Source: Ruegeria sp. HKCCD4315 (GTDB taxonomy: Bacteria > Pseudomonadota > Alphaproteobacteria > Rhodobacterales > Rhodobacteraceae). Taken from it: 64,000 bases of DNA. The notes under the pieces are model-generated. The model made no database searches and was not told the origin of the DNA. It saw only the letters and a list, made by a program, of their open reading frames with translations. A program made the translations under genes and the position numbers. The stretch spans positions 2,174,501-2,238,500 of the forward strand of contig NZ_WVRN01000001.1 in assembly GCF_013112245.1 (NCBI RefSeq). Direction: 5' to 3'. This document shows, one piece after another, positions 1 to 64,000 of the stretch; within the stretch, counting starts at the first letter, position 1, and the number at the start of each line of letters is the position of its first letter.

Positions 1-417
1 AAAGAGAAGCTGAACATTCAAAGACTCGATTTCTGCCTCGGCTGCGGTGAGATCAGTCAGTAACTGGTCAGCCGAAGACTTAGCCGTTTCAAGAGAGGCC
101 TCAAGACGTGACACTTCAGCAGCAAAAACCTCAGGATCAATTTTGAAGAGTAGATCACCCTCATTAACGGATTGATTGGCCTCGACAGCCACCTCGACAA
201 CCGTTCCGGATACGTTAGGTGCGATGTTTGTCTCAATTCCTTGAACTGAAACTGGCCCTGTCGGTGTTGTGTGGTTGAGAGCTCCCAAGACCACAAGGGC
301 AATTACTGCAGCGCCACCATAGATAACTGTTTTCCAGAAAGCGTTCCACGGAAGCCATTTGAGTTTAGAAAAAACCAACCAAATCAAGCCGAAGTAAAGA
401 CTTAAGACGATGAGCAT
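1..417 (-). CDS. HlyD-family membrane fusion protein, YibH/YiaV-like (3' part beyond window)
   Basis: The first 139 codons are present and the frame runs off the left edge. Two hydrophobic segments come first (about residues 2-15 and 28-44), then a periplasmic part with the biotinyl-lipoyl-like stretch NIAPNVSGTVVEVAVEANQ and EGDLLFKIDP, then the start of a coiled coil rich in E, A and L (SRLEASLETAKSSADQLL). This is the usual layout of inner-membrane adaptor proteins that link an exporter to the outer membrane. The start is ATG at 417, preceded by GGAGG about eight bases upstream. The two-helix N-terminus resembles the YibH/YiaV branch more than EmrA. The exporter partner is not visible. Substrate unknown. 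Confidence 0.8.
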   Translation of the reverse strand, partial: MLIVLSLYFGLIWLVFSKLKWLPWNAFWKTVIYGGAAVIALVVLGALNHTTPTGPVSVQGIETNIAPNVSGTVVEVAVEANQSVNEGDLLFKIDPEVFAAEVSRLEASLETAKSSADQLLTDLTAAEAEIESLNVQLLF

Positions 418-924
418 CAACCAACCTCCGGAACCAAGCCAATTCACTATAGCATTAAGGAGGCGACAAAAATCTAGGGATAGGCCGTAGCACGCTCGCA
501 ATACTATGCGATTTCCAATGCCCACAGTCAGCTCGTCGTCCATACGGGTTAAGAATTTTGAAAATCCGCTTTGGGCTCACAGCGGTCGTTCACTGCGTTC
601 TATCAGAATTACCGCTTTGCGGACAAAGCTGACTTTTAACTGTGATCGTACAGCCTTGGTTAATGTTGGCTGCGAGAGCCATTCAGTTATAGTTGTTTCT
701 GGAAAGGTTTTTTTCAATTTCTCGCCGAACTTGGAGGAGGAAATCCGGCGAGCTCCATCCAATCTGGGTATGACCGTGTTGTCAACGTGGCCATTAAATT
801 CCACGTCGATTTCCTCAACTAGATGGGGCTCAATCAAGGAAAATCGACGACATTAATGCGCTACGCCCCCGTTGCGGATATTGACCCTTGTAACGCACTC
901 GGCAACTTCCACAGAAAGCTCTAA
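418..924. other. Gap without a convincing gene
   Basis: About 500 bases between two minus-strand genes. Open frames of 116 codons (506-856, +) and 86 codons (577-837, -, TTG start) exist, but neither has a ribosome binding site or a recognisable family. The minus-strand frame ends inside a degenerate interspersed repeat (569-596). The stretch is AT-richer than the core half of the window and probably holds gene debris. Confidence 0.5.
569..596 (+). repeat. Interspersed repeat copy A
   Basis: Reads CTTTGGGCTC, ACAGCG, GTCGTTCACTGC. It matches copies at 3245, 6975, 9516 and 11226 in the order CTTTGGGCTC, a variable triplet, then GC-N-GTCGTTCGCTGC. All copies lie outside genes in the accessory part of the window. 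Confidence 0.55.
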
Positions 925-1902
925 TTAGGTGGCGTTCAAGATTGGACCGTCCAATAATCTTACCAATTCTCCAAAGTATCCTCCGGAACGAGCCGGACGA
1001 GTAGGATCAGATGTGATTGCTACGGCTAGGTTTCGGTCAGTATGAGCAGCTAAAATTTGCCCTCCGTACCCACGCGCCAAAGCATAACCCGAAGGCGTCA
1101 GAAACCAACCATACCCATAGTCTAACCCAGAGTAAGCCGAGCGGCCATATGGCTTGGTCGATTCCGAGACCCAGCTTTCAGGAATAATTTGCCTTTCAGC
1201 AAAGGCCCCGCGGTCCCGAAGCAACACCGCGATCTTCAACATCGACTTTGGAGTAATTGCCATCTCATTGCCTCCTAGGTAGTAACCCTGTGGATCTCTC
1301 GTCCAAGCAGGTATCTCAATACCAAGAGGTATTCCCAGCCTCTCACGCGTGAGCGTCAAAAGATTTTGGCCGGCAGCCTCGGTCAACGCTGCACCAAGAA
1401 CATGAGTTGATCCAGTGGAATAGAGCATCTGTTGTCCTGGCTCAGCAACCATCGGCCGTGTCAATACATCCGCGACCCAGTTAGGAGAGCTGATCCATTC
1501 CCCATAGTTACTGCCAGAGGTTCTTTCGAGACCGGCTCGCAGCGTCACCAGATCCTCCATGGTTATGCTTTCGGTGCCGGGTGTAGCATTGGCAGGCAAG
1601 AGCTGCGGAGCGACCTCCCGCAGGGTGGCGTCTACAGATGGGATTTCCTGCCGATCGATCGCCGTCCCAAGCAACAGAGCCACAATGCTTTTCGAACAGG
1701 ACTTTATGTTAGCTGGCCTGTCTAGGCCTGCACCCTGTTGAGTCTTAGCGAAAATGACTTCATCTCCGCGTTGAATTTGAAGTGAATGCAACTGCGGCAG
1801 ACCGCTTATCACATTATTCAGCGCTACCGTTTGTCCCCGCGCTATGTACGGAGCAGCCATTGCGGTTACGGTTAAGAACAGGAACTTTCGACGTGTGGCC
1901 AT
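925..1902 (-). CDS. Serine hydrolase of the beta-lactamase (class C-like) fold, exported
   Basis: 325 residues. The N-terminus has a twin-arginine-like signal (TRRKFLFLT followed by a hydrophobic stretch and an Ala-rich cleavage area ending ARG near residue 23). The class C/PBP motifs can be traced: S68-C-S-K71 fits SxxK, and Y161-S-T fits the YxN position with Thr replacing Asn. A Gly-rich GYGG stretch near residue 280 stands where KTG or HxG is expected. The family includes esterases, D-aminopeptidases and beta-lactamases, so substrate cannot be named. The Thr at the YxN site argues against a classical AmpC. The gene stands alone, and no strong ribosome binding site is seen before the ATG. 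Confidence 0.8.
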   Translation of the reverse strand: MATRRKFLFLTVTAMAAPYIARGQTVALNNVISGLPQLHSLQIQRGDEVIFAKTQQGAGLDRPANIKSCSKSIVALLLGTAIDRQEIPSVDATLREVAPQLLPANATPGTESITMEDLVTLRAGLERTSGSNYGEWISSPNWVADVLTRPMVAEPGQQMLYSTGSTHVLGAALTEAAGQNLLTLTRERLGIPLGIEIPAWTRDPQGYYLGGNEMAITPKSMLKIAVLLRDRGAFAERQIIPESWVSESTKPYGRSAYSGLDYGYGWFLTPSGYALARGYGGQILAAHTDRNLAVAITSDPTRPARSGGYFGELVRLLDGPILNAT

Positions 1903-2104
1903 AGCATTTATTTGGAAGCAAAACTCTGAATGTCCAGAATTCTACGCAACATGGCAGCCTAATTGCGCAACGTGTTAGCCCCCCAAAAAACGTAGTGTGG
2001 GATTTGTGGCAACACGAAGCTTCGTTGGTACACCTGGCTGGCGTCGTGAAGTATAAGAACTGTGTTAGACTGGCCAGGAGGACATTCTAGCAGGAGATCT
2101 CCAG

Positions 2105-3085
2105 TTGCTACCGAATTCACTCCGTCTCGCACTCACTGCCACTACAATTGCCATCTCGGCGGGCGTACTCCCAGACCGCGTCGAGGCGATATCGCAAGAT
2201 GTCCCAGTGTGGTTACAAAAACACGTGGGAACAGGTGATGGGCAAATCGCACCAATTGTTCTGAACAGGGCGCGTGCGCTTTACATCGAGAAAGTACGAC
2301 GAGGCGAAGTAAAGAACCCCTGCTACCTTGCCAAGGATGCAACCCGCCCCAGCACTGCAAGAAACGGCAATCCGGGCAAGCGGTTTTACGTCATTTGCGA
2401 GTCACAAAAGTCCTTCCGTGCGGTTTCGTCCGGCTATGGCAATGGCCGAAAACTAAAGAACGCCAATTTTTCGAATGGTCGGCAATGCGCGAAGAACTTC
2501 AGCAATGCAGAAGGATCTAAACTTACCGCCGGCGGTGCCTATGTGACGGCTGAAACCCGCACGTCGTTCAAAGGTTATTACAGTCGCTCCGGCAAAACGC
2601 AGCCGTTTTACCGCACTTTTCTTTTGTTCGATGGGGAAGGAGAAACGAGCAATGCTCGGGAGCGCGCCATCGGAGGCCATCCTGCTGTTTTCCTTAAGTG
2701 GCAATGTAGGTTCAAAAGTCCTCGAAGCACTCATGCAGACAACGACGGCTATGTCCCCTACGGAAAACTTGTGAACTACACTGGTGGCCGTAGCAACGGC
2801 TGCACAACCTGGTCACAGTCTGCCTCAAAAGAGATATTGGCCCTTGTGGAAGGGAATCCGACGACCCTGTATATCTACCCGGAATCCAAGGATATCAATG
2901 CTGTCGCTAAGGCTGTGAAAAAGGGGAAATCACTATCGCGAGCAGGAGTTTATTGGAACGCAGCTTGCTTGCAAGCAATAGGCACACCAAAGTTCTGGCC
3001 CAAAAGTAGCCTCCAACCGATCATAAATAGTTGGAGAGCTTCCTTGCCTAAACAACGGCCACTAGAATTGCCTATCTGCAACTAG
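2105..3085 (+). CDS. Secreted L,D-transpeptidase-like (YkuD_2-type) protein
   Basis: 326 residues starting at TTG 2105, with AGGAGA about eight bases upstream. A signal peptide covers roughly residues 1-28. The C-terminal half contains GGRSNGCTTW (about residues 227-236), which fits the S-x-G-C active-site motif of the second YkuD family (PF13645 type), making C233 the candidate nucleophile; H192 is a possible partner. Cysteines at 73, 98, 128 and 201 could form disulfides. Known members act on peptidoglycan cross-links in the periplasm; the assignment here rests on the motif and is moderate. It is a single-gene unit between a minus-strand hydrolase and a gap. Confidence 0.6.
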   Translation: MLPNSLRLALTATTIAISAGVLPDRVEAISQDVPVWLQKHVGTGDGQIAPIVLNRARALYIEKVRRGEVKNPCYLAKDATRPSTARNGNPGKRFYVICESQKSFRAVSSGYGNGRKLKNANFSNGRQCAKNFSNAEGSKLTAGGAYVTAETRTSFKGYYSRSGKTQPFYRTFLLFDGEGETSNARERAIGGHPAVFLKWQCRFKSPRSTHADNDGYVPYGKLVNYTGGRSNGCTTWSQSASKEILALVEGNPTTLYIYPESKDINAVAKAVKKGKSLSRAGVYWNAACLQAIGTPKFWPKSSLQPIINSWRASLPKQRPLELPICN

Positions 3086-3476
3086 TTGAAACAGCGCGGG
3101 ACAACTTAAGAGCACGCTGCCCTTCAAGCATTTCTGCATTGTGATAGTAGCAGCCGTCGGCTGCACTGGGATTGTACGAACGCTTTGCCGCTTTCCGAAG
3201 AATCCAATCAAATGGGACAGTCGCATAATGCGCAGCATTTGCCTCTTTGGGTTCGACGCTGTCGTTCGCAGCAATTGGCCTGAACTACTGCTAAGCGAAT
3301 TGCCAAATGGATACGTAGCTATATGCCTGTGCCTCAATTTCAGTGCTATCCACGTCAACCTTTTATTGATACCGCGCAGCTTATTCCTGACAATTTTCGC
3401 ATCTTTGTGCATGATGAAAAACTAGGCAGACTGTTTTTGTCTTCCGGGAAGTGTTTGAATTATTAAGAGGCGTGCT
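3086..3476. other. Gap with hairpin and repeat, upstream of the symporter
   Basis: No gene is supported. The gap holds a perfect 6-bp hairpin, GCAGCC-gtc-GGCTGC, at 3150-3164, one copy of the interspersed repeat at 3245-3272, and a short AT-rich stretch before the symporter. Promoter elements of the symporter operon should lie in 3300-3470, but no clear -35/-10 pair was picked out. Confidence 0.5.
3245..3272 (+). repeat. Interspersed repeat copy E
   Basis: Reads CTTTGGGTTC, GACGCT, GTCGTTCGCAGC. It shares its order and spacing with the copy at 6975-7001 and the three weaker copies. Confidence 0.55.
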
Positions 3477-4919
3477 ATGGAAGTATTGGTTAATGGCATA
3501 AACACGGTTCTTTGGAACTACGTATTAATTTACGGACTTCTTGGAACCGGTATCTTTTTTACAATTCGTCTTGGCGCACTTCAGTTTCTTCATTTTGGGG
3601 AAATGGTGCGCGTACTCACGTCTTCGAAGAGCACGGACAAAAGAGGTATTACTCCGTTTCAAGCGCTGACGGTAAGCTTGGCTTCACGCGTCGGCACTGG
3701 AAACCTGGCTGGCGTAGCTGTGGCCCTGACCTTAGGAGGTCCGGGCGCCATCTTTTGGATGTGGATCGTAGCATTGGTTGGAATGGCCACGGCTTATTCT
3801 GAAAGTACTTTGGCCCAACTCTATAAAGTCACATCGTCCAACGGCAGGTTCAGAGGAGGCCCAGCGTTCTACATGGCCAACGCCTTGAATGCTCCTTGGG
3901 CCGGAGTCATTTTTTCGATCTGCCTGATTGTTAGCTTTGGTTTGGTTTTTGTCGCCGTCCAATCCAACTCGATCGCCGAAGCTTTCGAGGGCGCGTTCGG
4001 GTTGAACAAATTGATCGTTGGCATAGCGCTGGCCGCAGCCGCAGCCGTGGTCATATTCGGTGGAATAAGGACCATCGCAAAGTTCGCTGAGATTGTCGTG
4101 CCGCTCATGGCAGGTCTCTACCTCTTGCTTGCCTGTGTTGTGGTAGTCCTGAACATTTCCGAAGTACCCGCTATGTTGTGGTCGATTGTTGCAGGGGCAT
4201 TTGGCCTTCAAGAAGCTGCCGGAGGCGTGACAGGCGGCGTCATGGCTGCTGCCCTTAACGGCATAAAACGGGGACTTTTCTCCAACGAAGCGGGCATGGG
4301 CTCAGCACCGAACATTGCAGCGGTTGCCACACCTGAGCCCCACCACCCTTCCAGCCAAGGCTTCGTTCAGGCATTCGGGTGTTTTGTGGATACGATTTTG
4401 GTCGCGACGGCAACTGCATTGCTAATTCTCTTGTCAGGCGCAATCGAAATTGATGGACCTACCGGAATGCGACTGACTCAAGACGCGGCGGCGGTCCATC
4501 TCGGCGAAATCGGTCGCCACTTCATAGCGATTGCTATCGTCTTTTTTGGCTTCACATCCATACTTGGCAACTACTCATATGCCGAAAACGCGATGACGTT
4601 CTTAAAATTGGAAGGGAAGCTGCCGATTTACATCTTGCGTTTGGGCTGCCTTGCAATGGTTGTTTGGGGCGCTGTGCAAGCTGTTGCCACAGTGTTCAAT
4701 TTCGCGGATGCCGCCATGGGAATAATGGCAACCATCAATTTGGTGGCAATAGTGCTCCTGTCTGGCACCGTATACAAATTAACGGTGGACTATTTTTCGC
4801 AACGCCGACAGAACCTTGAACCTCGCTTTGTCGCAAGCAAATTTCCCGAACTTAGCAAGGGCGTAGATCACACTGTCTGGACGGAGGAGATCTATGCCGA
4901 TACTCAAAACCACCGATAG
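3477..4919 (+). CDS. Alanine/glycine:cation symporter (AGCS) family transporter, likely glutamine or alanine uptake
   Basis: 480 residues with about ten hydrophobic membrane segments. Family hallmarks include SLASRVGTGNLAGVAVAL (about residues 67-84), GGPGAIFWMW, and GIKRGLFSNEAGMGSAPNIAA near residue 265. Members import small amino acids with Na+ or H+. The next gene, a glutaminase, overlaps it by 26 bases, so the two are translated from one message. Bacillus has a similar pair of an AGCS carrier and a glutaminase, which makes glutamine the favoured substrate here; this is inference. The start ATG is preceded by AGAGG seven bases upstream. Confidence 0.9.
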   Translation: MEVLVNGINTVLWNYVLIYGLLGTGIFFTIRLGALQFLHFGEMVRVLTSSKSTDKRGITPFQALTVSLASRVGTGNLAGVAVALTLGGPGAIFWMWIVALVGMATAYSESTLAQLYKVTSSNGRFRGGPAFYMANALNAPWAGVIFSICLIVSFGLVFVAVQSNSIAEAFEGAFGLNKLIVGIALAAAAAVVIFGGIRTIAKFAEIVVPLMAGLYLLLACVVVVLNISEVPAMLWSIVAGAFGLQEAAGGVTGGVMAAALNGIKRGLFSNEAGMGSAPNIAAVATPEPHHPSSQGFVQAFGCFVDTILVATATALLILLSGAIEIDGPTGMRLTQDAAAVHLGEIGRHFIAIAIVFFGFTSILGNYSYAENAMTFLKLEGKLPIYILRLGCLAMVVWGAVQAVATVFNFADAAMGIMATINLVAIVLLSGTVYKLTVDYFSQRRQNLEPRFVASKFPELSKGVDHTVWTEEIYADTQNHR

Positions 4920-5853
4920 CGAGACGCTTCAGGAAGTCTTGGACGATATCGCAGATCGCATTTCCGGCATGTCCGAAAGGGGGAAAGTGGCGCAATACAT
5001 TCCAGAACTCGCCAAAGTTGATCTGAACCAATTCGGTATTGCCATTGCACCAATCAACGGCCCGTTAATTTCCGCTGGAGACGCGAGCACGCTATTCTCG
5101 ATTCAGAGCATTTCAAAAGTGTTCTCGCTCACATTGGCGCTTCAACAGGTTGGTGCCACTTTGTGGCAAAGAGTCGGTCGGGAACCTTCCGGCGATCCAT
5201 TCAATTCAATCGTTCAGCTTGAACACGAACGCGGAATCCCAAGGAACCCGTTTATCAACCCAGGTGCGATCATAGTGGCAGATGTTCTGCTCGAAGACCG
5301 TTCTTCTGATGAAGCAGTCAACGACCTTTTGGGATTGTGCCAAGAGCTTTCGGAGGACAACTCGATCGAGGTCGATGCGTCAGTTGCAGAGTCTGAGATG
5401 CGAACTGGGTCCAGAAACCGCGCTCTTGCGCATTTTATGCAGGCGGAAGGAAATCTAAACGCGCCGGTAGAGGATGTTTTGTCTCTGTACTTTCGCCAAT
5501 GTAGCATCGCAATGTCATGTGAACAGCTAGCATTGGCGGGCCGTTTTCTCGCCGCAGCGGGTCAAAATCCGGCCACCGGTGCCACAGTATTGTCGGCACA
5601 GCGAGCCAGAAGAGTAACCGCACTGATGATGATGTGTGGTTCTTATGATGCCTCGGGTGAGTTCGCCTTCCGTGTTGGCCTTCCAGCGAAAAGCGGTGTT
5701 GGTGGCGGAATCTTGTGCATTGTACCTGGTATCGCATCTGTAGTCGCCTGGAGCCCCGGGCTAGATCAAAAAGGCAACTCCCATTTGGCGACTATCGCAT
5801 TTCAGGAGTTAGTTCGTGCGACAGGCTGGTCGATCTTTGGACCGAGTGCATAG
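4894..5853 (+). CDS. glsA: Glutaminase A
   Basis: 319 residues, the usual length for bacterial serine-dependent glutaminases. It hydrolyses L-glutamine to glutamate and ammonia in the cytoplasm. The active-site S-x-x-K sits in QSISKVFSLTLAL (about residues 71-83), followed by NPFINPGAI (about 121-129) and the C-terminal block MMMCGSYDASGEFAF and KSGVGGGILCIVPG. Start at ATG 4894 follows GGAGG closely and lies inside the end of the symporter gene. The pairing suggests import of glutamine and use as a nitrogen, ammonia or acid-stress resource. Confidence 0.95.
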   Translation: MPILKTTDSETLQEVLDDIADRISGMSERGKVAQYIPELAKVDLNQFGIAIAPINGPLISAGDASTLFSIQSISKVFSLTLALQQVGATLWQRVGREPSGDPFNSIVQLEHERGIPRNPFINPGAIIVADVLLEDRSSDEAVNDLLGLCQELSEDNSIEVDASVAESEMRTGSRNRALAHFMQAEGNLNAPVEDVLSLYFRQCSIAMSCEQLALAGRFLAAAGQNPATGATVLSAQRARRVTALMMMCGSYDASGEFAFRVGLPAKSGVGGGILCIVPGIASVVAWSPGLDQKGNSHLATIAFQELVRATGWSIFGPSA

Positions 5854-5916
5854 CCTGCCCTGTTCAATTCAAGACCAGTCACATAGCTTGAGCAGGCGCC
5901 ACACTGAGGATGATCT

Positions 5917-6885
5917 ATGACGGACAAAAATGACTTCGAAAATAGCTGGCAACCCTCCCAGCGGTATCCAGACCCATCCGTTGTGGCGCTCGATCCGCGC
6001 TTTGAAAAGTACAGGCTGCCGTTGGCCGGCGTAGAACGATTGGCAACTGGTTGTCGCTGGTGTGAAGGGCCAGTGTGGTTCGGTGACGGGCGATATCTGC
6101 TATGGAGTGATATTCCGAATAACCGGATCATGCGCTGGGACGAGGTTACCGGACAGTCATCGGCGTATCGTCAGCCCTCGAATTTCGCCAATGGTCAGAC
6201 CCGGGACAGGCAAGGTCGCCTGATTACGTGCGAGCACGGTGGACGACGGGTTACGCGTACAGAATATGATGGGTCAATCACTGTGCTAGCCGAGAGCTTT
6301 GACGGAAAGCGTCTAAACTCGCCCAATGATGTGATCGTCAAATCCGACGGCAGTGTCTGGTTCACGGATCCACCGTTTGGCATCTCGGGCAACTACGAAG
6401 GTCATCGCGCCGAACCAGAGTTAGGCCAGAACGTATACCGACTGGACCCCGGCACCGGAAAACTGAGAGTAGTAGCCGATGACATTCTAGGGCCAAACGG
6501 CTTGGCCTTCAGCCCCGATGAGACCGTGCTGTACATTGTTGAATCGCGTGGTGAACCGTCTCGAAAGATTCTGGCTTATGACGTGAATACAGATGGTGCC
6601 TCGATCCAGAACAAGCGAGTGCTAATCGATGCAGGTCCAGGCACGCCAGATGGATTCCGCGTGGATGTGGACGGTAATCTCTGGTGCGGTTGGGGCATGG
6701 GTGATGCCGAACTGGACGGAGTTATGGTCTTTGCCCCTGATGGAACTCCTATAGGTCGCGTCGCTTTGCCTGAACGATGTGCCAATCTCTGCTTTGGAGG
6801 CCGTGCCAACAGCCGGCTTTTCATGGCAGCAAGCCATTCTGTGTACGCCCTATATGTCAACGTCGCTGGCGTGGCGGGAGGATAA
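5917..6885 (+). CDS. SMP-30/gluconolactonase/LRE family protein
   Basis: 322 residues with a six-bladed beta-propeller signature: CEGPVWFGDGRYLLWSDI (about residues 49-66), FANGQTRDRQGRLITCEHG, NSPNDVIVKSDGSVWFTDP and GPNGLAFSPDETVLYI. The conserved Glu, Asn and Asp of these motifs bind the divalent metal in known members, which hydrolyse sugar lactones. No signal peptide is seen, so it is probably cytoplasmic. It lies 63 bases after the glutaminase with its own GAGGA ribosome binding site. Its link with glutamine metabolism is unclear. Confidence 0.88.
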   Translation: MTDKNDFENSWQPSQRYPDPSVVALDPRFEKYRLPLAGVERLATGCRWCEGPVWFGDGRYLLWSDIPNNRIMRWDEVTGQSSAYRQPSNFANGQTRDRQGRLITCEHGGRRVTRTEYDGSITVLAESFDGKRLNSPNDVIVKSDGSVWFTDPPFGISGNYEGHRAEPELGQNVYRLDPGTGKLRVVADDILGPNGLAFSPDETVLYIVESRGEPSRKILAYDVNTDGASIQNKRVLIDAGPGTPDGFRVDVDGNLWCGWGMGDAELDGVMVFAPDGTPIGRVALPERCANLCFGGRANSRLFMAASHSVYALYVNVAGVAGG

Positions 6886-7185
6886 CACTGCTCTCTGGTG
6901 GGCTTCTGCGCGATTAGGAATAGCGGTTTACCTAATGGGCTCTCAAATCTCCTGGCTCCCTTTTTAAGCGACAACTTTGGGCTCGGTGCTGTCGTTCGCT
7001 GTGATCTGTCCGAGGGACTGCTATGCGGACGTAACGGTCATTGGGGATTTCAATTTACAAACAGATTCGAGCGGCGCCGATCGATACTGCGAAACGCCAA
7101 GGCTAAAAATGCCGGTACAACAAACCTATAATTTGCAAATGCCCAGCGTTTAATGCAGCTTTCACTGAAACAATGAGGTTGGGAA
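6886..7185. other. Gap with interspersed repeat
   Basis: Nothing coding is supported. One clear copy of the interspersed repeat lies at 6975-7001. The last 50 bases carry the ribosome binding region (GAGGTTGGGA) of the decarboxylase. Confidence 0.5.
6975..7001 (+). repeat. Interspersed repeat copy B
   Basis: Reads CTTTGGGCTC, GGTGCT, GTCGTTCGCTG. It is the copy closest to the apparent consensus. Confidence 0.55.
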
Positions 7186-8643
7186 ATGGCGAAAAACAAA
7201 GAAGAAACGCTAGACCCGGACGATTGGGAGGCTACACGCGCGCTGGCGCATCGGATGGTCGACGAGGCGGTGGAGCACTTGGCGCATGTTCGAGAGCGCC
7301 GCGTTTGGACACCAATGCCCGAAGATGTGCGTGCCCGCCTGCAAATGGGTTTGCCAGAAGAACCAACACCACTGGACGACGTCTATGCCGAGTATCAACA
7401 AAACGTCGCGGCCTTCCCCATGGGCAATGTCCACCCTCGTTTCTGGGGCTGGTACATGGGCGCAAGCAACTTCACAGGTGCTTTGGGCGACTTTCTGGCC
7501 GCGGTAGACGGCAGCAACCTTGGCGGCGGCAACACAGGTGCGGCGCAGGTTGAACAACAAGTCGTCGATTGGCTTAAAGAGATTGCAGGCTTTCCTACAA
7601 CCGCAAGCGGCACATTGACCAGCGGTGGATCTGTGGCAAACCTTGTAGGGCACACCGTAATTCGTAATCTTGCCGCTGGCTATGATGTTCGCAAAGAAGG
7701 CATCGCTGGATTGAAGAAGCCGTTGCGATTTTATGCGTCCGATCAGGTGCACAGTTGTCACCAAAAAGCATTGGAAGTCTTAGGTCTTGGCGCAAAAGCG
7801 TTGGTGGAGGTTGCCAGCGATGAACGTCAGCGGATTCGACTTGATGCGCTTGAAGCCGCGATCGCAGAAGATCGGGCAAACGGGCTGCAACCAAGTTGTG
7901 TTATTGGCACGGCTGGAACAACGAATACAGGCGCCATTGACGATCTGGGCGCCATTGCGGACATCTGTGAGCGCGAAGGCCTCTGGTTTCACGTTGACGG
8001 ATGCATCGGTGGCGTGCTCCGGCTGGCTCCGGACCATGCGCACTTGGTCGACGGGATAGAGCGGGCAGGCTCAGTCGCTATTGATCCTCATAAATGGCTT
8101 CACACGCCCTTCGAAGCTGGCGCCGTGTTGATCAAGAACCCGGAAGCGCATTTCGCGACATTCGAGATGCACGGACCCTATCTGCAACTTCAGGATCGAG
8201 GAATGATTGCGGGCAAGTTTCTTGCTGACTATGGACTGGAACTCAGTCGCGGCTTCCGCGCGCTCAAGATCTGGATGGCGTTTAAAGAGCAAGGCGCTGC
8301 CAAGTTTGGTAGGCTCATCGCCAAGGACATTAGCCTTGCGAGGTACATGGCAGGGCAGGTTGAGGCGCATCCGCTTCTGGAATTGTTTGCACCGGTTGAT
8401 CTCAACATCGTTTGTTTTCGACATATTGCTGGGGATGAGGAGGCATCGAAATCCCTCAATACTGAAATAATGCTGCGACTACAGGAGCGCGGCCTCGCCG
8501 TGCCTTCGGACACTACGGTTCAAGGCAAACACGGCCTACGTTGTGCCTTTAACAATCATCGTACACAGCGTGAAGATATCGATGGTTTCCTCAAAGACTT
8601 GCTACAAATCGCAGCGGAAATCGACCGTGAACAAAAGTCTTAA
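7186..8643 (+). CDS. PLP-dependent group II decarboxylase
   Basis: 485 residues. The Schiff-base lysine is K303 in IDPHKWLHTPFEAGA, and HVDGCIGG just before it holds the conserved Asp that contacts the pyridine nitrogen. SDQVHSCHQKALEVLGLG (about residues 185-202) is the usual His-containing helix. The family covers aromatic amino acid, tyrosine, glutamate, aspartate and 2,4-diaminobutyrate decarboxylases. The sequence does not fix the substrate. With a glutamine carrier and glutaminase upstream, glutamate is one possibility, but there is a 300-base gap and no antiporter for GABA is seen. Start ATG 7186 follows GAGG. Confidence 0.88.
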   Translation: MAKNKEETLDPDDWEATRALAHRMVDEAVEHLAHVRERRVWTPMPEDVRARLQMGLPEEPTPLDDVYAEYQQNVAAFPMGNVHPRFWGWYMGASNFTGALGDFLAAVDGSNLGGGNTGAAQVEQQVVDWLKEIAGFPTTASGTLTSGGSVANLVGHTVIRNLAAGYDVRKEGIAGLKKPLRFYASDQVHSCHQKALEVLGLGAKALVEVASDERQRIRLDALEAAIAEDRANGLQPSCVIGTAGTTNTGAIDDLGAIADICEREGLWFHVDGCIGGVLRLAPDHAHLVDGIERAGSVAIDPHKWLHTPFEAGAVLIKNPEAHFATFEMHGPYLQLQDRGMIAGKFLADYGLELSRGFRALKIWMAFKEQGAAKFGRLIAKDISLARYMAGQVEAHPLLELFAPVDLNIVCFRHIAGDEEASKSLNTEIMLRLQERGLAVPSDTTVQGKHGLRCAFNNHRTQREDIDGFLKDLLQIAAEIDREQKS

Positions 8644-8866
8644 ATTACTCTCCTTCTACTTGCGTTTGGGATTCAAAACGGACATCTGACGGTTTCAATG
8701 CTTCATTGACCCGGTTCCAGCGGTCCCAGAGCCTGCTGTGCGGATAATGCGTCCGATCGCTACGAAACGGAAACTGTTCGACAAAACGGATTGTGTTTGA
8801 GTAGAATGTCGCCACTTGCTTTTGGGGTAGCACCAAGTGGCCAGTTCAGAGATCGTAGTACGATGA

Positions 8867-9484
8867 ATGTCGGAAGCAGATAATGGTGAAATGTCAAAGC
8901 TGCTTGGCGACGTTTTCAGCAGGCGAGATCCACCCGCCGTTTCAACCAAATTCTCACCCGAAAAGCTCGAAAAGCTCGCCGCACTATTTGGATCAAAATC
9001 TGCAAAAGAAGGTTTGTCATCTGTCGCTCTTGATGACGCTTCTGGTGAAATTGTAGGCGCTGTTCTAGCACATGATTTCGGTCAGCCGCCGCCCGATTCG
9101 ATTAGTGCGATGGATTTAGCTTCCGAGCCAGTCATCACGTTAATTGATGAGCTAGAAAGCGCGTTTTTGAATAGGCACAACATTCAGGCAAAGAAGTATC
9201 TTCATATTTTCATGATCGCTGTGCGTGACGATTTCTCGAGAAAGGGAATTGCTCAATACTTGCTGGATTCTTGTGTAAATCAGGCCAAGAGATCCGGCTA
9301 CCAAATTGCTTTTGCGGAAGCGACAAACCGTTTCTCACAAAGCATTTTTTTGAAAGCGGGCTTCGACGGCGTTCATTCAATTGAATACGAAGACTTCGAG
9401 CTGGACGGACAACGGCCTTTTCTGGATATCAAGGACGAAGGTGCTTGTGTGCTAATGGAGCTCGATATTTCAGCTAAATTCTGA
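8867..9484 (+). CDS. GNAT family N-acetyltransferase
   Basis: 205 residues. The acetyl-CoA binding motif A is VRDDFSRKGIAQYLLDSCV (about residues 120-138), close to the R/Q-x-x-G-x-G/A pattern, with NRFSQSIFLKAGF as motif B. The N-terminal strand seen in many relatives is short or missing: a TGA stop lies immediately before the ATG. The gene may therefore start at ATG 8867 or 8891, or may have lost its first strand. The preceding 223 bases hold no supported gene. Acetyl acceptor unknown. Confidence 0.75.
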   Translation: MSEADNGEMSKLLGDVFSRRDPPAVSTKFSPEKLEKLAALFGSKSAKEGLSSVALDDASGEIVGAVLAHDFGQPPPDSISAMDLASEPVITLIDELESAFLNRHNIQAKKYLHIFMIAVRDDFSRKGIAQYLLDSCVNQAKRSGYQIAFAEATNRFSQSIFLKAGFDGVHSIEYEDFELDGQRPFLDIKDEGACVLMELDISAKF

Positions 9485-9515
9485 TTGTCCGAAAGGCATA
9501 GAGCAAAGCAGTCTG

Positions 9516-9540
9516 CTTTGGGCTCAACTTGGTCATCTGA
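9516..9540 (+). repeat. Interspersed repeat copy C (weak)
   Basis: Reads CTTTGGGCTC, AACTTG, GTCATCTGA. The left half matches exactly. The right half has drifted and forms one arm of the hairpin at 9532-9558. Confidence 0.4.
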
Positions 9541-9558
9541 ACATTTTTTTCAGATGAC
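9532..9558. repeat. 9-bp perfect inverted repeat downstream of the GNAT gene
   Basis: GTCATCTGA (9532-9540) and TCAGATGAC (9550-9558) pair perfectly around a T-rich 9-base loop. The T run is in the loop and not after the stem, so it is not a classical terminator, though it could still stop or protect the GNAT transcript. Confidence 0.5.
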
Positions 9559-9871
9559 AGCTTATGAGCGGAAAGTAGACACATAAGGGTATGGCAGTGC
9601 GGGTTAAGGCCTGCCTCTGCCGTCCAAATACTCTTTATCAGGCTCTTTATATCCAGTTCCTTCATGGCTGCACACCCTCACAACAATGATTATGAAGAGT
9701 GCCATCAGGATTGCTCTGGCACTTGGGGTTTGGAGCAAATATTTCATTATTCATTTTTATTATTGCGTGAGTGACTTGGCAAAGAAGTCCCGTGCCTTTT
9801 CATTCAGCCCGCCAGTTGAGCTCAATTAACTGGCAGCAGGCCGCATTGGGAAGCGGTTCGGAGGAGGTCAC

Positions 9872-10171
9872 TTGATTGGTTTTTGTTCCGAGCGCCAACA
9901 GTTCGTGAGCATCCGTGATTTTAGTTATCCGAATTTCAACGTAACAAACGACAACCACTCTGTAAATTTTACGACGTCAGAGTTAGTAGCGCGGTTTTAC
10001 GAAGGCTTTGATGTTAAGAAGGAAATGACGCAGGATGAAACCTTCTATTCAAACGCCAAAGCAAAAAGACTTCTAAGTTTTGATCCTCAGCATGATTGGT
10101 GGGACTACCTGAAATCCTTGTTGCCGCATCTTAAAGAGTTCGCATTAAACTGCGTGTGCAATGCGACCAGA
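9872..10171 (+). pseudogene. 3' fragment of an NAD-dependent epimerase/dehydratase gene
   Basis: An open frame from TTG 9872 gives about 100 residues that look like the C-terminal end of an SDR-type NAD-dependent epimerase: TSELVARFYEGFDVKKEM, then TFYSNAKAKRLLSFDPQHDW, as in the usual ending where a Ser-containing helix and KARRLLGFxPxHxW precede a terminal DY. The Rossmann N-terminus and YxxxK site are absent. The frame continues beyond the expected end into the antisense of the next gene. I read it as a remnant, not a working enzyme. GGAGGAGG sits before the TTG, so a short product could still be made. Confidence 0.6.
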
Positions 10172-10172
10172 A

Positions 10173-11066
10173 TCAAGCCTTGGATACGCCGTTTCTCGCA
10201 GCTACGAAATCCACAAGGTGAGGAACATAGTCGTTCGGTCCGTCACCCCCAGCGGCGAGCGCCATTGCAAAACTGTTTTTTGCGGCGTTTCCGATTGGAT
10301 TGGACAACCCCACTTCATCTGCCATGGCTTCTAGGTAACGCAAGTCTTTTAGAGCATTGGATAGAGTGAATTTGTGGGACTCTCGATTGCCTTCAACGGC
10401 GTACCCCATGAAGGTTTGATAAAACCCGCAATCCATCCTGCTGCCACGAATGACAGAGTCGAATTCCTTGGTGGATATTCCGACTTTTTCGGACAGTGCC
10501 AACGCTTCCGAATAAAGCGCCGCGTATCCCAGTGAAAGAAAATTATTCAGAAGCTTCATTTTGTGCCCTGCAGCACATGGGCCGATGTGAACGATGGTCT
10601 TTGCCCAAGCTGAGATAACAGGCTTCAACCGCTCAAAAACAACAGGATCAGCGCCGACCATGGTCGCCAGCTCTCCGTTCTGTGCCTGCACGGGTGTCCC
10701 GCCCAACGGCGCGTCCGCCATATGGTGACCGGCCTGCGCTAACTTAGTCGCGAGTGCCATAGTGGAATTCGGGTCTGACGTGGAACAATCCACAACGACG
10801 CTACCGGCCTGAATGGTTGGCATCATGGCGGCCACGATTGCCTCGACCTGAGGAGAGCCGGGCGCACAAATATGGGTAACTGACGATACTGCCGCAAGCT
10901 CCGCGAGGTTTTCCGCCTCCGTCGCGCCCTCAGCGACCAACTCATCAACAGGCCCACGGTTTCGATGAGCAATCACGTTAACTGTGAAGCCGGCTTTTAA
11001 CAGATTCGAGGCCATACCTTGACCCATCAAGCCAACACCAACAAATCCGATCGTTTCTTCGCTCAT
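10173..11066 (-). CDS. NAD(P)-dependent beta-hydroxyacid dehydrogenase (3-hydroxyisobutyrate dehydrogenase family)
   Basis: 297 residues, the family's typical length. The N-terminal Rossmann motif is GFVGVGLMGQGMASNLLKAG (about residues 7-26). The substrate loop reads DAPLGGTPVQAQNGEL near residue 118, and the catalytic lysine lies in AGHKMKLLNNFLSLG (about residues 166-180). Members oxidise 3-hydroxyisobutyrate or reduce tartronate semialdehyde and related acids; the exact substrate cannot be read here. A GGGAGAA ribosome binding site precedes ATG 11066. No neighbour shares a pathway clearly. Confidence 0.9.
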   Translation of the reverse strand: MSEETIGFVGVGLMGQGMASNLLKAGFTVNVIAHRNRGPVDELVAEGATEAENLAELAAVSSVTHICAPGSPQVEAIVAAMMPTIQAGSVVVDCSTSDPNSTMALATKLAQAGHHMADAPLGGTPVQAQNGELATMVGADPVVFERLKPVISAWAKTIVHIGPCAAGHKMKLLNNFLSLGYAALYSEALALSEKVGISTKEFDSVIRGSRMDCGFYQTFMGYAVEGNRESHKFTLSNALKDLRYLEAMADEVGLSNPIGNAAKNSFAMALAAGGDGPNDYVPHLVDFVAARNGVSKA

Positions 11067-11370
11067 CGAGTTCTCCCTTTACCATTCACGGAGAGTCAGT
11101 GTGGACTAGTACAGAATGAAAAAGCAATGGCGGCTTAACTTTGCTTCGTAAACCAAGGCGCAGGACGCAGCGAATGAACGTTTCTAGTCCCTTTCGACAG
11201 ATGCTTCGCTTGATCCAAATGTCTGCATTGGGCTCAAAGCCGTCATCCGACGGCATTAGCGATTAGACCGGTTTGTGGTTGCGAGCGGTCATTGGGGCCG
11301 CTCTCAGGATTGGTCCGACATCGGCCCTCCCAGTACTATTCAACGAGTTTTCAAGCTCAACTCCGAGATC
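11067..11370. other. Gap at the left edge of the terminase island
   Basis: No gene is supported. It holds interspersed repeat copy D (11226-11252) and related pieces such as GCGAGCGGTCATTGG near 11280. It separates the dehydrogenase from the terminase gene and probably contains the left boundary of the island. Confidence 0.45.
11226..11252 (+). repeat. Interspersed repeat copy D (weak)
   Basis: Reads CATTGGGCTC, AAAGCC, GTCATCCGACGG. It shares the left half and spacing with the other copies. Confidence 0.4.
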
Positions 11371-12846
11371 CTACCGTCGCCTGACCCTATCTCGATTACG
11401 CTCCCGACGTTCGATGTTGATCCGGTGGTCGCGGCCCAATGCCCGGTAGAAGCCCGGTCCCTTGGACCAGTTCAGAAAGTGGGCAAAGCTGTCGACCTGA
11501 TCATCGTTGCGTCCGCGTGGAAAGGACTGAAGCTCCCGTTTGAATACCGGCAGCCAGGATGCATCTGCAGGCAGATAAACCTTGCCCTCTTCGACAGGAC
11601 CGCAAGCGGACTGGAACCGGGTTTCCTTGTCCTTGTCGGGTTTAATGCGTTCGTAGCGCCGACGGTCATCACGAAACAATTCGTCCAAAAGAGGTTTGCC
11701 GGAGGCCGCATCTTCGATCAGGACACGATCGGGATCCCAACGGCCGACAAGTTGCAGTGCCTTGGCTTTCAGGTCTGGGTAGTCTACCTGCCCGCGCCAG
11801 ACGTCGATAAGATACCACGCATTTTCGCGGAACCCCCAGGTTGTACAGACAGAGAAATCAGACCGGGGGTCTGCCGACATGCCCGTATCCCAGCTCTGAA
11901 CCACCAGTTGGAACCAGCGGCGATCTTCGATGGTCTCGTAGGTGCCAAACCACTCCCAGCGCAAGGGCGACCCGTCGGGAGCAATGGGGTTCTGCTGATA
12001 CTGGCAATTGAACACGGCCGCGCCCATTTCGCGACGCTTGGTATCCAGCGTTTGCTGATCCAAACGGGACGGGCACAGGAGATCACCCGGTTTGCGGCGC
12101 ATGACCCTTCCACGCCCAAGAGGAACCACCTCATGGCCTTCTGCGATGGCAGGCAGATTCAGATGCCGGTAGGTCCCGCGTTCGAGCAGATAACCCGGCG
12201 GATCCATCTCGTGCAACCGTTGCGCAACCATAACCACACGCCCTTCGGCCGGATTGTCGAAGCGCGACAACAAGGTCCCCTCAATGAACTCCTGCGCCTT
12301 GACCAGCTCGGCTTCGGAGCCGGCATCTCCGGCTCTCAGCAGGTCATCGATGATGATGTAATCGGCGCCATGACCGGTGACAGAACTTCCAATGGAGACA
12401 GCCTTACGGCTGCCTCCCTTTGTGGTGCGGATTTCTTCTGAGGTGTTGCCCTTTTTAGCCAAGACCGTTTCAGGGAACATTTCCCGGTACCAGCGCGCAG
12501 ACATGATCCGACGACAATCTTCGGAATGTTTGCGCGCCAGATCCAACCCATAGCTGGCAACGATGATCTTGGCGCTGGGGTTATGACCGAGAAGATAAGC
12601 GACATATGCAACGGCCACGGTGACCGATTTCAGGCAACGTGGCGGGATGTTGATGATCAGTCGCTTGTTTTCGCCTCGACGGACATTGTCCAACTCATGG
12701 CACATGGCCCGCACATGCCAGGCCGGATCAAAGCTGCGGTCAGTTCCCTGGTGCAGCGTGCCAAACACACGCCACACGAAGGGAAAGATATTGTCTCGGC
12801 AAACCTCGCGAGCGGCTTGCACGATTTTTGGATCAGGAGTCGTCAT
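11371..12846 (-). CDS. Phage-type large terminase subunit
   Basis: 491 residues from ATG 12846, chosen because it starts MTTPDPKI and overlaps the end of the DUF5681 gene by 14 bases. The ATPase half has the modified Walker A INIPPRCLKSV (about residues 68-78) and Walker B ADYIIIDDLL (about residues 160-169). The nuclease half keeps an RNase H-like acidic set: QSWDTG (about 302-307), IEDAASGKPLLDEL and RNDDQVDSFAHFL. Such proteins cut and pump DNA into phage heads. Here no portal, capsid or tail gene follows. The gene is the last of a three-gene operon with DUF5681 and a ParB-methylase. Confidence 0.9.
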   Translation of the reverse strand: MTTPDPKIVQAAREVCRDNIFPFVWRVFGTLHQGTDRSFDPAWHVRAMCHELDNVRRGENKRLIINIPPRCLKSVTVAVAYVAYLLGHNPSAKIIVASYGLDLARKHSEDCRRIMSARWYREMFPETVLAKKGNTSEEIRTTKGGSRKAVSIGSSVTGHGADYIIIDDLLRAGDAGSEAELVKAQEFIEGTLLSRFDNPAEGRVVMVAQRLHEMDPPGYLLERGTYRHLNLPAIAEGHEVVPLGRGRVMRRKPGDLLCPSRLDQQTLDTKRREMGAAVFNCQYQQNPIAPDGSPLRWEWFGTYETIEDRRWFQLVVQSWDTGMSADPRSDFSVCTTWGFRENAWYLIDVWRGQVDYPDLKAKALQLVGRWDPDRVLIEDAASGKPLLDELFRDDRRRYERIKPDKDKETRFQSACGPVEEGKVYLPADASWLPVFKRELQSFPRGRNDDQVDSFAHFLNWSKGPGFYRALGRDHRINIERRERNRDRVRRR

Positions 12847-13264
12847 CTTCCGCCTCCTCGTTTTCCAGATCACCGTCACCGTCCAGTTGGCTGGAAAAGA
12901 AATCCCGGAGGATGTCGTAGTCGACAGCGTCCGGCTCAACCGTACGGACGCTTTCTTGCGCGTCCAATTCACTTGCGTTGAACAGATCTGTGTCCAGCTT
13001 AAGCAGCGCCATCAACAATTTCGTGTCGCCCTTCAACGCGCCTGCCGTGAACCGCTTGGCAATTGCCTCAGCCTTGGAAATCCGGATTTCGTGGCTGCCT
13101 TCGCGAACCGTAATCTTGGTTTCCAATTCGCGTTTCAAGCCGGCATTCACCCCTTTGGCACCTTTCGGCCGCCCTTTCGGATTGCCGGATCGGCCTTTTT
13201 TGAACTGGGTCGCTTTGGGCGGCTTGCCGTAACCCACCTCGTAGTCTTTCGTATCGTCAGACAT
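12833..13264 (-). CDS. DUF5681 protein, probable small-terminase-like DNA-binding partner
   Basis: 143 residues from ATG 13264. The N-terminal KPPKATQFKKGRSGNPKGRP (about residues 14-33) is the DUF5681 signature: a basic, Gly/Pro-rich segment usually followed by a helical domain. The C-terminus is strongly acidic (DGDGDLENEEAEDDDS). It overlaps the methylase by 8 bases and the terminase by 14, which suggests coupled translation and a complex with the terminase. Its position immediately before a large terminase is where a small subunit normally lies; this role is inference. Confidence 0.8.
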   Translation of the reverse strand: MSDDTKDYEVGYGKPPKATQFKKGRSGNPKGRPKGAKGVNAGLKRELETKITVREGSHEIRISKAEAIAKRFTAGALKGDTKLLMALLKLDTDLFNASELDAQESVRTVEPDAVDYDILRDFFSSQLDGDGDLENEEAEDDDS

Positions 13265-14651
13265 GACCCACCTCCTGTTCTGAAGTGGTATCGTTGGCCG
13301 CAGAACGCGCATCGAACGTCTCGCCTGTCACCGCGTGCACGGCGTTCTCACCAGTCATCTCCTGCCAACGGCGGATGGCGACATCGACATAGGCCGGGTC
13401 GAGCTCAATGAGCCGCGCCCGCCGCCCGGTTTTCTCTGCTGCCAGCAAGGTCGCCCCGGACCCGCCAAAGGCGTCCAGCACGACGTCGCCGCGGTGGCTC
13501 ACATCCATGATGGCATCTGCAACCAGAGCTGTCGGCTTCACCGTGGGATGATCCGCGAGATCCGCCTCGCGCCCTGCCCCAAAGCTGTTCACACCGGTAT
13601 AATCCCAGACATTGGTCCGGTTGCGCCCGTGCTTGCCCAATTCGACATTGTTGACATGCGCAGCACCTGGTTTCTTGAAGATCGCAACCAGCTCATGCTT
13701 GGAACGATAAAGGCTGCCCATCCCTCCGTTGGTTTTATTCCAGACGCAGAGATTGATGAGATCAAAGCCACCTGCCTTGCCCGCCGCAATCAACTCTTCG
13801 ATATGACGCCAGTCCATGCAGATCATCGCAATACGCCCGTCTGGCAGACGGCCAAACAACTGGGTGATCACGCCTGAAAGAAAGCCGCGGAACTCGCTAT
13901 CCGACATTTCTCCCGACGCCATGGCAAACTCGCGGTGTTCGGCGCTATTGCCGGACCGCACATGCCCATTGACCGGCACGTTGTAAGGCGGATCGGTGAA
14001 GACTATCTGCGGGGTCTCGCCTTCCAGCAAGGTGTCGTAGCTCTGGGTTTGAAGGGCGTCCCCGCAGAAAATGCGATGATCTCCGAGAACCCAGAGGTCG
14101 CCCGGCTCCGTGACTACGGGTGCCGCAGGGTCCGGCGTCTCAACAGTTTCCGCCACAGATTCCGTCACCTCACCGACGCTGTCGATAATGATGTCGATCT
14201 CCGGTGTTTCGAACCCTGTGATGTCCAGATCAAAATCCAGCTCGCCATCAAGGCTGAGATTCATCAGCTCGGCAAACTCAATCTGCAGAGCAGCTTCGTT
14301 CCAGTCGGACAATTCCGCCAGCTTGTTGTCCGCAATGCGCAGAGCGCGCACTTCCGCTTCTGACAAGTGATCCGCGACAACAGTCGGTACGGAATTCAAC
14401 CCCAGGGCCTTGGCGGCCTCATAGCGACCATGACCCGCGATGATGGTACCTTCAGCATCCAACAGGATCGGAGTGACAAAGCCAAACTGGGCCACCGATG
14501 CCTTCAGTTTGTCGACATTCTTGGCCGCGTGCACGCGGTTGTTGTTGGCGTAGGGCTTGATCTGGCTGATCTGGGATTGGATAACTTTCTCCGCCATCCA
14601 GATAGGCGTATTGGACGCCTGGACGTCGCTGTGTGTGTTTTCAGCAGGCAT
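13257..14651 (-). CDS. ParB-domain DNA methyltransferase (N4-cytosine/N6-adenine type)
   Basis: 464 residues from ATG 14651, with a strong AAGGAGG five bases upstream. A ParB/sulfiredoxin-like N-terminal domain (SQIKPYANNNRVHAAKN, then GFVTPILLDAEGTIIAGHGR) is followed by a methylase with TDPPYN and the late S-adenosylmethionine motif DAFGGSGATLLAAEKTG. The order, catalytic motif before the FxGxG motif, fits the beta class. No restriction nuclease is next to it. This architecture is common in alphaproteobacterial prophages. It may mark the element's DNA or recruit it through the ParB-like domain. Confidence 0.9.
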   Translation of the reverse strand: MPAENTHSDVQASNTPIWMAEKVIQSQISQIKPYANNNRVHAAKNVDKLKASVAQFGFVTPILLDAEGTIIAGHGRYEAAKALGLNSVPTVVADHLSEAEVRALRIADNKLAELSDWNEAALQIEFAELMNLSLDGELDFDLDITGFETPEIDIIIDSVGEVTESVAETVETPDPAAPVVTEPGDLWVLGDHRIFCGDALQTQSYDTLLEGETPQIVFTDPPYNVPVNGHVRSGNSAEHREFAMASGEMSDSEFRGFLSGVITQLFGRLPDGRIAMICMDWRHIEELIAAGKAGGFDLINLCVWNKTNGGMGSLYRSKHELVAIFKKPGAAHVNNVELGKHGRNRTNVWDYTGVNSFGAGREADLADHPTVKPTALVADAIMDVSHRGDVVLDAFGGSGATLLAAEKTGRRARLIELDPAYVDVAIRRWQEMTGENAVHAVTGETFDARSAANDTTSEQEVGHV

Positions 14652-15099
14652 AACCGCCTCCTTTTGCGTGACGCCGCGCGGACGTCGAGATGGAGGGATC
14701 GCGTTGGAAAATCGGAGAGAGCACAAATCGCAACTCCCCGGACCAATCGATCCGAGACGTTGCTCCTTTGAATGCTCTCGGCGGAAACCTGTGTTTCCAA
14801 TGAGTGCTGCCTGCGGGAGCAGTTTCCCGCCCCGATAGTCCGGGCGATTAGGTCGAATGTAGGTGCCATCAATACGAGACGCAACCCCCCAAACTAAAAG
14901 TAACCAATTAAGATTGTTGACGAATAATCGGGGGTACGGCAGCGTCGCACTTCAAAACACACGCCTCCAGTAATCGTTTCAGAAAGAGCTGGACTGTTGC
15001 CGTCAACCACGCATCACTGAACCCACGCCCGAGCCATTCGGGCGCTCCTCGGTACCGGGGTTCGGCATCTCGCTGACCCAAGATCAGAGGAGACAGTTC
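14652..15099. other. Divergent control region of the island
   Basis: About 450 bases between the two diverging operons, so both promoters should lie here. Visible structures are two perfect 6-bp hairpins, GGAAAC-ctgt-GTTTCC (14784-14799) and GCGGGA-N6-TCCCGC (14814-14831), and an AT-rich stretch at about 14890-14930. A 99-codon minus frame at 14908-15207 overlaps the DUF3489 gene and looks like a shadow. No repressor gene is seen in the island. Confidence 0.5.
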
Positions 15100-15330
15100 A
15101 TGTCCAAACGGAAGCAAACCAAAATTGACAAGGTTCAAGCTTTGTTGCGTCGCCCGAGCGGCGCCAGCCTTGAGGCGCTCTGCAAAGCAACGGGGTGGCA
15201 GCTTCATTCGGTCCGAGCGGCTCTAAGCGGCCTGCGGAAAAAAGGCGTCACAATTGAAAGGCGGACATCCGACAAACCAGATGGTTCTTCCACCTATCAC
15301 CTGACGGTGGGAACAGGAGAAGAGTCATGA
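15100..15330 (+). CDS. DUF3489 protein (small winged-helix-like)
   Basis: 76 residues. It begins MSKRKQTKIDKVQALLRRP and contains GASLEALCKATGWQLHSVRA and ALSGLRKKGVTIERR, the standard DUF3489 pattern of a short helix-turn-helix with a basic wing. The family is almost always found beside DUF2924 and a serine recombinase, as here. It overlaps the next gene by 4 bases. A role as accessory DNA-binding factor or regulator of the recombinase is likely but unproven. Confidence 0.88.
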   Translation: MSKRKQTKIDKVQALLRRPSGASLEALCKATGWQLHSVRAALSGLRKKGVTIERRTSDKPDGSSTYHLTVGTGEES

Positions 15331-15743
15331 CCAAGACTAGCGATGTTGCCGATCTGGCCGTCATGGGACGATCGGATCTGGTCACGCTTTGGCAGCAACT
15401 GTTTGATCAACCCGCCCCCGCCATGCTCAGCCAACCCTTCCTGCGCCGCTTTATCGCCTTTGAGATGCAGTCCCGCCGTCATGGCAGGCTACCCCGTCAA
15501 GTCAAAGCCACGCTGGAAAAGGGCTCTGGGAAGAAACCCCGGCCTACATGCCCTGCCCTAAAACCCGGCGGGCGCCTGCTACGCGAGTGGAATAGTGTGA
15601 CCCATGTAGTCGACGTTACAGAAGACGGCTTCACTTGGAACGGTCGGTCCTATCGCTCACTCTCGGCCATCGCCCGAGAGATTTCCGGCGCGCATTGGTC
15701 GGGGCCGCGTTTCCTTGGGCTCACCGGCAAGGCCGCCAAATGA
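15327..15743 (+). CDS. DUF2924 protein
   Basis: 138 residues. SDLVTLWQQLFDQPAPA near the start, LRRFIAFEMQSRRHG, a basic middle and the C-terminal block VTEDGFTWNGRSYRSLSAIA with ISGAHWSGPRFLGL match DUF2924. The last block resembles DNA-end or nucleoprotein binding domains of recombinase-associated proteins. ATGA overlaps join it to both neighbours, so DUF3489, DUF2924 and the recombinase are made together. Function unknown; a recombination accessory factor is the simplest guess. Confidence 0.88.
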   Translation: MTKTSDVADLAVMGRSDLVTLWQQLFDQPAPAMLSQPFLRRFIAFEMQSRRHGRLPRQVKATLEKGSGKKPRPTCPALKPGGRLLREWNSVTHVVDVTEDGFTWNGRSYRSLSAIAREISGAHWSGPRFLGLTGKAAK

Positions 15744-17419
15744 GCCCGCGCCGTAAAATCCGATGCGCCATCTACACGCGCAAGTCCTCAGAAGATGGTC
15801 TGGATCAGGACTTCAATTCGCTGGATGCGCAATATGAGGCCTGTGCGGCCTATGTCGCAAGCCAGCGACATGAAGGCTGGACCCTGCTGTCCGGGCGCTA
15901 CGATGACGGTGGCCTGTCGGGCGGCACCCTAGAGCGCCCCGCCCTTCAGCGCCTTCTTGAAGAGATCGATGCCGGGCGTATTGACATGGTGGTGGTCTAC
16001 AAGATTGACCGGCTGACCCGGTCGCTTGCCGACTTCTCTAAGCTGGTCGACCGGCTCGAACAGGCAAACTGTTCTTTTGTGTCCGTCACGCAGGCCTTCA
16101 ATACCTCATCTTCCATGGGCCGGTTAACGCTGAATGTGCTGTTGTCCTTTGCTCAGTTTGAACGGGAAGTCACCGCCGAACGTATTCGCGACAAGATTGC
16201 AGCGTCGAAGAATAAGGGGCTTTGGATGGGTGGCAACCTGCCTCTGGGCTATGATCGCCACCCCGATCCGAAGGCAAGAACGCTGGTGGTGAATGAAGAG
16301 GAGGCCAGAACGGTCCGGCATCTCTTTGGGCTTTATGATGAGCTGGGTTGCCTGCGCAAAGTAGAAGAACGGGCAACGGCAGAAGGGCTGCGGTCAAAAC
16401 GGGTTGTTCGGACAGATGGCAGTGTGAAGGGGGATTGTCCGCTGTCACGGGGTCAAATCTATTACCTGCTGCGCAATCCGGTCTATCTCGGAAAAATCCG
16501 CCACAAGGATAAGATCTGGGACGGACAACATCCGGCGATCATCGATCAGGACATCTGGGACCGGGTGCAGGAAAAAATGCGACAGGCCTCCAACCGCTCG
16601 CGGGCACGCGGCGACTCCGATGCGCGCCAACGCTCCACTGACCCCGGGGCCTGGCTCACCGGTCTGCTGTATGACGAAACTGGTGATCGGTTGACGCCGA
16701 CCCACACCACGCGCAAAGGCCGACGGTTGCGCTACTATATCTCCAATCGACTGATCTCAGGTGGCAAGGATATCTCTGGCTGGCGACTGCCCGGCCCGGC
16801 GCTGGAACACGCCGTCATGGACGTCATCGTCAGACATTTGCAAGACGCCGCCGCGGCGCACCAAGTACTGGCGCAACCGGTGGCCGGGTCAGCCGAGCCA
16901 GTTCAGACTTCAGTTGCGGATTTAGTAACCCGGCTTCTAGGCCAAGGCTGTCAGATCGGCGCTGCTCTTCTGGCCAAAGGCAAACTTGCACGAGGACAGA
17001 TCGACCTCGAATTTAACCACAAAACTCTGGCAAGCGCACTTGGCATCGCGGCCGATCATCTGCACCCGGATCTCACCCACGTCACCGCATCTTTCGATCT
17101 GCGCCGCCGCGGCGTCGAGGCCAAGGTCATCGCCGGAGACATGGCACCCCAACCTGATCCCCACCTCCGGTCCATGCTGATCCGCGCACATGGCTGGGCC
17201 CGTGATCTGAAGGCCGGAGTTCAACTGATGGAGATTGCCCGCCGCGAAAGCGTCCCTGACGCCTTCATCCGCACCCGTGCTCAGCTCGCCTTTCTCTCAC
17301 CGAAGATTCAAACGGCGATTCTCGACGGGACCCAGCCGCCCGAACTCACACTCAAGCGTCTGGTCAGCGTGACCCACCCACTTGAATGGTCCGAACAGGA
17401 ACGCCTGTTCGGCTTCTGA
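15740..17419 (+). CDS. Large serine recombinase
   Basis: 559 residues from ATG 15740 (ATGA overlap with DUF2924). The resolvase domain starts RCAIYTRKSSEDG with the catalytic Ser at residue 16, then SLDAQYEAC, DDGGLSGGTLERPALQRLL, VVYKIDRLTRSLADF and the helix E segment. A recombinase domain follows (GGNLPLGYD, then QIYYLLRNPVYLGKIRHKD) with a zinc-ribbon-like region lacking the usual cysteines. Such enzymes integrate or excise elements, or invert DNA. It is the only mobility enzyme in the island and probably moved it. The short repeats after its stop codon may be its binding sites. Confidence 0.93.
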   Translation: MSPRRKIRCAIYTRKSSEDGLDQDFNSLDAQYEACAAYVASQRHEGWTLLSGRYDDGGLSGGTLERPALQRLLEEIDAGRIDMVVVYKIDRLTRSLADFSKLVDRLEQANCSFVSVTQAFNTSSSMGRLTLNVLLSFAQFEREVTAERIRDKIAASKNKGLWMGGNLPLGYDRHPDPKARTLVVNEEEARTVRHLFGLYDELGCLRKVEERATAEGLRSKRVVRTDGSVKGDCPLSRGQIYYLLRNPVYLGKIRHKDKIWDGQHPAIIDQDIWDRVQEKMRQASNRSRARGDSDARQRSTDPGAWLTGLLYDETGDRLTPTHTTRKGRRLRYYISNRLISGGKDISGWRLPGPALEHAVMDVIVRHLQDAAAAHQVLAQPVAGSAEPVQTSVADLVTRLLGQGCQIGAALLAKGKLARGQIDLEFNHKTLASALGIAADHLHPDLTHVTASFDLRRRGVEAKVIAGDMAPQPDPHLRSMLIRAHGWARDLKAGVQLMEIARRESVPDAFIRTRAQLAFLSPKIQTAILDGTQPPELTLKRLVSVTHPLEWSEQERLFGF

Positions 17420-17793
17420 CATCTCCAGATCCTGCGTCCCTGATACAGGGTTCGCCCTCCCTGATCCGTCGGCACAATTCCCTGTTCCCACGAGAAAATT
17501 CCCTGTTCCGCCTTTTAGGGAATTTGCAGCATAAACCTCTGAAAACATACAGTTCTGATAGAAGAAATGACGGAAATCAGTCCCGGTTTGCGAAAATTCC
17601 CTGTAAATTGCAGGTTATCAGGGAAATCCAGCCCAAAGCGACCCCACCAAAATGCGACACTGAGACTTGCGCCTGAATTGTCCTCTGAATGTACGGTTTG
17701 CTTCGTCTCTGATTGAAAGCGCATGCGCCAACGCGCGGGAATTGCGGCACAATTTCGGGTCAGAAAACACAACTGAAGTGAGACAGGTATGAG
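17420..17793. other. Gap with short repeats between recombinase and tRNA-Ser
   Basis: No gene is seen. The first 210 bases carry copies of AATTCCCTGT in both orientations (listed separately). The remaining part is GC-poorer than the core and probably contains the right edge of the island. Confidence 0.5.
17476..17628. repeat. Short AATTCCCTGT repeat array next to the recombinase
   Basis: AATTCCCTGTTCC occurs at 17476-17488 and again, identical, at 17497-17509 (21 bases start to start, two helical turns). An inverted AGGGAATT is at 17517-17524, AATTCCCTGT at 17595-17604, and inverted AGGGAAAT at 17620-17627. Regular spacing and mixed orientation look like protein binding sites, perhaps for the recombinase or its accessory proteins. 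Confidence 0.6.
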
Positions 17794-17883
17794 TGGCGGG
17801 GAGACAGGGATTCGAACCCTGGGGACGCTCTCACGCCCAACGGTTTTCAAGACCGCCGCATTCGACCACTCTGCCACCTCCCC
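17794..17883 (-). tRNA. tRNA-Ser (anticodon TGA)
   Basis: 90 bases including an encoded CCA. The acceptor stem GGGGAGG pairs with TCTCCCC, and the T arm holds GGTTCGAATCC. The long variable arm, typical of serine tRNAs, is present, and the anticodon loop CTTGAAAA gives TGA (plus-strand positions 17847-17849). A plausible promoter on the same strand is TTGCCT, 16 bases, TTAGAC, ending about 14 bases before the mature 5' end. No second copy of its 3' end was found at the far side of the recombinase island. Confidence 0.95.
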
Positions 17884-18085
17884 GTCGGAAGCCGGGTCTA
17901 AGGCCAAGTTCGCTCAGAGGCAAGTCGAAAACGGGAAATCTTGCCGAAGAGTTTTCAGCGCTCTTTCCATGACCCTTCAGCCACGTTATGATTGGGTGTA
18001 AAGACCGTAACAGGCTGGCATACAGAACCAGCAGACCGGCAACGGGGTTCGTGAAACGAAACCCCTTCAGGCAAGGGATAAGCAG

Positions 18086-19390
18086 ATGAAGCGAGCGATC
18101 GAGACACGCCCGGGGCCCAAAAGGCTGGCGTATCTGGCGTTGACTTTGACGATTTTGGCCGGATGTGAAGAGGCTTTGGGTACAGCTGAAACCGCCGAAA
18201 AATCCCAGGACAACGATGGGAAAATCGAACTTATACCCCAGGTGACCAGTGGTTCGCAGCGCGACGTAGAAGCACCGGACGTTTTCCGCGTTACCGAAGC
18301 GGGGCTTTGGGATGGGCGACCCTCGCTGGGGGGCATATGGGTGGCACATCCAGACGTGAACCAACCCGAGCGTGTTGTGATCAAAAACACCGCCAACAAC
18401 AAATCCGTGACTGGTGCCTTGTTCCGGCGCGAGCGTAACTTGCCCGGTCCGGCGCTTCAGGTCTCATCCGCTGCAGCGGAACAGCTTGGATTGCTGGCAG
18501 GGTCACCTACAAAGCTTAGCGTTGTGGCGCTGCGTCGCGAGAAGATCGAAGAACCCACGGCTGAAGAATCACCACAAGCTGAGGACGTAACCGCAGAAAA
18601 CGAGACCGCATCGGCAGATACAGCAGCCGATGGCCAAGCCACGGGTGATCCTGAAAAGCTCGCCAAACGGAAATGGTGGCAAAAGAAAGAGCCCGCAGTT
18701 GCTGCTGCCGGTACCGCCGCTGTTGTAGCAAGCGCCTCGGAATCCGAAGAGGACACAACAGCAGAAACGGAAACGGTCAGCGATTCTGCTCAGGAAACCG
18801 CAGAGGAGCAAACCGAAGCGCCCGCTGAAAAACCGGCCAAGCGGAAGTGGTGGCAGAAGAAAGCACCCGCTGCTGCTGCCGCTGGAACCGCAGCGGCTGC
18901 AACAGATGCAGCCACAGATAGCGCCGAAGTTGCAACCGAGGCTGCTGCTGCCGTAACCTCTCCGGCTTTGTCAGATGCGCCGGTCGAAGCCCCGGCCGAG
19001 AAACCCGCCAAGCGGAAATGGTGGCAAAAGAAGGATCCCGCAGAGATCACTGAAACGCCACTGGACCCGATCGAAGGTGCCGCCGCCGCAATTGATGCGA
19101 CCGAAGCAACACCAGCAGCGGCGACGGCTGCGGCTGCCGCGACCACCGCATCACCGCTGAGCAAACCGTTTGTTCAGATCGGAACCTTCAGCGTCGAGGA
19201 TAACGCCAACTCTGCCGCACAGAAGGTGCGCAGGAACGGTATGTCCGCAGTTGTTCGGGAACTGAAAACCGCAAATAACACCGTCTGGCGGGTGCTGGTT
19301 GGCCCTGCCGCAACCCGGGCCGAACGCAAAGCCATTCAGAAGGACGTAAAAGACCTTGGTTTCAAAGACGCGTTCACCGTATCCGACTGA
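18086..19390 (+). CDS. SPOR-domain lipoprotein with KRKWWQKK repeats
   Basis: 434 residues. A signal peptide ends in the lipobox LAG-C27, so the mature protein should be anchored to a membrane. Residues about 74-152 resemble the RlpA-like double-psi barrel region (LGGIWVAHPD, ERVVIKNTANNKSVTGALF, AAEQLGLLAG). A long Ala/Glu-rich, probably disordered spacer follows, with KRKWWQKK at 194-201, 252-259 and 309-316. The SPOR domain is at about 361-432 (FVQIGTFSVEDNAN to LGFKDAFTV) and binds denuded septal glycan in known members. It precedes dacC by 16 bases, which fits a cell wall or division role. Confidence 0.88.
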   Translation: MKRAIETRPGPKRLAYLALTLTILAGCEEALGTAETAEKSQDNDGKIELIPQVTSGSQRDVEAPDVFRVTEAGLWDGRPSLGGIWVAHPDVNQPERVVIKNTANNKSVTGALFRRERNLPGPALQVSSAAAEQLGLLAGSPTKLSVVALRREKIEEPTAEESPQAEDVTAENETASADTAADGQATGDPEKLAKRKWWQKKEPAVAAAGTAAVVASASESEEDTTAETETVSDSAQETAEEQTEAPAEKPAKRKWWQKKAPAAAAAGTAAAATDAATDSAEVATEAAAAVTSPALSDAPVEAPAEKPAKRKWWQKKDPAEITETPLDPIEGAAAAIDATEATPAAATAAAAATTASPLSKPFVQIGTFSVEDNANSAAQKVRRNGMSAVVRELKTANNTVWRVLVGPAATRAERKAIQKDVKDLGFKDAFTVSD

Positions 19391-19406
19391 AACAGGGAGA
19401 CGCAGC

Positions 19407-20573
19407 ATGCCAGCCTTGATGCGCACATCCGTTCTGGCCATGGGGATTGCCCTCATGGGACTGCCCGCACACGCTTTTGATACCACAGCTCGCGCAGCTT
19501 ATGTGATTGACCAGACCACCGGCACTGTTCTTCTGTCAAAAGACGCCGACCAGCCCCTGCCGCCCGCGTCGATGTCAAAGCTGATGACGCTGTATGTGGC
19601 CTTCGAGGCTTTGCGCGATGGCCGACTGACACTGAATGAAACCCTGCCCGTGTCCGAACACGCGATGAGCTATGGCGGCTCGACCATGTTCCTGAACACG
19701 CAGGACCGCGTCACCGTCGAAGACCTGCTGCGCGGCATCATCGTTTTGTCGGGCAATGATGCCTGCGTCGTTATCGCCGAAGCACTTAGCCCCGACGGAA
19801 CCGAGGCCGGGTTTGCGCGGTACATGACCCAACGCGCGCAGCAAATGGGCATGAACAATTCCAATTTTGCCAACTCGAACGGCTGGCCTGCCGCCGGTCA
19901 TATGATGTCAGTGCATGATCTGGCCGTTCTTGCGGATCGCTTGATTTCGGACTTCCCTGAATATTACCCTCTCTTCGCCGAGGAGGTTTTTGAATTCGAC
20001 GGTCGCGCGCCGTCAAATGCCCGCAATCGCAACCCGTTGTTGAAGCTGGATATCGGCGCGGACGGTTTGAAAACCGGCCACACGCAAGAGGCCGGCTATG
20101 GCCTTGTCGGCTCTGCCAAACAAGGTGACCGGCGTGTCATTTTCGTCCTGACCGGGCTCGACACCACCGGCCAGCGGGCAGAGGAGGCTGAGGCCGTGGT
20201 TAACTGGTCGTTTCGAAATTTTGTCGAGAGGACAGTTGCCAACGCGGAAACGCCGATAGCCGAAGCCCAACTGTGGATGGGTGAGAAAAAGACCGTCGGG
20301 CTTGTTGCCGAAGGTGATCTGAACGTGCTGTTCCCGGTTCTGGGGACTCAAAATGTCGAGGCCGAAGTTGTGTATGACGGCCCAATCAACGCGCCAGTCC
20401 AAAAAGGACAGCAACTGGCTGAACTGGTGATCAAGCCCGAAGGACTGCCCGAGATCCGGCGCCCACTGGTGGCAGCCGAGGACGTGGCCGTCGGTGGCTT
20501 TGTCGTGCGCATGTTGACGGTTGGCGGCATCGTATTGAAAGACGTGATCAACAACCCGCTGGAGTCGATGTGA
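19407..20573 (+). CDS. dacC: D-alanyl-D-alanine carboxypeptidase (DacC/PBP5-6 type)
   Basis: 388 residues from ATG 19407 (AGGGA upstream); a longer frame from 19356 would overlap the preceding gene. A signal peptide ends at AHA (about residue 23). The penicillin-binding motifs are S55-M-S-K58, SGN in VLSGNDACVV (about 130-139) and KTG in DGLKTGHTQEAGYG near 221. A C-terminal beta domain and a likely amphipathic anchor (VLKDVINNPLESM) follow. It trims the terminal D-Ala from peptidoglycan pentapeptides in the periplasm. It overlaps tmk by 4 bases. Confidence 0.93.
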   Translation: MPALMRTSVLAMGIALMGLPAHAFDTTARAAYVIDQTTGTVLLSKDADQPLPPASMSKLMTLYVAFEALRDGRLTLNETLPVSEHAMSYGGSTMFLNTQDRVTVEDLLRGIIVLSGNDACVVIAEALSPDGTEAGFARYMTQRAQQMGMNNSNFANSNGWPAAGHMMSVHDLAVLADRLISDFPEYYPLFAEEVFEFDGRAPSNARNRNPLLKLDIGADGLKTGHTQEAGYGLVGSAKQGDRRVIFVLTGLDTTGQRAEEAEAVVNWSFRNFVERTVANAETPIAEAQLWMGEKKTVGLVAEGDLNVLFPVLGTQNVEAEVVYDGPINAPVQKGQQLAELVIKPEGLPEIRRPLVAAEDVAVGGFVVRMLTVGGIVLKDVINNPLESM

Positions 20574-21196
20574 CGAAAGCAGGGTTATTTCTGACCTTCG
20601 AAGGCATTGACGGATCAGGCAAGTCAACCCAAGCGCGGATGCTGGCGGATCGTCTGCGCGCGCAGGGACATGAGGTCGTGCTGACGCGCGAACCGGGCGG
20701 CTCACCGGGGGCTGAGGAAATTCGCCGCCTTGTTCTGGAAGGCGACCCGGATCGGTGGTCGGCCGAGACAGAGTTGCTGTTGTTCACCGCAGCCCGCCGC
20801 GACCATCTGGAGCGCACCATCGAACCCGCCCTTGCGGCAGGTAAAGTGGTGATTTGCGACCGTTTCGCAGACAGCACACGTATGTATCAGGGCTTGTCAC
20901 GCGGCGACCTGCGCAGTCTGGTAGACCAATTGCACAACCTGATGATCGGCCGCGAGCCGGATATGACGCTGCTTATCGATATGGACCCGGAAACGGGATT
21001 GTCGCGCGCTAAAGGCAGGCAAGGTACCGAAGAGCGGTTCGAGGATTTCGGTCCCGATCTGCAAAAGAAAATGCGCGCAGGGTTTCTGTCGCTGGCTGAT
21101 GAATTCTCGGGCCGGTTTCGCGTCGTAAATGGCAACAGGGACATGGACAGCGTTGCGCAGGATGTGACAGATATCGTTCAAGCAGCTTTGCGGTAA
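20570..21196 (+). CDS. tmk: Thymidylate kinase
   Basis: 208 residues, starting at GTG 20570 inside the end of dacC with GGAG just before. The P-loop is FEGIDGSGKSTQ (about residues 9-20), followed by LTREPGGSPGAEEIR and the DRF motif in VVICDRFADSTRMYQG. It phosphorylates dTMP to dTDP for DNA synthesis. The order dacC, tmk, holB, tatD is typical of the group. Confidence 0.96.
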   Translation: MTKAGLFLTFEGIDGSGKSTQARMLADRLRAQGHEVVLTREPGGSPGAEEIRRLVLEGDPDRWSAETELLLFTAARRDHLERTIEPALAAGKVVICDRFADSTRMYQGLSRGDLRSLVDQLHNLMIGREPDMTLLIDMDPETGLSRAKGRQGTEERFEDFGPDLQKKMRAGFLSLADEFSGRFRVVNGNRDMDSVAQDVTDIVQAALR

Positions 21197-21199
21197 ACG

Positions 21200-22321
21200 A
21201 TGAGCGACGATACTCCTTCTCCGGATCAGGTGCCGGGTGCACCGCATCCGCGCGAAACCGCTCGGCTATTTGGCCAGGACGCGGCTCAACACGCATTTCT
21301 GACGGCCTACAATTCCGACAGGCTGCACCACGGTTGGTTGCTGACCGGGCCGCGCGGCGTCGGCAAAGCAACGCTGGCGTGGCGGATCGCGCGATTTTTG
21401 CTGGCCACACCCCCGGCAGATGACGGCGGCTTGTTCGGAGCGCCGCCGCCGCCAGAAACGCTCGAAATTGATCCCGATCATCCGGTATCACATCGCATGC
21501 AGGCCGGAGCCGAACCAGGATTGGCTGTGGTCACCCGATCACCAAACGATCAGGGGCGGTTGCGCGGCGAAATTGTCGTGGACGATATCCGCAAGCTGGG
21601 TAAGTTCTTTGGTCTGTCCTCGGCTGATGGCGGACGCCGGGTGGTGATTGTGGATTCGGCGGATGAAATGAACATCAGTGCTGCCAACGCGCTGTTGAAG
21701 ATGCTGGAAGAGCCGCCTGCGCGCACCACACTTTTGCTCGTATCGCACCAACCTTCGCGCTTGCTGCCAACCATCCGGTCGCGCTGCCGCACGCTGCGCC
21801 TTGGCCCGCTGAGTCCGCAGGACATGCAAACCGCCCTGTCGCAAACCGGAACAGAAGTTCCCGCCCAGACTGAACACCTGGCCGCACTTGCGGCAGGATC
21901 AGTTGGGGATGCTGTGCGGTTAATCAATCTTGGCGGTCTGGACATTTATGCCGAGCTGATCGCCATTCTGGGCACCCTGCCCCGTATGGACCGGCAACGC
22001 GCACTGGCGTTGGCCGAAGCCGCAGCACAGCGCGGTGCCGCTGATCGTTTCGAGTTGTTGCTAACGCTGATCGACGTCGCCTTGTCACGGCTGGCTTTGA
22101 CTGGCGCAACCGGTACCCCCCCCGTTCCCGAAGCGGCCCCAAACGAAGGTGAAACGCTGATGCGTCTTTCGGCTTCCCCCGATCAAGCCCGCCGCTGGGC
22201 AGAAGTCGCCGCGACAATCACGGCACGCGCACGGCATGGTCAGGCGGTGAACCTTGACCCTGCCGCTCTGGTCCTAGATACGGTGTTCAAGATACAGGAA
22301 ACCGCCGGTCAGAACAGATGA
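21200..22321 (+). CDS. holB: DNA polymerase III subunit delta'
   Basis: 373 residues. The clamp-loader P-loop reads LLTGPRGVGKATLAWRIA (about residues 45-62). VVIVDSADEMNISAANALLKMLEEPP is the Walker B/delta' region and SRCRTL the sensor (SRC) motif. The cysteines of the usual zinc module are not evident, as in many alphaproteobacterial homologues. It is part of the clamp loader of the replisome. It starts 3 bases after tmk and overlaps the TatD gene by 4 bases. Confidence 0.93.
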   Translation: MSDDTPSPDQVPGAPHPRETARLFGQDAAQHAFLTAYNSDRLHHGWLLTGPRGVGKATLAWRIARFLLATPPADDGGLFGAPPPPETLEIDPDHPVSHRMQAGAEPGLAVVTRSPNDQGRLRGEIVVDDIRKLGKFFGLSSADGGRRVVIVDSADEMNISAANALLKMLEEPPARTTLLLVSHQPSRLLPTIRSRCRTLRLGPLSPQDMQTALSQTGTEVPAQTEHLAALAAGSVGDAVRLINLGGLDIYAELIAILGTLPRMDRQRALALAEAAAQRGAADRFELLLTLIDVALSRLALTGATGTPPVPEAAPNEGETLMRLSASPDQARRWAEVAATITARARHGQAVNLDPAALVLDTVFKIQETAGQNR

Positions 22322-23124
22322 GCGACACCCCCCAGATTACCGACAGCCACTGCCATCTGGACTTCCCGGATTTCGACGGCCAGTTGGACGAGATCATCAC
22401 GCGCGCGGCCGAGGCTGGTGTGACCCGCATGGTCACGATTTGCACCAAGCTACGCAACGAACCCAGCGTCCGTGCGATTGCCGAAGCCCATGCGCCCGTC
22501 TTCTATGCCGCCGGCACGCACCCGATGAGTGCGGCGGATGAGCCGATAACGTCGGTCGACGAACTGGTTGCCTTGGCCCAGCACCCGAAATTCGTCGGTA
22601 TTGGAGAGTCTGGTCTGGACTACCACTATACCGCCGACAGTGCGGAAGTGCAGAAACAATCCTTGCGCATCCATATCGAAGCGGCCCAGCGCACTGGCCT
22701 GCCCCTGATCATTCACGCCCGCGCAGCGGATGATGACATGGCCCCAATTCTGGCCGAGGAGTATCGCAACGCACCCTATTCCTGCGTTATGCACTGCTTC
22801 TCTTCTTCTGCCGAATTGGCCAAGGCCGCGCTGGATCTGGGCTTTTACCTGTCCATGTCCGGCATCACCGCCTTCCCCAAAAGCCAGGAGTTGCGCGATA
22901 TTTTCGCAACCGCACCGGTGGACCGCGTTCTGGTGGAGACCGATGCGCCCTATCTGGCCCCACCACCCTATCGCGGCAAACGTAACGAACCCGCCTACAC
23001 CGCCCACACAGCCCGGAAAGGGGCTGAGGTTTTCGGCATGGATTACGCCGCTTTTGCAGCCCAGACACAGGCCAATTTTGACCGCTTGTTCACCAAGGCC
23101 GCGCTGTACAAGGCCGCTGCATGA
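22318..23124 (+). CDS. TatD-family metal-dependent hydrolase
   Basis: 268 residues. Metal ligands are seen in DSHCHLDF (about residues 9-16), GIGESGLDYHY, IIHARAADDDM, MHCFSSS and VETDAPYLAPPPYRGKRNEP near the C-terminus. Family members are 3'-5' exonucleases or deoxyribonucleases acting on DNA ends in quality control. ATGA overlaps link it to holB before and the MBL hydrolase after. No metG is present between holB and this gene. Confidence 0.93.
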   Translation: MSDTPQITDSHCHLDFPDFDGQLDEIITRAAEAGVTRMVTICTKLRNEPSVRAIAEAHAPVFYAAGTHPMSAADEPITSVDELVALAQHPKFVGIGESGLDYHYTADSAEVQKQSLRIHIEAAQRTGLPLIIHARAADDDMAPILAEEYRNAPYSCVMHCFSSSAELAKAALDLGFYLSMSGITAFPKSQELRDIFATAPVDRVLVETDAPYLAPPPYRGKRNEPAYTAHTARKGAEVFGMDYAAFAAQTQANFDRLFTKAALYKAAA

Positions 23125-23918
23125 CCGGGGTGCGTTTTACAATTCTGGGCTGCGGTTCCTCGGGCGGCGTACCAAGGCTGGGCGGCCAATGGGGCGACTG
23201 CGATCCTACAAACCCGAAAAACGTGCGCCGCCGCTGCTCGCTGCTGATTGAACGCGAGGGGCCGGATGGAACGACCTCGGTTCTGGTCGATACCACGCCG
23301 GATATGCGCAGCCAGTTGCTGGACACCGGCACCGGGCGGTTGGATGGGGTGGTCTATACCCACTCGCACGCGGATCATGTACACGGGATCGACGACCTGC
23401 GCATGATCGTGTTTAACATGAAAACGCGCGTACCCGTCTGGGCGGATGGGGACACACAGAACGCGTTGCTGGGCCGTTTCGGATACGCCTTCATTCAGCC
23501 TGAAGGTTCACCTTATCCTCCGATCCTGGACCTCAAATCCATTGATGGCCCTTTCGACATCGATGGTCCCGGTGGGCCCATTACGTTGCGCCCGTTCAAA
23601 GTGAACCACGGCTCGATCGACTCTCTTGGGTTCCGCATCGGTCAGCTGGCCTATCTGCCGGATGTCGCCGAGATTTACGACGACGCCTGGCCCGAGATGG
23701 AAGGGTTGGACTGGCTGATCATCGATGCATTGCGCCGCAACCCGCATCCCACGCACGCGCATCTGGAAAAGACGCTGGGATGGATCGAACAACTGCGACC
23801 AAAACGCGCGGTGCTCACCAATATGCATATCGATCTGGACTATGCGACGGTTGACGCGGAAACTCCCGACTATATCACCCCCGCTTTTGACGGGATGGTG
23901 ATCTATCAGGCGCAATAA
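23121..23918 (+). CDS. MBL-fold metallo-hydrolase (PhnP-like)
   Basis: 265 residues. It opens with LGCGSSGGVPRLGGQWGDCD, typical of PhnP-like cyclic phosphodiesterases and the conserved partner of TatD in this group. The zinc-binding HxHxDH is in THSHADHVHGIDDLR (about residues 80-94), and later ligands are H155 (VNHGS) and the C-terminal NMHIDLDY. The exact substrate is unknown; a cyclic phosphate is plausible. Last gene of the dacC to MBL run. Confidence 0.88.
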   Translation: MTGVRFTILGCGSSGGVPRLGGQWGDCDPTNPKNVRRRCSLLIEREGPDGTTSVLVDTTPDMRSQLLDTGTGRLDGVVYTHSHADHVHGIDDLRMIVFNMKTRVPVWADGDTQNALLGRFGYAFIQPEGSPYPPILDLKSIDGPFDIDGPGGPITLRPFKVNHGSIDSLGFRIGQLAYLPDVAEIYDDAWPEMEGLDWLIIDALRRNPHPTHAHLEKTLGWIEQLRPKRAVLTNMHIDLDYATVDAETPDYITPAFDGMVIYQAQ

Positions 23919-23929
23919 GGCCCTGCCCC

Positions 23930-23954
23930 GCGCGCTCAAGATATCACAGCGCGC
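23930..23954. repeat. GC-rich inverted repeat after the MBL gene
   Basis: GCGCGCT (23930-23936) and AGCGCGC (23948-23954) pair perfectly around an 11-base loop. It has no T run, so it may be a weak stop for the dacC operon or an mRNA end-protecting hairpin. Confidence 0.45.
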
Positions 23955-23972
23955 CTGCCGCACGGGGGCCAA

Positions 23973-24905
23973 ATGCTGCAAAGCCTGATCGACGTCATTC
24001 TTCCGGTCTTCCTTGTGATCGGTGCCGGATACACGGCGACCCGCACGGGCTATTTCAAACAAGAGCACGTCGATGGGTTGATGAAATTCACCCAAGGTTT
24101 TGCGATTCCCTGCCTGTTGTTCTTGGCCATCGCGCATCTGGACCTTAGCGCCAGTTTCGATCCCCGGCTTTTGGCCAGCTTCTATTCCGCCGCTGCGTTG
24201 TGCTTCACTGCGGGTCTCTTTGGAGCAAGGATCATTTTTGGCAGGGACTGGGAAGACTGCGTGGCCATCGGATTCTGTTGTCTGTTTTCCAACTCGGTCC
24301 TGCTGGGCCTGCCGATAACCGAACGTGCTTATGGCCCTGAGAACCTGACGGGCAACTACGCGATCATCGCCTTCCATTCTCCGTTTTGTTACGGCGTTGG
24401 GATCACGGTGATGGAGGTCGTGCGCAATCGCGGCAACGGCGGTGTACATATGGCGCGATCAGTTCTGTCAGCGATGTTCAAAAACGCACTGATTCTTGGT
24501 ATCGCGCTTGGTTTTGTCGTCAACATAACTGGTCTGGTCATCCCAGCAGTCGTGGACGAAGCGCTTGAGCTTGTTACCCGCGCCGCCTTACCGGGGGCGC
24601 TGTTTGCGTTGGGGGGTGTGTTGGTTAAATACAAACCCGAAGGCGACTTGCGCACCATTGGTTTTGTCTGCTGCATCTCTCTGATGCTGCACCCCAGCCT
24701 AGTTTGGTTATTCGGAACATCCACCGGCCTGCCGCAGGACCTGTTTCGATCAGGCGTGTTGAATGCCGCCATGGCACCGGGCTTTAACGCCTATATCTTT
24801 GCGAATATGTATGGCCGCGCCAAACGCGTTGCGGCTTCGTCCGTTTTGATCGGAACAGCAGCATCTATAATCACCGTCTGGCTTTGGTTGAGCCTTCTGG
24901 GCTAA
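23973..24905 (+). CDS. AEC (auxin efflux carrier) family transporter
   Basis: 310 residues with about ten hydrophobic segments and almost no soluble domain. The N-terminal LIDVILPVFLVIGAGYTATR, mid-protein NSVLLGLPITERAYG and C-terminal LPQDLFRSGVLNAAMAPGFN match bacterial AEC members, which move organic acids such as malate or malonate across the inner membrane. The substrate cannot be deduced. ATG 23973 has a weak upstream site and lies 54 bases after the MBL gene. Confidence 0.88.
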   Translation: MLQSLIDVILPVFLVIGAGYTATRTGYFKQEHVDGLMKFTQGFAIPCLLFLAIAHLDLSASFDPRLLASFYSAAALCFTAGLFGARIIFGRDWEDCVAIGFCCLFSNSVLLGLPITERAYGPENLTGNYAIIAFHSPFCYGVGITVMEVVRNRGNGGVHMARSVLSAMFKNALILGIALGFVVNITGLVIPAVVDEALELVTRAALPGALFALGGVLVKYKPEGDLRTIGFVCCISLMLHPSLVWLFGTSTGLPQDLFRSGVLNAAMAPGFNAYIFANMYGRAKRVAASSVLIGTAASIITVWLWLSLLG

Positions 24906-24966
24906 CACAGGTGTTGACTTCGGTTTTCGCAGTAACACCTATCGCAGAACGCAGCAGGAGATCCGA

Positions 24967-25665
24967 ATGCCACACGCCATAGTCGTCGCCCACGGCCAGC
25001 CCTCTGACCCAGATCCCGCTGAGGCCGCGTTGGCTGCATTTGCAGCCAAGGTCGACGCGTTGGCCGAACATGTAACGGTGAGTTCTGCGACGCTGGCCAA
25101 GCCCGGCGCGCTTGAGGCCAAATTGGACGGCCTTCCTGAAAATTCAGTCATCTACCCGCTTTTCATGGCGAAGGGGTGGTTTGTAACAAGTGCCCTGCCG
25201 AAGCGAGTTGGAGATCACAGGGCACGTATTTTGGATCCTTTGGGCATTGATCCCGATCTGCCCGCGCTGACGGCGAACGCGCTAGAAGCGAAGTTGCGAG
25301 AAGAGCATTGGGCGGCCAATGCGACGGATTTGGTGATCGCTGCGCACGGGTCGGGCCGCAGCCGGAATCCATCGGCGGTGGCCAATGAATTTGCGAACCG
25401 GCTAGGCAGGCAGGTTGCATTTCAATCGATCCGGGTTGGCTTTGTCGAAGAACCGCCCTCGATTGCCGAAGCAGCGCGCGATGCATCTAATCAAGCGATT
25501 TGCCTACCGTTCTTCGCATGTACCGGAGGTCATGTTCTAGAAGACGTACCCGAAGAGCTGGAGCGCGCCCAATTCAAAGGTATCGTCATGCCCGTTGTCG
25601 GAGAGCTCGCCCCCATTCAGCGGCAGATCGCGCAAAAGGTCACCGAGGCGTTCGCATCAGCGTGA
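24967..25665 (+). CDS. CbiX/sirohydrochlorin chelatase-like protein
   Basis: 232 residues built of two similar halves, beginning AIVVAHGQPSDPDPAE (residues 4-19) and LVIAAHGSGRSRNPSA (about 121-136), each with the metal-binding His of the CbiX fold. Related enzymes insert cobalt, nickel or iron into sirohydrochlorin. No tetrapyrrole gene lies nearby, so the function is uncertain. ATG 24967 is preceded by CAGGAG. Confidence 0.78.
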   Translation: MPHAIVVAHGQPSDPDPAEAALAAFAAKVDALAEHVTVSSATLAKPGALEAKLDGLPENSVIYPLFMAKGWFVTSALPKRVGDHRARILDPLGIDPDLPALTANALEAKLREEHWAANATDLVIAAHGSGRSRNPSAVANEFANRLGRQVAFQSIRVGFVEEPPSIAEAARDASNQAICLPFFACTGGHVLEDVPEELERAQFKGIVMPVVGELAPIQRQIAQKVTEAFASA

Positions 25666-25679
25666 TCCTCGGTGGACGT

Positions 25680-26672
25680 TCAGGATTGCGCCTTGCTCAG
25701 TGTCGAATAAAGCCGATGGCACGATCGACCATCCCGTTTGGCCTGATACAAAGCCAAATCTGCAGCATGTAAGATATCAGCCGCTTTGGGAACTTGAAAC
25801 TGAGTGGACAGAGCCGTGCCGATGCTGGCTGACACAGTACAGTGTTGGTTTTGAAACATCATAGGTTCGTTCAAGCGTTGGATGAGTCGGTCAGCAATTG
25901 CCTTCAATCTGTCGTCTCGTGTCAGGTCTTTGAAAACAATGACAAACTCGTCCCCGCCAACACGGGCAACCGTATCTTCGCTGCGCGTCTCCTCAATCAT
26001 GATGCGGGCCGCCTGTTGCAGGACGAAATCACCAGCAGCGTGACCCAGACTGTCATTCACGGATTTGAAGAAATCCAGATCCAGATGCATCAAGGCAAAA
26101 GTTGAATTACTTGAGATCAGATTTGCCAGCACGTGATCCATGGCCCTGCGGTTTTTTAGCCCGGTTAATGTGTCGGTATAGGCCTGTTCCTCAGCGGCGA
26201 GCATGGCGCCTTGAAGCCTCAGGTTTAGCGACCGCGACGCCTCCATCGCGGCAGATTTGGCCTCGACCAGATAAAGCAGTTCGATGGCAAGGTCGGTGCC
26301 CGAGAAATCCGCACTTGTCAGCGCGTAATCCCGCACCGCATCCAGAATTGAAATCCCGAATGACAGGTTGATGACCGCACCACCGGACCGCGGCAAAGGG
26401 GCGACCAAGCCCTTGAGGGGCGTACGCGGTTCATCCTTGAACTTCAGGTGCAACTTAGCCCCGGCCATCGATAACAACGCCGGTATGGTTGTGACTGTTC
26501 TGGGACGGATCAGCTCAAACACTTCCAGAAACCCCTGCCCGATCAGCGGCAATTCTGGTCGCAGTTTTTGAAGTGTTGGCCCCGCTTGTTGTATTCGTCC
26601 GTCTTGTTCGACCAACAGGAACATTGGACAAAGCGTTTCCAGAAGGCCCGCAAGTTCGTAAGTATCGGTCAT
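25680..26672 (-). CDS. Diguanylate cyclase (GGDEF), partner of the H-NOX-like protein
   Basis: 330 residues. Residues 1-120 look like a PAS-like sensor (CPMFLLVEQDGRIQQAGPTL), residues about 120-160 a coiled-coil linker, and the GGDEF domain starts at YTDTLTGLKNRRAMD. The active site is RVGGDEFV and the inhibitory I-site RSED stands five residues before it, so the cyclase should be active and product-inhibited. Its ATG overlaps the H-NOX-like stop codon (ATGA, 26669-26672), a strong sign that the two work together. This arrangement matches the known H-NOX/diguanylate cyclase pairs that couple gas sensing to c-di-GMP. Confidence 0.92.
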   Translation of the reverse strand: MTDTYELAGLLETLCPMFLLVEQDGRIQQAGPTLQKLRPELPLIGQGFLEVFELIRPRTVTTIPALLSMAGAKLHLKFKDEPRTPLKGLVAPLPRSGGAVINLSFGISILDAVRDYALTSADFSGTDLAIELLYLVEAKSAAMEASRSLNLRLQGAMLAAEEQAYTDTLTGLKNRRAMDHVLANLISSNSTFALMHLDLDFFKSVNDSLGHAAGDFVLQQAARIMIEETRSEDTVARVGGDEFVIVFKDLTRDDRLKAIADRLIQRLNEPMMFQNQHCTVSASIGTALSTQFQVPKAADILHAADLALYQAKRDGRSCHRLYSTLSKAQS

Positions 26673-27256
26673 CTGCTGTGCGCCCCCAAATCAAAGTGAC
26701 GCCCTTCCGCGAAAGCGCTTTCAACCAACATGATGGAAATGACGTCACTGTCCTGCTGCTGCCCTTCATGTGACAGTATGACCAATGCGCCGTAGTCGTC
26801 TGCCATGGCACGCAAAACACCAACCATGACACTGGAATAGCCGGGCAAGCCTGGAAAGGAGCATAGCTGATACTCCGTGGCCGATAGCTCTCGCAGCTCA
26901 AGGGCCGGCAAAGTCAAATCTGACACGGCCAACCGCACCCGGTCGGCCAGATCGTCCAGCGAATGCAGAAACTCTACATAGCTTACGCCGCCAAACCTGA
27001 GCAGGCGACGCAGCCCTTCCATGTTCGGGTGGGACACAAGATATGTCCCCAAATCCTCAAGAATCTCGGCCTTTGGTCGGTTCAGATCGCCACTCAGCGC
27101 ATCCAACACTCTTGTCGTCATGTCATCATCATAGATGAGCATGGCTTCAAACTCGCGAAACCCCAACCGCGCATCTTCGGTCACACGCAGCCAGCAGGCC
27201 TGCCCATAGGTAGCGCAGACAAAAGACTGTATCGCCCGATTGATCAGATCATGCAT
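26669..27256 (-). CDS. H-NOX-like (heme NO-binding family) protein lacking the usual heme ligand
   Basis: 195 residues from ATG 27256; a longer frame from TTG 27298 is less likely. MHDLINRAIQSFVCATYG, LEDLGTYLVSHPNMEGLRRL and FGGVSYVEFLHSLDDLADRV follow the H-NOX fold. Aligned by eye with the Thermoanaerobacter domain, the proximal heme His (FL-x4-E-V-H) falls on A104, and the Y-x-S-x-R propionate motif is absent (the region reads YQLCSFPGLPGYSS). H98 lies six residues earlier. It may bind heme differently, bind another ligand or none. It controls, by inference, the adjacent cyclase. Confidence 0.75.
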   Translation of the reverse strand: MHDLINRAIQSFVCATYGQACWLRVTEDARLGFREFEAMLIYDDDMTTRVLDALSGDLNRPKAEILEDLGTYLVSHPNMEGLRRLLRFGGVSYVEFLHSLDDLADRVRLAVSDLTLPALELRELSATEYQLCSFPGLPGYSSVMVGVLRAMADDYGALVILSHEGQQQDSDVISIMLVESAFAEGRHFDLGAHSR

Positions 27257-27356
27257 CGGAAACCCCAACTTGGTGTCCCCTGCACTCTGTGCTGACAAAT
27301 CTTAACAAATAGACAAAATCCACCCTGAGTTGCAGCGAATGCAACCGGGTATCACT

Positions 27357-27370
27357 TCGACATTTGTCGA
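27357..27370. promoter_or_regulatory. 14-bp palindrome between mttB-like and H-NOX-like genes
   Basis: TCGACA-TT-TGTCGA is a near-perfect dyad 5 bases after the mttB-like stop codon and 100 bases before the H-NOX-like start. A second dyad, GTTGCA-gcgaa-TGCAAC, is at 27329-27345. They could be an operator for the two-gene unit or a terminator-like structure; no T run follows. Confidence 0.35.
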
Positions 27371-27374
27371 TTGC

Positions 27375-28934
27375 TCAGAAATCTGTCGGCGCGCCACCCT
27401 CGGCTTTGCGGCGTTCCACAAACTCTGCCAGTTCTTCGCGAATGGCTTCGTCCATTGGTGGAGCGTCAAAGCTCGAAATGATCTCTTTGAACATGTGGTG
27501 GGCGCGTTCGGCTGTCCAAATGCCACCAGCAACCTCCCACCCTTCATAGTTCTTCCAGTCGCTCAGGAAGGGTTGATAGAACGCGGTGGTATAACGGTCC
27601 TGTGTGTGCTGAATGCCGAAGAAATGACCGTCATTGCCAACTGAGCGGATCGCATCAAGCGCGATCTCATCAGGGCCGGTGGCAGTCAATTCCGGGTTCA
27701 TATAACGCTGAATTTGTTGCAGGATTTCGCAATCCATAATGAACTTTTCCGGGCTTGCAATCAGGCCACCTTCCAGCCATCCAGCCGCGTGATAGACCAT
27801 GTTGGTGCCCGATTGTACGGATGCCCAAAGCGAGTTTGACGTCTCCCAAATCGACTGACCATCGGGCACGTTTGCAGCACAAACACCCGACGATCGCATC
27901 GGCAGCCCGTAGAACCGCGCCATCTGGCCGGTCATCTGGGTCGAGCGCATGTATTCCGGCGTCCCAAAAGCGGGTGCTCCGGTTTTCATATCGACATTCG
28001 ACGTAAATGTGCCGATCACGCACGGAGTTCCCGGGCGCACATATTGGAACAGGGCTATAGCACATAGCGCCTCGGCAAGTGACTGGGCCACCGCACCTGC
28101 CATTGTCACCGGTGCCATGGCCCCGGCCAACGTAAAGGGTGTCACCACAATTGCCTGTCCACGTCGGGCCAGCCGTAGGCACCCGTCGATCATAGGTTGG
28201 TCATGCTTTAGAGGAGAGGTAGAGTTAATGTTGGTGTACATGCGTGGAGCGGCATCGAATTCTTCGTGGCTCAGACCGCCTGCGATGCGCACCATTTCCA
28301 TCACATCCTCGACGCGCTCTTTGCCCAGAGAGTAAGCATGCATGGTTTTGTCGGTCAGCGTCAGCTTGTCGTAAAGGACGTCCAGATGCCTTATACTGGC
28401 GTGAATATCGACAGGTTCGACCGGATAACCTCCGGCGAAATGGATGCAGTTGAAATATTGCGTCAGTTTCAACAGATTTCGGCACATCTCCCGGTTGCCG
28501 GGAACTTTTGTGCCGATCTCCATATCCCAATAATTCGGCGGCGATGAGACATTGCCGAACAGAATGTTCTTTCCACCAATCTCGATCTTGCGATCCGGAT
28601 TGCGTGGCGTGATCGAAAATTGACTGGGGGCTTTCGCAATCATCTCCATGACAAAGTCGCGCCCCATGCGCACATTGTCACCTTCGATGGTACAGCCTAC
28701 CTCACGCAGGATGCCTATTGCCTCTTCATTGTAAAATTCGATCCCGATCTCTTCCAGGATACGCATGGCCCCGTCATGGATCGCTTCGATGCCAGCCTGA
28801 TCCAAGGGCTCTGTGGGATGGTCGATGTTGATGGGCGGATCCCAGGGCATCTGATCGATCGCTGCAGTTCCTCTGCGCGCTGCAGCCCCAGCGCGGCCAC
28901 CGCCGCGACGCTTGCGTGTTGTTGTATCGCCCAT
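27375..28934 (-). CDS. MttB-family (non-pyrrolysine) methyltransferase
   Basis: 519 residues from ATG 28934, with GGAGG six bases upstream. A basic low-complexity head (TRKRRGGGRAGAAARRG) precedes a full MttB barrel: ILEEIGIEFYNEEAIGILREVG, NYWDMEIGTKVPGN and GLPMRSSGVCAANVPDG. The frame passes without a TAG codon through the region where trimethylamine methyltransferase has pyrrolysine, so this belongs to the broad non-Pyl group. Characterised members demethylate quaternary amines such as glycine betaine or proline betaine, passing the methyl to a corrinoid protein. No corrinoid protein is next to it, so the substrate and acceptor are open. Confidence 0.87.
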   Translation of the reverse strand: MGDTTTRKRRGGGRAGAAARRGTAAIDQMPWDPPINIDHPTEPLDQAGIEAIHDGAMRILEEIGIEFYNEEAIGILREVGCTIEGDNVRMGRDFVMEMIAKAPSQFSITPRNPDRKIEIGGKNILFGNVSSPPNYWDMEIGTKVPGNREMCRNLLKLTQYFNCIHFAGGYPVEPVDIHASIRHLDVLYDKLTLTDKTMHAYSLGKERVEDVMEMVRIAGGLSHEEFDAAPRMYTNINSTSPLKHDQPMIDGCLRLARRGQAIVVTPFTLAGAMAPVTMAGAVAQSLAEALCAIALFQYVRPGTPCVIGTFTSNVDMKTGAPAFGTPEYMRSTQMTGQMARFYGLPMRSSGVCAANVPDGQSIWETSNSLWASVQSGTNMVYHAAGWLEGGLIASPEKFIMDCEILQQIQRYMNPELTATGPDEIALDAIRSVGNDGHFFGIQHTQDRYTTAFYQPFLSDWKNYEGWEVAGGIWTAERAHHMFKEIISSFDAPPMDEAIREELAEFVERRKAEGGAPTDF

Positions 28935-29051
28935 CACGGCCTCCATTCCTGCTTTAAACAAGCAAGCCCGGAAGACACGATGATGGCCGCTCTGTCTGCG
29001 ACAGAATATGTCGGTTTTCTATTTTGGCCGTCGATTGCCGGATTTAACCGT

Positions 29052-29744
29052 TTACTTGCTGGCCAACCATTCAGGGATATGTCCGATATCGGGCAGGACG
29101 ACGTCAGCCATGGGCGCCAGCGCCTCTGCTTCGGCCAAACCCGTCAAAACACCTATCGTCGTCATCCCGGCAGCCCGCCCGGCTTGGAGATCGTGAAGGC
29201 TGTCACCGACCATTGCCACCCGTGAAGGTTCAACCCCAACATGCGCGGCAAAGGCCAGCAGTTGACCAGGGCCTGGCTTGAACCCGTGACCACTGTCATA
29301 GCCCGCAACAAAGTCGAAATGCTCTCGAATCCCGGCGGACTCAAGGTGCTGCATGGCCGGATGTTCACTGTCATTGGTGGCCACACCCAGCTTAATCCCC
29401 GCATTCTGCAAACTTTCCAGAAACGGGACCAGAGGAACAGCAGGCGACTGAGGGGCAGCGGCGGCTTCGGCGTTCATCAGATCCACGATCTCTTCAACGG
29501 TCATGCTGTCGACATGAGCGGCCAATACGTCGGCGATTTCTTCAACAGTCGCAGCGATAACGATACTGTCTGCGGTGTATCGCTCTTGGTCCAGGTCATA
29601 GCCGATAATCTTTCCAAGTTCGGCGGCGCGGGTTGTGTCACCATTTGTCAGTCGCAGCAGCAAAGAGCGGCCAAAGCCACCCCATGTGTTTGCAAAATCA
29701 AACAGCGTGCCGTCTTTATCGAAGACGATTGCATCTATCGGCAT
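29052..29744 (-). CDS. HAD-family hydrolase, phosphoglycolate-phosphatase-like
   Basis: 230 residues from ATG 29744 (GGAGAA upstream); an adjacent TTG would add one residue. The HAD nucleophile motif is VFDKDGTLFDF (about residues 6-16), motif II is GVATNDSEHP, and motif III/IV is KPGPGQLLAFAAHVG and AMVGDSLHDLQAGRAAG. A helical cap lies at residues about 18-85. Substrate probably a small phosphate ester such as 2-phosphoglycolate, but the family is too broad to be sure. Confidence 0.85.
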   Translation of the reverse strand: MPIDAIVFDKDGTLFDFANTWGGFGRSLLLRLTNGDTTRAAELGKIIGYDLDQERYTADSIVIAATVEEIADVLAAHVDSMTVEEIVDLMNAEAAAAPQSPAVPLVPFLESLQNAGIKLGVATNDSEHPAMQHLESAGIREHFDFVAGYDSGHGFKPGPGQLLAFAAHVGVEPSRVAMVGDSLHDLQAGRAAGMTTIGVLTGLAEAEALAPMADVVLPDIGHIPEWLASK

Positions 29745-29768
29745 CAAGTTCTCCAGCGGAAGAGGATT

Positions 29769-30053
29769 TCAGGTCCAATATACATCAGCGCCGCCGGACA
29801 AGACCGTCCGCGCCTGAGCAGGAAGATCATAGGCTAGCGCGTTGGCATCACAAAACGCCATGACCCACGAGTCGTCAAGTACCAGAAAATCCAGCACCGA
29901 CGCCAGAAATTCCGGGTCTGCTGCACGCTCGCGGACATCTTGCACCGACGCGCCCGTCGAGCCCAAAAATACAGGAAAAAGCTCTTCATTTCCGGCCAAC
30001 CAGCCCAAAGCTGTCAGAGCCAGCGTTTCCGCGGATTCGGATGATATCGACAT
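29769..30053 (-). CDS. DUF3572 protein
   Basis: 94 residues, small and acidic. AETLALTALGWLAGNEELFPVFLGSTG (start) and VLDFLVLDDSWVMAFCDA match DUF3572, a family conserved in alphaproteobacteria and usually close to pleD-like genes, as here. Function unknown. It lies 24 bases upstream of the HAD gene, same strand, and diverges from the pleD-like gene. Confidence 0.85.
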   Translation of the reverse strand: MSISSESAETLALTALGWLAGNEELFPVFLGSTGASVQDVRERAADPEFLASVLDFLVLDDSWVMAFCDANALAYDLPAQARTVLSGGADVYWT

Positions 30054-30109
30054 AAACTGTGCTCAGATCCACTTTTGGAAAGGGTTTGTTAACCAGACTC
30101 ATAAACACT

Positions 30110-30139
30110 TTGTTCACGCATGCAATCAACGGTGAACAA
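30110..30139. promoter_or_regulatory. 8-bp perfect inverted repeat at the pleD-like start
   Basis: TTGTTCAC (30110-30117) and GTGAACAA (30132-30139) flank 14 bases and end 2 bases before the ATG at 30142. The dyad would cover the ribosome binding region, so it could be an operator or a translation-blocking hairpin. A half CtrA-like TTAAC lies at about 30090. Confidence 0.4.
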
Positions 30140-30141
30140 CT

Positions 30142-31542
30142 ATGTCTGTGCAGGGAACCATCCTTGTCCTCGACGGGGTAGCAACCAATCGCATCATGCT
30201 GAAAGTTCAGCTGACAGCGGCTTGGTATCACGTAGTCCAAGGTGAAAAGCTTGAAGGGCTGTTGTCGCTTGTGCGTCGCACTCAGCCTGATCTTGTTCTG
30301 ACAGCTCAGACCTTGCCAGATGGAACAGCTGCGGATGTCAAAAAGGTGACCAAGACCGTTCCCGGGCTTGAAGATGTACCAGTTGTTGTACTTGCCGCAC
30401 AAAACGACAGGGATGCGCGGCTGCGTGCCTTGCAGGATGGGTTGGACGATGTGCTGACGCATCCTTTCAAGGATACCTTGCTGTTGGCGCGCATCCGAAG
30501 CTTGTTGCGTGCCCATGCTGCCACTCAAGACCTTCAGGTCAGCAACGGTTCGCAGCCGATCGGGTTCGGGGAACCGGCACCAAGCGTTATCCGCCCGCCA
30601 AAAGCCGCGAAAGTTCATATTCTGACACATGCCGCGCAAACCGGCGTCATGTGGCACAAGGCGCTCAACGATCAGCGTCAGTTTTCTTTGTCCTGGCACC
30701 TGCAATCGAACCTTCAAAGCGTCCTGTCTGGCGCTGTCCCGGACGCCATCGTTGTCGAATTGGGCGCTCATCCGTCAGATCTGAATATTCTGGCTGATCT
30801 CAGATCGCGTAACGTCACGCGAAACACGGTGTTGATCGGTGTGCTTAAAGACGACAATGCCGTTCAGGCTTCAGAGGCATTGGATCGAGGTGCCGACGCC
30901 GTTTGCCTGGATGGATTCTGCGCGCAGGAGATCCTGCTTCGGCTGGACAATCAAATCGCACGCAAAGCCCGGCTGGATCACATGCGTGTATCTCTGAAAA
31001 AGGGACTTGCGGACTCGTGGATCGACTCGTTGACCGGGCTGCACAATCGCCGGTTTGCTATGCGAGCGCTGGACCAGATCGCACGCGAATCTGCGCGAAC
31101 AGGAAACAGTTTTGCTGTCATGCTGGCAGACCTCGACCACTTCAAGGCAATCAACGATGACCACGGTCACGCGAGTGGCGATCTCGTGCTGAAGCAGGCG
31201 GCAGAACGTATGCGTGGTGCCCTTGGCACCAACGGATTTGTCGCCCGTATCGGTGGAGAAGAGTTCATGATAGGCGTGCCAAATGTAACACCCAAACAAG
31301 CGATGCGGCTCGCTGAATCCCTCTGTGACAGCATTTGCAGTGCGCCGTTTCAGCTCTTGGATCAGGGACCGCAAGTCAACGTGACAGTCAGCGTCGGGAT
31401 GAAAATGTCCCAAGGCCCGTTCCCCGACCAAGAAAGTCCCACGCCACATATTGAGAACCTGATTAAGTCCGCTGACACCGCACTTTATGCGGCGAAAAAA
31501 GCCGGTCGCAATCAGGTGAGCGTCCGGCAAAACGCAGCTTAA
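30142..31542 (+). CDS. pleD: PleD-like diguanylate cyclase with two degenerate receiver domains
   Basis: 466 residues: receiver 1 (about 5-125), receiver 2 (about 155-280) and GGDEF (about 295-460, DSLTGLHNRRFAM). The catalytic motif is RIGGEEFM. In receiver 1 the phospho-Asp position (PDLVLTAQTLPDG) holds Ala, and the usual N-terminal acidic pair is D-G. In receiver 2 it holds Glu (DAIVVELGAHPSD). The RxxD inhibitory site before GGEEF reads GTNG. So the protein should make c-di-GMP but may not be switched by phosphorylation or held back by product. Divergent from DUF3572. Confidence 0.88.
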   Translation: MSVQGTILVLDGVATNRIMLKVQLTAAWYHVVQGEKLEGLLSLVRRTQPDLVLTAQTLPDGTAADVKKVTKTVPGLEDVPVVVLAAQNDRDARLRALQDGLDDVLTHPFKDTLLLARIRSLLRAHAATQDLQVSNGSQPIGFGEPAPSVIRPPKAAKVHILTHAAQTGVMWHKALNDQRQFSLSWHLQSNLQSVLSGAVPDAIVVELGAHPSDLNILADLRSRNVTRNTVLIGVLKDDNAVQASEALDRGADAVCLDGFCAQEILLRLDNQIARKARLDHMRVSLKKGLADSWIDSLTGLHNRRFAMRALDQIARESARTGNSFAVMLADLDHFKAINDDHGHASGDLVLKQAAERMRGALGTNGFVARIGGEEFMIGVPNVTPKQAMRLAESLCDSICSAPFQLLDQGPQVNVTVSVGMKMSQGPFPDQESPTPHIENLIKSADTALYAAKKAGRNQVSVRQNAA

Positions 31543-31548
31543 AGCCGA

Positions 31549-32022
31549 TTAGTCCTTTTTCTTGTGTTTATGCGGGCCGCGTTCGACAATGTCCTGTAAT
31601 CGATCTGCATACGCCTGTCTGTCCTGATCGCTCATGGCGGTAACGCGCGCCAACCATTGCGTTTGCAAAGCCTCCTGCAATGCAGCCGTTGCCTGTGCCT
31701 GCTGTAGCAACAGCACTTCAACGGCACCCGGATCAAAGGGTACCGTGCGCAAAGCCTGGCTCATCGCCTCAAAATCCTGTTTGCGACCACTGGTCCCTTT
31801 TTTGTGCAGCCCGGACAGCTCACCCCGCATCGCTTTGCGGTCGTCTTTTGGCAACGCTCGGTACAAGGCCGGGCCAAATCCCGGCGGTGCTTTGGCGTGA
31901 TCCCCGCCTTTCAGACGCAACACAGTGCCTACAGCAACGCCAACGATCAACAGATTCAGAGCCAGAGACACAACCAGGACAACGGGCATCCACCGGCGTT
32001 TGGGTTTGGGATCAGCGTTCAT
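31549..32022 (-). CDS. Periplasmic heavy-metal-sensor-like (CpxP/Spy-type) protein
   Basis: 157 residues. One N-terminal membrane anchor (MPVVLVVSLALNLLIVGVAV, about residues 12-31) and a periplasmic all-helical part: GFGPALYRALPKDDRKAMRGEL, then a Gln/Ala-rich helix with LLQQAQATAALQEALQTQ and a Lys/His-rich tail (HKHKKKD). This fits the metal-sensing resistance family (PF13801). It overlaps by 4 bases the membrane protein gene before it and belongs to the sigma factor operon. Confidence 0.8.
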   Translation of the reverse strand: MNADPKPKRRWMPVVLVVSLALNLLIVGVAVGTVLRLKGGDHAKAPPGFGPALYRALPKDDRKAMRGELSGLHKKGTSGRKQDFEAMSQALRTVPFDPGAVEVLLLQQAQATAALQEALQTQWLARVTAMSDQDRQAYADRLQDIVERGPHKHKKKD

Positions 32023-32378
32023 TCCGTGGTCTCCAGAAAACTCGTGTCATAGCCAAGGTCGGCCACAAGAAAGGCCGTCTCTTGCGTTGTCAGCAGGTTG
32101 GCAGGATCGGGCAAAAAGGCAGGCGCGGAAAACCCGATCCAGACTCCGGCCGCACTGGCCGCAACAAGGCCACTCAACCCCTGCCAGCCACCCAAATTGC
32201 GCACCAGCCTGTCCCACAACGCAGGCCCCGGTTGTGGCGCGGATTTCATGCGGCCCAAGCGCACCGCCTCGGCATCCGTTTGAATGCGCACGGCCAAATC
32301 GTCTGGCAAGGCCGGCCGTTGTTTCCGCGCCTGAGCAAACAAATGATCCAGTTCCAGATCGTTATCCGCCATTGTCAT
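32019..32378 (-). CDS. Membrane protein, probable anti-sigma-like factor
   Basis: 119 residues from ATG 32378 (an ATG at 32372 is equally possible), overlapping the end of the sigma gene. The acidic N-terminus (LELDHLFAQARKQRPALPDDLA) is cytosolic, then one membrane segment (GLSGLVAASAAGVWIGFSAPAF) and a short C-terminal tail. The position after an ECF sigma factor and the topology are those of an anti-sigma factor, but no zinc-binding HxxxCxxC motif is present. Confidence 0.65.
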   Translation of the reverse strand: MTMADNDLELDHLFAQARKQRPALPDDLAVRIQTDAEAVRLGRMKSAPQPGPALWDRLVRNLGGWQGLSGLVAASAAGVWIGFSAPAFLPDPANLLTTQETAFLVADLGYDTSFLETTE

Positions 32379-32979
32379 ACCCCAGTTCTTCGCGCCGTCC
32401 CGCCAGAATAGCGGCCAGACTTCGTTTGCCACGCGCTGTCAGACTTTCCACCGCTTCCACGGAAACGCCCATGATCCCGGCGATTTCGGGGTTGGGCAAT
32501 TCTTCAATATGGCGCAGCACAACCGCTTGTCGCTGCCGTTCGGGCAATTCGGCCAAGGCGATCTGCAACGCGTCCTTGCGAGCCTCGTCCTGCATCCGGT
32601 CAACTACACTGGCTTGACCATCTTCAGGCTCGGGAACATCCGACAGCCTGTCGGGTGTTTTCTTGCGCCGGATGTCCACACACAGGTTCAGCGTCACCCG
32701 GTACAGCCAGGTCGAGACTTTGGCCTGACCAGACACCCAATCCGGTGCCATTTGCCACAGACGCATCATCGCCTCTTGCGTCACATCTTCCGCCTCAGCC
32801 CGATTGCCCAACATGCGCAACGCGACCGAGTAACACCGTGGCCCAAGACGGTCAGTAAGAACCCGCGCGGCTTCGGCGTCGCCATCGGCAAAGCGCCCCA
32901 GCAACGCATCGTCGCTGAGGCTGCCCGCGCTGCACATCGCATCGCGGACATCTTGTGGGTGGGAGGTCAGATCCTCCAT
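32362..32979 (-). CDS. ECF-type RNA polymerase sigma factor
   Basis: 205 residues. Region 2 is RMLGNRAEAEDVTQEAMMRLW with STWLYRVTLNLCVDIRR. Region 4 is LAELPERQRQAVVLRHIEEL followed by the helix-turn-helix NPEIAGIMGVSVEAVESLTARGKRSL. Middle gene of a four-gene operon: EF-hand protein, sigma factor, probable anti-sigma and metal-sensor-like protein. The neighbours suggest response to metal or calcium in the envelope, by inference. Confidence 0.9.
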   Translation of the reverse strand: MEDLTSHPQDVRDAMCSAGSLSDDALLGRFADGDAEAARVLTDRLGPRCYSVALRMLGNRAEAEDVTQEAMMRLWQMAPDWVSGQAKVSTWLYRVTLNLCVDIRRKKTPDRLSDVPEPEDGQASVVDRMQDEARKDALQIALAELPERQRQAVVLRHIEELPNPEIAGIMGVSVEAVESLTARGKRSLAAILAGRREELGYDNGG

Positions 32980-32985
32980 CCTGCA

Positions 32986-33456
32986 TCAGCTATCGTCTGC
33001 GTCCGAATTGTGATGCTTCTTCTTGTGGTGCCGCCCCATCTTGTCTTTGGCATCGGCAAATTCCTGTTCCGAGATTCCGCCACTGTTATCCGCGTCCATC
33101 CGATCAAACATCTTGTCAGCCCGGCGGGGTTTCGGCAACTCGTCCTGGCTCAGAAACCCGTCGTTGTTCGCATCGTTTTTTTCGAACATCTTGGCGACGC
33201 GGTCACTTGCCTTTTTCTGTGCAGCGGCTTGCATCTCGTCAAGGCTCAGCTGGCCATCACCGTCGGCATCCGCCTGCGTGAAACGCGCGGTGCGGTGGGC
33301 CTCCATCTCTTGCTGCGTCACCTGACCGTCGCCATCGGTGTCGAGTTCCTGAAAGGATACAGGCTCGCGCCCACCTTTTCCGGCAGCCAGAACGGATGTG
33401 CCTGTAACTGCTACTGCGGACAAAACAATGGCCGTGATGAATGTCGCGTTTTTCAT
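32986..33456 (-). CDS. Exported EF-hand calcium-binding protein
   Basis: 156 residues with a signal peptide ending at LAA (about residue 25). Four EF-hand loops follow canonical D-x-D-x-DG spacing: DTDGDGQVTQQE (39-50), DADGDGQLSLDE (63-74), NDANNDGFLSQD (95-106) and DADNSGGISEQE (121-132). The tail HHKKKHHNSDADDS could bind other metals. First gene of the sigma-factor operon and probably periplasmic. A divergent promoter region (33457-33676) separates it from the DUF983 gene. Confidence 0.88.
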   Translation of the reverse strand: MKNATFITAIVLSAVAVTGTSVLAAGKGGREPVSFQELDTDGDGQVTQQEMEAHRTARFTQADADGDGQLSLDEMQAAAQKKASDRVAKMFEKNDANNDGFLSQDELPKPRRADKMFDRMDADNSGGISEQEFADAKDKMGRHHKKKHHNSDADDS

Positions 33457-33676
33457 TTCGGTTTTCCCTTGTTGACGCGGCCCCAGTGCCGCTGCTCATA
33501 TCAATTCAAACGCGGGGCAGCGGAAATTCCGTCGCAGAAAAGTGGATTTTATTGAGAATGGAATCAGAAGCGTTTTCGGCGCATCGGGTACTGAGCGTTG
33601 CAAAGCGACGCACCCCCCTTTCAAATCCGCCCATTCAAGCGCATTATCGCGCAAAGATTAATGCGCGAGTTATATT

Positions 33677-34075
33677 ATGACGGATCAGACGATCGACACC
33701 GCGACCGACACAGAGCGTGAAACATGGCCCGCCCTTGTCAAAGGGTTTCGGTGCAAGTGCCCCAACTGTGGTGAGGGCAAGCTGTTGCACAGCTATCTCA
33801 AGGTCAATGACAGCTGCTCGAATTGCGGGCAAGAGCTGTTTCATCACCGCGCCGATGACGGTCCGGCTTATCTGACCATCCTTCTTGTTGGTCACTTGCT
33901 GGCACCTGCTTTGCACGTGTCCTACGTCCATTGGCGGCCAGACCCCTGGACCATGGCCATCGGTTTCTCAATCGGTTGCGTTGCTCTGTCGCTGTACCTG
34001 CTGCCCCGTTTGAAAGGCGCCGTTGTCGCGTATCAGTGGGCCCGCCGTATGCACGGTTTCGGAACCTCCAAGTGA
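33677..34075 (+). CDS. DUF983 membrane protein
   Basis: 132 residues. A zinc-ribbon-like head with CKCPNCGEGKLL (about residues 27-38) and CSNCGQEL (about 47-54) is followed by two membrane segments (YLTILLVGHLLAPALHVSYV and WTMAIGFSIGCVALSLYLLP). DUF983 is conserved in alphaproteobacteria and often lies near cytochrome oxidase or RNase J/NUDIX genes; its role is unknown. It is followed 25 bases later by the NUDIX gene. Confidence 0.87.
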   Translation: MTDQTIDTATDTERETWPALVKGFRCKCPNCGEGKLLHSYLKVNDSCSNCGQELFHHRADDGPAYLTILLVGHLLAPALHVSYVHWRPDPWTMAIGFSIGCVALSLYLLPRLKGAVVAYQWARRMHGFGTSK

Positions 34076-34100
34076 ACCCAACCGGTCGCGTGGCGCAGAT

Positions 34101-34802
34101 ATGACAGTAGACAAGACCGCCATCCGTGACGCCGCTACTGTCATCGTTTTGCGGGACAGATGGACCAACCCATCGATCCTTATGGGGCAACGCGGCTCCA
34201 AAGCCGTATTCATGCCGAACAAGTTTGTGTTCCCTGGCGGTGCAGTTGATCCAGCGGATTCAGAAGTGCCCCTGGCGACCAAGCTGCCCGATCTGTGCCG
34301 TGACCGTTTGGCAGAACAGGCCGAGTCCGGACTGCAACACGCGCTGGCCGCCGCTGCCATTCGAGAGCTCTGGGAAGAAACCGGGCTTGTTCTGGGCCAG
34401 CCGGGTGCGTGGTCAGGTCAAGCACCTGACGACTGGCAGAGTTTTTCGGCGATGGGGTTTGTGCCGTCTGCAGCTGCGTTGCAATTCGTTTTCCGCGCTG
34501 TAACTCCGCCCGGTCGACCTCGACGGTTTGACGCACGGTTCTTTTTGGTCGATGCGGAAGCCCTGCAAGGTGATCTGGACGATTTCAGTCGCGCCTCAGA
34601 CGAGCTGTCGCACCTGCAATGGGTGCAACTTGACCGCGCGCGTGATCTTGACCTGCCCTTCATAACCGAGGTTGTTTTGGCAGAAATAGCAGCCCGGGTC
34701 ACAAAACCCGAGCCGCCTGCGTCAGTGCCATTCTATAAGAACGACGAAGAAGCCAATCTATTTTTGCGACTCAGGGGCTACCCGATGCCGGAACACGATT
34801 GA
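34101..34802 (+). CDS. NUDIX hydrolase
   Basis: 233 residues from ATG 34101; a longer frame would overlap DUF983. The N-terminal AATVIVLRDRWTNPSILMGQRG and PGGAVDPADSE lead to the helix AAIRELWEETGLVLGQPG (about residues 90-107), which is the core of the Nudix box with REx2EE. A long insert separates the first Gly from it, as in the Nudt7/Nudt19-like group. Likely cleaves a nucleotide diphosphate-linked substrate such as a CoA or sugar derivative. Convergent with rnj. Confidence 0.85.
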   Translation: MTVDKTAIRDAATVIVLRDRWTNPSILMGQRGSKAVFMPNKFVFPGGAVDPADSEVPLATKLPDLCRDRLAEQAESGLQHALAAAAIRELWEETGLVLGQPGAWSGQAPDDWQSFSAMGFVPSAAALQFVFRAVTPPGRPRRFDARFFLVDAEALQGDLDDFSRASDELSHLQWVQLDRARDLDLPFITEVVLAEIAARVTKPEPPASVPFYKNDEEANLFLRLRGYPMPEHD

Positions 34803-34812
34803 CCGCTCCGAC

Positions 34813-36480
34813 TCACCGCATCCGGCTGACAACCACTGTTACTTCGGGCTTCTTGCCGATTTCCGCTTTGGCGGTCTGCCGCACGATCCGGCGCATCTCG
34901 TCTTCCAGCTTGTCATCATCGCGTAAAGTTTTGGCCGCGGCCCGCATCAGGAATTGATTCAGGTCCTCCTCCAGAATCTCCACCAAAGCCGCGCGCGAAG
35001 TTCCGATCTCGGGCAGGCCCATGGTATCGCACCAAGGTTCACCCAGCGGTTCGTCTTCCTCGTCCAAGACCACAGTGACCGTGACATGGCCGTTCAATGC
35101 CATGCGGATACGATCCCGCACCACGCCGTCCAAAGCGCCGATCTTGACCGACCCGTCCAGATATGTGCGCCCGGTTTCGACATAGTCGACAACAGCCGGG
35201 GCGTTGCCGCTGATATCCAGCATGGTGCCGTTCACGGCCAGCACACCGGATCTGCCGCCTTGCTCGGCCAGTTTGACGTGCTCGCGCAGATGACGGTGTT
35301 CACCGTGCATCGGGATCACGACCTGCGGATCGATCAGCGCATGGACCTTCTCAAGATCAGGCCGGTTGGCATGGCCTGACACGTGATAGAGACCCGAGCT
35401 GTCATCGACGACATCCACACCCTTTTCGCTGAGCTGGTTCATGATAAAGATCACGCCCCGCTCATTGCCCGGAATGGTTTTCGAGGAAAACAGGAACAGG
35501 TCACCCTCTGCCAGTTCCAGACCCCGGTACTTGCCACGGGCCAGTTGAGCGCTGGCTGCCCTACGCTCCCCCTGGCTGCCGGTCACGATCAGCATCAGAT
35601 TCTGGCGCGGAAGATCCAACGCCTCTTCCGCGCTGATCACCTTTGGGAAATCCGACAGGATGCCGGTTTCGGTTGCGGCTTCGATCATTCGGCGCATGGC
35701 GCGGCCCAACAGAACAACCGACCGCCCTGCCCGCTGACCCGCTTCGGCCAGTGTTTTGACCCGCGCAACGTTTGAGGCAAACGTGGTCGCCACGACCATG
35801 CCTTCGGCGTTTTCGACCAGTTTGGTGATTTCCGGCCCAACTTCGGATTCTGAACGGCCCGGATGCGCCGAGAACACGTTTGTGCTGTCGCAAACCAACG
35901 CCTTGACGCCGGGCTTGGCGACCTCAGCCCACAAATCTGGATCAAAAGCCTCACCCACGACAGGCTGCGCATCCAGTTTGAAGTCGCCCGAATGCACGAC
36001 CCGTCCCGCAGGCGTATCGATGACCAACGCCGCGCTTTCGGGGATCGAGTGCGATACAGGCAGGAAACCAACCGTAAAAGGCCCGACCGAGACCTGTTCA
36101 GGCCAGGCGGATACGGTTGTTACGGCCTCGGTTGGGTGCGCGTGTTCTTCCATCTTGCGGCGCGCGATATTGGCCGTGAACGCGCGGGCATAAATCGGCG
36201 CACCCGAGGCTTCATAGCAATGCGCCACCGCGCCAACATGGTCCTCATGCGCGTGGGTGATAAAAACGCCGTCCAGCTGGTCTGCACGCTCTTTCAACCA
36301 CGAAATATCCGCGTAGATCAGGTCAACACCGGGTGTTGTGTCCATGTCCGGAAAAGTGACACCCAAATCAACAAGGATCAGGCGTTCCTGACCGGGTTTG
36401 CCATAGCCATACACATAGGCATTCATGCCAATTTCACCCGCGCCACCCAGCGGCAGGTAGATCAATCTTTCACTGCTCAT
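34813..36480 (-). CDS. rnj: Ribonuclease J
   Basis: 555 residues, the usual length. LGGAGEIGMNAYVYGY opens the metallo-beta-lactamase domain, with the zinc motif FITHAHEDHVGAVAH (about residues 73-87), then the beta-CASP domain (HSGDFKLDAQPVVGE, VCDSTNVFSAHPGRSESEV) and a C-terminal domain. It has 5'-3' exonuclease and endonuclease activity in RNA decay and rRNA maturation, in the cytoplasm. It overlaps coaX by 4 bases. Confidence 0.95.
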   Translation of the reverse strand: MSSERLIYLPLGGAGEIGMNAYVYGYGKPGQERLILVDLGVTFPDMDTTPGVDLIYADISWLKERADQLDGVFITHAHEDHVGAVAHCYEASGAPIYARAFTANIARRKMEEHAHPTEAVTTVSAWPEQVSVGPFTVGFLPVSHSIPESAALVIDTPAGRVVHSGDFKLDAQPVVGEAFDPDLWAEVAKPGVKALVCDSTNVFSAHPGRSESEVGPEITKLVENAEGMVVATTFASNVARVKTLAEAGQRAGRSVVLLGRAMRRMIEAATETGILSDFPKVISAEEALDLPRQNLMLIVTGSQGERRAASAQLARGKYRGLELAEGDLFLFSSKTIPGNERGVIFIMNQLSEKGVDVVDDSSGLYHVSGHANRPDLEKVHALIDPQVVIPMHGEHRHLREHVKLAEQGGRSGVLAVNGTMLDISGNAPAVVDYVETGRTYLDGSVKIGALDGVVRDRIRMALNGHVTVTVVLDEEDEPLGEPWCDTMGLPEIGTSRAALVEILEEDLNQFLMRAAAKTLRDDDKLEDEMRRIVRQTAKAEIGKKPEVTVVVSRMR

Positions 36481-37256
36481 TCGGAGCCATTATCCTTGTT
36501 ATAGCGATGGATCACGGTCAAACCGTGCATCGTCAGATCATCTTCGATTGCGTCGAACCCTACGTCGGCCTGATCGAACAAAGGGGCCAGTCCACCAGTA
36601 CCCACAACTTTCATCGGCATTCCGTATTCGGTTTTGATCCGGGCTATCAGCCCTTCGATCAGGCCGGAGTAGCCCCAATACACGCCCGATTGGATACATC
36701 CAACCGTATTCGTCCCGATCACTTTATCCGGTCGGGTAATATCGATATGCGGAAGCGCAGCCGCCCCCTGATGCAGAGCTTCAAGGCTCAGGTTTACACC
36801 AGGCGCGATAATGCCCCCGACATAGGCCCCATCGGCGGCAACAACGTCAAAGTTTGTTGCTGTGCCAAAATCCACAACAACCACATTGCCACCGTGACGA
36901 TCAAACGCGCCCACTGCATTGGCCAGCCGGTCAGGACCTGGGACAGTTCCTTCGTCGACACGCGGCGGCACAGGCAATAGGCAGTCAGGCTTGCCAACCA
37001 CCAGCGGGCGGCACCCGAAGAAGCGATCCGCAAAAATGCGCAGATTGAACACCACACGCGGCACGGTCGAAGCAATGACGACATCTGTTATGACCGCTTC
37101 TATGCCGTAATGTTTCACCAGCGTCGAATACCAGGTGAAATATGCGTCTGCCGTGCGCGCATGGTGGGTCGACGTGCGTAAGGTGCACAGAAACTTCTCG
37201 CCGTCCCAGATCGAGAAAACGGTGTTGGTGTTGCCGCAATCAATGGCCAGAAGCAT
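36477..37256 (-). CDS. coaX: Type III pantothenate kinase
   Basis: 259 residues. MLLAIDCGNTNTVFSIWDG is the phosphate-binding start, and VVVDFGTATNFDVVAADG and GGIIAPGVNLSLEALHQGAA are the conserved second and third motifs. It phosphorylates pantothenate, the first step of CoA synthesis. The protein lies between birA and rnj with a 12-base gap and a 4-base overlap, a conserved alphaproteobacterial order. Confidence 0.95.
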   Translation of the reverse strand: MLLAIDCGNTNTVFSIWDGEKFLCTLRTSTHHARTADAYFTWYSTLVKHYGIEAVITDVVIASTVPRVVFNLRIFADRFFGCRPLVVGKPDCLLPVPPRVDEGTVPGPDRLANAVGAFDRHGGNVVVVDFGTATNFDVVAADGAYVGGIIAPGVNLSLEALHQGAAALPHIDITRPDKVIGTNTVGCIQSGVYWGYSGLIEGLIARIKTEYGMPMKVVGTGGLAPLFDQADVGFDAIEDDLTMHGLTVIHRYNKDNGSE

Positions 37257-37268
37257 TTAACGCCCCTT

Positions 37269-38018
37269 TCAGAAATACACGTCTGCCGCAGGAATGCTCA
37301 CGCGGCCTTTGGCGGTGTTTAAGACAAGGTTGCCGCTTGCGTCTACTGTTTCGAAGGTTCCAACCGTCTCTGACGTTCCGGTACGCGCGGTGATGACCTC
37401 TCCCAATCGCGCGGCGCGGGCCAGCCACGCGGTGCGGATCGGTTCGAACCCATAGGTGACGAATTGGGTTTCATACCTGGCATAAGCTGCGGCCAGTTCG
37501 GTTAGGAAATCTTCGGGCGATACATTTGAACCGGTTTCCGACAGCAATGAAACGGGTCGCATGGCACCAGGTTCGACCGCATCCGCGTCAGGTGCATTGG
37601 CCAGGTTCACACCGATGCCGATCGCCAGATGCGCAACATCTTGCCCCTGCCCGGTGCTTTCCAGCAAGATACCGGCCAGCTTACCCCCGTTCAGCAGAAC
37701 ATCATTGGGCCATTTCAGCGACAGCCCGGCCGTTCTTCCGGTCACAGCAACACAGGCGTCGAACAAGGCCAATGCGGCCATAAAGCTGCGTAGCGCTGCC
37801 TGTTCCGGCGCACCTTGCGGGCGCATCAGCAACGTCGCGGCCAGATTACCCATCGGATTGGCCCAGGCCCGCCCCCGCCGTCCGCGCGCCGCCGTTTGGT
37901 GATGTGCCATAATCCAAACGGGACCTCGGGCAGTGGGTGCAATCCGCGCTGCCTCATTGAGAGTGCTATCGACTTCCTGCAGCTCGTGCAGCCCATAGCC
38001 TTGGGGCCATTTTGTCAT
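37269..38018 (-). CDS. birA: Biotin--[acetyl-CoA-carboxylase] ligase
   Basis: 249 residues. The biotinyl-AMP binding loop is GRRGRAWANPMGNLAATLLM (about residues 46-65), with KWPNDVLLNGGKLAGILLES (about 103-122). There is no N-terminal helix-turn-helix, so it is the single-domain ligase and not a repressor. It would biotinylate acetyl-CoA carboxylase and the methylcrotonyl-CoA carboxylase encoded further right in the window. It begins 55 bases after nuoN, behind a terminator. Confidence 0.93.
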   Translation of the reverse strand: MTKWPQGYGLHELQEVDSTLNEAARIAPTARGPVWIMAHHQTAARGRRGRAWANPMGNLAATLLMRPQGAPEQAALRSFMAALALFDACVAVTGRTAGLSLKWPNDVLLNGGKLAGILLESTGQGQDVAHLAIGIGVNLANAPDADAVEPGAMRPVSLLSETGSNVSPEDFLTELAAAYARYETQFVTYGFEPIRTAWLARAARLGEVITARTGTSETVGTFETVDASGNLVLNTAKGRVSIPAADVYF

Positions 38019-38021
38019 ATC

Positions 38022-38049
38022 AAAAAGGCCCGGTCACGCGACCGAGCCC
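38022..38049 (-). terminator. Intrinsic terminator of the nuo operon
   Basis: On the minus strand a stem of nine pairs with one mismatch (GGGCTCGGTC and GACCGGGCC around CGCGT) is followed by TTTTT. It lies between nuoN and birA, so birA-coaX-rnj either has its own promoter or depends on read-through. Confidence 0.75.
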
Positions 38050-38072
38050 CTCCTTCCGAGTGTTCAAGATAT

Positions 38073-39515
38073 TCAGTTGACAAGCGTCGCTGCCGCAGCT
38101 GCCGCCGCGCCCTCGACACCAAACTGATAGAAGATGCCGATCAGCATCAAGGCGGCCGAGCCCATCAAGGCGACCCACAACACCGGCGTCGACCGGGTTT
38201 CAATCGGGTCTTCGTTTTCAGCCCCGAAATACATGTAGAACACGATCCGCAGGTAATAGAAGGCACCAATGACGGACGCGATGGCCGAGACGATCACAAG
38301 GCCGGTCAGACCCGCGCTGACACCTGCTTGCCAAACGCCAAATTTCGCAAAGAAACCCAGCATCGGTGGCACACCGGCCAGCGAGAACATCAGGATCAGA
38401 ACGGCAAGGGCTTTGCCCGGATCGCGCTTGGAATACTGGCGCAGGGCGTCAATATCGGTGATCGGTTTGCCGTCCCGTTCCATCATCAGGATGAAGGCAA
38501 AGGTTCCGATGTTCATAGTCACGTAGATGGCCAGATACATCAGCATCGCTTTGATGCCCAACTCGGTACCTGCTGCCAGACCGATCAGAGCATAACCCAT
38601 ATGGGCAATCGACGAGAACGCCATCAGACGTTTGATGTCGCGCTGACCAATCGCGGCGACAGCACCCAGCAGCATCGACAGAACCGAAAGCAGGACAATC
38701 ACCTGCTGCCAGTCTTTCACAATGCCACCAAACGCGTCATGCATCAGTCGCGCAAAAAGGGCCATGGCAGCCACTTTCGGCGCGGTGGCGAAAAAGGCTG
38801 TAATCGGCGTTGGCGAGCCTTCGTACACGTCCGGTGTCCACATGTGGAACGGCACGGCCGAGACTTTGAAGGCCAGACCAGAGATCAGGAAGATCAGACC
38901 AAACAGCAGGCCAATCGAAACTTCTCCGGCCTGAACGGTCGTAATGATGCCTGAAAAGAGCGTGGTTCCAGTAAAGCCATAAACCAGTGACGCACCATAA
39001 AGCAGCAAGCCCGAGCTGAGCGCACCCAGCACGAAATACTTCAGACCCGCTTCGGTCGATTTCGCGCTGTCACGACGCAATGCCGCGACAACATAGAGCG
39101 ACAGCGATTGCAGCTCGAGCCCCATGTAAAGCGACATCAGATCGCCCGCGCTAACCATCATCATCATGCCAACAGCGGCAAGTGCGACCAGTAGCGGATA
39201 CTCAAAACGCAGCAAGTCGCGGCGCGCCATGTAATCCTGGCTCATGACCAGAACAGCACCTGCCGAAAGCAGGATCGCAACCTTGGCGAAACGGGCGAAC
39301 CCGTCGTCGACGAACATGCCATTGAAGGCCACGTTGGTCCCCTCGCCTTGTGTGGCGATCCAGATTGCCAGAAGGGCCATCAGACCAGCTGTGGTCCAGA
39401 CCAACAAAGGTGCCATGCCGTCTTTCGTCGTATAGACAGCCCCCAAGAGCGCCGCCATCGCGTAGAGCGCCAGAATGATTTCCGGCAGGATAATTGTCAG
39501 ATCAGCCTGGATCAT
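38073..39515 (-). CDS. nuoN: NADH-quinone oxidoreductase subunit N
   Basis: 480 residues, about fourteen membrane segments, an antiporter-like proton channel. [24 protein letters not shown] carries the conserved lysine, and [20 protein letters not shown] and [16 protein letters not shown] are family blocks. Last subunit of the operon, 15 bases after nuoM. Confidence 0.96.
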
Positions 39516-39530
39516 GTCTCCAAAGCTCCC

Positions 39531-41075
39531 TTAGTGCGAGGCGGCTGTCTGGGTCGCAGCCTCAGCCGCGGCCAGAGCCGTGTCATATTTCGAAATCAGC
39601 GCGGCGGTAGATTGCCCGATCACATCCGTTACCAGCGACGGGTAAACGCCCAAAAGGATGGTCATCACAATCAGTGGGGCAAAGATCAAACGCTCGCGCG
39701 AGCTCATGTCGGTCATCGCCTTCAGGCTTTCCTTGATCAGGTCGCCAAAAACCACGCGGCGGTACAGCCACAGTGCGTAACCGGCCGAAAAGATGACACC
39801 GGTCGCAGCCACAGCCGTCACCCAGGTGTTGACCTGGAACGCGCCCATCAGGGTCAGGAATTCACCAATGAACCCGGATGTGCCCGGCAAGCCGACATTG
39901 GCCATGGTGAACAGCATGAAGACAAGCGCATAAGCAGGCATCCGAATGACCAGACCGCCATAAGCCTCGATATCCCGAGTATGCATCCGATCATAGATCA
40001 CGCCCACACACAGGAACAACGCGGCCGAGATGAACCCGTGGCTCAGCATCTGGAAGATCGCGCCGTCGATGCCCTGCTGGTTTGCCGCAAAGATACCCAT
40101 AGTCACAAAGCCCATATGCGCGACCGACGAGTAAGCGATCAGCTTCTTCATGTCCTCTTGCACCAGCGCCACCAGCGAGGTGTAGACAACCGCAATCGCA
40201 GACATCCAAAGCACCAGATCGGTCATCACCGCCGAACCTACGGGGAACATTGGCAGGCTGAACCGCAGGAAGCCATAGCCACCCATCTTCAGCAGGATCG
40301 CCGCCAGAACGACCGACCCTGCAGTTGGGGCCTGAACGTGCGCGTCCGGCAACCAAGTGTGCACCGGCCACATCGGCATTTTCACCGCAAACGACGCAAA
40401 GAAGGCCAAGAACATCAAAGTCTGCATACCGCCGACAACATAGATGCCCAGCACGCTGAAGCTTTCCGATGAGAATTGGTGGCTCATCAGAGCCTCAATA
40501 TCCGTAGTGCCCGCATCTGCGTACATCGCCACCATCGCCACCAGCATCAGCACCGAGCCGAGGAAGGTGTAGAGAAAGAACTTGAAGCTGGCATAGATAC
40601 GATCCTTGCCGCCCCAGATACCGATGATCAGGAACATTGGGATCAGGCCAGCCTCGAAGAACAGGTAAAACAGCACCAGATCCAGCGCCATGAACACGCC
40701 CAGCATCAGGGTTTCCAGCAGCAGGAAAGCCACCATGTATTCCTTGACGCGGTCGGTCACATTCCAACTGGCCAGAATGGTTAGAGGCATGATGAAGGTG
40801 GTCAACAGCACGAACAGAATGCTGATGCCATCAACGCCCATCTTGTACTTGAGACCCATCAGCCACTCACCTTCTTCCACCATCTGGAAGCCGGGGTTCG
40901 AGGGATCAAAACCGGTATAGATGCCAATCGATACCAGGAAAGTCACGGTCGTCGCCAGCAGCGCAATCCACTTGGCATTGCGTTGGGCCGCAGCGTCATC
41001 CCCATGCAGGAACAGGGCCAGAATACCTGCTGCAATCGCCGGGATGAACGTAACGATGGAAAGGATATTGTCCAT
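39531..41075 (-). CDS. nuoM: NADH-quinone oxidoreductase subunit M
   Basis: 514 residues from ATG 41075 (the A is shared with the nuoL stop). An antiporter-like membrane subunit with [20 protein letters not shown] (Glu of the proton path), [20 protein letters not shown] and [16 protein letters not shown]. Member of the membrane arm of complex I. Confidence 0.96.
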
Positions 41076-43252
41076 TAGTTGGCCCCTCCGCCGATAGACA
41101 TCCACGTTACAAGGGCTGCGATGCCCAGCACCATCCAGAAGGCATAGGTAAAGATGTACCCGGTCTGAGCCTTGCCTGCGAGGCGGGTAAAGAAGGGAAC
41201 AACGCCCATTGCTACTCCGTTCAGGAAGCCATCAATTGTATTTCCATCGCCGCGTTTCCACAGGAACCGGCCAAGAGCGATGGTGGGTTTGACAAAGATC
41301 ACGTTGTAGATCTCGTCAAAGTACCACTTGTTCTTGAGGAACAGGTACAGCGGGCGCTGGTTCTCGGCCAACCGCGCAGGCAGCGTCGTGTTCACGATGT
41401 AGAACCAATAGGCCACGATAAAGCCGAGGACCATCGCAACAAAGGGCGAGACCTTAACCCATTTCGGAGCGGCGTGCGCATCGTCCAACACGTGGTTGTC
41501 CGGTGCCATATACAGCGCGCCCTCGCCCGGTTCGCCAACAAAGGCATAGTGGTGATCACCGCCGTGAGCAGCTTTGTCACCGTGGCCGTCGTCTGCATGG
41601 CCCTCATCCGCATGTGTTTCAGTGCCATGACCATCATCCGCATGACCGTCATCCGAATGTGCGGCATCGTCATGCTCTTCTGCTTTGCCGTGATCGCCGG
41701 CCTCTGCGTGCTCAGACGCTTCGGCAACAGGGATGCCATAGAACTTGCCAACCTTGTCGGCGTGGCCAAAGAAATTGCCGTACCAGATCATCCCGGCAAA
41801 AACCGCGCCCAGTGACAGAACGCCCAGCGGCACCAGCATGACCATCGGGCTTTCATGCGCGTGATCATGCGTATGTTTGTCGCCACGCGGCTCACCGTAG
41901 AAGGTCAGGAAGATCAGACGCCAGCTGTAGAACGAGGTGAACGCAGCCGCCACAACCAGTAACCAGAAGCCATAGCCCGAGCCGCCCGCATAAGCGCTCT
42001 CGATGATGGCGTCCTTGGACAGGAACCCGGCAAAGCCAAATGTGGTCAGCGGAATACCAACGCCGGTGATGGCCAGCGTGCCGATCACCATCGCCCAGAA
42101 GGTATATGGGATTTTCTTCCGCAAACCGCCGTATTCGGTCATCTCCTGCTCGTGATGCATGGCGTGGATCACGGAACCCGCACCCAGGAACAATAGGGCT
42201 TTGAAGAAGGCGTGAGTGAACAGGTGGAACATCGCCGCCGAGTACATGCCCACACCAGCAGCCACGAACATGTATCCAAGCTGAGAACAGGTCGAATACG
42301 CAATCACACGCTTGATGTCGGTTTGCACCAAACCTACCGTGGCCGCAAAGAACGCGGTGGATGCGCCTAGCACAGTGATGAAGCCGGTTGCGCCCGGCGC
42401 AAACTCCATCAGCGGCGACATGCGGCAGACCAGGAAGACACCTGCCGTCACCATGGTTGCAGCGTGGATCAGGGCCGACACAGGCGTCGGGCCTTCCATC
42501 GCGTCCGGCAACCAGGTGTGCAGGATCAACTGAGCCGATTTACCCATCGCGCCGATGAACAGCAGCACACAGATGACTTCAATCGCTGTCCACTCGCCCC
42601 ACAGGAAGTGCAGCTTTTCTTCGGCCAGCGCCGGGGCGGACGCAAAGATGTCCGAGAAATTGATGCTATCGGTCAGGAAGAAGATCGCGAAGATCCCAAG
42701 CGCAAAGCCGAAGTCACCCACCCGGTTCACGATGAACGCTTTCATCGCCGCCGCATTGGCCGAAGACTTGCGATAATAGAAGCCGATCAACAGGTACGAA
42801 GCGACACCCACGCCTTCCCAGCCAAAGAACATCTGCACCAGATTGTCCGCCGTCACCAGCATCAGCATGGCGAAGGTGAAGAAGGACAGATAGGCAAAGA
42901 AACGCGGCTTATAGCTTTCGCCCTCACGCCACTGCGGGTCGTGATCCATGTAGCCGAAGGAATAGAGGTGCACGAGCGCCGAAACGGTTGTCACCACGAT
43001 CAGCATGATCGCGGTCAGACGGTCCAGTCGAATAGCCCAGCTTGTCGACAACGAGCCGCTTTCGATCCAGCGCATGATCTCAATCTGCTGGGTCACCCCA
43101 TCAAATGTGAAGAAAACGATCCACGACAGCAGACAGGCCAGAAACAGCAGACCGGTGGACGTCCACATGGCGGCTTTCTCGCCAATGAACTTCCAGCCAA
43201 AGCCGCAGATCAGCGCGCCCACGAGCGGGGCAAAGAGGATGGTGGTTTCCAT
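41075..43252 (-). CDS. nuoL: NADH-quinone oxidoreductase subunit L with a His/Asp-rich insertion
   Basis: 725 residues, long for NuoL (E. coli has about 613). The antiporter core is normal: [35 protein letters not shown] and [14 protein letters not shown]. Residues about 514-568 (41549-41713) form a soluble, very acidic stretch with about twelve histidines (repeats of [10 protein letters not shown] type), after a smaller HTHDHAHE cluster near residue 460. This stretch lies before the lateral helix. It may bind metals; see findings. Confidence 0.95.
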
Positions 43253-43259
43253 AGTTCTC

Positions 43260-43565
43260 TTAGCCCTTCATCATATTGACGTCTTCAACCGCGATCGTGC
43301 CACGGTTACGGAAGAAGCAGACCAGAATGGCCAGACCAATCGCCGCCTCGGCCGCCGCAACGGTCAGCACGAACAGCGTAAACACCTGCCCGACAAGATC
43401 GCCGAGGAAGCTGGAAAACGCCACGAGGTTGATATTCACCGCCAGCAGCATCAGTTCGATGCTCATCAGCAGGATGATGACGTTCTTGCGGTTCAGGAAG
43501 AGACCGAAGATGCCGATGACGAACAGCGTCGCCGCGACCGTAAGATAGTGTTCAAGTCCGATCAT
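43260..43565 (-). CDS. nuoK: NADH-quinone oxidoreductase subunit K
   Basis: 101 residues, three membrane helices. [26 protein letters not shown] carries the conserved Glu of the proton path, and [20 protein letters not shown] the second. It lies 7 bases before nuoL. Confidence 0.96.
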
Positions 43566-43569
43566 CGTC

Positions 43570-44172
43570 TCAAAGTCCCTGCCCCGGTTTAACGTCCTTC
43601 AACTCCATCGCCTTGGCCGGGTCTCGCATCATCTGGCCGACGATGTCCTGACGCTTGATGTCCTGACGGTGGCGCAATGTCAGCACGATGGCGCCGATCA
43701 TGGCCACCAGCAGGATCAGGCCCGCCAGTTGGAACAGAAGGAAATATTGATCATAAAGGATGACACCCAACGCCTCGGTGTTGTGGCGGTCCGCTGGAAC
43801 TGGCTGGGCCAGATTGGCCGCCGCACCCTGCGCGCTGTCCCAAGCGCCAAAGGCCATGACGAACTGCATCAGGATGACCAGACCGATCAGCAGGGCCAGC
43901 GGCATATAGCGTGCCATCTCGGCCTTGAGTTCGGCAAAGTCCACGTCCAACATCATCACCACGAACAGGAACAGAACCGCGACCGCGCCTACATAGACGA
44001 TGATCAGCAGCATCGCCACAAACTCGGCCCCCAGCAGCACGAACAGCCCCGCCGCCGACAGGAAGGACAGGATCAGCCACAGCACCGAGTGCACTGGCTG
44101 GCGGCTGATCACCGTGAACAGCCCGCCGGTGATGGCGCTGATGGCAAACAGATAGAAGGCAAAGACGGTCAT
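43570..44172 (-). CDS. nuoJ: NADH-quinone oxidoreductase subunit J
   Basis: 200 residues, five membrane helices. [27 protein letters not shown] contains the conserved E-x5-Y pattern and the pi-bulge region. Overlaps the upstream carboxymuconolactone decarboxylase-like gene by 4 bases and precedes nuoK by 4. Confidence 0.95.
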
Positions 44173-44579
44173 TGATCCTCATCCTCGTTGCCGCCCATGA
44201 CCTCTTGCGCCAGATCCAGCGCGCGGGTCATGGCCGGGATGCCGGCAAAGACCGACATCTGACCGATCGTTTCCACGATCTCTTGTTTCTTGGCACCCGC
44301 TTCCAGCGCGTGGCGCACAGTTTGGCGCACGGCACTATCCGCTTGCGCGCCCTGACAGGTCAGCCCGGCCAGCGTCAACAGCAGGCGGGTTTTGGCATCC
44401 AGCCCGTCTTTGTTGACGGTGTTGCCGAACATCATCTCCATGACCTCTTTAGGCATGGTCGGCCACAGCGCTTCGAACCCTTTGGGCGAAAAGCTTTCCA
44501 TCGCCGGGTTCATCGCCTTGGCCATGTCCTGAGCCTGCTTCATCATCAACTCGAACGGATTTGTCGGGCTGTCAGTCAT
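44169..44579 (-). CDS. Carboxymuconolactone decarboxylase/AhpD-like protein inside the nuo operon
   Basis: 136 residues. The core [48 protein letters not shown] is the family helix bundle. AhpD-type peroxidase members carry a C-x-x-C; here only one Cys (C93-like, in LTCQG) is seen, so a redox role like AhpD is doubtful. It overlaps nuoI and nuoJ by 4 bases each, so it is co-translated with complex I. Function within the operon unknown. Confidence 0.85.
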
Positions 44580-45070
44580 CGATACGGCGCGTCCATTTCC
44601 AGATTGCGGGCGATCTCGGCCTCCCAGCGTTCGCCGTTATCCAGCAGTTTTTCCTTGTCGTAGAACAGCTCTTCGCGGGTTTCCGTGGCGAATTCGAAAT
44701 TCGGCCCTTCAACGATGGCATCAACCGGGCATGCCTCTTGGCAGAAGCCGCAATAGATGCATTTGGTCATGTCGATGTCGTAACGTGTCGTGCGGCGGCT
44801 GCCGTCTTCGCGCGGCTCGGCGTCGATGGTGATGGCTTGCGCGGGACAAACCGCTTCACACAGTTTGCAAGCGATGCAGCGTTCTTCACCGTTGGGATAA
44901 CGACGCAGCGCATGTTCCCCACGGAATCGCGGCGACAGAGGGCCCTTTTCGTGCGGATAGTTCACGGTGGCCTTCGGGGCAAAGAAGTACTTGAGCCCCA
45001 GTTTCATACCGACCCAGAAGTCCTGTAGCAGAAAGTACTTGGCGGCGCGGGTGTAGTCGATTTGAGTCAT
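44576..45070 (-). CDS. nuoI: NADH-quinone oxidoreductase subunit I
   Basis: 164 residues. Two 4Fe-4S sites: [16 protein letters not shown] (about residues 61-76) and [16 protein letters not shown] (about 99-114). Carries electrons to the quinone site. Its ATG overlaps the stop of the methyltransferase upstream by 4 bases. Confidence 0.97.
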
Positions 45071-45840
45071 AGAGAGCTAACCTTCTGATCATATCGCGTT
45101 CCACCGGCATTGGAGTAGTCACGCCAGTGCGTCTCGTAGTCACTTTGAAGAACCGTGTCCATGAGAGCCGCTTCGGAACCGCGCTGGATTTCACAGTACA
45201 AATAGACCTGCCCATCCGGGAGGGCATCGCCCAGGTCGATCCGTTGTTCTCCATCCGCCGGATCTTGTAGATCCAAAACCGCCTGGTGGAAGGCACGGCT
45301 GCGTTGAATCGCCTGGCACGCGTTGACCACGCAGCCCGCGTTCCGACGCCAGAACGAATAGACCAGTTCCGGATTGAACTGATACATCCCATGCCCGGCC
45401 CAGCCGTTCAGGCCATTCACCGAGATGAAATGCCCGCCGGGCTTCAGCATGTGGAACACGTTTTCCAGCGCAACGGGAACGTTAAACACATGCTCAATCG
45501 TTCCACCGTCGAAGATGAAATCGAATTGACCTGCAAGTTCTTTCGGAATGGGACGATTTAGGTCCTGAAGGATCGTCGCGCCTTCGTGGTCCGAGAAATC
45601 CATAGTTTCGATTTCACCGAACCCCAGCTTGCGAAAGAACGTCTCGCTGTAGCCATCCGACTGCTGAAGGTCTTCCAACTGAATATGGTCCAGCCCCTCT
45701 CGGCGCAGTTTGCGCTGAAAGATTCTGGGCGGCCGCAGGCGAACAAATTCCTGACGGCCCAGCATCAATGAACGGCCTTCCACAGAGTGCCGTGTCGAAA
45801 ACTCGACAAGCTTGGAGAAGACTGTGAAATCGATACCCAA
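45067..45840 (-). CDS. Class I SAM-dependent methyltransferase-like protein between nuoH and nuoI
   Basis: About 257 residues. No ATG fits; the likely start is TTG 45838-45840 just after the nuoH stop, with a weak GGGGG before it. The core [20 protein letters not shown] (about residues 107-126) and [21 protein letters not shown] match a methyltransferase acceptor-loop region, with [26 protein letters not shown] earlier. A glycine-rich SAM motif I is not obvious, so activity is uncertain. Relatives are seen in surface-glycan clusters. It overlaps nuoI by 4 bases, so it is translationally tied to complex I. It is unlike the other operon genes and looks acquired. Confidence 0.7.
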
Positions 45841-45844
45841 CGCG

Positions 45845-46882
45845 TTAGCCCCCTGTGCTCCAACGGGCGAACGCACCCCAGAACCAGTCGAACTTTGCCG
45901 CGAAGGCCACAAAGACCACCCAGGCCAGCGAGAACGGCAGGAAGACTTTCCAACCCAACCGCATCAACTGGTCATAGCGGTAGCGCGGCGTGATCGCCTT
46001 GACCATTGCGAAGAGGAAGAAGAAGAACGCCATCTTCGCGACCATCCACAGCACGCCATCGGGCAGGCCCGGGATCGGTGACAGCCAGCCGCCGAAGAAC
46101 AGCAGCGTGGTCAGCGCGCACATCAGGAAGATCGCGATGTATTCACCAGCCATGAACAGAAGGAAGGGTGTGGCAGAGTATTCAACCTGGTAACCGGCGA
46201 CCAGTTCAGATTCCGCTTCGGGAAGGTCGAATGGCGGTCGGTTGGTTTCAGCCAGCGCCGAAATGAAGAACAAGAAGACCATCGGGAAGTGCGGCAGCCA
46301 GTACCAGCTGAAGAAGCCGAACGAGCCGTCCTGCGCACGCACAATGTCACCAAAATTCATCGACCCGGTCGAGATGATCACACCGATGATGATCAGGCCA
46401 ATCGAAACCTCGTACGAAATCATCTGCGCAGCAGAGCGCAAAGACCCAAGGAACGGGTACTTTGAGTTCGACGCCCAACCCCCCATAATCACGCCATAAA
46501 CTTCCAGTGAAGACACAGCGAACACATAGAGAATGGCGACGTTGATGTCCGACAGCACCCAGCCATCATTGAACGGGATCACTGCCCAGGCAATCATCGC
46601 CAGTACAAAAGAGGTGAGCGGTGCAAGGATAAAGACGGTCCTGTCTGCCCCCGCCGGGATGACGACCTCTTTGACCACATATTTCAATGCATCGGCCACC
46701 GATTGCAGCAAGCCGTACGCGCCAACCACGTTCGGTCCGCGACGCATCTGGACAGCGGCCCAGATCTTGCGATCGCCGTAAACAAGGAACAACAGCGAGA
46801 TCATCACAAACGCAACAACTGCAAGCACTTGCGCCAGAATGATGATGGCTATTCCGCCTGGGGTGTTAAAGAAATCAGCCAT
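45845..46882 (-). CDS. nuoH: NADH-quinone oxidoreductase subunit H
   Basis: 345 residues, eight membrane helices. [20 protein letters not shown] near residue 35, [20 protein letters not shown] (about 209-228, the conserved acidic loop) and [20 protein letters not shown] are hallmarks. Its 5' end overlaps a 71-residue ORF by 8 bases. Confidence 0.97.
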
Positions 46883-47090
46883 TGGTCCTCACACCGTGGG
46901 TATTCCGTTTTCCGCGCGCGATGCAAAGGCCAGGTGCCTGCGCAAAGTGCGACTGGGTCGGCGCGTTGGTGTAAACAGCATCTGCCGCTTCAGCGCCACC
47001 CTTAATCTTCAGTTTCACACACAAATCCAGCGCGGCGAACTGCCACCCGGCAGCCGCCTTTGCTTGTGATATGAAACGGTTCCGGCTCAT
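46875..47090 (-). CDS. Small hypothetical protein between nuoG and nuoH
   Basis: 71 residues from ATG 47090, which overlaps the nuoG stop (ATGA); its stop overlaps the nuoH start by 8 bases. No membrane helix; two cysteines and a basic tail ([14 protein letters not shown]). The overlaps on both sides favour a real gene in the message. I do not recognise the family. It might only serve translational coupling. Confidence 0.5.
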
Positions 47091-49108
47091 TCTGCCGCGA
47101 TCTTTCCGGTCTGACGTGCCTGCGCCTGTGCCGAAAGCTCGGCCATCAGTTGCGACGCACGGGCAATCGGGTTGGTCAGATAGAAATCCTTGACCGCATT
47201 GCGGAACGTGGCCTGACCCAGCGGCGCTGCGTCGAGCGGTTGAACCTCATTCTCGATCACCTCATCGATCCGGGCCAGATGCGGCACAGCTTCAATGAGT
47301 GCGGTTCGCAATTGCGCCAGTGAGTCGAATGGAAGTTTCGCGCCCAACTCGGCCGACAATGCCCGCAGAATGGCCCAGTTTTCCTTAGCTTCGCCCGGCG
47401 CAAAACCGGCACGCATCGCCAGTTGCGGGCGTCCTTCAGTGTTCACGAACAAACCGTTTTCTTCGGTATAGGCCGCGCCCGGCAAGATCACGTCGGCGCG
47501 GTGAGCGCCACGGTCTCCGTGGCTGCCCTGGTAGATAACAAACGCGCCTTCGCCGATCTCGACCTCATCGGCACCGAGATTGTAAATCACGTCGGCAGCG
47601 TTGACGGCATCCATGCCACCTTCGTTGGTCGCATCTACATCCATCGCACCCACTCGCGAGGCCGCAGTGTGCAGTACCAAAAGCCTGCTTTCGGTATTGG
47701 CTGCAATGGTTTGCGCGGACGCCAATACTGCAGCACCATCCGCTTCTTGCAGGGCACCCTGCCCCACGATCACCAGCGAGGGTTTGCCCTTGATGGCGTC
47801 GTCACGCCCCCTGTCGACGACCTTCTGCAAGGCCGCGCGATCATCGCCCATGTGATGGTAGTCATAGGTCAGATCTACTGCGGGACCGACCAGAGCCACC
47901 TCGGCACCATGCGCCCAGGCTTTGCGGATCCGCGCGTTCAGTACCGGAGCCTCATCACGCGGATTGGTCCCGATCAGCAGAATGCGTTCGGCCGAGTCTA
48001 TGTCTTCAATCGTAGCGGTTCCGACATAAGCCCCGCGGTTGCCAGCAGGCAACTTGGCACCATCCGTGCGGCATTCGACAACACCGCCCTGCCCTTCGAT
48101 CATCTGCTTCAAAGCAAAGGTCGCCTCGACCGAGGCCAGATCGCCCACGATCCCAGCAGGTTTTTCGGCGCCCTTCAGCGCCTCAGCAGCTTTGGTCAGC
48201 GCCTCGGGCCATGAAGCCGGGCGCAACTTGCCGTTTTCGCGAATGTAGGGCTTGTCCAAGCGCTGACGACGCAGGCCATCCCAGACAAAGCGGGTTTTGT
48301 CGCTGATCCACTCTTCATTCACGCCATCATGGTTGCGCGGCAGGAAGCGCATCACTTCGCGCCCTTTGGTGTCCACGCGGATGTTCGAACCAAGGGCGTC
48401 CATGACGTCTATGCTCTCGGTCTTGGTCAGTTCCCATGGGCGAGCGGTAAAGGCGTAAGGTTTCGACGTCAGTGCGCCCACCGGGCACAAGTCGATGATA
48501 TTGCCCTGCAGGTTCGACTGCAGTGTTTCGTTCAGGTACGAGGTGATCTCGGCATCCTCGCCCCGCCCGGTCTGACCCATCTGCGTGATCCCGGCGACCT
48601 CGGTCGTGAAACGCACGCAGCGGGTGCAGCTAATGCAGCGCGTCATTGCCGTGCCAACCAGCGGGCCAAGATCCAGATCATCAACTGCGCGCTTCGCTTC
48701 TTTGAAACGCGAGCCCGAGACACCATAAGCCATGGCCTGATCCTGAAGGTCACACTCTCCGCCTTGGTCGCAAATCGGACAATCCAGCGGGTGGTTGATC
48801 AGCAGAAACTCCATCACCCCTTCGCGGGCCTTTTTGACCATGGGCGAGTTTGTCTTGACGACCGGAGGCTGACCTTCCGGCCCTGGGCGCAGGTCGCGCA
48901 CCTGCATTGCGCACGAAGCCGCCGGCTTGGGCGGGCCGCCCACAACCTCGACCAGGCACATCCGGCAGTTTCCAGCGATCGACAAACGTTCATGATAACA
49001 AAAACGCGGCACTTCGACCCCGGCTTGCTCACAAGCCTGGATCAGGGTCATCGCGCCTTCGACTTCGATTTCCTGCCCGTCGATATTGATCTTGCGGAGG
49101 TCAGACAT
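47087..49108 (-). CDS. nuoG: NADH-quinone oxidoreductase subunit G
   Basis: 673 residues. The 2Fe-2S ligands are in [15 protein letters not shown]; the HxxxCxxCxxxxxC site is [14 protein letters not shown]; and the 4Fe-4S ligands are in [11 protein letters not shown] and [14 protein letters not shown] molybdopterin-like C-terminal domain without cofactor follows. Peripheral arm, electron transfer from NuoF to NuoI. Confidence 0.96.
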
Positions 49109-49115
49109 GATTTCG

Positions 49116-49562
49116 TTAGCCTTTCAGGAATGCACCGATCCGGGTGCCGTTGGCAATCTCGCGTTGGCCAGCTGCGCAGAACGTGTCGGGCTGACCCACG
49201 ACAACGCCGCTTTGCTGGATGTATTTGATTAGGTCGTCCTGCGCGCGCTTTGGCGGAATGGCATCGGCCAAATAGCGGATATCGCTTTCTTGATAGCCCT
49301 TGGCCTTGAGCTCGGCGTCCAGTGATTTCATCTGCGCCTGCGCCTCGGGTCGATTAAACGAAATCGCCCGGCATTCGCCAGCGATTTGCTCAGCCACGGC
49401 TGCAGAGAACGCGAAATCGTACAGTTCCGGCGGCAGCTCGGCGCGAAACTCTGCCCGAGAGGCGGCAGTGTCGGTCGCAGAGCTGGTTGGCGTTTCGCAC
49501 GCCGATAATGACATCAGCAATGCCACACCAACTGCCCCGGATCTGAGAACCTGAACACTCAT
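49116..49562 (-). CDS. DUF5333 lipoprotein (first paralogue)
   Basis: 148 residues. Signal peptide with lipobox LSA-C24 ([11 protein letters not shown]). The body [30 protein letters not shown] and the tail [24 protein letters not shown] repeat the pattern of the next gene, so the two are tandem paralogues (DUF5333). The family is typical of Rhodobacteraceae nuo operons; function unknown. Confidence 0.8.
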
Positions 49563-49565
49563 CCG

Positions 49566-49970
49566 TCAATCCGCCCTCAAGTAAACGCCAATGGCGCTGT
49601 TTCGTTGAATTTCCTTTTGGCCCAACGTGCAAAACGTGGTGGGGTTTTCATAAGTCACCCCGTTTGAGGCCAGATAAGCCTCACCCTTGGCGCGCATGCG
49701 GTCTTTTTCTGCGTCCGACTCGACATAAGACCGGATTTCCCGGTCTGTGTATCCCAAGTCGTTCGCTTTGGAGCGCAGCCCCCACATCACACTGATCGCC
49801 TTCAGTCGTCGCCCGCTGATCGAGGGGCAGTATTCCGAAATCTCGTTTGCGATGGCGATGTAATAGAGTTCATTGTCGATCTCTTTGACATCCCTCAAGG
49901 GCGGCTTTGCCTCTGCTGCCGCAGGAACAGCCATCAAGGCAGCCATAGCGATTGTTTTTGCATAGGACAT
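49566..49970 (-). CDS. DUF5333 exported protein (second paralogue)
   Basis: 134 residues from ATG 49970 (AGGAAA upstream). A signal peptide ends at AEA (about residue 20). ELYYIAIANEISEYCPSISGRRL and ENPTTFCTLGQKEIQRNSAIGVYL parallel the neighbouring paralogue, sharing two cysteines that could pair. It is probably periplasmic and not lipidated. Confidence 0.8.
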   Translation of the reverse strand: MSYAKTIAMAALMAVPAAAEAKPPLRDVKEIDNELYYIAIANEISEYCPSISGRRLKAISVMWGLRSKANDLGYTDREIRSYVESDAEKDRMRAKGEAYLASNGVTYENPTTFCTLGQKEIQRNSAIGVYLRAD

Positions 49971-50071
49971 AGGTTTTCCTTTCGTCTCGGAATTTCCAAG
50001 ACGAAAGGATGCGCGTTTGCTAGGCAATAACGCCCTGCGCGCCCTTTCGTGATATGCAAAAACACTGGACA

Positions 50072-50422
50072 TCATGGGCGTTTGCAGGTTCCTGCAAATG
50101 TGAGTTGATCATCCGCGATGGTAAGCTGTTGCGGTTCCGTGTCCGGCCCCACTTTCCAATCAATCCGCGACGATCCGAAGTTTTGCACACAGAACTTTGT
50201 GCCTTCGTGGCGCCCGGCCTCACGCGCGCCATCCAATGACGCAGACACACCTTTGACGACCACAGTAAAGTCAGCGGGCGACTTCTTCTTGTCGACAGCT
50301 TTGGCCTTGGTCCGGAACGCCTGACCATCGAACAAAAGCCGGTCCTCGGACGGTCTGATCAATCCGCAGGCGGATACACTGACCAAAGCCAGAACAACAA
50401 CCAGGGTCTTCGAGATCTTCAT
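50072..50422 (-). CDS. Small lipoprotein, unknown
   Basis: 116 residues from ATG 50422 with GAGGG six bases upstream (ATG 50434 would add four residues). Signal peptide MKISKTLVVVLALVSVSA, lipobox Cys at residue 19 (VSACG). The mature part SPADFTVVVKGVSASLDGAREAG and GTKFCVQNFGSSRIDW looks like a compact beta-rich domain. No family recognised. It sits in the nuo run with about 100 bases before DUF5333. Confidence 0.7.
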   Translation of the reverse strand: MKISKTLVVVLALVSVSACGLIRPSEDRLLFDGQAFRTKAKAVDKKKSPADFTVVVKGVSASLDGAREAGRHEGTKFCVQNFGSSRIDWKVGPDTEPQQLTIADDQLTFAGTCKRP

Positions 50423-50459
50423 ACTTTCCCTCATTGCAGTCTTTACCGCCGCCTTGCCG

Positions 50460-50876
50460 TTAAAACGCCGCCACCAAGGCCATAAGGCCGATTACAAACA
50501 TGCAGGCCCAACCCAGCACATACAGCACGGACCGCAAACCGCTGTTCGGCTTGCCGATCCCCCTAAGATGCACCACCAGCATGAGCAAGCGCGCAACCAA
50601 AGCAACTGACGCCAGAAGGTTGACCCAGAATGGGCTGACCCCCAGCAAAATTGCTGCAACTACAACAGTCAGAAACGCCGGAAGCGTTTCAGTTCCGTTG
50701 AGGTAGGCCCGGTTCAATCGATAGGCTTGATCACCGTAGTCTTGTTCAGGCGTCGCACCCGGTGCCAGTCCCTTGCCCTGCTTGGCCAGCGCAGAAAACG
50801 GGGCCAAAAACAGAACCACCAACGTGAAAAACACAACGGATGCTATGGCGTGTGAATATTCATCAAAGGCTTCCAT
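50460..50876 (-). CDS. MAPEG-family membrane protein
   Basis: 138 residues from ATG 50876, 5 bases after nuoF. Four membrane helices; the loop YRLNRAYLNGTETLPAFLTVVVAA (about residues 50-74) holds the N-x-x-E pattern of the MAPEG group, which includes glutathione-dependent eicosanoid enzymes and many bacterial proteins of unknown role. No catalytic evidence. Confidence 0.8.
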   Translation of the reverse strand: MEAFDEYSHAIASVVFFTLVVLFLAPFSALAKQGKGLAPGATPEQDYGDQAYRLNRAYLNGTETLPAFLTVVVAAILLGVSPFWVNLLASVALVARLLMLVVHLRGIGKPNSGLRSVLYVLGWACMFVIGLMALVAAF

Positions 50877-50881
50877 TCGGT

Positions 50882-52180
50882 TTACTCCGCTGCCATCGCA
50901 CCCATGCGGCCCGACTTCTGGGCCTTGATGCGGTCCTCGATCTCTTCCCGGAAGTTGCGGATCAGGCCCTGGATCGGCCAAGCGGCCGCGTCACCCAAGG
51001 CACAGATGGTATGGCCTTCGACCTGTTTGGTCACATCAAACAGCATGTCGATCTCTTCCAATTCGGCCTCGCCGCGCACAAGACGGTCCATAACGCGCAT
51101 CATCCATCCGGTGCCTTCCCGGCACGGCGTACACTGGCCGCAGCTTTCGTGCTTGTAGAACTTCGACAGCCGCCAGATCGCCTTGATGATGTCCGTCGAC
51201 TTGTCCATTACGATCACCGCAGCAGTACCAAGGCCCGAGCCCAGATCATTGCGCAGGTAATCAAAATCCATGATCGCGTCGCGCATGTTTTCACCGCGCA
51301 CGCAAGGAACAGAGGACCCACCCGGGATTACCGCCAACAGGTTGTCCCAACCGCCGCGAATGCCGCCGCAATGAGTTTCAATCAGCTCTTCGAATGAGAT
51401 CGACATGGCCTCTTCGACGACACACGGGTTGTTCACATGGCCCGAGATCGCAAACAGCTTGGTGCCCGCGTTGTTCTGACGGCCAAAGCCTGCGAACCAG
51501 TCCGCGCCACGGCGCAGGATGGTCGGCACGACAGCAATGGATTCCACGTTGTTCACCGTGGTCGGGCAGCCATAAAGGCCAGCCCCCGCCGGGAACGGAG
51601 GTTTCATCCTTGGCATACCCTTCTTGCCCTCAAGGCTTTCGATCAGGGCGGTTTCCTCGCCGCAAATATAGGCCCCGGCCCCGTGATGCAGGAAGATATC
51701 GAAATCCCAACCCGAACCAGCGGCGTTCTTGCCCAAAAGACCAGCGTCATAAGCCTCGTCAATCGCGGCCTGCAGCGCCTCGCGCTCGCGGATGTATTCG
51801 CCGCGCAGGTAGATATAGCAGGTGTGCGCGTTCATCGCGAAAGAGGCGATCAGACAACCTTCGATCAGCGTATGCGGATCATGGCGCATGATCTCACGGT
51901 CTTTGCAGGTGCCGGGCTCGGATTCGTCAGCGTTCACCACCAGATAGGCCGGACGCCCGTCGCTTTCCTTGGGCATGAACGACCATTTCAGGCCCGTCGG
52001 GAAGCCCGCGCCGCCGCGACCGCGCAGACCCGAGTCCTTCATCGTCTGGATGATCCAGTCGCGGCCCTTTTCGATCAGGCCAGCAGTGCCGTCCCAATGC
52101 CCGCGGGCCTGTGCGCCCTTCAGCGTGCGCTCATGCATCCCGTAGATGTTGGTAAAGATCCGGTCCTGATCCTTCAGCAT
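50882..52180 (-). CDS. nuoF: NADH-quinone oxidoreductase subunit F
   Basis: 432 residues. [20 protein letters not shown] (about residues 52-71) binds [17 protein letters not shown] and the following block bind FMN, and [14 protein letters not shown] supplies the 4Fe-4S ligands. Entry point of electrons in complex I. Confidence 0.97.
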
Positions 52181-52192
52181 CGCGTGTTACCT

Positions 52193-52414
52193 TCAGCTGT
52201 CCTGACGCATGCGCCAGAGTTGAAAAATGTTGATGCCTGCATAGATGAAACCCGCCAATGCAGCGAGATCAAATAGCAAGGCGTGCCGGGTGGTCAAACC
52301 CAGCGCGGGGCCGATGAACAGGTTCATGGCAAGCCAAATCAGCATGGTCACGGCGATGACCACTCCGATGTGTCGACCCTTGCGGGCTATGGCCTGTTCC
52401 TTATCTTTGTCCAT
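52193..52414 (-). CDS. DUF5337 small membrane protein
   Basis: 73 residues, two membrane helices (HIGVVIAVTMLIWLAMNLFI and LFDLAALAGFIYAGINIFQL) after a charged head MDKDKEQAIARKG. DUF5337 is a Rhodobacteraceae family found between nuoE and nuoF. Function unknown; an accessory of complex I is plausible from position only. Confidence 0.83.
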   Translation of the reverse strand: MDKDKEQAIARKGRHIGVVIAVTMLIWLAMNLFIGPALGLTTRHALLFDLAALAGFIYAGINIFQLWRMRQDS

Positions 52415-52444
52415 CTTTCCCTGATGCCCCGGGTGGGCATCCGC

Positions 52445-53563
52445 TTAGTCTTCGTAGGTGCCGTCTTCCTTGGCACGTTTGGCGAATTCGGTTTCGTCAC
52501 CCACCGCAAGCTTGGCCGCCTGTTCGATCCAGCCGTCGCGTTCGATCCGGCCTTTGAACTTCAGACGTGCATCAACCCAGGCCACATGTTCGGGTGTCCA
52601 GGCCGCGATCTGGTCGTAGTGATAGAAACCCAGCTCATTCAGCGTTTCTTCCAGCTTCGGTCCCACGCCTTTCAACAGCTTGAGGTTGTCCGGCAATCCG
52701 CCACGCGCCTCGGTCAGCGTTCTGGGCGCGTCTTCTTTGACAGCTTCCGGCTCAGCCTTGGCTTTCGCTTCTTCCGCCTGCTTCACCGCAGGTTTCGCGG
52801 GTTCTGGTGCTTTGGGAGGCTTCGCCGCAGCCGAGGCTCCGGCCTGCTTGCCATCCCTGCCCAACCAAGGCGTCAGGATCGGCACTTCGGTGCCGTCGAT
52901 GCGCTTGACCGTGTCACCCAGATCCATCGCCAGCTCAACGCTTGCGTTGTATTGCGGCTTGCCAGCTTCATATTCCGACAGGCTGCTCAGCCCCTTCAAC
53001 GGCTCAGCCGCATAGCGCCCGCTCTGCGGTCCGGGTGTCGGTACCTTTCCAGCGGCCAGATCATCGATGATCTTACCAAAACTCTCAGCCGTCAGGTCTT
53101 CGTAGTAATCCTTGCCGATCTGCGCCATCGGCGCATTGGTGCAAGAGCCGAGGCATTCGACCTCTTCCCAGCTGAGCTTGCCATCGGAAGACAGCTCATG
53201 CGGTTTGGCGGCAATCTTTTCCTTGCAGACCGCAATCAGATCCTCGGCCCCGCAGATCATACAGGAGGTCGTGCCGCACACCTGAATATGCGCCACCGAG
53301 CCAACCGGCTGCAGTTGGAACATGAAGTAAAAGGACGCAACTTCGAGCACGCGAATATAGGCCATGCCCAGCATGTCGGCGACGGATTCAATCGCCGGGC
53401 GGGACAGCCAGCCCTCCTGCTCCTGCGCGCGCCACAGCAGCGGGATCACCGCGCTGGCCTGACGGCCTTCGGGGTATTTGGTCATCTGCGCTTCGGCCCA
53501 CTGCTGGTTGGCAGCGGTGAAGGCGAAGCTTTCGGGTTGTTCGGGATGAAGACGGCGGAGCAT
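52445..53563 (-). CDS. nuoE: NADH-quinone oxidoreductase subunit E with a helix-hairpin-helix extension
   Basis: 372 residues, long for NuoE. Residues 1-175 are the thioredoxin-like subunit with 2Fe-2S ligands C96, C101, C137 and C141. A Pro/Ala/Lys/Glu linker (about 238-285) leads to a C-terminal domain [21 protein letters not shown] (about 294-314) of the helix-hairpin-helix type found also in ribosomal L21-like fusions. The extension is known in relatives of Rhodobacter; its role is not. One base overlaps nuoD. Confidence 0.94.
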
Positions 53564-54786
53564 TAGCGGTCAATCTCTCCAAATACGACGTCCATTGTGC
53601 CGATGATGGCGGCGACGTCGGCCAGTTGGTGGCCTTTGGCAACGTGGTCCATGGCTTGCAGGTGCAGGAAGCCCGGCGCGCGCAGTTTGGCCCTGTAAGG
53701 CTTGTTGGTGCCGTCCGCGACCAGATAGACGCCGAACTCGCCCTTGGGGGCCTCGACGGCGGCATAAACCTCGCCTGCGGGGACGTGGAAACCTTCGGTA
53801 TACAGTTTGAAGTGATGGATCAGGCTTTCCATCGACGTCTTCATGTCCGAGCGTTTCGGCGGGGTAATCTTGCCGCGTGCCAGAACATCCCCGGGACAGT
53901 CACGGATTTTGGAGATGGCCTGACGGATGATCAGCAGCGACTGGCGCATCTCTTCCATGCGGACGAGGTAACGGTCATAGCAGTCGCCATTCTTACCGAC
54001 GGGGATCTGGAACTCGAACTCGTCATAGCATTCATAGGGCTGCGCACGACGCAGGTCCCAGGCCAGACCGGACCCACGGACCATCACGCCCGAGAAGCCG
54101 TATTTCTGAATGTCATCTTCGGTCACGACGCCAATATCGGCGTTGCGCTGTTTAAAGATGCGGTTTTCGGTCAGCAGACCGTCAATGTCGTCCAGAACGG
54201 CGGGGAATTCGTGGCTCCACGCCTCGATATCATCCAGCAGTTCAGGCGGCAGGTCCTGATGCACACCACCGGGGCGGAAATAGGCGGCGTGCAGGCGCGC
54301 ACCACAGGCGCGCTCATAGAAGACCATCAGCTTTTCGCGCTCTTCGAACCCCCACAGAGGCGGGGTCAGCGCGCCAACGTCCATCGCTTGCGTGGTCACG
54401 TTCAGCAGATGGTTCAGGATGCGCCCGATCTCGGAATACAGCACCCGGATCAACGAGCCCCGGCGCGGCACCTCAACACCGGTCAGCTTTTCGATGGCCA
54501 GACACCAGGCATGTTCCTGATTCATCGGCGCCACGTAATCCAGACGGTCGAAATACGGCAGATTCTGCAGGTAGGTCCGGCTTTCCATCAGCTTTTCGGT
54601 ACCACGGTGCAGCAGGCCGATATGCGGGTCGCAGCGTTCGACGATCTCACCGTCCAGCTCGAGCACCAAACGCAGAACCCCGTGCGCCGCAGGGTGTTGC
54701 GGGCCGAAGTTAATGTTGAAGTTGCGGATCTTCTGTTCTCCGCTCAGCGCGTCCGTGCTGCCGTCATCGTATCTTGAGCCGTCCAT
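53563..54786 (-). CDS. nuoD: NADH-quinone oxidoreductase subunit D
   Basis: 407 residues from ATG 54786, overlapping the stop of a 40-residue ORF as [27 protein letters not shown] near residue 30 and [20 protein letters not shown] are conserved; [21 protein letters not shown] is near the quinone site. Peripheral arm, quinone binding with NuoB. Confidence 0.97.
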
Positions 54787-54908
54787 CAACGCCCTCGTTT
54801 CTTCTTCGCTTCGGCCCGAACCCGGACCTTTTCGGCCTCGGCCGCCTTGGCAGCAGCCCCAGCAAGCAAAACTCCAAGCGCCCCGAGCATGATCAGTTCT
54901 CCCAACAT
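54786..54908 (-). CDS. 40-residue membrane-anchored ORF between nuoC and nuoD
   Basis: ATG 54908, 24 bases after nuoC, stop TGA sharing its last base with the nuoD ATG. The product starts [20 protein letters not shown], one hydrophobic helix, and ends in a very basic tail ([14 protein letters not shown]). The coupling and the membrane-like composition support translation. No family recognised. Confidence 0.5.
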
Positions 54909-54932
54909 CTCAGCAACGCTCCATCATCAGTG

Positions 54933-55538
54933 TCAGCTTTCCTGCTTTTCATCGCCCGGAAGGATGTAATTCGCACCTTCCCACGGGGACATGAAATCGA
55001 ACTGCCGATATTCCTGCACCAGACTGACCGGTTCGTAGACCACTCGCTTTTGCGCCTCGTCATACCGTACTTCGGTGTAGCCGGTGGTCGGGAAATCCTT
55101 GCGCAGCGGATAGCCGCGGAATCCATAGTCGGTCAGGATGCGCCGCAGATCCGGGTGGCCCGAGAACAGGATGCCGAACATGTCGAATACCTCACGCTCG
55201 AACCAGTTGGCCGAGGGGTGAACGTCAACGATGGACGGCACCATGTCTTCCTCGCGGATCGAAACCCGCAGGCGGATGCGCTGATTTTGGTACATCGACA
55301 GGAAATGATAGACCACATCGAACCGCTTGGCGCGTTCGGGATAGTCGACACCGGTGATGTCCACCAAAGATGAGAATTGGCAGGACCGGTCGGTTTTCAG
55401 GAATTCGACAAATTCCACCAGGTTCGACGGGGCCACATCCACGTTCAGCTCGTCATGGGTCACATCCCAGGACAAAACACAATCTGCCCGCTTCAGCTCC
55501 AGCTGTGCGCCGAGTTCTTTGAGTGCTTCGCTCATCAA
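54933..55538 (-). CDS. nuoC: NADH-quinone oxidoreductase subunit C
   Basis: 201 residues. [49 protein letters not shown] (the conserved E-x-x-D-M-F-G block) and [14 protein letters not shown] are hallmarks. Peripheral arm, between nuoB and nuoD. It ends about 24 bases before the 40-residue ORF. Confidence 0.97.
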
Positions 55539-55546
55539 CTCTCTCC

Positions 55547-56071
55547 TCAGCGGACGATGGTGCCGGTACGGCGGATTTTGCGTTGCAGCTGCATCAGGCC
55601 ATAAAGCAGCGCTTCAGCGGTCGGAGGACAGCCGGGCACGTAAATGTCCACCGGCACAACACGGTCACAGCCACGCACGACCGAATAGGAATAGTGGTAA
55701 TACCCACCACCGTTGGCGCAGGAACCCATCGAGATCACATAACGCGGCTCGGGCATCTGGTCGTAAACCTTACGCAGCGCGGGGGCCATCTTGTTGGTCA
55801 GCGTTCCGGCCACGATCATCACGTCCGACTGGCGCGGGGACGCACGCGGTGCGATGCCAAACCGTTCCGCATCGTAGCGCGGCATCGAGGTATGCATCAT
55901 CTCAACCGCGCAGCAGGCCAGACCAAAGGTCATCCAGTGCAGCGAACCGGTGCGGGCCCAGTTGATAATATCCTCGGTCGAGGTCAGCAGAAACCCTTTG
56001 TCCTGCAGTTCCGCGTTCAGGGCCTGAGTGGCAACTTCTTTGTCGACACCGGCGGTGTTTGCACCCGTCAT
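55547..56071 (-). CDS. nuoB: NADH-quinone oxidoreductase subunit B
   Basis: 174 residues from ATG 56071, which overlaps the nuoA stop as TGATG; two ATGs upstream (56080, 56101) are in frame but would overlap nuoA further. Cluster N2 ligands are [22 protein letters not shown] and [14 protein letters not shown]. The residue length agrees with relatives starting MTG-N-TAG. Confidence 0.95.
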
Positions 56072-56436
56072 CACTCCCATTCCAGGGCCCCTTTCTTCCA
56101 TTCATAGGCAAAGCCAATGGTCAGAACGCCCAGGAACACCATCATGGACCAGAAGCCGACATCGCTGATGTCCTTAAAGCCGACGGCCCAAGGAAACAGG
56201 AAGGCAATTTCCAGATCGAAAATGATGAAGAGAATCGACACCAGATAAAACCGAACGTCGAATTTCATCCGCGCATCGTCGAAGGCGTTGAATCCACATT
56301 CATATGCGCTGACCTTTTCGGGGTCGGGATTGCGGACGGCCAGTACCACAGCGGCCAGAATCAAGACGATCCCAAGGCCCACGGCAACGGCCAGAAACAC
56401 CAGAATCGGGAGGTACTCCCGCAGCAGGTCTTCCAC
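56071..56436 (-). CDS. nuoA: NADH-quinone oxidoreductase subunit A
   Basis: 121 residues from GTG 56436, chosen because AAGGAG lies seven bases upstream; a 136-residue frame from ATG 56481 has none. Three membrane helices, with [20 protein letters not shown] (the conserved loop with Cys) and [18 protein letters not shown]. First gene of the nuo operon. Confidence 0.95.
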
Positions 56437-56501
56437 GAATAGCTCCTTTCCTGCGCATCTCCCAAAAGGGTGCGCCGTCAATTGGCGTGTTGACTGGACA
56501 T

Positions 56502-56530
56502 TCTCTATCCGTGCGGGGTCAGGTGGTCAA
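56502..56530 (-). promoter_or_regulatory. Candidate nuo promoter
   Basis: On the minus strand, TTGACC (56525-56530) and TAGAGA (56502-56507) are 17 bases apart and stand about 66 bases before the nuoA GTG. Chosen by eye; the -10 element is only a partial match. Confidence 0.45.
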
Positions 56531-56623
56531 CCGAACACAATGCCCCACGACATCAAACATGCACTTGACAGCGCGGCATAGAATCGCAGCGCTGGTGTTC
56601 CAGAACAAATAAGCAGAGACCGC

Positions 56624-57412
56624 TTATCCCGCGTTGTTCCAGGATGGGCTACGTTTCTCAAAAAACGCCGAAATCCCTTCCTGCGCCTCTTCGGTTTCCC
56701 ACCGTTCGACCAGCGCATGTATGGTTCGATCGATCACAGCATCGTCAATGCGCGGCCCGAGGCTCTGAACAAGCGCCTTGGCCGAAGCAACGGCCCCTGG
56801 TGCGCAGGTCAGATAGGGTCGAATTTCCGTCTCGACAGCAGCTGACAATTGATCCGCAGGTACACTTCGCGCCAACAATCCCAGATCAACGGCTTCGGCA
56901 GCATCAATCAGACGGGCCGACATAAAAACGCGTCGTGCGCGCGCTTCGCCCATACGGGCGGTGACGTATGGCCCGATTGTTGCCGGGATCAGACCCAGCC
57001 GCGTTTCGGTCAATCCCATCTTCAAGCTGTCGACCCCAATAGCGATGTCGCACACAGCCGCCATCCCGACGCCACCGCCAAAGGCGTTGCCTTGCAATAC
57101 CCCGATCAAGGGCTTGGGCATCGTATTCAGGGCTTGCAACATCTCGGCAAGCTTGCGGGCCTCGGTAAAGCGCGTCGCTTTATCCGCTGTCATCTGGTCC
57201 TGCATCCAACCCAGATCACCACCTGCACAAAAGCTTTTGCCATGCGCCGCAAGGACAACTACTCGAACATCAGCATCCTGACCCAACTGCCCTGCGGCTT
57301 GGGTCAATTCGGTGATCATCAGACCTGACAGGGCATTGTGCTTCTCTGGCCGATTCAGAGTCAGAGTGGCAACACCACGTGAATCGGTTGAAATCGCGAG
57401 TGTTTCAAACAT
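56624..57412 (-). CDS. liuC: Enoyl-CoA hydratase/isomerase family, likely methylglutaconyl-CoA hydratase
   Basis: 262 residues. VVLAAHGKSFCAGGDLGWMQDQ (oxyanion site) and LIGVLQGNAFGGGVGMAAVCDIAI (second loop) are crotonase motifs. The downstream genes (HMG-CoA lyase, methylcrotonyl-CoA carboxylase) are the neighbouring steps of leucine breakdown, so it probably hydrates 3-methylglutaconyl-CoA to HMG-CoA. The function is inferred from context; the fold is certain. One base from the lyase gene. Confidence 0.88.
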   Translation of the reverse strand: MFETLAISTDSRGVATLTLNRPEKHNALSGLMITELTQAAGQLGQDADVRVVVLAAHGKSFCAGGDLGWMQDQMTADKATRFTEARKLAEMLQALNTMPKPLIGVLQGNAFGGGVGMAAVCDIAIGVDSLKMGLTETRLGLIPATIGPYVTARMGEARARRVFMSARLIDAAEAVDLGLLARSVPADQLSAAVETEIRPYLTCAPGAVASAKALVQSLGPRIDDAVIDRTIHALVERWETEEAQEGISAFFEKRSPSWNNAG

Positions 57413-57413
57413 G

Positions 57414-58265
57414 TCAGCCTCTTAGCGCGTTTGCCATCCGTGCAGCGTCTTCAATCACAGCCAGATCCAGCCCCGTCTCGTATCCAAGTCTCTGCAAATG
57501 GGCGGCGACGGCTTCGGTTGGCACATTGCCTTCAGCCCCCGGCGCATAAGGGCAACCGCCCAACCCGCCCACGGCCGCGTCAAACACGCGGACGCCCAGC
57601 GCCAGCGCCGCATCGATATTGTCGATTGCGCGCCCATTGGTGTCGTGGAAATGCCCCGCCAGCCGCGTTACAGGAACCCTTTCACGCACCGCCAAAAGCA
57701 TGTGCGCGATCTTGTCGGGCGTCCCCTGCCCGATCGTATCACCTAACGAGACCTCGTAGCAGCCCAGAGCAAACAACCGGTCTGCCACCTCGGCCACCTT
57801 CTCGGGCGGGGTCGGACCATCGTAGGGGCAATCGGTCACGCAAGAGACGTAACCACGGACCGGCAGGTCGATGTGGCGCGCTGCTTCAAGAATCGACGTG
57901 AACCGCTCTATCGATTCCTCGATTGACGCGTTGACATTAGCTTTGGAAAAACCCTCGGAGGCCGAAGCAAACACGGCAATCTCGTCTGCCTTGGCCGCCA
58001 GCGCATCCTCATACCCACGCATATTGGGCGTTAGCGCCGCGTAGCGGATTCCATCCACACGGTTGATCCCGGCCAGAACTTGCGCCGACCCGGCCATCTG
58101 CGGCACCCATTTTGGGGACACAAAGCTTGCGACTTCAATCCGGCGGAACCCGGCCCGGCTGAGGCAGTCGATCAATGCAACCTTGTCAGCAACCGGTATC
58201 TCATTTTTTTCGTTCTGCAGCCCGTCGCGCGGCCCTACTTCATAAATCTCGACCTGATCACCCAT
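57414..58265 (-). CDS. mvaB: Hydroxymethylglutaryl-CoA lyase
   Basis: 283 residues. IYEVGPRDGLQNEKNEIPV (about residues 7-25) is the metal-binding start with Arg/Asp, FHDTNGRAIDN carries metal-binding His/Asn, and GLGGCPYAPGAEGNVPTEAV has the active Cys. It cleaves HMG-CoA to acetyl-CoA and acetoacetate, the last step of leucine breakdown. ATG 58265. Confidence 0.93.
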   Translation of the reverse strand: MGDQVEIYEVGPRDGLQNEKNEIPVADKVALIDCLSRAGFRRIEVASFVSPKWVPQMAGSAQVLAGINRVDGIRYAALTPNMRGYEDALAAKADEIAVFASASEGFSKANVNASIEESIERFTSILEAARHIDLPVRGYVSCVTDCPYDGPTPPEKVAEVADRLFALGCYEVSLGDTIGQGTPDKIAHMLLAVRERVPVTRLAGHFHDTNGRAIDNIDAALALGVRVFDAAVGGLGGCPYAPGAEGNVPTEAVAAHLQRLGYETGLDLAVIEDAARMANALRG

Positions 58266-58342
58266 GTCTGCGCTCCTCCCGGCTTATTCTCATTCCACTA
58301 CGGATCGCCCGACCGTGCCACGTGCGGCGGTGCGGGTACAGA

Positions 58343-60274
58343 TCACTCTTCCTCCAAACGCACCAGCGCTGCCCCGGCCTCGACCTGAGTACCCTCTTCG
58401 ACCAACACCTCGGCCACAACGCCGTCGCGCGCAGCCAGCAGGGAATGCTCCATCTTCATTGCCTCAAGAATGGCCAGGCGATCACCCTCTTGTACCGCTT
58501 GCCCCGCTGTCGCAAAGACCGCTTTGACCAGACCCGGCATCGGCGCCTCGATTGCATTGGTATCGCCCGTAGCACTGGTATCCCGATCCAGCGGGTCGAT
58601 CAGATCAAAGCTGCGGCCATAGTCCGAGAACACGGTCAGGGTCGACCCACTTACAGAAACGTCTGGCATCGGCGCACCGTTCAGTGTCCAGCGATCCAAG
58701 GTCCGCTCGGCCAAGACCTGATCCTCTCCCATTTGCCAAATCTGACGATCCGGTCCGTCGACTTGCACATCCAGATCCAAGGTTTCTCCCTCAGCAAAGA
58801 GTTGCACGGCGCGATGCAACGGAGCCCAAAGAGAGAACCCGGTTTCAGGCGCGACATTCACCAGCTCCAAAGCTGTCATCGCAGCAGCAACAACTGCCTC
58901 GACCGAAGGTTCTGGCTCTTGAACCAATGTCTCAAGGTCCCGCCCGATCAAACCCGTATCCACATCGCCCGAGGCAAACCCCGCATGGCGGGTCAACGCG
59001 CCCAAAAAGGCAAGGTTTGTTACAGTACCCGCCACTTTGGTTGTCTGTAAAACCCGGTGCAACGTCTCAAGTGCGACAGAGCGGGTCGGCCCGTGCAAAA
59101 CCACTTTGGCAATCATCGGGTCATACCAGGGACTGATCGTATCCCCTGCCCGCACGCCACTGTCGGCGCGGCAATTGGCTGGGAAATCCAGATGCGTCAG
59201 CGTACCCGTCGCAGGCAGGAACCCTTTCGGAACATCTTCCGCATAAAGCCGTGCCTCGAAGGCATGCCCTTGAATATACAGGTCTTCCTGCTGCTTCGGT
59301 AAGCTTTCACCCGCCGCGACGCGCAATTGCCATTCGACAAGATCAACACCCGTAATCGCTTCGGTCACAGGGTGTTCCACCTGCAAGCGTGTGTTCATCT
59401 CCATGAACCAGAACCTGTCTGGGCGTAGCCCGTCCGAGGCGTCCACGATGAACTCAACCGTGCCTGCGCCTTTGTAGCCAATAGCCTCAGCCGCACGCAC
59501 GCCCGCCTGCCCCATCGCCTCGCGCATTTCCAGCGTCATGCCCGGGGCCGGAGCCTCTTCGATCACCTTCTGATGTCGCCTCTGCAGAGAGCAATCGCGT
59601 TCAAACAAGTGCACCGCACGGGTGCCATCGCCAAAAACCTGCACCTCGATATGTCGCGGCTTGACCACGAACTTCTCGACCAGTACCGCATCATTGCCGA
59701 ACGCGGTCTTGGCCTCACCGCGAGCGCTGTCCAGCGCAGCGGCAAAATCCTCAGGCCGTTCGACAAGCCGCATGCCTTTGCCACCACCGCCTGCCACGGC
59801 CTTGATAAGAACCGGATAGCCGATGGTTTCAGCAGCACCGGCAAGATGTTCGGGGTCTTGGTTGTCCCCATGATAGCCGGGCACAACAGGGACACCCGCC
59901 TGCTCCATCAGCACCTTGGCCGCATCTTTAAGACCCATCTTGCGGATCGCATCCGCTGACGGACCAATAAATGTCAGCCCTGCGGCCTCGACCGCATCCA
60001 CGAAATCCGGGTTTTCGGACAGAAACCCATAGCCGGGATGGATCGCCTGCGCACCCGTATCCAACGCGGCCTGAATGATCACATCGCCTTTCAGATAACT
60101 CTCAGCCGGGGCCGCACCGCCGATATGCACGGCCTGATCCGCCATCTGCACATGCTTGGCCGCGGCGTCCGCGTCCGAATACACCGCAACGCAGGACACG
60201 CCCATCTTCTGAGCGGTTTCTATGACGCGGCAGGCGATCTCTCCCCGGTTGGCAATCAGGATTTTGTTGAACAT
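58343..60274 (-). CDS. mccA: Methylcrotonyl-CoA carboxylase biotin-containing alpha subunit
   Basis: 643 residues from ATG 60274 (GGAAGGGTG upstream). Biotin carboxylase part: MFNKILIANRGEIACRVIET, ATP-grasp loop AVAGGGGKGMRLVE (about 158-171) and ERDCSLQRRHQKVIEEAPAP. Biotin carrier at the C-terminus with EAMKMEHS (about residues 607-614). The carboxylase context and the beta subunit upstream favour methylcrotonyl-CoA over propionyl-CoA. Biotinylated by BirA. Confidence 0.93.
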   Translation of the reverse strand: MFNKILIANRGEIACRVIETAQKMGVSCVAVYSDADAAAKHVQMADQAVHIGGAAPAESYLKGDVIIQAALDTGAQAIHPGYGFLSENPDFVDAVEAAGLTFIGPSADAIRKMGLKDAAKVLMEQAGVPVVPGYHGDNQDPEHLAGAAETIGYPVLIKAVAGGGGKGMRLVERPEDFAAALDSARGEAKTAFGNDAVLVEKFVVKPRHIEVQVFGDGTRAVHLFERDCSLQRRHQKVIEEAPAPGMTLEMREAMGQAGVRAAEAIGYKGAGTVEFIVDASDGLRPDRFWFMEMNTRLQVEHPVTEAITGVDLVEWQLRVAAGESLPKQQEDLYIQGHAFEARLYAEDVPKGFLPATGTLTHLDFPANCRADSGVRAGDTISPWYDPMIAKVVLHGPTRSVALETLHRVLQTTKVAGTVTNLAFLGALTRHAGFASGDVDTGLIGRDLETLVQEPEPSVEAVVAAAMTALELVNVAPETGFSLWAPLHRAVQLFAEGETLDLDVQVDGPDRQIWQMGEDQVLAERTLDRWTLNGAPMPDVSVSGSTLTVFSDYGRSFDLIDPLDRDTSATGDTNAIEAPMPGLVKAVFATAGQAVQEGDRLAILEAMKMEHSLLAARDGVVAEVLVEEGTQVEAGAALVRLEEE

Positions 60275-60279
60275 CTTTT

Positions 60280-60705
60280 TCACCCTTCCAAGGCCAAGTC
60301 TTCCACCAGTCGAAACCGTTCGCACACGAGTTTCATCTCGGGATCAAACCCACCGTTTCGTTGGAAATAGCGACGATGATGGTCTTGCCATTCTTCGAGC
60401 GTTTCAGTCTCGCCTTCCGCCAAAGCGAAATCCTCGGTCACATCGCAGTACCGCTGAATTGAAACATCCACGGTTTCAATGACCAATGCCGGTGTATCGT
60501 CCCAGTTCAGCGCAATATCGCGGCGACCCCGCTTGGGCATTTCAGAGCTACCATCAGGATAGTTACTCAGCGCGTCGCAGGTCGCTGTTTTGCGGCCACT
60601 GCGAACCAATGCCAGAAGTTCAGCGCTCAGCTCTGCGTTGTCGTCAAATTTGAATGTCTGAGCGCCGGGATAGCGGGCCGTAAGGGTTTTCAAGCTCACG
60701 CTCAT
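60280..60705 (-). CDS. ASCH-domain protein inside the mcc operon
   Basis: 141 residues from ATG 60705, one base after the mccB stop and five bases before mccA. AELLALVRSGRKTATCDALS (about residues 31-50) is the ASCH signature and MPKRGRRDIALNWDDTPALVIETV the beta-barrel core. ASCH domains bind RNA or nucleotides. A role in leucine breakdown is not apparent; it shares the message by position. Confidence 0.8.
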   Translation of the reverse strand: MSVSLKTLTARYPGAQTFKFDDNAELSAELLALVRSGRKTATCDALSNYPDGSSEMPKRGRRDIALNWDDTPALVIETVDVSIQRYCDVTEDFALAEGETETLEEWQDHHRRYFQRNGGFDPEMKLVCERFRLVEDLALEG

Positions 60706-60706
60706 C

Positions 60707-62314
60707 TTACATCCTGAACACGCCGAAACGTGTCTCCTCAATAGGTGCGTTCAGCGCCGCACTCAGCGACAGGGCCAGTACGTCGCGCGACTTGCGCGGA
60801 TCGATGATGCCGTCATCCCAGAGCCGCGCCGAGGCGTAGAGCGGGTGCGATTGTTCTTCGAACATCTCCAGCGTTGGGCGTTTGAACTCGGCCTCTTCTT
60901 CGGCCGACCATGTGCCGCCTTGCCGTTCGATCCCTTCACGTTTGACTGTGGCCAAAACCCCTGCCGCCTGCTCACCGCCCATCACGGAAATGCGCGAGTT
61001 CGGCCATGTCCACAAGAACCTTGGCTGATAGGCCCGACCGGCCATGCCATAGTTCCCAGCCCCGAACGAGCCGCCCACCAGCATGGTAATCTTGGGTACC
61101 GAGGTCGTCGCCACCGCCGTTACCATCTTGGCCCCGTGCCGGGCGATGCCTTCGTTTTCGTATTTCCGTCCCACCATGAAGCCAGTGATGTTCTGCAGGA
61201 ACACGATCGGCGTCTGTCGCTGCGAACACAGCTCCACAAAATGCGCGCCCTTCTGAGCGGCCTCGGAAAACAACACACCATTGTTGGCAATTATGCCGAC
61301 CGGGCAGCCTTTGACATGGGCGAACCCGGTTACCAACGTGTCGCCAAAGCGCGGTTTGAACTCATCGAACCGAGAGCCATCAACCAGCCTCGCAATGACC
61401 TCGCGGATGTCGTAGGGCGTGCGCAGATCGGCGGGGACGACGCCAAGAATCTCTTCGGGGTCGTAAGCAGGCTCTTCAGGGGATTCAAACTGTAGACCGG
61501 ACTTCAGCCCGGCACCGCCCAACGACGCCACGGCCCGCCGTGCGAGCGCCAGCGCGTGCGCGTCATCCTCGGCCAGATAATCCGCCACGCCGGACAAGCG
61601 GGTGTGGACGTCTCCCCCACCCAGTTCCTCGGCACTGACGACCTCGCCCGTCGCGGCCTTAACCAGAGGTGGCCCAGCCAGAAAAATCGTGCCCTGCTCT
61701 TTCACGATGATCGTCACATCAGACATCGCGGGCACATAAGCCCCGCCCGCCGTACACGACCCCATCACCACCGCGATCTGAGCGATCCCCTTCGCGCTCA
61801 TCCGCGCCTGATTGTAGAAAATGCGGCCAAAGTGGTCGCGGTCAGGGAAGACCTCATCCTGATTTGGCAGGTTCGCACCGCCGCTATCGACCAGATAGAT
61901 GCAGGGCAGATGATTTTCCTCGGCAATCTCTTGCGCGCGCAGGTGTTTCTTCACCGACAGCGGGTAATACGTGCCGCCCTTTACAGTGGCGTCGTTGCAG
62001 ACCACCATGACCTCACGCCCCTGCACCTGGCCGATGCCGGCGATCACCCCAGCACAAGGTGCGGCATCGCCATACATCCCATGTGCCGCAGTCGCGCCGA
62101 TTTCCAGAAACGGAGAGCCCGCGTCCAAAAGGTTCGCGACCCTGCGCCGAGGCAGCATCTTGCCCCGTGATTCATGCCGCGCGCGAGATTTCTCGCCCCC
62201 GCCCATGCGGGCCGCTTCGGCAGCAGCTGAGATTTGGGCCAGCGCGTCGAGATGGGCCGCGCGGTTTGCTTTGAAGCCTTCAGAGGTTGTTATTGCTTTA
62301 CTCGTGAGCTTCAT
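60707..62314 (-). CDS. mccB: Methylcrotonyl-CoA carboxylase carboxyltransferase beta subunit
   Basis: 535 residues from ATG 62314 (GGAGG upstream); a longer frame to 62395 lies in the preceding small gene. [37 protein letters not shown] (about residues 190-206), [20 protein letters not shown] and [16 protein letters not shown] are carboxyltransferase hallmarks. With MccA it carboxylates 3-methylcrotonyl-CoA in leucine breakdown. Confidence 0.94.
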
Positions 62315-62775
62315 TGGCTCTCCTCCCTCTTTTCCACCCAATCGGCCAAAGACACCGCTCCCAGGTAACGTCCGAAAGACACTAAGGCAGCACATTCCGT
62401 GTCAAAGCTTGGTGTTTCACAACGACTGGCAACGCTTGTGTTGTTCAAAAGCTCCAATCGCTTTTGATAGAAGTGTTTTTGCTGGGACAAAGCCTCCAGG
62501 TTTTCTGGAAGACCATCCACATTTGCTTTGGACCGGTCTACGAAATATGAAGCCAAGTTTTTAAAGCAAGAATGACTGTCTGTGGAAAAACGACAATAGC
62601 CTAGGATCACCGCTATACACTCTTGTGTTTTTCCAGCCTGATCCAGTTTGCCTTCTGCACTTGCAAGGCAGCGTTCTGTCCAAGCATAGGGACTACTTTG
62701 GTCTGCCAAGCTCACAGCTGGCGCTGCAATGCAGGCAACGACGAACGAAGTCGCGACGTATAAGCTCTTCATCAT
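62311..62775 (-). CDS. Small exported Cys-containing protein, unknown
   Basis: 154 residues. Signal peptide [23 protein letters not shown], then five cysteines ([34 protein letters not shown]) in a helical, AT-richer gene. It overlaps mccB by 4 bases and the acyl-CoA synthetase gene by 4, so it is fully embedded in the liu operon. No recognised family. Its base composition differs from the flanking genes, which suggests a recent insertion. Confidence 0.7.
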
Positions 62776-64000
62776 AGCACCCCTTCCCCCGCCGCACGCG
62801 CCTTCAGTTCCTTCCGGATCACCTTCCCCGTCACCGTCATCGGCAGTTCCTCCAGAAACGCCACCTCACGCGGGTAGGAGTAATGCGCCAGACGATCTTT
62901 GACCCAATCCTGCAACTCACGCTCTGCAGCCGCAGCCCCCGGTTTCAACACCACATACGCCTTGACGATCTCGGTCCGCAGCGGGTCGGGTTTGCCGACC
63001 ACACCCACGGTCGCCACCGCCGGGTGGGTCAGCAGGCAATCCTCGATCTCGGCAGGGCCGATGCGGTATCCGGCTGAGGTAATTACGTCGTCGTCGCGTC
63101 CGACAAAGCGCAGGTAGTCGCCCTCCCAAACGCCGCGATCTCCGGTGATCAACCAATCGCCTCGGAATTTCTCAGCCGTCGCCTCGGGCCTGTTCCAGTA
63201 TTCCAGCAGCATCGAAGCCGAGCCGCGCCGGATCGCCACGTCGCCTTCCTCGGTCGTTGGGTTGCCTTTCTCGTCAATCACCGCCACCTCATGCCCCGGC
63301 ACGGGTTTGCCGATGCAGCCGGGCTGCACTGGGAAATCCTCGGCGCAAGAGGACACGACCATATTACATTCTGTCTGGCCGTAGAATTCATTGATCGTCA
63401 GACCAAACGCCTTTTGACCCCAGGCCAGCATCTCGGCCCCCAAGGGCTCGCCCCCGGACGCGACCGAGCGCAGGCCGGGAATGCCCTGATCTGCCGCTTT
63501 CAGCATTCGCAAGGCCGTGGGCGGAAAAAACACGTTGCGCACCCCGCCGCGCGCAACAATATCGGCGCAGGCTTCGGGCGTGAATTTCTCAAGCCGCGCC
63601 GCGACCACGGGAATACCAAGCGCCAGGCCCGGCATCAGCACATCGAACAAACCGCCGATCCATGCCCAATCCGCCGGTGTCCAAAGGCAATCGCCCCCAC
63701 GCAAATGGTTATGACTGATCGAGACACCCGGCAGATGCCCTGTCAGCACCCGGTGCCCGTGCAATGCCCCCTTTGGGCTGCCGGTGGTGCCCGAAGTATA
63801 GATCAGCACCGCCGGGTCATTGGGGCCAGTGTCGGCGAATGGCAGGGATGGGCCCGCCTCGCCTATTTCAGATGCAATCAGAGCCTCGGCCAGATCGCCC
63901 AGCAATTCAGCGCCCTCGGCATCGGTCAGCACAATTTTGGCACCAGCATCGCCGACCCGCGACCGCAGGGCATCTTGTTTGAACAGTTTGAACAGCGGAA
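62772..64000 (-). CDS. AMP-forming acyl-CoA synthetase (5' part beyond window)
   Basis: The frame enters from the right edge without a start (PLFKLFKQDALRSRVGDAGA is readable at the edge), leaving about 409 codons. The AMP-binding P-loop is LIYTSGTTGSPKGALHGHRV, GQTECN is the adenylate motif, and the C-terminal lobe has GRDDDVITSAGYRIGPAEIE and the catalytic lysine in MTVTGKVIRKELKARA. It probably activates an acid such as acetoacetate or isovalerate for leucine or short-chain acid use; substrate is not fixed. It is the upstream gene of the liu cluster in the window. Confidence 0.9.
   Translation of the reverse strand, partial: PLFKLFKQDALRSRVGDAGAKIVLTDAEGAELLGDLAEALIASEIGEAGPSLPFADTGPNDPAVLIYTSGTTGSPKGALHGHRVLTGHLPGVSISHNHLRGGDCLWTPADWAWIGGLFDVLMPGLALGIPVVAARLEKFTPEACADIVARGGVRNVFFPPTALRMLKAADQGIPGLRSVASGGEPLGAEMLAWGQKAFGLTINEFYGQTECNMVVSSCAEDFPVQPGCIGKPVPGHEVAVIDEKGNPTTEEGDVAIRRGSASMLLEYWNRPEATAEKFRGDWLITGDRGVWEGDYLRFVGRDDDVITSAGYRIGPAEIEDCLLTHPAVATVGVVGKPDPLRTEIVKAYVVLKPGAAAAERELQDWVKDRLAHYSYPREVAFLEELPMTVTGKVIRKELKARAAGEGVL

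What the first reader, a model, noticed from the sequence alone, without database searches (positions are those of the whole stretch)
11371..17419. Compact two-operon element with recombinase, ParB-methylase and terminase but no virion genes
The six genes form two tight divergent operons (ParB-methylase/DUF5681/large terminase and DUF3489/DUF2924/serine recombinase). Overlaps of 4-14 bases link them, and the ATPase and nuclease motifs of the terminase look intact. No portal, capsid or tail gene is present, so the packaging motor seems kept for something else. Possibilities are a satellite that uses another phage's heads, a domesticated DNA-processing complex, or a defence element. Families such as DUF2924, DUF3489 and DUF5681 have no known function. 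The set recurs in relatives as I recall, but no mechanism is assigned to it as far as I know. This is the best candidate here for an undescribed system.
Basis: partly seen in the sequence, partly recalled or inferred. Interest (0 to 1): 0.75.

Follow-up and report, generated by a model that had tools for sequence, protein, structure and literature searches.

The report
Capsid-less satellite with its own packaging motor
Beside serine tRNA genes of Roseobacter-type bacteria sits a compact 6.6-kb DNA unit with six genes, including a conserved phage-type DNA-packaging motor but no recognised shell or tail genes; it has likely moved between species and would, if the satellite reading is right, use its own motor to load itself into the shells of another virus.

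Summary
The six genes are real and form one sharply bounded element (about window 11229-17793). Against Ruegeria locus L032 it averages 97% identity, which collapses at the left edge and just outside a tRNA-Ser gene. All six genes recur in 20 of 42 loci found with the terminase. A tRNA-Ser gene, of three anticodon types, lies beside the recombinase end in 21 of 24 loci holding that end. No head or tail genes were recognised beside it. Terminase ATPase and nuclease residues are invariant in 22 aligned sequences; terminase dN/dS is 0.05-0.09 in the six congeneric pairs with dS above 0.3. In seven of eight congeneric pairs every element gene diverges less than the neighbouring host gene. Packaging and integration genes have been exchanged. 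Relatives carry restriction-modification cargo. A predicted structured RNA, without an Rfam match, leads the packaging operon. Best reading: a phage satellite bringing a TerS-like protein and TerL but no capsid. Excision, packaging and helper are untested. The papers searched show no satellite with TerL but no capsid.

The parts
11229..17793 (.). whole element, from its left edge to the 3' end of tRNA-Ser
   Evidence: blastn edges; sliding identity to L032: mean 97% over 66 windows of 100 bases, 45 of 66 at 97% or more, lowest 84%; 42% left of the edge, 53-77% beyond the tRNA
11229..11370 (.). left end, non-coding; carries CTTGAAAACtCGTTGAA, resembling the tRNA-Ser(TGA) anticodon arm
   Evidence: resemblance read by eye
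11371..12846 (-). large terminase subunit (TerL), 491 aa
   Evidence: PF17289 1.1e-13, phrog_38 6.6e-106; invariant motifs
12833..13264 (-). DUF5681 protein, 143 aa, in the small-terminase slot
   Evidence: PF18932; same slot in Leptospira phage LE3
13257..14651 (-). ParB N-terminal domain fused to N6/N4 DNA methyltransferase, 464 aa
   Evidence: PF02195, PF01555, phrog_498
14715..14837 (-). structured leader RNA (predicted) of the packaging operon
   Evidence: fold z -5.4; model hits in 29 distinct elements, 18 of them its own building set; no Rfam match at gathering threshold
15100..15330 (+). DUF3489 protein, 76 aa
   Evidence: PF11994 2.7e-21
15327..15743 (+). DUF2924 protein, 138 aa
   Evidence: PF11149 7.6e-38
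15740..17419 (+). large serine recombinase, 559 aa
   Evidence: PF00239, PF07508, phrog_95; start codon
17420..17793 (.). non-coding site array: GTCTC 17780-17784 and 17662-17666, GAGAC 17705-17709, TCCCTG/CAGGGA pair at 17619-17624 and 17598-17603, CAGGGA at 17500-17505, 17479-17484, 17458-17463, 17437-17442 (21-base steps), all read in tRNA sense
   Evidence: spacing
17794..17883 (-). tRNA-Ser(TGA), target; its 3' end faces the element

Best explanation
The element is likely a phage satellite that would excise and integrate beside tRNA-Ser genes with its serine recombinase and would package itself with its own terminase into heads made by a helper phage. Shown by calls: a six-gene unit bounded on both sides, set beside tRNA-Ser genes in many genomes, with no head or tail genes recognised beside it and a terminase under strong purifying selection. 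Inferred: DUF5681 acts as the small terminase subunit and TerL docks on the portal of a helper phage, filling its head with concatemers of the 6.6-kb unit, since no head-size gene is present. Inferred: the ParB-methyltransferase marks or protects element DNA or times packaging, DUF3489 and DUF2924 help or steer the recombinase, the structured leader controls expression of the packaging operon, and the 21-base phased repeats bind an element protein. None of the six genes is a recognised replication gene, so copying would depend on host or helper.
For: Sharp two-sided boundary. A complete tRNA-Ser of three anticodon types (TGA 15, GGA 5, GCT 1) beside the recombinase end in 21 of 24 loci holding that end, 367-395 bases away in the 14 printed. 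Rigid site array in the 18 tRNA-Ser elements compared. In 7 of 8 congeneric pairs all six element genes have lower dS than the adjacent host gene, e.g. L032 TerL 0.02 and recombinase 0.03 versus 1.23. TerL dN/dS 0.05-0.09 in six congeneric pairs, with invariant catalytic residues in 22 of 22. Recombinase and TerL trees conflict with strong support, so the packaging set is exchanged. Portal phrog_146 in 2 of 33 terminase-bearing genomes, both times right beside a distant TerL. A DUF5681-like gene overlaps terL, one small gene before portal, in phage LE3. Restriction-modification cargo in relatives. A similar layout on a 5.4-kb scaffold deposited as a phage from human faeces, DUF2924 only in part.
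Against: No excised circle, packaged DNA or helper was seen. The DUF5681 model (pLDDT 73.9, pTM 0.38) matches no solved structure at E <= 0.001, so its TerS role rests on position. The own genome shows neither portal family tested, so a helper would probably come from outside. The dS contrast rests on one host gene; it fails for L031 (ParB-MTase 0.23, DUF3489 0.29, host 0.25) and is not seen in more distant, nearly saturated pairs such as L046 and L047. The left end of window-type copies lacks a clear tRNA duplication, and nine related loci end in a tRNA-Met 3' half that I cannot explain. Many sites hold decayed remnants. The seven close IMG/VR contigs have no terminal repeats. Six-gene loci L115 and L118 have no tRNA within the stretch held.
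Confidence: 0.6

Rival explanations
1. It is a remnant of a prophage: integration and packaging genes are left after loss of the virion genes.
For: The packaging order TerS-slot/TerL is that of phages; decayed copies and 3' TerL remnants exist.
Against: The same six genes without recognised virion genes recur in several genera; TerL dN/dS is 0.05-0.09 in six congeneric pairs; sharp unit that seems to move; tblastn finds the window's DUF5681 in only 3 of 50,697 phage records, two of them one phage and one the faecal scaffold, though the domain is known from other phages.
Confidence: 0.1
2. It is an integrative element whose terminase and ParB-methyltransferase serve defence: they interfere with packaging or destroy the DNA of incoming phages, and self-transfer is secondary.
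For: Relatives carry EcoRII-type, C5-methylase and Vsr genes next to the same cassette; PADLOC methyltransferase models match the ParB-MTase; P4-like satellites carry antiviral genes (PMC9122126, abstract start in listings).
Against: No restriction partner among the six genes and no PADLOC match for the other five proteins; TerL keeps both motor and nuclease motifs.
Confidence: 0.15
3. It is an integrative element in which the terminase was recruited for DNA processing of the element itself (for example cutting concatemers or aiding transfer) with no capsid involved.
For: No helper known; no recognised replication or conjugation gene among the six, so a mobility step is unexplained.
Against: No precedent known to me; a DUF5681-TerL pair like this lies in the packaging-to-portal order of phage LE3.
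Confidence: 0.1
4. It rides in gene transfer agent particles of the host family.
For: PF05065 capsid matches occur in 23 of 33 genomes examined; I did not check which of them are GTA capsids.
Against: 10 of 33 genomes have no PF05065 match, and the two matches in the own genome are divergent phage-like heads; RcGTA heads hold about 4 kb (recalled), less than the element.
Confidence: 0.05

Closest known systems
PICMI, minimalist satellites of Vibrio (PMC10803314, passages)
   Same: about 6 kb, integrative, no capsid-remodelling genes, marine hosts
   Different: PICMI sits beside fis, its authors found no terS, sid or ppi homologue, and it depends on the helper's particles; here a serine recombinase at tRNA-Ser and an own TerL with a gene in the TerS slot
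PICI and cf-PICI (as described in passages of PMC10690885)
   Same: chromosomal satellite logic; cf-PICIs also carry large and small terminase genes
   Different: PICIs use the helper's terminase, redirected by an own TerS or by Rpp; cf-PICIs also carry portal, protease, capsid and connectors, all absent here
Streptomyces satellites MulchRoom and MiniFlayer (PMC10690885, passages)
   Same: own small and large terminase, no primase
   Different: they also encode portal and capsid
AH14b satellite of Pseudomonas (PMC4936722, abstract start and passages)
   Same: satellite using the heads of another phage
   Different: 16.8 kb, own primase, no terminase gene identified
PLE of Vibrio cholerae (PMC6002521, abstract start in listing)
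   Same: island excised with a large serine recombinase
   Different: larger, and no own TerL known to me (both recalled)
VEIMEs and tycheposons (papers not held; known only from mentions in PMC10803314, PMC10690885 and PMC11389934)
   Same: marine integrative elements linked to virions

Membership tests
phage satellite (general) | packaged in particles made by a helper phage | not testable with these tools
   no read or virion data; a similar layout on a 5.4-kb faecal scaffold deposited as a phage, whose link to a particle-enriched virome study is unproven
phage satellite (general) | no complete virion gene set of its own | tested here: met
   none among the six genes; ten ORFs flanking the window copy are chromosomal; 107 of 169 ORFs called beyond the terminase in 23 loci show no head family among the 25 displayed of 80 PHROGs matched; a single-member tail family was not followed up; portal phrog_146 absent near elements
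phage satellite (general) | integrative and horizontally mobile | tested here: met
   by comparison only; excision itself not tested
cf-PICI | own portal and major capsid genes | tested here: not met
   none among the six genes; none near elements
PICI / P4-like | own primase (PMC10690885 passage: known satellites have one) | tested here: not met
   no such gene among the six
PICMI | integration beside fis; no terS homologue | tested here: not met
   tRNA-Ser site and own TerL
prophage | head and tail genes linked to the terminase | tested here: not met
   positive controls G552 and G565 with portal beside a distant TerL
serine-recombinase integrative element at tRNA genes | recombinase gene beside a tRNA 3' end at near-constant distance | tested here: met
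   21 of 24 loci with that end held
serine-recombinase integrative element at tRNA genes | matching att repeats at both ends | tested here: inconclusive
   tRNA 3' pieces at the left end of some copies, Met-type in nine distinct loci, unclear in the window
terminase holoenzyme | TerL ATPase and RNase H-like nuclease residues | tested here: met
   P69 R70 K73, D167 D168, D320, E378, D449, D452 invariant in 22 sequences; roles assigned from general knowledge
terminase holoenzyme | small subunit of TerS fold | tested here: inconclusive
   position fits; predicted fold has no solved match

The most novel reading that the evidence does not exclude
This is a separate class of phage satellite, motor without shell: a tRNA-targeting serine-recombinase element that brings its whole terminase and a ParB-methyltransferase but no head, swaps its packaging cassette to fit different helpers, and runs that cassette through an undescribed structured RNA that takes part in packaging or its control. 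In this genome two integrase-bearing islands with head and tape-measure genes but no detected terminase (L127, L128) could even be its partners.
Probability: 0.35. Interest if true: 0.85.

Novelty: new variant of a known kind. Interest (0 to 1): 0.72.

Why it matters
As described in the papers read in passages, satellites borrow the helper's terminase, redirect it, or carry terminase together with capsid. A satellite with a full motor and no shell would show that the motor alone can be the parasitic tool, would test how far TerL can dock on foreign portals, and would give function to DUF5681, DUF2924 and DUF3489. It is six genes long and relatives sit in culturable Roseobacter-group strains, so it can be tested. 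More distant relatives carry restriction-modification genes, so the family may also spread defence.

Tried and rejected
Disfavoured: decayed prophage (TerL dN/dS, recurrence, mobility). Disfavoured: GTA rider as the general answer (10 of 33 genomes lack PF05065). Tried without result: exact direct repeats of 11 bases or more between left end and tRNA region; tRNA-Ser 3' piece at the window's left end; terminal repeats on IMG/VR contigs; the 374-base array as a structured RNA (z -0.97); sigma-70 or terminator enrichment; solved fold for DUF5681. The tRNA-Met halves were considered as traces of a neighbouring tyrosine-integrase island; I recognised no such integrase among the ORFs that I read next to them in L109 and L054, and the one in L048 is a transposase. 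A packaging-RNA role like that of phi29 (recalled) for the leader is not favoured: L113 keeps part of the RNA and a 62% ParB-MTase while its TerL is only 42%, so the RNA seems to go with the methyltransferase. One search used a misremembered Pfam accession and says nothing. One search miscounted gene presence by a script error; one search is the corrected count.

Results against my reading: TerL dN/dS was 0.46 in the two closest pairs (L031, L032), where dS is 0.01-0.02; 0.12 in L059, where dS is near saturation; DUF5681 reached 0.66 in one pair with dS 0.04. For the leader RNA, two-sided changes are few (3 of 18 pairs), sliding the partners by +3 columns gives 4 pairs with such changes, and 33 of 500 shuffles reach the covariation score; the model misses the six-gene loci L055 and L059 and also L120 and L142, and gives 21 weaker rows on the opposite strand. 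The hairpin test treats related sequences as independent. PF05065 does not detect every head protein: it missed the one beside the distant terminase of G565, which matches phrog_264. Nine of the 42 genomes with a terminase match, those with short or weak matches, were left out.
Full report
WHAT IS THERE. The window holds two tight, divergent operons. Minus strand: ParB_N + N6/N4 methyltransferase (13257-14651), DUF5681 (12833-13264) and large terminase (11371-12846). Plus strand: DUF3489 (15100-15330), DUF2924 (15327-15743) and a large serine recombinase (15740-17419). Domains come, the recombinase start. The 3' end of a tRNA-Ser(TGA) gene lies 374 bases beyond the recombinase stop. Six ORFs on the left and four on the right of the unit are ordinary chromosomal families, such as glutaminase, a 3-hydroxyisobutyrate-type dehydrogenase, SPOR, D-alanyl-D-alanine carboxypeptidase and thymidylate kinase. 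The tools name no organism for the window; the nearest copies of the element are in Ruegeria, so the host is probably a Ruegeria.

THE UNIT AND ITS EDGES. A scan of species genomes with the terminase gave 42 loci. All six genes are at least 60% covered in 20 of 42; five of six in 5; the other 17 have fewer: contig-end pieces, partial or decayed copies, 3' terminase remnants and one lone full-length terminase, L042. Close copies stop matching the window at about 11228 (or at 11371 in copies with another left end), followed by different DNA. Against L032 the mean identity from 11300 to the tRNA-Ser is 97%, 45 of 66 windows of 100 bases being at 97% or more, with dips to 84% in the methyltransferase gene; it falls to 42% left of the edge and to 53-77% beyond the tRNA. 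Against L031, whose flank is closer kin, it falls to 36% on the left and to 67-94% on the right. Synonymous divergence from L032 is 0.02 for TerL and 0.03 for the recombinase but 1.23 for the neighbouring carboxypeptidase gene. In seven of the eight congeneric pairs (L032, L034-L037, L041, L043) all six element genes have lower dS than that host gene; in L031 one of six is above it and another nearly equal; in the more distant L046 and L047, where dS is nearly saturated, the contrast is absent. Only one host gene was compared. This is what a horizontally moving unit looks like. In the genus 54 of 54 genomes match the tRNA and flank query, in G802 at two separate places. Of 30 of these sites that I looked at, 12, the window included, have recombinase sequence beside the tRNA, 9 have unrelated DNA by my reading, and 9 have remnants, element-like non-coding DNA only, or end at a contig edge.

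THE TARGET. In 21 of the 24 loci that hold the recombinase 3' end, a complete tRNA-Ser gene lies beside it: 15 TGA, 5 GGA, 1 GCT. Of the other three, L050 and L054 have only a 3' piece of a tRNA-Ser and L049 has no match. The distance to the recombinase end was 367-395 bases in the 14 printed. From the family search, L113, L114 and L120 have the six genes at tRNA-Ser and L109 has them with a tRNA-Ser at the edge of the stretch; L115, with another gene order, and L118 have the six genes but no tRNA in the stretch held. More distant members sit at tRNA-Gln (L130) or tRNA-Arg (L131, no DUF3489 match). In the 18 non-coding regions at tRNA-Ser that I compared, GAGAC at position 84, GTCTC at 126-127, TCCCTG at 167-171 and CAGGGA at 286-289 are present in 18 of 18, GTCTC at 9 in 13 of 18, and further CAGGGA copies follow at about 21-base steps in most. 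GAGAC at 84 is kept in 2 of 3 tRNA-Gln regions, which lack the CAGGGA series. I read the first group as recombinase sites and the phased repeats as binding sites of another element protein; both readings are inference.

NO VIRION GENES RECOGNISED. I scanned 107 of the 169 ORFs called beyond the terminase, from 23 loci: PHROGs matched 80 families, of which the 25 most frequent are displayed and include no head family and one single-member tail family; Pfam matched 107 families, 25 displayed, among them amidohydrolases, RepB partition proteins and transposases. The families not displayed were not seen. Portal family phrog_146 occurs in 2 of 33 genomes (of 42 with a terminase match; nine with short or weak matches left out), in both cases directly beside a terminase of 31-32% identity (G552, G565), which serves as a positive control. 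Capsid family PF05065 occurs in 23 of 33; the closest on the same contig as a terminase match is about 127 kb away (G395), others in the same contig are 0.6 Mb or more away, the rest on other contigs, some of them short. PF05065 does not cover every head protein: it missed that of G565. The own genome has no PF04860 portal, no PF03354 terminase, and one match each to PF17289 and phrog_38, both the window copy.

SELECTION AND EXCHANGE. Residues P69, R70, K73, D167, D168, D320, E378, D449 and D452 of the terminase are invariant in 22 of 22 aligned sequences; their roles (ATPase, nuclease) are assigned from knowledge of terminases. Against L034-L037, L041 and L043, TerL dN/dS is 0.05-0.09, ParB-MTase 0.12-0.16, recombinase 0.12-0.24 and DUF5681 0.26-0.66. 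In L031 and L032 TerL is 0.46, but on dS of 0.01-0.02. In trees of 22 elements the recombinase places L109 inside the group of the window and L040 outside, while TerL places L040 next to Ruegeria (100/99) and L109 far away (100/99, with long branches flagged). The packaging cassette has thus been exchanged between integration modules.

RELATIVES. Distant cassettes (TerL about 39-42%) include six-gene sets (L109, L113, L114, L118) and longer islands: L107 adds a DNA methyltransferase and an EcoRII-type endonuclease; L112 and L130, overlapping stretches of one genome, add a C5 methylase, Vsr and a peptidase before DUF3489-DUF2924-recombinase at tRNA-Gln. In IMG/VR, 7 of 24 hits carry close terminases of 68-77% (L137-L143): L138-L140 look like contigs of isolates already listed, and L137, L141, L142 and L143 are contigs of 5.4-6.5 kb; none has exact terminal repeats. 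Record MT839917 (5,365 bases, human faeces) carries recombinase, a DUF2924 piece, ParB-MTase, DUF5681 and TerL in the same layout. A particle-enriched faecal virome from Mexico exists (PMC8361208, listing and passages), but the text searched does not name that record.

DUF5681. In phage LE3 the DUF5681-like gene overlaps terL, which is followed by a 51-codon ORF and portal, and in three other phages with related TerL the gene in that slot is an annotated small terminase; two match GP3_package (one below its cut-off) and one Terminase_2. The predicted structure has moderate confidence and no solved match; its best viral match is DUF5681 of phage LE4. The family is large: 6310 proteins at E <= 0.001. 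A DUF5681 protein was retrieved in the structural proteome of a Salmonella phage (PMC8954984, passages).

LEADER RNA. Upstream of the ParB-MTase, 14715-14837 on the minus strand folds with z -5.4; the six copies tested have z between -2.5 and -5.7. The conserved stems pair in 95.7% of cells, against 40-50% when slid; two-sided changes are few (3 of 18 pairs; 4 when slid by +3), one-sided changes to G-U are common. A preceding hairpin keeps a fold while its sequence changes: 15 segments, single p 0.0005-0.095, combined 3e-13 with related sequences treated as independent. The model finds it on the sense strand in 29 distinct elements among 79 sources (34 rows, 5 of them repeats); 18 of the 29 built the model, and L113 and L054 match only in part. 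It misses the six-gene loci L055 and L059, also L120 and L142, the distant cassettes other than L113, and the phage loci; 21 weaker rows lie on the opposite strand. No Rfam family matches at gathering threshold except the tRNA. The G-U pairs favour RNA over a DNA palindrome; that is inference.

MECHANISM. The best account is a satellite with its own motor. Steps shown: bounded unit, target, conserved motor, no head or tail genes recognised nearby. Steps inferred: mobility from comparison, excision, DUF5681 as TerS, docking on a helper portal, headful concatemer packaging as in PICMI (PMC10803314, passages), and the role of methylation, for which phage P1, where methylation controls pac cleavage, is a recalled analogy.

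NOVELTY. The literature searches and the passages read show satellites with an own TerS, with terminase plus capsid, or with no terminase. I saw none with TerL and no capsid or portal; the VEIME and tycheposon papers were not held, so that comparison is open. At least one of the three DUF names occurs in 5 papers of the library.

Noticed in passing
L127 (own genome C1:1540000-1559500) and L128 (C1:1066500-1086000): Two integrase-bearing islands, one near a tRNA-Ser and one beside a tRNA-Cys, with primase-helicase, major head protein (phrog_617) and tape measure but no terminase or portal recognised among the ORFs scanned; possible satellites or partners.
   Followed up: partly
L126:7738-9976 (own genome C1:2466000-2485500): Second recombinase/DUF2924/DUF3489 module in the own genome, beside tRNA-Gln(ttg), without a terminase match.
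   Followed up: partly
left ends of L048, L049, L050, L053, L054, L058, L081, L109 (twice), L142: A tRNA-Met 3' half starting at the anticodon loop follows the terminase stop, although the other end, where seen, is at tRNA-Ser; unexplained.
   Followed up: partly
L123:9760-9888 (own genome C1:186247-186426), L063-L072: 3' fragments of the terminase gene elsewhere in genomes, several keeping the element's left edge and broken off at different upstream points.
   Followed up: partly
L203 (Sphingobium plasmid AP027331.1): ParB-MTase, DUF5681 and terminase on a 1.28-Mb plasmid with no virion genes annotated within 9 kb; a match to the DUF2924/recombinase region lies about 37 kb away.
   Followed up: no
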